The position numbers and the translations under genes were made by a program. A stretch of DNA of 13,716 nt from Bacillota bacterium (GTDB lineage Bacteria; Bacillota_I; Bacilli_A; Erysipelotrichales; Erysipelotrichaceae). Under the pieces are notes generated by a model that saw only the letters and a program-made list of their open reading frames with translations, was not told the DNA's origin and did not search any database. The DNA is taken from NCBI GenBank assembly GCA_023387245.1, contig JAEWIH010000064.1, positions 1-13,716 of the forward strand. The letters are read 5' to 3'. This document shows, piece by piece, positions 1-13,716 of the stretch (its first letter is position 1; each line of letters begins with the position of its first letter).

Positions 1-187
1 CTCCATATTTAGCTAACTGTAACTTTTGAGCAATTTCTTCAACCATAAAATAAGAACGAGAACTAGCAATAACCAATTTATAGCCACGTTGCTGAGCATC
101 AATCAATCCTCTAGTCGTCCTTTCTAATAATTGTTTTTTATTAGTCAATAACGTTCCATCTAAATCACAAATAATTCCTTTTATCAT
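1..187 (-). CDS. HAD-superfamily hydrolase, Cof type (N-terminal part only)
   Basis: The ATG is at 187 and the gene runs off the left edge after 62 codons. The protein opens MIKGIICDLDGTLLTNKK. This is HAD motif I (DLDGT, residues 8-12), whose first Asp is the phosphoryl-accepting nucleophile and whose second Asp is the usual acid/base. The following stretch, with GYKLVIASSRS near residues 38-48, matches motif II, where the Ser binds phosphate. This spacing is typical of Cof/YidA-type sugar or nucleotide phosphatases with a C2 cap, but the cap and motif IV are outside the window, so the substrate is unknown. The start codon overlaps the TGA of the upstream lipid kinase (ATGA, 184-187), indicating translational coupling and one operon. 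Confidence 0.85.
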   Translation of the reverse strand, partial: MIKGIICDLDGTLLTNKKQLLERTTRGLIDAQQRGYKLVIASSRSYFMVEEIAQKLQLAKYG

Positions 188-1047
188 AAAATAAACTTTA
201 CCCCTTTAGGAACAACTTTTACATCAACATCTTTCATTTTATACAACTCACCATCTAAAGCCATCAGTATCGGTTTCTTGTTTTCTATTTTAAAACTTTT
301 AGCTTGATAATAAACAACTTGTTTTAAACCTAAATGTTGGCCTTTTTTATATTTAGGCATTAATTTTAAAATATCGAAATAATTAAGCTTTTTAACAATG
401 CATAAATCAAGCATCCCATCATCAATTCTCGCATTAGGAGCCGGCATAAAAGTACTACCATAAAATTTACCATTATTAATCGCCATTAAAAATATTTCAT
501 AAGATTGATTATCAATCGTAACAAAAGTCGAACTTATATCTTTTAAAGCCATAAAAACAGAATAATTATAAGCTCGTTTTCGATTTTTAAAACGGCTTCG
601 ATATTTATCATACGCAACCATTACTCTAGTATCAAATCCTAGCCCAAACGAATTAATAAATTTTATTTCATTAGCTTCTCCATAATCGATATAGCTCTCT
701 TTACTAGACAAAATGTGTTTTATTGCTGAAACTAACGTGTCTTTATGATTAATATTCATCTTTAAAAAATCATTACCAGATCCTAAAGGCAGTGCTGCTA
801 AAATATTATTTTCTAAATCCATCGCATTTAAAACTTCATGAATAGTCCCATCACCACCACAAGCAACTAAACATACTCTTTGTTGTTGATATTGTTTAAT
901 AATTTCATAAATATGATATTTATATTCTGATAGCACTAAATCATAATCAATATCTTTTTGAGTTTTTTTTATAATATTTAAAGCATCAACTACTCTTTGA
1001 TAATCTCCATTGCCACTACTTGGATTGATAATAAAAATATATTTCAC
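184..1047 (-). CDS. Diacylglycerol kinase-family lipid kinase (DagK/YegS-like)
   Basis: This is a soluble or membrane-associated lipid kinase that would phosphorylate diacylglycerol or a related lipid with ATP, returning it to phospholipid synthesis. The DAGK catalytic signatures are intact: NPSSGNG at residues 8-14, GGDGT at 64-68 (nucleotide binding) and PLGSGNDF at 87-94. The C-terminal half (GFDTRV, FMPAPNARIDDGMLDL, LDGE) is the usual lipid-binding beta-sandwich. I chose the GTG at 1047 because GGAG lies 8 nt upstream and because the only more upstream in-frame candidate, TTG at 1098, lies inside the promoter. This gives 287 residues, normal for the family. It is first in a two-gene unit with the HAD hydrolase, overlapping by 4 nt. 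The TGA stop is followed directly by an in-frame TAA. The exact lipid substrate cannot be read from sequence. Confidence 0.9.
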   Translation of the reverse strand: MKYIFIINPSSGNGDYQRVVDALNIIKKTQKDIDYDLVLSEYKYHIYEIIKQYQQQRVCLVACGGDGTIHEVLNAMDLENNILAALPLGSGNDFLKMNINHKDTLVSAIKHILSSKESYIDYGEANEIKFINSFGLGFDTRVMVAYDKYRSRFKNRKRAYNYSVFMALKDISSTFVTIDNQSYEIFLMAINNGKFYGSTFMPAPNARIDDGMLDLCIVKKLNYFDILKLMPKYKKGQHLGLKQVVYYQAKSFKIENKKPILMALDGELYKMKDVDVKVVPKGVKFIL

Positions 1048-1069
1048 AGATTTTTCTCCATTCAGTAAT

Positions 1070-1098
1070 ATTATATCTTTTTTGACTTGAATTATCAA
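1070..1098 (-). promoter_or_regulatory. Sigma-A promoter for lipid kinase-HAD operon
   Basis: Read on the minus strand, TTGATA (1098-1093) and TATAAT (1075-1070) are separated by exactly 17 bp. Transcription would start near 1063, leaving a leader of about 16 nt that still contains the GGAG ribosome site (1059-1056) for the GTG start at 1047. The elements interleave with those of the rpmB promoter on the other strand. Confidence 0.8.
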
Positions 1099-1110
1099 TT
1101 AATATATGAT
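1082..1110 (+). promoter_or_regulatory. Sigma-A promoter for rpmB
   Basis: TTGACT (1082-1087) and TATGAT (1105-1110) are separated by 17 bp, with a predicted start near 1117 and a leader of about 30 nt to the rpmB ATG. The -35 lies in the spacer of the divergent lipid-kinase promoter, and that promoter's -35 lies in this spacer. An inverted repeat TTATCA...TGATAA (1092-1097 / 1107-1112) overlaps this -10. Confidence 0.8.
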
Positions 1111-1146
1111 AACATGGTATAGCAAATCAGAAAGGTGGAACGAATA

Positions 1147-1335
1147 ATGTCAAGAGTATGTGCCATATCCGGCAAAAGAGCTATGTCGGGAAATCGACGC
1201 TCACACTCATTACGTGCTACACGTCGTAAATGGAACGTTAATTTGCAAAATGCAACAATCATTGTTGATGGTCGTCCACAACGTGTTAGAGTCGCAGCTC
1301 GCGAATTGAAAAAATTAAAAGCAAGCGTAGCATAA
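1147..1335 (+). CDS. rpmB: 50S ribosomal protein L28
   Basis: L28 is a component of the large ribosomal subunit. The 62-residue product starts [21 protein letters not shown] and ends with a basic KKLKAS tail. Length and motifs (C-x-I-[ST]-G-[KR], GN-x-RSHS near 15-21, RR-x-[13 protein letters not shown]-x-AR-x-LK) match Bacillus-type L28. Only one Cys (Cys5) is present, so it is the zinc-free form without the two CxxC pairs. I chose ATG 1147 because GGTGG sits just upstream at 1134-1138; the GTG at 1135 lies within that ribosome site. It is the only plus-strand gene here, monocistronic, with its own promoter and terminator. Confidence 0.96.
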
Positions 1336-1365
1336 TGAGTATATAAACAACTATTGTTGGAATTT

Positions 1366-1387
1366 AGCGGATAATCCGCTTTTTTTT
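1366..1387 (+). terminator. Intrinsic terminator of rpmB
   Basis: AGCGGA (1366-1371) and TCCGCT (1375-1380) form a 6-bp stem with a TAA loop. The stem runs into eight consecutive T (1380-1387), 30 nt after the rpmB stop. This is a standard rho-independent terminator on the plus strand. Confidence 0.88.
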
Positions 1388-1393
1388 ATAAAC

Positions 1394-1417
1394 AAAATCC
1401 GGGAAAACCCGGATTTT
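1394..1417 (-). terminator. Hairpin terminator of the opp operon
   Basis: A perfect 10-bp stem, AAAATCCGGG (1394-1403) with CCCGGATTTT (1408-1417), has a 4-nt loop. On the minus strand it begins within the oppF TAA (1416-1418) and is followed by TTTTGTTTATA, so it fits as the operon terminator. Its symmetry means it may also back up rpmB termination on the plus strand. Confidence 0.8.
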
Positions 1418-2350
1418 ATAAATTAAATTCTTTTTTATAATTTGTGATTTCTTCTTCATTACCATAAACAAAATGTCCAGGTATAAGCTCATGCATCGAC
1501 GGTTTATTAACACTATAATCATGTTCACTACCATCATAAGTAACAAGCACTTTGTTTTTCTCTAACTGAGGATCAGGTAAAGGAATAGCTGATAATAAAG
1601 AACGAGTATAAGGATGAATCGGATGTTTAAACAATTCTTCCGCACTAGCTAATTCAACAATAACCCCCTGATGAATAACCGCAATTCTATCAGAAATAAA
1701 ACGAACTACAGATAAATCGTGAGCAATAAAAATAACAGTCAAGTTTTTTTCAACCTGGAATTTTTTAATCAAATTTAATACTTGGGCCCGAATCGAAACA
1801 TCTAAGGCCGAAATCGGCTCATCAGCAATCAATAACTCAGGTTCCATAATCATTGCCCGCGCAATCCCGATTCTTTGACGCTGACCACCCGAAAATTCAT
1901 GCGGATAACGAGAAGCATGCTCTTCTAACAATCCAACTGAAGATAAAGCATTTAAAACTTTATTTTTACGATCTTGTTCATCATTATATAACTTAAAATT
2001 ATATAATCCTTCAGAAATAATATAATCAATCGTCGCTCTTTCATTTAAAGAAGCAGCCGGATCTTGAAATACCATCTGAATTTTTCTAACAACTTCACGA
2101 TCTAGTTCTTTAGAAATTTTTCCACTAATTTTTTTATCATTAAAAATAATTTCACCATTAGAAACTGGATTAATCCGATTAATCGCCCGTCCAATAGTCG
2201 TCTTACCAGAACCACTCTCACCAACTAAAGCCAAAGTCTCGCCTTCATAAACATCAAATGAAACACCACGAACAGCCTTAAACACTTTTTTACCAGTACC
2301 AAAAGAAACCTCTAATCACGAACACTTAAAACTACTTTTTTATCATTCAT
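1416..2350 (-). CDS. oppF: Oligopeptide ABC transporter ATP-binding protein OppF/AmiF (5' frameshift)
   Basis: This is the second cytoplasmic ATPase of the importer, pairing with OppD to power peptide uptake. From the intact frame (GTG at 2285) the ABC core is complete: Walker [10 protein letters not shown]-loop VFQDP, signature SGGQRQR, Walker B LLIADEP and H-loop HDLSV, followed by the C-terminal HPYTRSLL segment. The natural start is ATG 2350, with AAGGAGG at 2361-2367 and a 2-nt gap after oppD. That frame reads [12 protein letters not shown] and then hits TAG at 2314-2312. Adding one T at 2314/2315 gives ...[20 protein letters not shown], the expected N-terminus, and a 311-residue protein of normal length. 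As written, either a 12-residue peptide is made or a product lacking the first beta strand and A-loop starts at GTG 2285, which has no ribosome site. The cause is a recent mutation or a sequencing error. Confidence 0.88.
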
Positions 2351-2352
2351 AA

Positions 2353-3408
2353 TTATTGTTCCTCCTTGTGATGAATTTTAACTAATCTTTCATGTAACTC
2401 AGTAATAGCTAATGGAGGCTCAACTTTAGGAGCACGTGGATCTAGTAACCAAGTTTTAGCATAATGAGTATCCGATACTTTAAATATCGGTGGTTCTTGT
2501 TCTAAATCAATTTGCATCGCATAACGATTTCTAGGAGCAAAAGCATCACCAATTATTTCTTCAAATAATGATGGAGGAGTACCAGGAATCGCATATAAAT
2601 CTTCACCCTTAATACCTAATTGAGGCAAAGAAGACAGTAAGCCCCAAGTATAAGGATGTTTAGGATTATAAAATATTTCATCAACTAAACCATATTCTAT
2701 AATTTGACCAGCATACATAACCGCTACTCTATCAGCAACATTAGCAACTACACCTAAATCATGAGTTATGTAAACAACAGTAAAACCAAACTCTTTAGAT
2801 AAAGAATTAATCAATTCAATAATTTGGGCTTGTATAGTAACATCTAAAGCTGTTGTCGGCTCATCACAAATTAAAATTTTAGGTTTACAAGCCAAAGCAA
2901 TCGCAATAACAATTCTTTGACGCATACCACCAGAATATTGAAAAGGATAATCATTAAAACGCTTTTCAGCATTATTAATACCAACTCTTTCCATTAAAGA
3001 AATCGCCGTTTTTCTAGCCTCAGCATGACTTAACTTTTGGTGTTTTTCAATAACTTCTGTTATTTGTTTACCAATAGTTATTACTGGATTTAGCGATGTC
3101 ATCGGATCTTGAAATACTGTAGCAATTTTACTACCACGAATTTTTTCCCATTGAGCATTAGTTTTAAACTCTAATAAATTTTGACCTTCAAACAAAATTT
3201 CACCATTCGTCACTTCACCATTTTCTTCTAACATACCCATAAAAGTTTTAGTAAAAACTGATTTACCAGAACCACTTTCACCAACAATCGCCAAAGTTTC
3301 ACCTTCATATAATTCTAAAGAGACATTTCTAATCGCTGTTAAAGTACGCTCACGCACCTTAAATTTAACAACAACATCTTTAGCAGTTAATATAATATTT
3401 TTTTCCAT
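2353..3408 (-). CDS. oppD: Oligopeptide ABC transporter ATP-binding protein OppD/AmiE
   Basis: This cytoplasmic ATPase subunit of the peptide importer has 351 residues, close to streptococcal AmiE. All ABC motifs are present: Walker A GESGSGKS (43-50), Q-loop VFQDP (98-102), signature SGGMRQR (159-165), Walker B ILICDEP (178-184) and switch His216 in THDL. The C-terminal oligopeptide-transporter extension follows (HPYTWGLLSSLP near 251-262, then PGTPPSL). The FAPRNRYAM segment has none of the cysteines that form an Fe-S site in many OppD/DppD proteins. ATG 3408 is preceded by a weak GGTG and lies 3 nt after the oppC stop, so translation is probably coupled. It is fourth in oppABCDF. Confidence 0.95.
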   Translation of the reverse strand: MEKNIILTAKDVVVKFKVRERTLTAIRNVSLELYEGETLAIVGESGSGKSVFTKTFMGMLEENGEVTNGEILFEGQNLLEFKTNAQWEKIRGSKIATVFQDPMTSLNPVITIGKQITEVIEKHQKLSHAEARKTAISLMERVGINNAEKRFNDYPFQYSGGMRQRIVIAIALACKPKILICDEPTTALDVTIQAQIIELINSLSKEFGFTVVYITHDLGVVANVADRVAVMYAGQIIEYGLVDEIFYNPKHPYTWGLLSSLPQLGIKGEDLYAIPGTPPSLFEEIIGDAFAPRNRYAMQIDLEQEPPIFKVSDTHYAKTWLLDPRAPKVEPPLAITELHERLVKIHHKEEQ

Positions 3409-3411
3409 AAA

Positions 3412-4329
3412 CTACACCATATGCGTCTTTGGATCTGAAGCATCAGCCAAAGTTTGCCCCACTATATATAAACTAACCGAAACTAAAGCAGAAACAATTA
3501 CAGGAATCCAAAATAAAGTCGGTTGCGATGTCATATGAACAGAATAATCTTGAATCATTCTTCCCAAAGAAGGTTCGCTTTGATTAATACCAATACCAAT
3601 ATAAGACAAAAATACTTCCAAAGAAATAAATGCCGGCACATCTCGAGAAACACTAGTAACAATAATACTAATTAAAAATGGCAAAATATTATGTAAAATA
3701 ACTTTATGCATCGGTGTACCTAAACATCTAGAAGCCAGATTATATTCACGATCACGAATAATCATAACTTGAATCCGAATAAAATAAGCGGTACCTAACC
3801 AAGAAGTAACGCATAAACAAAAAATTAACTGAGCCACACCTTGTCCTAAAACATATAATAAAACTAAAACTAACAAAGTAAATGGAACATTAGCCACGAT
3901 ATTATAAATCTCTAACATAACTAAATCCATTTTTTTCGAATAACCCCAAAAAGCACCAACTACAACACCTAAAGTAGTCGAAATTAATGTAGCAGTCATC
4001 GCCACAAACAAACTTGTCCTAGTACCAGCCCAAACACTATCAAATAAATCTCTACCAATGTTATCTGTACCAAAAAAATGTTGAGCTGATGGCGGTAAAT
4101 ACCACATTGTCCGATCATTAATATAAGGAGTAACACTATGATCATAACCCGAAATTAGCGGTTGAATAAAGGCAGTCAATACAATAATCCCAGAAATTAT
4201 TAACATTAAAATCGCTACTTTAGACGAAAAGAAACACTTAAACACTGACTTCCAATATGAATAATGAGGACTAGTAATTTTTTCACTATCTTCATTATGC
4301 ACACCAATTAATTTAAATTTATCATCCAT
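3412..4329 (-). CDS. oppC: Oligopeptide ABC transporter permease OppC/AmiD
   Basis: This inner-membrane permease forms the translocation channel with OppB. It has 305 residues, with a first membrane helix near 38-60, an external loop containing HFFGTDNIGRDLF (84-96), which is a hallmark of OppC/DppC, and a five-helix BPD_transp_1 core from about 104 onward. The cytoplasmic coupling (EAA) loop is near 196-217 (YNLASRCLGTPMHKVILHNI). The ATG at 4329 overlaps the oppB stop by one base (TAATG), with AAAGGAG about 12 nt upstream, so the permease pair is translationally coupled. The stop is TAG. No anomalies were seen. Confidence 0.94.
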   Translation of the reverse strand: MDDKFKLIGVHNEDSEKITSPHYSYWKSVFKCFFSSKVAILMLIISGIIVLTAFIQPLISGYDHSVTPYINDRTMWYLPPSAQHFFGTDNIGRDLFDSVWAGTRTSLFVAMTATLISTTLGVVVGAFWGYSKKMDLVMLEIYNIVANVPFTLLVLVLLYVLGQGVAQLIFCLCVTSWLGTAYFIRIQVMIIRDREYNLASRCLGTPMHKVILHNILPFLISIIVTSVSRDVPAFISLEVFLSYIGIGINQSEPSLGRMIQDYSVHMTSQPTLFWIPVIVSALVSVSLYIVGQTLADASDPKTHMV

Positions 4330-5813
4330 TATCGTGCATCTCCTTTCGCATTTAATTGAATTCTAGGATCGACCGCAATCATTAAAATATCACCTAACAA
4401 TAAAGAAATAATTGACAAACTAGTAAATATAAATGTTAAAGCAATAACCATTGAATTATTATGTTGACTTATAGCATCTGGAAACATTTTACCCATTCCT
4501 GGAATAGCAAACATTGTCTCAGTAATAACCGAACCACTAATAGCTAAAATAATTGAAGCTGGAAAACCATTCGCAAATGGAATAATCGCATTTCTAAAAA
4601 CGTGTCTAGAAAAAATTTCTTTCTCACTCAAACCTTTAGCTCGCGCAAACTTAACATAATCAGAATTAGACTGATCAATCATGTAACGTCTAATCCAGAT
4701 CATTAAACCAGCAGTACCTAATAAACCTAAAATAAAAACCGGTAAAACGAAAGATCTTATATCACTAAAGCCATATAGAGGAAACTTATCAGGTAATCCA
4801 AATAAACTATTACCAATATCTTTAATAAAGAAAATAAAAGCTAAAGACGGTACCGCAATCAAAATATTAATATAAGTAATCCCGATTTTATCAAATAATT
4901 TACCCTTTGAACGCGCCATTAATATACCAGCCGGAATAGCAATCATATAAGAAACTAATAACGACAAAATATTAAACATAAAAGAAACGCCTAACATCGA
5001 AGGACTAGTATAGTTATTAATCGTATCGGCATAATTATCAACAAATTTATTACGATCTAATTTATCTAATAAAGAAGTTAATTTATACTTAGCACTATGT
5101 AAATTATTCGCTGCTTCATATACATTGCCCGTTGGGAATGTAGTCGGCTTAATATCTAATTCACCTTGGCCCATACCTATAACATCTAAAACCGGTACAC
5201 CTTGAAAAGCTGGAAACGAAACACCTAAATTTAATTTAATAAAATTTTGATGAATAAAAGGAAAATTACCATCTACATATAATAAATATTTATGTTTACA
5301 ACCAGAACACATAACCGCAGGCATACCATTATGATCACTACCAATATAAACACTACGATTCATATCTAAATTATCCATGTCATAAACATTATTAGGGTGA
5401 TCGATTTGAATCAAACGTTGATAAAATCCTAAAACTAATTCTAATGGATTATAATCACGAGTAGCATAAAAATAACCTTGACTATTTTTATTAACAGTAT
5501 AACCTTTATTTGATAATGATTGTGCCAAAGATTCAGCCTCACTTGAATTCGCTTTCGCACAATCACGCGGTTTATCAGATAGTTTACACATCTCATTTTG
5601 AGTTACATAATCTAAATAACCTAAATCTTCATAGCGAACATTCATATAATCCGTCAATAAATCGGGATTATTCGCTAATTTATTTAAAGTTGTATCCATA
5701 TCAAAAACACGATCTTTAGGAATCGCCAAATAAACCAGCGACATCACTATTGTCATAAGTATAAAAATGGAAACGAAGGAACGAATTACACGCCCTAAAA
5801 TATATCTTTTCAT
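4329..5813 (-). CDS. oppB: Oligopeptide ABC transporter permease OppB/AmiC with large extracellular domain
   Basis: This is the second channel-forming permease. At 494 residues it is much longer than classical OppB (about 306) but matches streptococcal AmiC. After the first helix (about 11-30) comes an external insertion of some 240 residues, before the BPD_transp_1 core (helices from about 275 to 482) with its EAA loop at 386-412 (FARAKGLSEKEIFSRHVFRN). The insertion carries four cysteines, Cys76, Cys85, Cys169 and Cys172 (CSGCKHK), which I do not recall in the streptococcal protein and which could form disulfides. The start is ATG 5813 with AGGAGG at 5822-5827. It follows oppA after a 90-nt gap holding a large palindrome and overlaps oppC by one base. 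Confidence 0.94.
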   Translation of the reverse strand: MKRYILGRVIRSFVSIFILMTIVMSLVYLAIPKDRVFDMDTTLNKLANNPDLLTDYMNVRYEDLGYLDYVTQNEMCKLSDKPRDCAKANSSEAESLAQSLSNKGYTVNKNSQGYFYATRDYNPLELVLGFYQRLIQIDHPNNVYDMDNLDMNRSVYIGSDHNGMPAVMCSGCKHKYLLYVDGNFPFIHQNFIKLNLGVSFPAFQGVPVLDVIGMGQGELDIKPTTFPTGNVYEAANNLHSAKYKLTSLLDKLDRNKFVDNYADTINNYTSPSMLGVSFMFNILSLLVSYMIAIPAGILMARSKGKLFDKIGITYINILIAVPSLAFIFFIKDIGNSLFGLPDKFPLYGFSDIRSFVLPVFILGLLGTAGLMIWIRRYMIDQSNSDYVKFARAKGLSEKEIFSRHVFRNAIIPFANGFPASIILAISGSVITETMFAIPGMGKMFPDAISQHNNSMVIALTFIFTSLSIISLLLGDILMIAVDPRIQLNAKGDAR

Positions 5814-5840
5814 AGTGAACGCCTCCTAACATATCACAAC

Positions 5841-5876
5841 GGCATAATAAGTGGTCATATGACCACTTATTTAGCC
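5841..5876 (-). promoter_or_regulatory. Perfect palindrome / stem-loop between oppA and oppB
   Basis: AATAAGTGGTCAT (5846-5858) is followed directly by its exact reverse complement (5859-5871), a 26-bp perfect palindrome. GGC (5841-5843) and GCC (5874-5876) extend the stem beyond two mismatched pairs. As RNA it folds into a long hairpin 28 nt after the oppA stop and just before the oppB ribosome site. No U-run follows, so it is more likely an mRNA-stabilising or processing hairpin that raises OppA over the membrane subunits than a full terminator. A DNA operator is the alternative. Confidence 0.7.
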
Positions 5877-5903
5877 TTTTAATTTTAATTCTTAAAACAA
5901 AGC

Positions 5904-7883
5904 TTATTGTTGAGCTTGTTTTTCATTTGTCCATTTTTGGAACGCTTCAGCATATTGTGTCTTGGTAACAATATCTTCTTGTAAACTTGAATACTTATAT
6001 TTTTGAACAGCAGTACCAACAGCACCTCTAGGACCAGAGAACGGTACAGCTCTTGTTACTAAATAGCCACGAGCTTTCATTTGGAATGGCAAATATAAAG
6101 CTTCTGCTAATAAGAACGCTTCAGCTTCAGCATATAATTGATAACGTTTATCTAAGTCTTTCAATTCTTTATCTGCAGCTTGAATCATTTCAGTATACTT
6201 AACAAAACCTAATTTATTCAAAATTTCATCATTCTTAGCATCTTGACCTAATCCTACTAATCCCATGTTTTGTAACATAGCACCATTATTAGCTGAATAA
6301 ATATCAGCAAATGTCTTAGGATCTGAATAGTCTGGACCCCAACCAGAGAATGTATTTATATCATAATCTCTCTTAGCAGCATCTGGTTCACGGAATAAGT
6401 TTTGAGTAATTTCATCTTTAGTTTTATTAATTAAATCAATAATAATTTGTCCATTTGTATTTTTTTCAACCGAAGCTTTAAATGAACGAGCACGATTTAA
6501 ATATACTTCACTATCATTAGAAATAACTGGCATATCTAAAATAACCGGGAACACAATTCCATCTTTTTTAGCTAATTCAATTTCAGCTAAAGCAGCTTCA
6601 CTACTCAAGAATGGATCTGTACCATAAGCCAACGAAACATCTTTACCAACTAATTTAGAATAAGCGGCACTTACTAATCGTTCATAAGATTCACCTTTGC
6701 TATTGAATACTATTTCATCAAAAGTATTCAAGTTAACAACCATATCCTTAGCAACATCAAGTGCCGTTGATTGAGAAATATAAGCAACACGATCAATCGC
6801 ATGTTGTAAAGCTAAACGGAAATGTTTGTTATGTTTAGCAGCTTCTGCTTGTGCTAATTGTTTAGCATTTTTATTAGTCCAATTAGTAGCAACCCGATTA
6901 AAGTTTAACTGTGTACCATATGTAGTTGAATTTGGCGGAGTAACGATATAATTGTCTTTATATTTTGTCTTATATTTATCAAAATCACTCCAGCTTGGTA
7001 CTAGAGCACTTGAGAAATAAGCACCAGACTCAAAACCTTTAATTTGTGAATAAGGATCTTTACCATCACTATAAACTAATGTAAATGTATTAAAATGAAC
7101 ATTGTCTTTATCCCAGTAAGTCGGATTTTTCTTATAAGCTATTTTAGACTTAGAATCTAAAGCAGTTAAAACGAAAATACCATTATATAAAATAGAATCA
7201 GGTTGTACAGCCCCAAAACCACACTCATTCTTATTAGGAGCACCTAATTTACAACCAGAACCTTTACCTTCCAAAAACTCTTTGTTAATCGGTTGTAAAA
7301 TAGTATACAATGTCATCGATTTAAAATAAGGAGCAGGTTCAGTCAAAGTATAAACTAAAGTATAATCATCTGTAGCTTTTACACCAACTTTATCAAAACT
7401 AACTTCACCCTTAGTATATTTATCAAGATTTACAATTAAACTTTGAACTAACCATAAAGTATCAGATTTAAAATCCGTAGCATGTTGTAAACCAGTAACA
7501 AAGTCTTGAGCTTTCAACTCAGCATACTCTTCACCAGTAGATGTTACCCATTTAACACCTTTACGAATTTTAAATGTATGAGTTAATCCATCTTCACTAG
7601 CTTCATGAGACTCAGCCAAAGCCGGAACAATATTACCTAATCGATCATTTTCAAATAGTGTATCAACTAAATTAGTAGTTACGTTAGTATCAGTATCGTG
7701 CCCTGTAACAACATAGTCCAAAGTATGTGGATCTTCTCCATAAGAAGTAGTAGCATTAACTTCTGGTAATCCCTCTAAACTAGTCCCAGCTTTTCCGGTT
7801 TTAGTAGAACTGCCACCACCAGAACAAGCAACCAATGAAAATGTCAACGCACCAAGTAATAACTTAGAAACAATTTTTTTCAT
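5904..7883 (-). CDS. oppA: Oligopeptide-binding lipoprotein OppA/AmiA
   Basis: This extracellular peptide-binding lipoprotein (SBP_bac_5 family) delivers peptides to OppBCDF. I chose ATG 7883 because AAGGGGGAAG precedes it and because a further upstream start at 7943 would lie inside the promoter. The 659-residue product has a lipoprotein signal (KK, hydrophobic core, LVAC) with Cys20 as the lipid-modified residue, then a Gly/Ser-rich linker. The mature part keeps family landmarks such as LAESHEASEDGLTHTFKIRKGVKW and, near the C-terminus, SGWGPDYSDPKTF. Length and these motifs resemble streptococcal AmiA/AliA. Cys211 and Cys221 in a loop are a possible disulfide. It is first in the operon with its own promoter and a hairpin behind it, as expected for the most abundant subunit. 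Confidence 0.94.
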   Translation of the reverse strand: MKKIVSKLLLGALTFSLVACSGGGSSTKTGKAGTSLEGLPEVNATTSYGEDPHTLDYVVTGHDTDTNVTTNLVDTLFENDRLGNIVPALAESHEASEDGLTHTFKIRKGVKWVTSTGEEYAELKAQDFVTGLQHATDFKSDTLWLVQSLIVNLDKYTKGEVSFDKVGVKATDDYTLVYTLTEPAPYFKSMTLYTILQPINKEFLEGKGSGCKLGAPNKNECGFGAVQPDSILYNGIFVLTALDSKSKIAYKKNPTYWDKDNVHFNTFTLVYSDGKDPYSQIKGFESGAYFSSALVPSWSDFDKYKTKYKDNYIVTPPNSTTYGTQLNFNRVATNWTNKNAKQLAQAEAAKHNKHFRLALQHAIDRVAYISQSTALDVAKDMVVNLNTFDEIVFNSKGESYERLVSAAYSKLVGKDVSLAYGTDPFLSSEAALAEIELAKKDGIVFPVILDMPVISNDSEVYLNRARSFKASVEKNTNGQIIIDLINKTKDEITQNLFREPDAAKRDYDINTFSGWGPDYSDPKTFADIYSANNGAMLQNMGLVGLGQDAKNDEILNKLGFVKYTEMIQAADKELKDLDKRYQLYAEAEAFLLAEALYLPFQMKARGYLVTRAVPFSGPRGAVGTAVQKYKYSSLQEDIVTKTQYAEAFQKWTNEKQAQQ

Positions 7884-7916
7884 TTTTCTTCCCCCTTTAC
7901 ATTTTTTCTTAATGTA

Positions 7917-7938
7917 ATGGTTGTATTTTATCAACCAT
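7917..7938. repeat. Inverted repeat framing the oppA -10
   Basis: ATGGTTG (7917-7923) and CAACCAT (7932-7938) are exact reverse complements with an 8-bp spacer that contains the -10 hexamer (7925-7930). The position suggests an operator for a dimeric regulator; the regulator is not identifiable here. Confidence 0.5.
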
Positions 7939-7953
7939 CTCAAATAATGTCAA
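7925..7953 (-). promoter_or_regulatory. Sigma-A promoter for the opp operon
   Basis: On the minus strand, TTGACA (7953-7948, full consensus) and TAAAAT (7930-7925, one mismatch) are 17 bp apart. Transcription would begin near 7918, giving a leader of about 35 nt. A 7-bp hairpin (7897-7903 with 7911-7917) lies in that leader next to the AGGGGG ribosome site of oppA. Confidence 0.85.
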
Positions 7954-7961
7954 CATTATTT
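7942..7961. repeat. Inverted repeat over the oppA -35
   Basis: AAATAATGT (7942-7950) and ACATTATTT (7953-7961) are exact reverse complements separated by 2 bp. The repeat overlaps the whole -35 hexamer, so a bound protein would compete with RNA polymerase. It could also be a weak hairpin of the upstream transcript, but no U-run follows. Confidence 0.5.
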
Positions 7962-7993
7962 CATCATTTTGAAAAATTTTTCATAAATTGTTT

Positions 7994-8365
7994 TTAACGC
8001 TGATTATCACACTGAATACATATATCATCATAAAAAGATTCGCTATATTCTAAATTATCTAAATATTTCAAAAATAAATATTTGTCAACAAAATAAATTC
8101 CTAATATCATTAATAACAAAATCACTATTAAAATAATATCTAATACTCTATTTGGATAAATACGACTCAAAAATAAAGAATTAATCAACCATAAACTAAC
8201 AAAGCCGACACTAGTCAATAATAATAATAATAAACTATTACGCAATTCCAAACGCCCATAAAAACGATAATTATCTTTATTACTAAAAAACAATCTCTTA
8301 AATCTAATTAAACGAAAGCTTCTATATAAAAAGATTAATTGTTCATCACTAAACTTAGACTTCAT
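7994..8365 (-). CDS. Small two-helix membrane protein of unknown function
   Basis: I do not recognise this family. The ATG at 8365 gives 123 residues, with two hydrophobic segments (about 44-66 and 74-93), a basic aromatic N-terminal stretch (YRSFRLIRFKRLFF, 14-27) and a short acidic C-terminus ending in a CIQC pair (Cys116, Cys119). The positive N-terminus suggests it is cytoplasmic, with a helical hairpin placing both ends inside. The start overlaps the 3' end of the AI-2E-family gene by 11 nt, and the ribosome site is poor (GGAAAGAGAG at a distance), so translational coupling is likely. A GTG at 8392 is an alternative start. It is the last gene of the yitT unit, 41 nt before the oppA -35. 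No clear terminator follows. Confidence 0.65.
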   Translation of the reverse strand: MKSKFSDEQLIFLYRSFRLIRFKRLFFSNKDNYRFYGRLELRNSLLLLLLTSVGFVSLWLINSLFLSRIYPNRVLDIILIVILLLMILGIYFVDKYLFLKYLDNLEYSESFYDDICIQCDNQR

Positions 8366-9554
8366 GATTATCTGTTTTCTCTCTTTCCACACTAGAAACC
8401 TTTTCTTTAGAATTAGAATTATTTAATTGTTCAATACTAATACCCCTTAACGATAAACGCTTAGTAGTTATCGTAGCCAAAATAGCATAAACAATCGAAG
8501 CAATTGGAACCATCATTACCATTCCCGCAAAACCAAATAAACTCGCACCAACATACACAGCCACCATTACCCAAATACCAGGCAAACCGATTTGATTACC
8601 AACAATTCGAGGATAAATAACATTACCATCTATTTGAATAATAATAATCATTAATAACAAAAATAACAATCCCGAATATATAGACACCGAACTAATTAAA
8701 ACAAACCCTAAAGCACCACCAATAAACATTCCAAAATAAGGAATCAAAGCACCAACTCCAACTAGTACCGCTACTACGATTTTAAAAGGAAAATCAAAAA
8801 TTAAGCACATTATAAAACAAATAGTACCATTAATAAATCCTTCACACACTTGTCCCATTAAAAAACCCGAAAAAACGCGATGTGATAATAAAGATAAATC
8901 AACCACTTTCTTAGCCCATATTTTAGGTAAAAAAGCATACAATAACATTTTAGCCTGTAACTTTAACTTATCACGCCCTAATAACAAATATATCGCAAAA
9001 GCAAAAGAAACAACGAAATTAAAAACTGTCGAAATCGCCGAATTAAAAATTTGTGTTATCCACGTAAACAAAAACCCAACCGAAACAGAAGTTATATTTA
9101 ATAATCCCTGAACCCATTTAGTCGATTCTTGCGCTAAACTTTGAAGCTGTTGTTGCCAACTAGGATTAGATTTAAAAGTATCCGTCAAATACTGAGTAAT
9201 TTGATTAATAACTGCAGGTATTCTATTTGCAACATCAACTAAAGCATCAATAAAACTCGGGAAAACTAATAATACTAAAAAAGCAATAAATCACATTATT
9301 AAAAAATTCGAAAGTAATACCGAAATTAAGCGTCTAGTATTTCTATTAGTAATAATATCCTCAAAAAAATCTTCAAATTTATTCGCTGGAGCATTGACAA
9401 TAAAAGCAAAAGCACCACCAATTATAAAAGGTAATAATAAAGAAATAATAAAATTGATAACTATTGGTACAAAATATAAATTATTTAAAACAAAATGAAC
9501 ACAAATTAAAATTATTCCTAGCCAAAATAAAATATGTAAATCTTTTTTATTCAT
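8355..9554 (-). pseudogene. AI-2E family permease interrupted by an in-frame TGA
   Basis: A membrane protein of the AI-2E/TqsA/YhhT family (PF01594), whose members include autoinducer-2 exporters, Na+/H+ antiporters and uncharacterised transporters. The frame from ATG 9554 (GGAGG upstream, 13 nt after yitT) encodes two helices and about 87 residues, then TGA at 9293-9291. The same frame continues without interruption (FIAFLVLLVFPSFIDALVDV...) to TAA at 8355, giving 399 codons in all, a normal family length. The C-terminal part has the expected helices and signatures (PYFGMFIGG, VGNQIGLPGIWVMVAV, FGFAGMVMMVPIAS). The stop falls in the third hydrophobic segment where Trp is plausible (SNFLIM-W-FIAFL), so TGG to TGA is the simplest reading. 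A sequencing error or readthrough cannot be excluded. Confidence 0.85.
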
Positions 9555-9567
9555 ACAAAACCCTCCA

Positions 9568-10449
9568 TTATTCTATAGGTTTACGATAGAAACCACCATA
9601 AAATCTTTCTGTCTTTAATACGTTAATAATACAATTTTTATCATGTGTTTTCAAACAAGTAACAATATCAGCAACTTCATAACTAGAAACGACAGTAGTA
9701 CATAAATATAATGGAGTATGTGAATAAGCACCATAACTAGGCGAAACAGTGCAACCGTGATGAAACTGATTTAAATATGTATTTAGAACTAAATCAGGCA
9801 TTGAAGTCGTAATCTGTAAAGTAACTTGCGAAAAACGATTATGAAATCTTTCTATTACTCTCGTAGATACATACTGAAATAAAATCGAATAACCAGCATA
9901 CTGCCAACCAAATAAAAAACCGAATACGATTAACATTACACAATTAAATACAAATACATACTGCCAAATACCTTTGCCTATTTTATTAGAAACATATAAC
10001 GCAATAAAATCGGTACCACCACTAGAAGCATCAGCTTTTAATGCCAAAGAAATTGCACTACCATAAACTACTCCACCTAATAAACAATTTAAAATAATAT
10101 CATTAAACAAAACTTGAAACTTTAAAATGCCTAAGAAAAAAGATGTCAAAAAAAATTGTAAACAAGATAAAAAAGTAAAACGCAAAGATATTGAACGGCA
10201 ACACAACAAAGCAACTGGAATATTTAGTGCCAAAATTATATACGAAATATCTAACTTAATCCCAAATAATTCACCAATTCTAGAAATTAAAATACTTAAT
10301 CCACTAAATCCAGCCGATAATAAATGATGTGATTGAACAAAAGTGCCAATCGAATAAGCTAATAAAAAACTAGATAAAATAACTAAAATAATCGAAAAAA
10401 CTAACCGTAAATAAAAATTAGTATGATATATATGCAATACTCTTTTCAT
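9568..10449 (-). CDS. YitT family membrane protein (DUF161 + DUF2179)
   Basis: A 293-residue integral membrane protein. The N-terminal DUF161/YitT_membrane part spans about 15-190 with five or so hydrophobic segments and carries the conserved SSGGTDFIA motif (142-150). The C-terminal cytoplasmic DUF2179 domain covers about 222-280, with GCTVSPSYGAYSHTPLYLC at its start and an ...NVLKTERFYGGFYRK tail. The biochemical role of YitT proteins is not established. This copy is rich in Cys (for example Cys83/84, Cys233, Cys250, Cys265, Cys273). ATG 10449 is preceded by AAGGAG at only 4 nt spacing. It heads a unit with the AI-2E-family gene and is preceded by its own promoter, a structured leader and a terminator, so its expression is probably controlled by attenuation. 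Confidence 0.92.
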   Translation of the reverse strand: MKRVLHIYHTNFYLRLVFSIILVILSSFLLAYSIGTFVQSHHLLSAGFSGLSILISRIGELFGIKLDISYIILALNIPVALLCCRSISLRFTFLSCLQFFLTSFFLGILKFQVLFNDIILNCLLGGVVYGSAISLALKADASSGGTDFIALYVSNKIGKGIWQYVFVFNCVMLIVFGFLFGWQYAGYSILFQYVSTRVIERFHNRFSQVTLQITTSMPDLVLNTYLNQFHHGCTVSPSYGAYSHTPLYLCTTVVSSYEVADIVTCLKTHDKNCIINVLKTERFYGGFYRKPIE

Positions 10450-10460
10450 GTCGCTCCTTG

Positions 10461-10493
10461 AAAAAAAGGATAAAAGGCACCACCCTTTTATCC
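10461..10493 (-). terminator. Strong intrinsic terminator in the yitT leader
   Basis: On the minus strand GGATAAAAGG (10493-10484) pairs perfectly with CCTTTTATCC (10477-10468) around a GTGGTG loop and runs straight into seven T (10467-10461), 5' of the yitT ribosome site. It can end ldh readthrough and, more interestingly, transcripts from the promoter at 10561-10589. The 3' arm can alternatively pair with 10509-10516. Confidence 0.9.
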
Positions 10494-10498
10494 AAAGT

Positions 10499-10554
10499 GT
10501 GCAGCCACCCTTCCATTATGTAATATTATATTATAATGGCCACCACATCTGCAC
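10499..10554 (-). ncRNA. Candidate riboswitch/attenuator aptamer upstream of yitT
   Basis: The predicted RNA begins at about 10554 with GTGCAG, which pairs with CTGCAC (10504-10499) as P1. Inside, CCATTAT (10539-10533) pairs with ATAATGG (10519-10513) as P2 with an AT-rich loop. Between the stems are two unpaired G-rich strands, ATGTGGTGG on the left and AAGGGTGG on the right, looking like a binding pocket. ATGGAAGG (10516-10509) can instead pair with CCTTTTAT (10477-10470) of the terminator, six Watson-Crick plus two G-U pairs, so P2 formation and antitermination exclude each other. The class is unassigned. A faint resemblance to the guanidine-IV (mepA) type is from memory only. Confidence 0.6.
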
Positions 10555-10560
10555 AACCAA

Positions 10561-10589
10561 ATTATATTATTTTCCTAAATTAAAGTCAA
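10561..10589 (-). promoter_or_regulatory. Sigma-A promoter for the yitT leader, overlapping the ldh stop
   Basis: TTGACT (10589-10584) and TATAAT (10566-10561, perfect) are 17 bp apart on the minus strand. The -35 contains the TGA stop of ldh (10588-10586). The predicted start, six bases past the -10, is G10554, exactly the first base of the P1 stem of the structured leader. Confidence 0.82.
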
Positions 10590-11536
10590 TCATTTAAACA
10601 AGCTAAAGCCGCTTCTTGAACTTCTCTTAACATATTAGCCGACTGAATTAGTTTATTCATTTCACTCTCATTTAAATTCAATTCTATAATCGACAAAATA
10701 CCATCCCTACCAACAACCGCAGGAATACCAATATAAATATCATTTAAGCCATATTGACCCTCTAAAGCTACTGATAGCGGTAATATCGAATGTTCATTAT
10801 TTAATATTGCCTTAGTAATTCTAGCCAAAGCAACACCAATTCCATAATAAGTAGCACCTTTACGCTTAATAATTTCATAAGCCGCATTTTTAACATTAAA
10901 GAAGATATTCACTAATGACTCCTCATCAACATCAGGATGAGTTTTTACCCAATCAAAAATCGATAATCCCCCAATATTAGTCGCCGACCAAGCCGGAAAC
11001 TCAGAATCACCGTGCTCTCCCATAATATAGCCATGCACATTTCTAGCATCAACATTTAATAATAAACTAATTTCTTTTCTAAAACGAGCACTATCCAACG
11101 AAGTACCAGAACCAAAAACACGATTTTTAGGTAATCCCGAAAATTTTTGAGCAGCATAAGTCATAATATCAACTGGATTCGATGCCACTAATATTAATCC
11201 ATCAAAACCGCTACTCATCAAATTATCAATTACACTCTTCATAATTTTCATATTTTTATTAACTAAATCTAGTCGAGTTTCTCCCTGTTTTTGAGGCGCA
11301 CCAGCCGTAATGACTACAATATCAGCATCTTTACAATCACTATAGCTAGCACCATAAATATGACAAGGAGAAGTATAAGCCAAAGCATCACTTAAATCCA
11401 TAGCATCGCCATCAGCTTTATCTTGATTCATATCAATAATCCCAATTTCGCGACCAATCCCTTGGATAACACAAGCATAGCCAAAACTGCTACCAACAGC
11501 ACCATCGCCAATTATAATTATTTTTTCTTTGCTCAC
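10586..11536 (-). CDS. ldh: L-lactate dehydrogenase
   Basis: Cytoplasmic NAD-dependent LDH reducing pyruvate to L-lactate and regenerating NAD+ in fermentation. The 316-residue protein starts at GTG 11536 with AGGGGGT upstream, 12 nt after gltX. Visible features are the Rossmann glycine motif GDGAVGSS (10-17), Asp35 for NAD ribose, Gln82 in AGAPQKQGETR (the lactate rather than malate specificity position), loop Arg88, SNPVDIMTY (119-127), Asp148 and Arg151 in LDSARFR (catalytic and substrate-binding), catalytic His175 in GEHGDSEFP, and KGATYYGIG (226-234). The DARNVHGYIMGEHGDSEF segment resembles allosteric, fructose-bisphosphate-activated LDHs; whether this one is activated is inference. The TGA stop is followed two codons later by TAA. 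Confidence 0.96.
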   Translation of the reverse strand: MSKEKIIIIGDGAVGSSFGYACVIQGIGREIGIIDMNQDKADGDAMDLSDALAYTSPCHIYGASYSDCKDADIVVITAGAPQKQGETRLDLVNKNMKIMKSVIDNLMSSGFDGLILVASNPVDIMTYAAQKFSGLPKNRVFGSGTSLDSARFRKEISLLLNVDARNVHGYIMGEHGDSEFPAWSATNIGGLSIFDWVKTHPDVDEESLVNIFFNVKNAAYEIIKRKGATYYGIGVALARITKAILNNEHSILPLSVALEGQYGLNDIYIGIPAVVGRDGILSIIELNLNESEMNKLIQSANMLREVQEAALACLND

Positions 11537-11548
11537 AAAAATTACCCC

Positions 11549-13195
11549 CTATCCTAAATAATCTATAAATTGTTGAATCCTAGTCAAAACCCGATCTTTT
11601 TTCATAATTTTCTGAATTGAAAACAAATCAGGAGAAGTTAATTTACCAGTAATAGCCAAACGAATAACTGATGCCACATCAGCAACATTACCCCGATATA
11701 ATTCAGGCTCTTTTTTATAAGCTTTCATATTAGACGTATAATTCAACTCTTCACCAATAGCCTTTAACATTTCAAACCAAGAATTATTATCAAAATCATC
11801 ACGATAACTAGCCATATATTTATTTAAAATCAATATTGCCATATCTTTATCTACTCTATCTGGCAATTGATCAACAATTTGATATGTATCATCAAAATAG
11901 TATGCCATCATTTCCGCAATTTGGTGACCATAGATTAAATCTTTTCGCGCTTTTTTATCAAAACGACCAATATCGATTAAAGCTAACATTTCTGACTCAT
12001 GCTCAACATAATGACGATATGCAACAGTATTGTATTTTTTAGCCCATGCTACTAAAAATTCATAAATACGCTTAGCATCTAATCTAAAAATCACATCTTT
12101 AGAAATATCATTTAATTTATCCATATCAAACAAGGCACCAGATGTCGACATTTTATTTAAAGTAAAAGTAAAATCTTCTAATGCTAAATCAGGATGTTCT
12201 TGTCTCCATTGTTCAAAATCAGAATTTAAAATTGTCATTAAATATTCTAATACCGCTTCTGGAAAATAACCTAATTCCATATAAAATTCCAAAGACAATT
12301 CAGGATCTTTACGCTTAGACAATTTCCTTTTTATTCCATTATCAATCTTCATTAAATGAGCTGTATGGCAATATATGGGATGTTTCCAACCTAAAGTATC
12401 AAATAATTCTAAATGAATCGGCAAAGTAGATAACCATTCTTCACCTCTAACTACATGAGTTATCCGCATAAAATGATCATCACAAACATGCGCAAAATGA
12501 TATGTCGGAATTCCATCACTTTTTAATAAAACAACATCTTGATTGTTAGGATGACTAACTACTTGTCCCCTAATAGCATCTTCAACTAATAACGTTTGAC
12601 TATTATCCCCTTGCGATAACAACCTTAAAACCCACGGTTTATTATTCTTTAAATTTTCTTCAATTTGTTCAATTGTCAATAATCTATCCTTCGCAAAACT
12701 ACCATAATAACCAGGCAATACATGCATCCGTTGTTGCATCAATCTAATTTCTTCCAATTCTTCTTCACTCGCAAAACTCGGATAAGCACGGCCAATAGAA
12801 ACTAAATACTTAGCCACTACATGATAAATATTACTACGCAAACTTTGATAATAAGGGCCATATTCTCCCTTTTCACCATCTAACATACAACCTTCATCAA
12901 ATTTAATTCCAAAATATTCTAAAGACTTAATAATAATTTCCGTAGCACCTTCAACTTTACGTTTAGCATCCGTATCCTCAATCCGTAACAACATTTTACC
13001 ACCACTTTGATGAGCTAAACGTTCATCAACATAAGCACCATACAAATTGCCTAAATGAATAAAACCAGTAGGAGAAGGACCTAAACGAGTAATTTTAGCC
13101 AAAGAATCTTGCGATCTTAATGGAAATTTTTGTTCCAAATCTTCAATTGTTTGATCAATATCTGGAAATAAAAGCTGCGCTAAATATTTATTCAT
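11549..13195 (-). CDS. gltX: Glutamate--tRNA ligase
   Basis: Class I aminoacyl-tRNA synthetase charging tRNA-Glu. It has 548 residues, longer than the usual 480-500, with about 33 extra residues before the catalytic start ITRLGPSPTGFIHLGNL. The HIGH-type motif is HLGN (47-50), followed by RIEDTD (71-76), the active-site stretch DGIPTYHFAHVCDDH (227-241) and VVRGEEW (248-254), and the KMSKS-type motif KLSKR (291-295). The anticodon-binding region follows. Where zinc-binding GluRSs have Cys-x-Cys this one has YPSFASEEEL, so no zinc site there. ATG 13195 has AAGAGG upstream and lies 13 nt after the flavoprotein gene, with ldh 12 nt downstream, so the three are probably cotranscribed. Long GltX forms of this kind occur in clostridia; discriminating versus non-discriminating activity cannot be told. 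Confidence 0.93.
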   Translation of the reverse strand: MNKYLAQLLFPDIDQTIEDLEQKFPLRSQDSLAKITRLGPSPTGFIHLGNLYGAYVDERLAHQSGGKMLLRIEDTDAKRKVEGATEIIIKSLEYFGIKFDEGCMLDGEKGEYGPYYQSLRSNIYHVVAKYLVSIGRAYPSFASEEELEEIRLMQQRMHVLPGYYGSFAKDRLLTIEQIEENLKNNKPWVLRLLSQGDNSQTLLVEDAIRGQVVSHPNNQDVVLLKSDGIPTYHFAHVCDDHFMRITHVVRGEEWLSTLPIHLELFDTLGWKHPIYCHTAHLMKIDNGIKRKLSKRKDPELSLEFYMELGYFPEAVLEYLMTILNSDFEQWRQEHPDLALEDFTFTLNKMSTSGALFDMDKLNDISKDVIFRLDAKRIYEFLVAWAKKYNTVAYRHYVEHESEMLALIDIGRFDKKARKDLIYGHQIAEMMAYYFDDTYQIVDQLPDRVDKDMAILILNKYMASYRDDFDNNSWFEMLKAIGEELNYTSNMKAYKKEPELYRGNVADVASVIRLAITGKLTSPDLFSIQKIMKKDRVLTRIQQFIDYLG

Positions 13196-13208
13196 ACATA
13201 CCTCTTTC

Positions 13209-13716
13209 TTATTTATTTAACATTCTAGCAATTTCTTTTGCTAGATGATACCCAGACACAAAGGCCCAAGTTAAACTGCCACCATCAACACCATATTGTC
13301 CAAAAACACCACCAACAATCCCACCAATCGCAAACAGACCAGGAATATCTTTGCCACTAGAATTTAAAACTTCCAGCGATTTAGAAGTCATTAAACCACC
13401 TAATCCATGAGTATAACAAATATGCATCTTAACAATACCATACTCGCCACTACCAAACGTATTTAAATAAGGTGCCCTACGACCAAAATCTTTATCAACC
13501 TCTTCACTAACAAATTGATTATAACGATCAATCGTTGCTTTTAAAACTACTTCATTAAATTTGTAATCAGCTGCCAAGGTTTCTAAATCGGCATATGTTT
13601 TAACATTATCATTATCAACCGCATTATATGCCAATAGTCCCGCTTTATCTAATAATAAGTAATAAGATAAATTATAATCTTGACCAATATTTTTTACAAA
13701 TCGTGATTGAGAACCT
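13209..13716 (-). CDS. Fumarate/urocanate-reductase-like flavoprotein (C-terminal part)
   Basis: The 5' end lies beyond the right edge; the visible 168 codons run in frame from the edge (GSQSRFVKNIGQDYNLSYY...) to TAA at 13209. They match the C-terminus of FAD-binding-2 family reductases (flavocytochrome c fumarate reductase, urocanate reductase). Matching features are a helix with ATIDRYNQFVSEEVDKDFGR, the substrate-side HGLGGLMTSKSLEVLNSSGKD segment, and the FAD-binding end PGLFAIGGIVGGVFGQYGVDGGSLTWAFVSGYHLAKE. The family transfers electrons from FAD to a C=C bond of an unsaturated acid. The substrate cannot be assigned without the N-terminal and active-site regions. An apparent TTG start at 13634 is internal and should be ignored. 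Confidence 0.85.
   Translation of the reverse strand, partial: GSQSRFVKNIGQDYNLSYYLLLDKAGLLAYNAVDNDNVKTYADLETLAADYKFNEVVLKATIDRYNQFVSEEVDKDFGRRAPYLNTFGSGEYGIVKMHICYTHGLGGLMTSKSLEVLNSSGKDIPGLFAIGGIVGGVFGQYGVDGGSLTWAFVSGYHLAKEIARMLNK

Follow-up and report, generated by a model that had tools for sequence, protein, structure and literature searches.

A predicted cis-acting transcription attenuator with two exclusive folds in the leader of a bacterial yitT gene

We analysed the leader that lies between ldh and yitT on the minus strand of a 13,716-nucleotide stretch of bacterial DNA, referred to below as the window, and found that, as read from its sequence, its layout is that of an attenuator. 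We consider it probable, at roughly 55%, that this leader acts in cis as a transcription attenuator of yitT in which the nested helices P1 and P2 favour termination, as modelled folding suggests, and the frames behind yitT would probably stand under the same control.

On the minus strand, gltX is followed by ldh, yitT, an AI-2E-type transporter frame, a small ORF and a group of genes that we take, from their translations, to be an opp operon. Pfam searches, which covered 5 of the 20 listed frames, assigned ldh, yitT and the AI-2E frame, and gltX was named from the names of its relatives. Reading from the ldh stop codon (10586-10588) towards the yitT start at 10449, one meets a promoter match, then a two-helix domain, then a 10-bp terminator followed by seven T, and lastly AAGGAG ahead of the ATG. 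The genes and signals that frame the two-helix domain are:

10586-11536, minus strand: ldh, lactate/malate dehydrogenase family, adjoining the leader on its upstream side (Pfam)
10561-10589, minus strand: predicted sigma-70 type promoter TTGACT-17-TATAAT, its first hexamer overlapping the ldh stop codon (11/12 match)
10468-10493, minus strand: intrinsic terminator hairpin of 10 bp, whose 5′ arm and loop carry copy 2 of AAGGGTGG at 10480-10487 (terminator scan)
10461-10467, minus strand: T7 tract of the terminator (sequence)
10454-10459, minus strand: yitT ribosome-binding site AAGGAG (sequence)
9568-10449, minus strand: yitT, with PF02588 YitT_membrane and PF10035 DUF2179 (Pfam)

YitT proteins with DUF2179 are labelled uncharacterised in Pfam, and the portions of the literature considered here give YitT proteins no established function (PMC4944035). 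The frame behind yitT belongs to the AI-2E (UPF0118) family, for which both a Na+(Li+)/H+ antiporter (PMC7221264) and an AI-2 exporter (PMC9134010) have been described. This frame (8355-9554, minus strand) is broken by a single in-frame TGA at 9291-9293 and resumes right after it; a pseudogene, a sequencing error and recoding cannot be told apart here. Further along the strand, the oppA-oppB gap (5810-5910, minus strand) holds an 11-bp perfect hairpin, AATAAGTGGTC/GACCACTTATT, that has no T tract; the 101-nt stretch folds with a z-score of -3.83, and the hairpin is possibly an RNA-processing or attenuation element between the binding protein and the permeases.

The promoter and terminator named in the original prediction are both present. 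TTGACT-17-TATAAT matches at 11 of 12 positions (10589-10561, minus strand), and the 10-bp hairpin (10493-10468) runs into seven T (10467-10461). With a predicted energy of -13.0 kcal/mol and the GC-containing stem and T tract that characterize intrinsic terminators, the hairpin makes a convincing terminator by sequence; between 9500 and 11700, both strands together hold 4 terminator-like sites against 1.1 expected. Because the end of the T tract lies just 11 bases from the yitT start codon, there is no room for a yitT promoter behind the terminator, and yitT expression requires read-through.

The same hairpin could simply be the terminator of ldh, with a fortuitous or weak promoter, yitT living on leaky read-through and nothing being sensed, an explanation that we regard as somewhat unlikely, with a real chance of being right. 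On the ldh strand, the only other terminator-like site within ldh sits in the coding region (10727-10702), so that ldh needs the leader hairpin. Promoter-like matches are moreover common in such AT-rich sequence, with 19 observed and 11.2 expected between 9500 and 11700. The window has three 11/12 matches; in 30 shuffled windows the mean was 1.0 and the maximum 3, so that the promoter is suggestive and no proof. Against a plain ldh terminator stand the position of this 11/12 match, which lies directly before the leader with a 17-base spacer, and two properties of the leader itself: AAGGGTGG is present twice, and two exclusive stable folds are found that went unmatched in 1000 shuffles.

The two-helix domain consists of the following elements:

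10549-10555, minus strand: P1 5′ strand (sequence, folding)
10498-10504, minus strand: P1 3′ strand (folding)
10533-10539, minus strand: P2 5′ strand (folding)
10513-10519, minus strand: P2 3′ strand (folding)
10540-10548, minus strand: 5′ G-rich internal strand ATGTGGTGG, which also starts a possible MWWPL mini-ORF (sequence)
10505-10512, minus strand: 3′ G-rich internal strand AAGGGTGG, copy 1 (sequence)

P1, originally given as 6-7 bp, forms 7 bp (10549-10555 with 10498-10504). The 7 bp of P2 (10533-10539 with 10513-10519) and the two G-rich internal strands, ATGTGGTGG at 10540-10548 and AAGGGTGG at 10505-10512, were likewise borne out and had been located correctly. So was the recurrence of AAGGGTGG across the terminator stem and loop: its two copies in the window both fall in the leader, and two copies were seen in none of 200 window shuffles and none of 5000 leader shuffles, while some repeated GC-rich 8-mer appeared in 179 of the 5000 leader shuffles. 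Nested perfect helices of 7 bp were absent from 2000 shuffles, whereas 3 of these contained nested helices of 6 bp and 169 of 5 bp. The whole leader folds with a z-score of about -3.3, mostly owed to the terminator. The P1/P2 domain alone reaches -1.23, with 58 of 500 shuffles equally stable; by modelled energy alone it thus appears ordinary, a point in favour of the plain ldh terminator.

When growing transcripts were folded, a long hairpin that joins both G-rich regions, here called ALT and overlooked in the original prediction, competed with P1/P2:

10535-10556, minus strand: ALT hairpin 5′ arm (folding)
10488-10509, minus strand: ALT hairpin 3′ arm, taking up six bases (10488-10493) of the terminator 5′ arm (folding)

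From about 66 nt until the terminator is complete, ALT and not P1/P2 is the best predicted fold. At 70 nt, the predicted energies are -19.6 for ALT and -16.3 kcal/mol for P1/P2, and the two folds share none of their pairs. Dinucleotide shuffles of this prefix reached the first energy in 26 of 1000 cases, the second in 10 and both in none, and 6 of 1000 reached both for the 66-nt prefix, with the qualification that the fold tests were selected after the sequence had been seen. Transcripts of 78-84 nt held the ALT core in 74-78% of the ensemble and P1/P2 in 0.6-6%, and once the terminator was complete, at 90 nt, P1/P2 rose to 91% and the ALT core fell to 2%. This shift from ALT early to P1/P2 late suggests, at the level of a folding model, an off state formed by P1/P2 and a partial on state formed by ALT.

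The tie between these exclusive folds and the terminator is partial in silico. The ALT core can form alongside the complete terminator (-28.3 kcal/mol, compared with -30.3 with P1/P2), and complete ALT without the normal terminator has -26.7 kcal/mol. Because combining the ALT core with the full terminator costs just 2 kcal/mol, the full leader is predicted to terminate either way at equilibrium, and ALT would be a leaky antiterminator. An 8-bp antiterminator had been proposed instead (10509-10516 with 10470-10477). Its pairing exists, with two G-U pairs, but its competitive strength does not: it lies 13.6 kcal/mol above the best fold (-16.9 versus -30.5), and still 7.1 above it in a leader that starts at 10516 (-12.3 versus -19.4). 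As modelled, ALT is therefore the stronger and better-fitting candidate.

Among 12 upstream regions that were folded, that of yitT was one of the three most structured (z -2.73, alongside -5.1 for oppB and -2.3 for oppF). Of 2730 tiles, 5 had a second fold of -16.3 or lower and 3 of these lay in the yitT leader, a result that is no independent proof since two of the leader tiles contrast terminator registers and a form that pairs the ribosome-binding site. That form concerns the read-through transcript, in which CUUUGGA (10491-10497) can pair with UUCAAGG (10456-10462) and so mask part of the yitT ribosome-binding site; in the tile 10447-10516 it has -21.1 compared with -19.4 kcal/mol. As a separate observation, a 25-codon TTG-started frame (10418-10495, minus strand) crosses the terminator into yitT and is preceded by copy 1 of AAGGGTGG, which makes a strong Shine-Dalgarno match (-11.5 kcal/mol).

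In the attenuator that we propose, RNA polymerase would start at about the predicted position 10554, and the first 70 or so nucleotides would adopt ALT, holding six bases of the terminator 5′ arm and favouring read-through. Stabilization of P1/P2 would leave this arm free, so that the terminator could form and yitT would be switched off. We tentatively suggest a small molecule or ion held in the G-rich internal loop as the most likely stabilizing signal; a protein or a ribosome would be less likely. An ion is no more than thinkable, given that the AI-2E family includes the described antiporter (PMC7221264).

A ribosome could act through the possible leader peptide:

10531-10548, minus strand: possible leader peptide ORF ATG TGG TGG CCA TTA TAA, MWWPL (weak Shine-Dalgarno)

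This is the sole closed ATG frame of the 96-nt leader, and it puts a pair of adjacent Trp codons on the 5′ G-rich strand. Tandem Trp codons are a mark of trp-type leader peptides, with which the leader also shares a short two-Trp frame ahead of competing hairpins. Frames starting with MWW arose in 8 of 5000 shuffles and WW anywhere in such a frame in 78, but any doubled residue arose in 1824. The predicted 5′ UTR of MWWPL is about 6 bases, and its Shine-Dalgarno duplex has -4.6 kcal/mol compared with -5.4 to -13.5 for seven of the window's gene starts and -1.9 and -3.9 for two more, both doubtful. Unlike a trp-type attenuator, then, the yitT leader has a weak ribosome-binding site, and stalling yields no antiterminator in silico. 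Because the terminator still forms in the model with a ribosome set on either Trp codon, the classic leader-peptide logic fails, and we judge ribosome-mediated attenuation to be quite improbable. An RNA-binding antiterminator or terminator protein that targets the leader, with the repeated GGGTGG as its binding sites, is improbable as well; it would fit the recurrence of AAGGGTGG, one copy of which lies in the internal loop while the other spans the terminator stem and loop, but no such protein was found among the 5 of 20 frames searched against Pfam.

Known RNA families gave no better account of the leader. Rfam 15 returned no match in the window at the gathering threshold, and the best permissive match, ncr1241, scored 21.9 bits against a threshold of 60, its alignment falling mostly on the terminator. 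A T-box or decayed T-box that reads tRNA, suggested by the resemblance of both AAGGGTGG copies to the T-box core AAGGGTGGNACC (copy 2 reads AAGGGTGGTGCC) and by their positions ahead of and inside the terminator, is extremely improbable and already largely refuted. The core is imperfect in the yitT leader, each copy having 3 mismatches to a 15-base T-box pattern and at least two such matches occurring in 18 of 200 shuffles; a classic T-box stem I would not fit into so short a leader, and no T-box matched in Rfam even at E up to 10.

The likeness to guanidine-IV (mepA) riboswitches that had been proposed was not supported either, beyond a leader of about 100 nt that ends in a terminator. No guanidine-IV match was obtained at E up to 10, from an Rfam set that may not hold the model. 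In guanidine-IV as described, the terminator incorporates the aptamer stem and is prevented from forming by a kissing loop that the ligand induces (PMC11611296). The yitT leader differs in that its terminator is a separate hairpin (10468-10493), of which the aptamer is not a part, and in its target gene. The portion of PMC6429828 considered contains no mention of yit, DUF or mepA.

To look for relatives of the leader, we used a covariance model built from this one sequence (R1) as well as searches with the neighbouring proteins. Two close YitT proteins share 95% (P0001) and 88% (P0002) identity, and the best named relative, from an Erysipelotrichaceae MAG, shares 60% (P0010). The best named GltX relatives come from Erysipelothrix sp. 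MAGs (61 and 59%), followed by Defluviitaleaceae and Acetobacterium at 58-59%, which makes an Erysipelotrichaceae-like lineage probable and no more. Another GltX relative (P0124) shares 82%; since a longest contig of 12,278 bases is given for it and for P0002 alike, gltX, ldh and yitT may lie together on one contig there. R1 found nothing in 398 genomes of one phylum sample under stricter filters (E up to 0.1). Weak matches appeared in 6 of 186 genomes of the order of G003 (E up to 0.5), and these six were rejected. Chance alone would be expected to give E-values of this size over 186 genomes. The best of the six (L302; 26.4 bits, E 0.02) lacks the 5′ strand of P1, and another (L305; 22.7 bits) keeps most of the pairing and sits in an intergenic inverted repeat, without the 5′ G-rich strand. 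Of the remainder, L303 is a gene end with its own hairpin, and in L304, L306 and L307 the match is limited to P2.

YitT relatives with 47-55% identity were located at 16 loci in genome contigs, most of them from Clostridia (Hungatella, for instance) and one from Enorma; GGGTGG lay on the gene strand within about 600 bases upstream at one of these (L012, about 490 bases off). R1 matched none of 37 loci of YitT relatives, these 16 included, and gave a single match of 12.5 bits (E 3) in a set of 34 YitT loci. In six relatives (44-53% identity, order of G256), yitT appears by eye to follow another coding stretch directly or to overlap it. Searches with GltX, LDH and YitT over samples of the phylum of G002 (199 or 398 genomes) yielded no strong YitT relative but G002 at E up to 1e-60, and no useful relative emerged from the family of G160 (7 genomes), the orders of G256 (148) and G002 (187) or two chosen sets (14 and 46).

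A nucleotide search of 11 phage and 4 plasmid records gave short matches only (best E 0.1). DNA pattern searches of viral contigs returned 7, at least 120, 62 and 38 stretches, and both helices were kept at the length seen in the window in none of the stretches listed. Only one of 121 sites, L048, had P1 of at least 5 and P2 of at least 6 (5 plus 6, G-U pairs included); among another 100 viral sites, 8 passed a loose filter and looked chance-like by eye. Over those 100 loci, outside L038-L164, R1 produced 10 weak matches, the strongest of 22.1 bits (E 0.098), and none of 103 stretches from a YitT alignment in viral contigs was confirmed. Conservation was thus not found within the genomes and loci searched, which fits the plain ldh terminator. 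The searches suggest that the element is not common outside its own lineage, a reading that does not extend to the lineage itself; with no genome known to match R1, the empty results prove nothing.

The reading of the cassette as a riboswitch, as originally proposed, therefore stands in part: the regulated leader is supported by the order of promoter, terminator and ribosome-binding site and by the two exclusive folds, and a new ligand-binding class would go beyond this. The leader resembles terminator-type riboswitches in general in its order of promoter, aptamer-like two-helix domain, separate terminator, ribosome-binding site and gene, in its purine-rich internal loop and in a competing fold upstream of the terminator; it differs in an antiterminator that is leaky in silico and in matching no Rfam family. 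We consider it unlikely that it represents a new riboswitch class confined to an Erysipelotrichaceae-like lineage, in which a ligand or ion between the G-rich strands, perhaps in a two-layer G-quadruplex, would turn off an operon of yitT and the AI-2E-type transporter. Our literature search found no paper combining 'riboswitch' and 'yitT'.

As a plain terminator, or as an attenuator of unknown trigger, the leader would matter little. If it senses a ligand, it would name a metabolite or ion tied to YitT proteins, and should it belong to a new riboswitch class, that ligand would give a first hint as to what YitT proteins handle.
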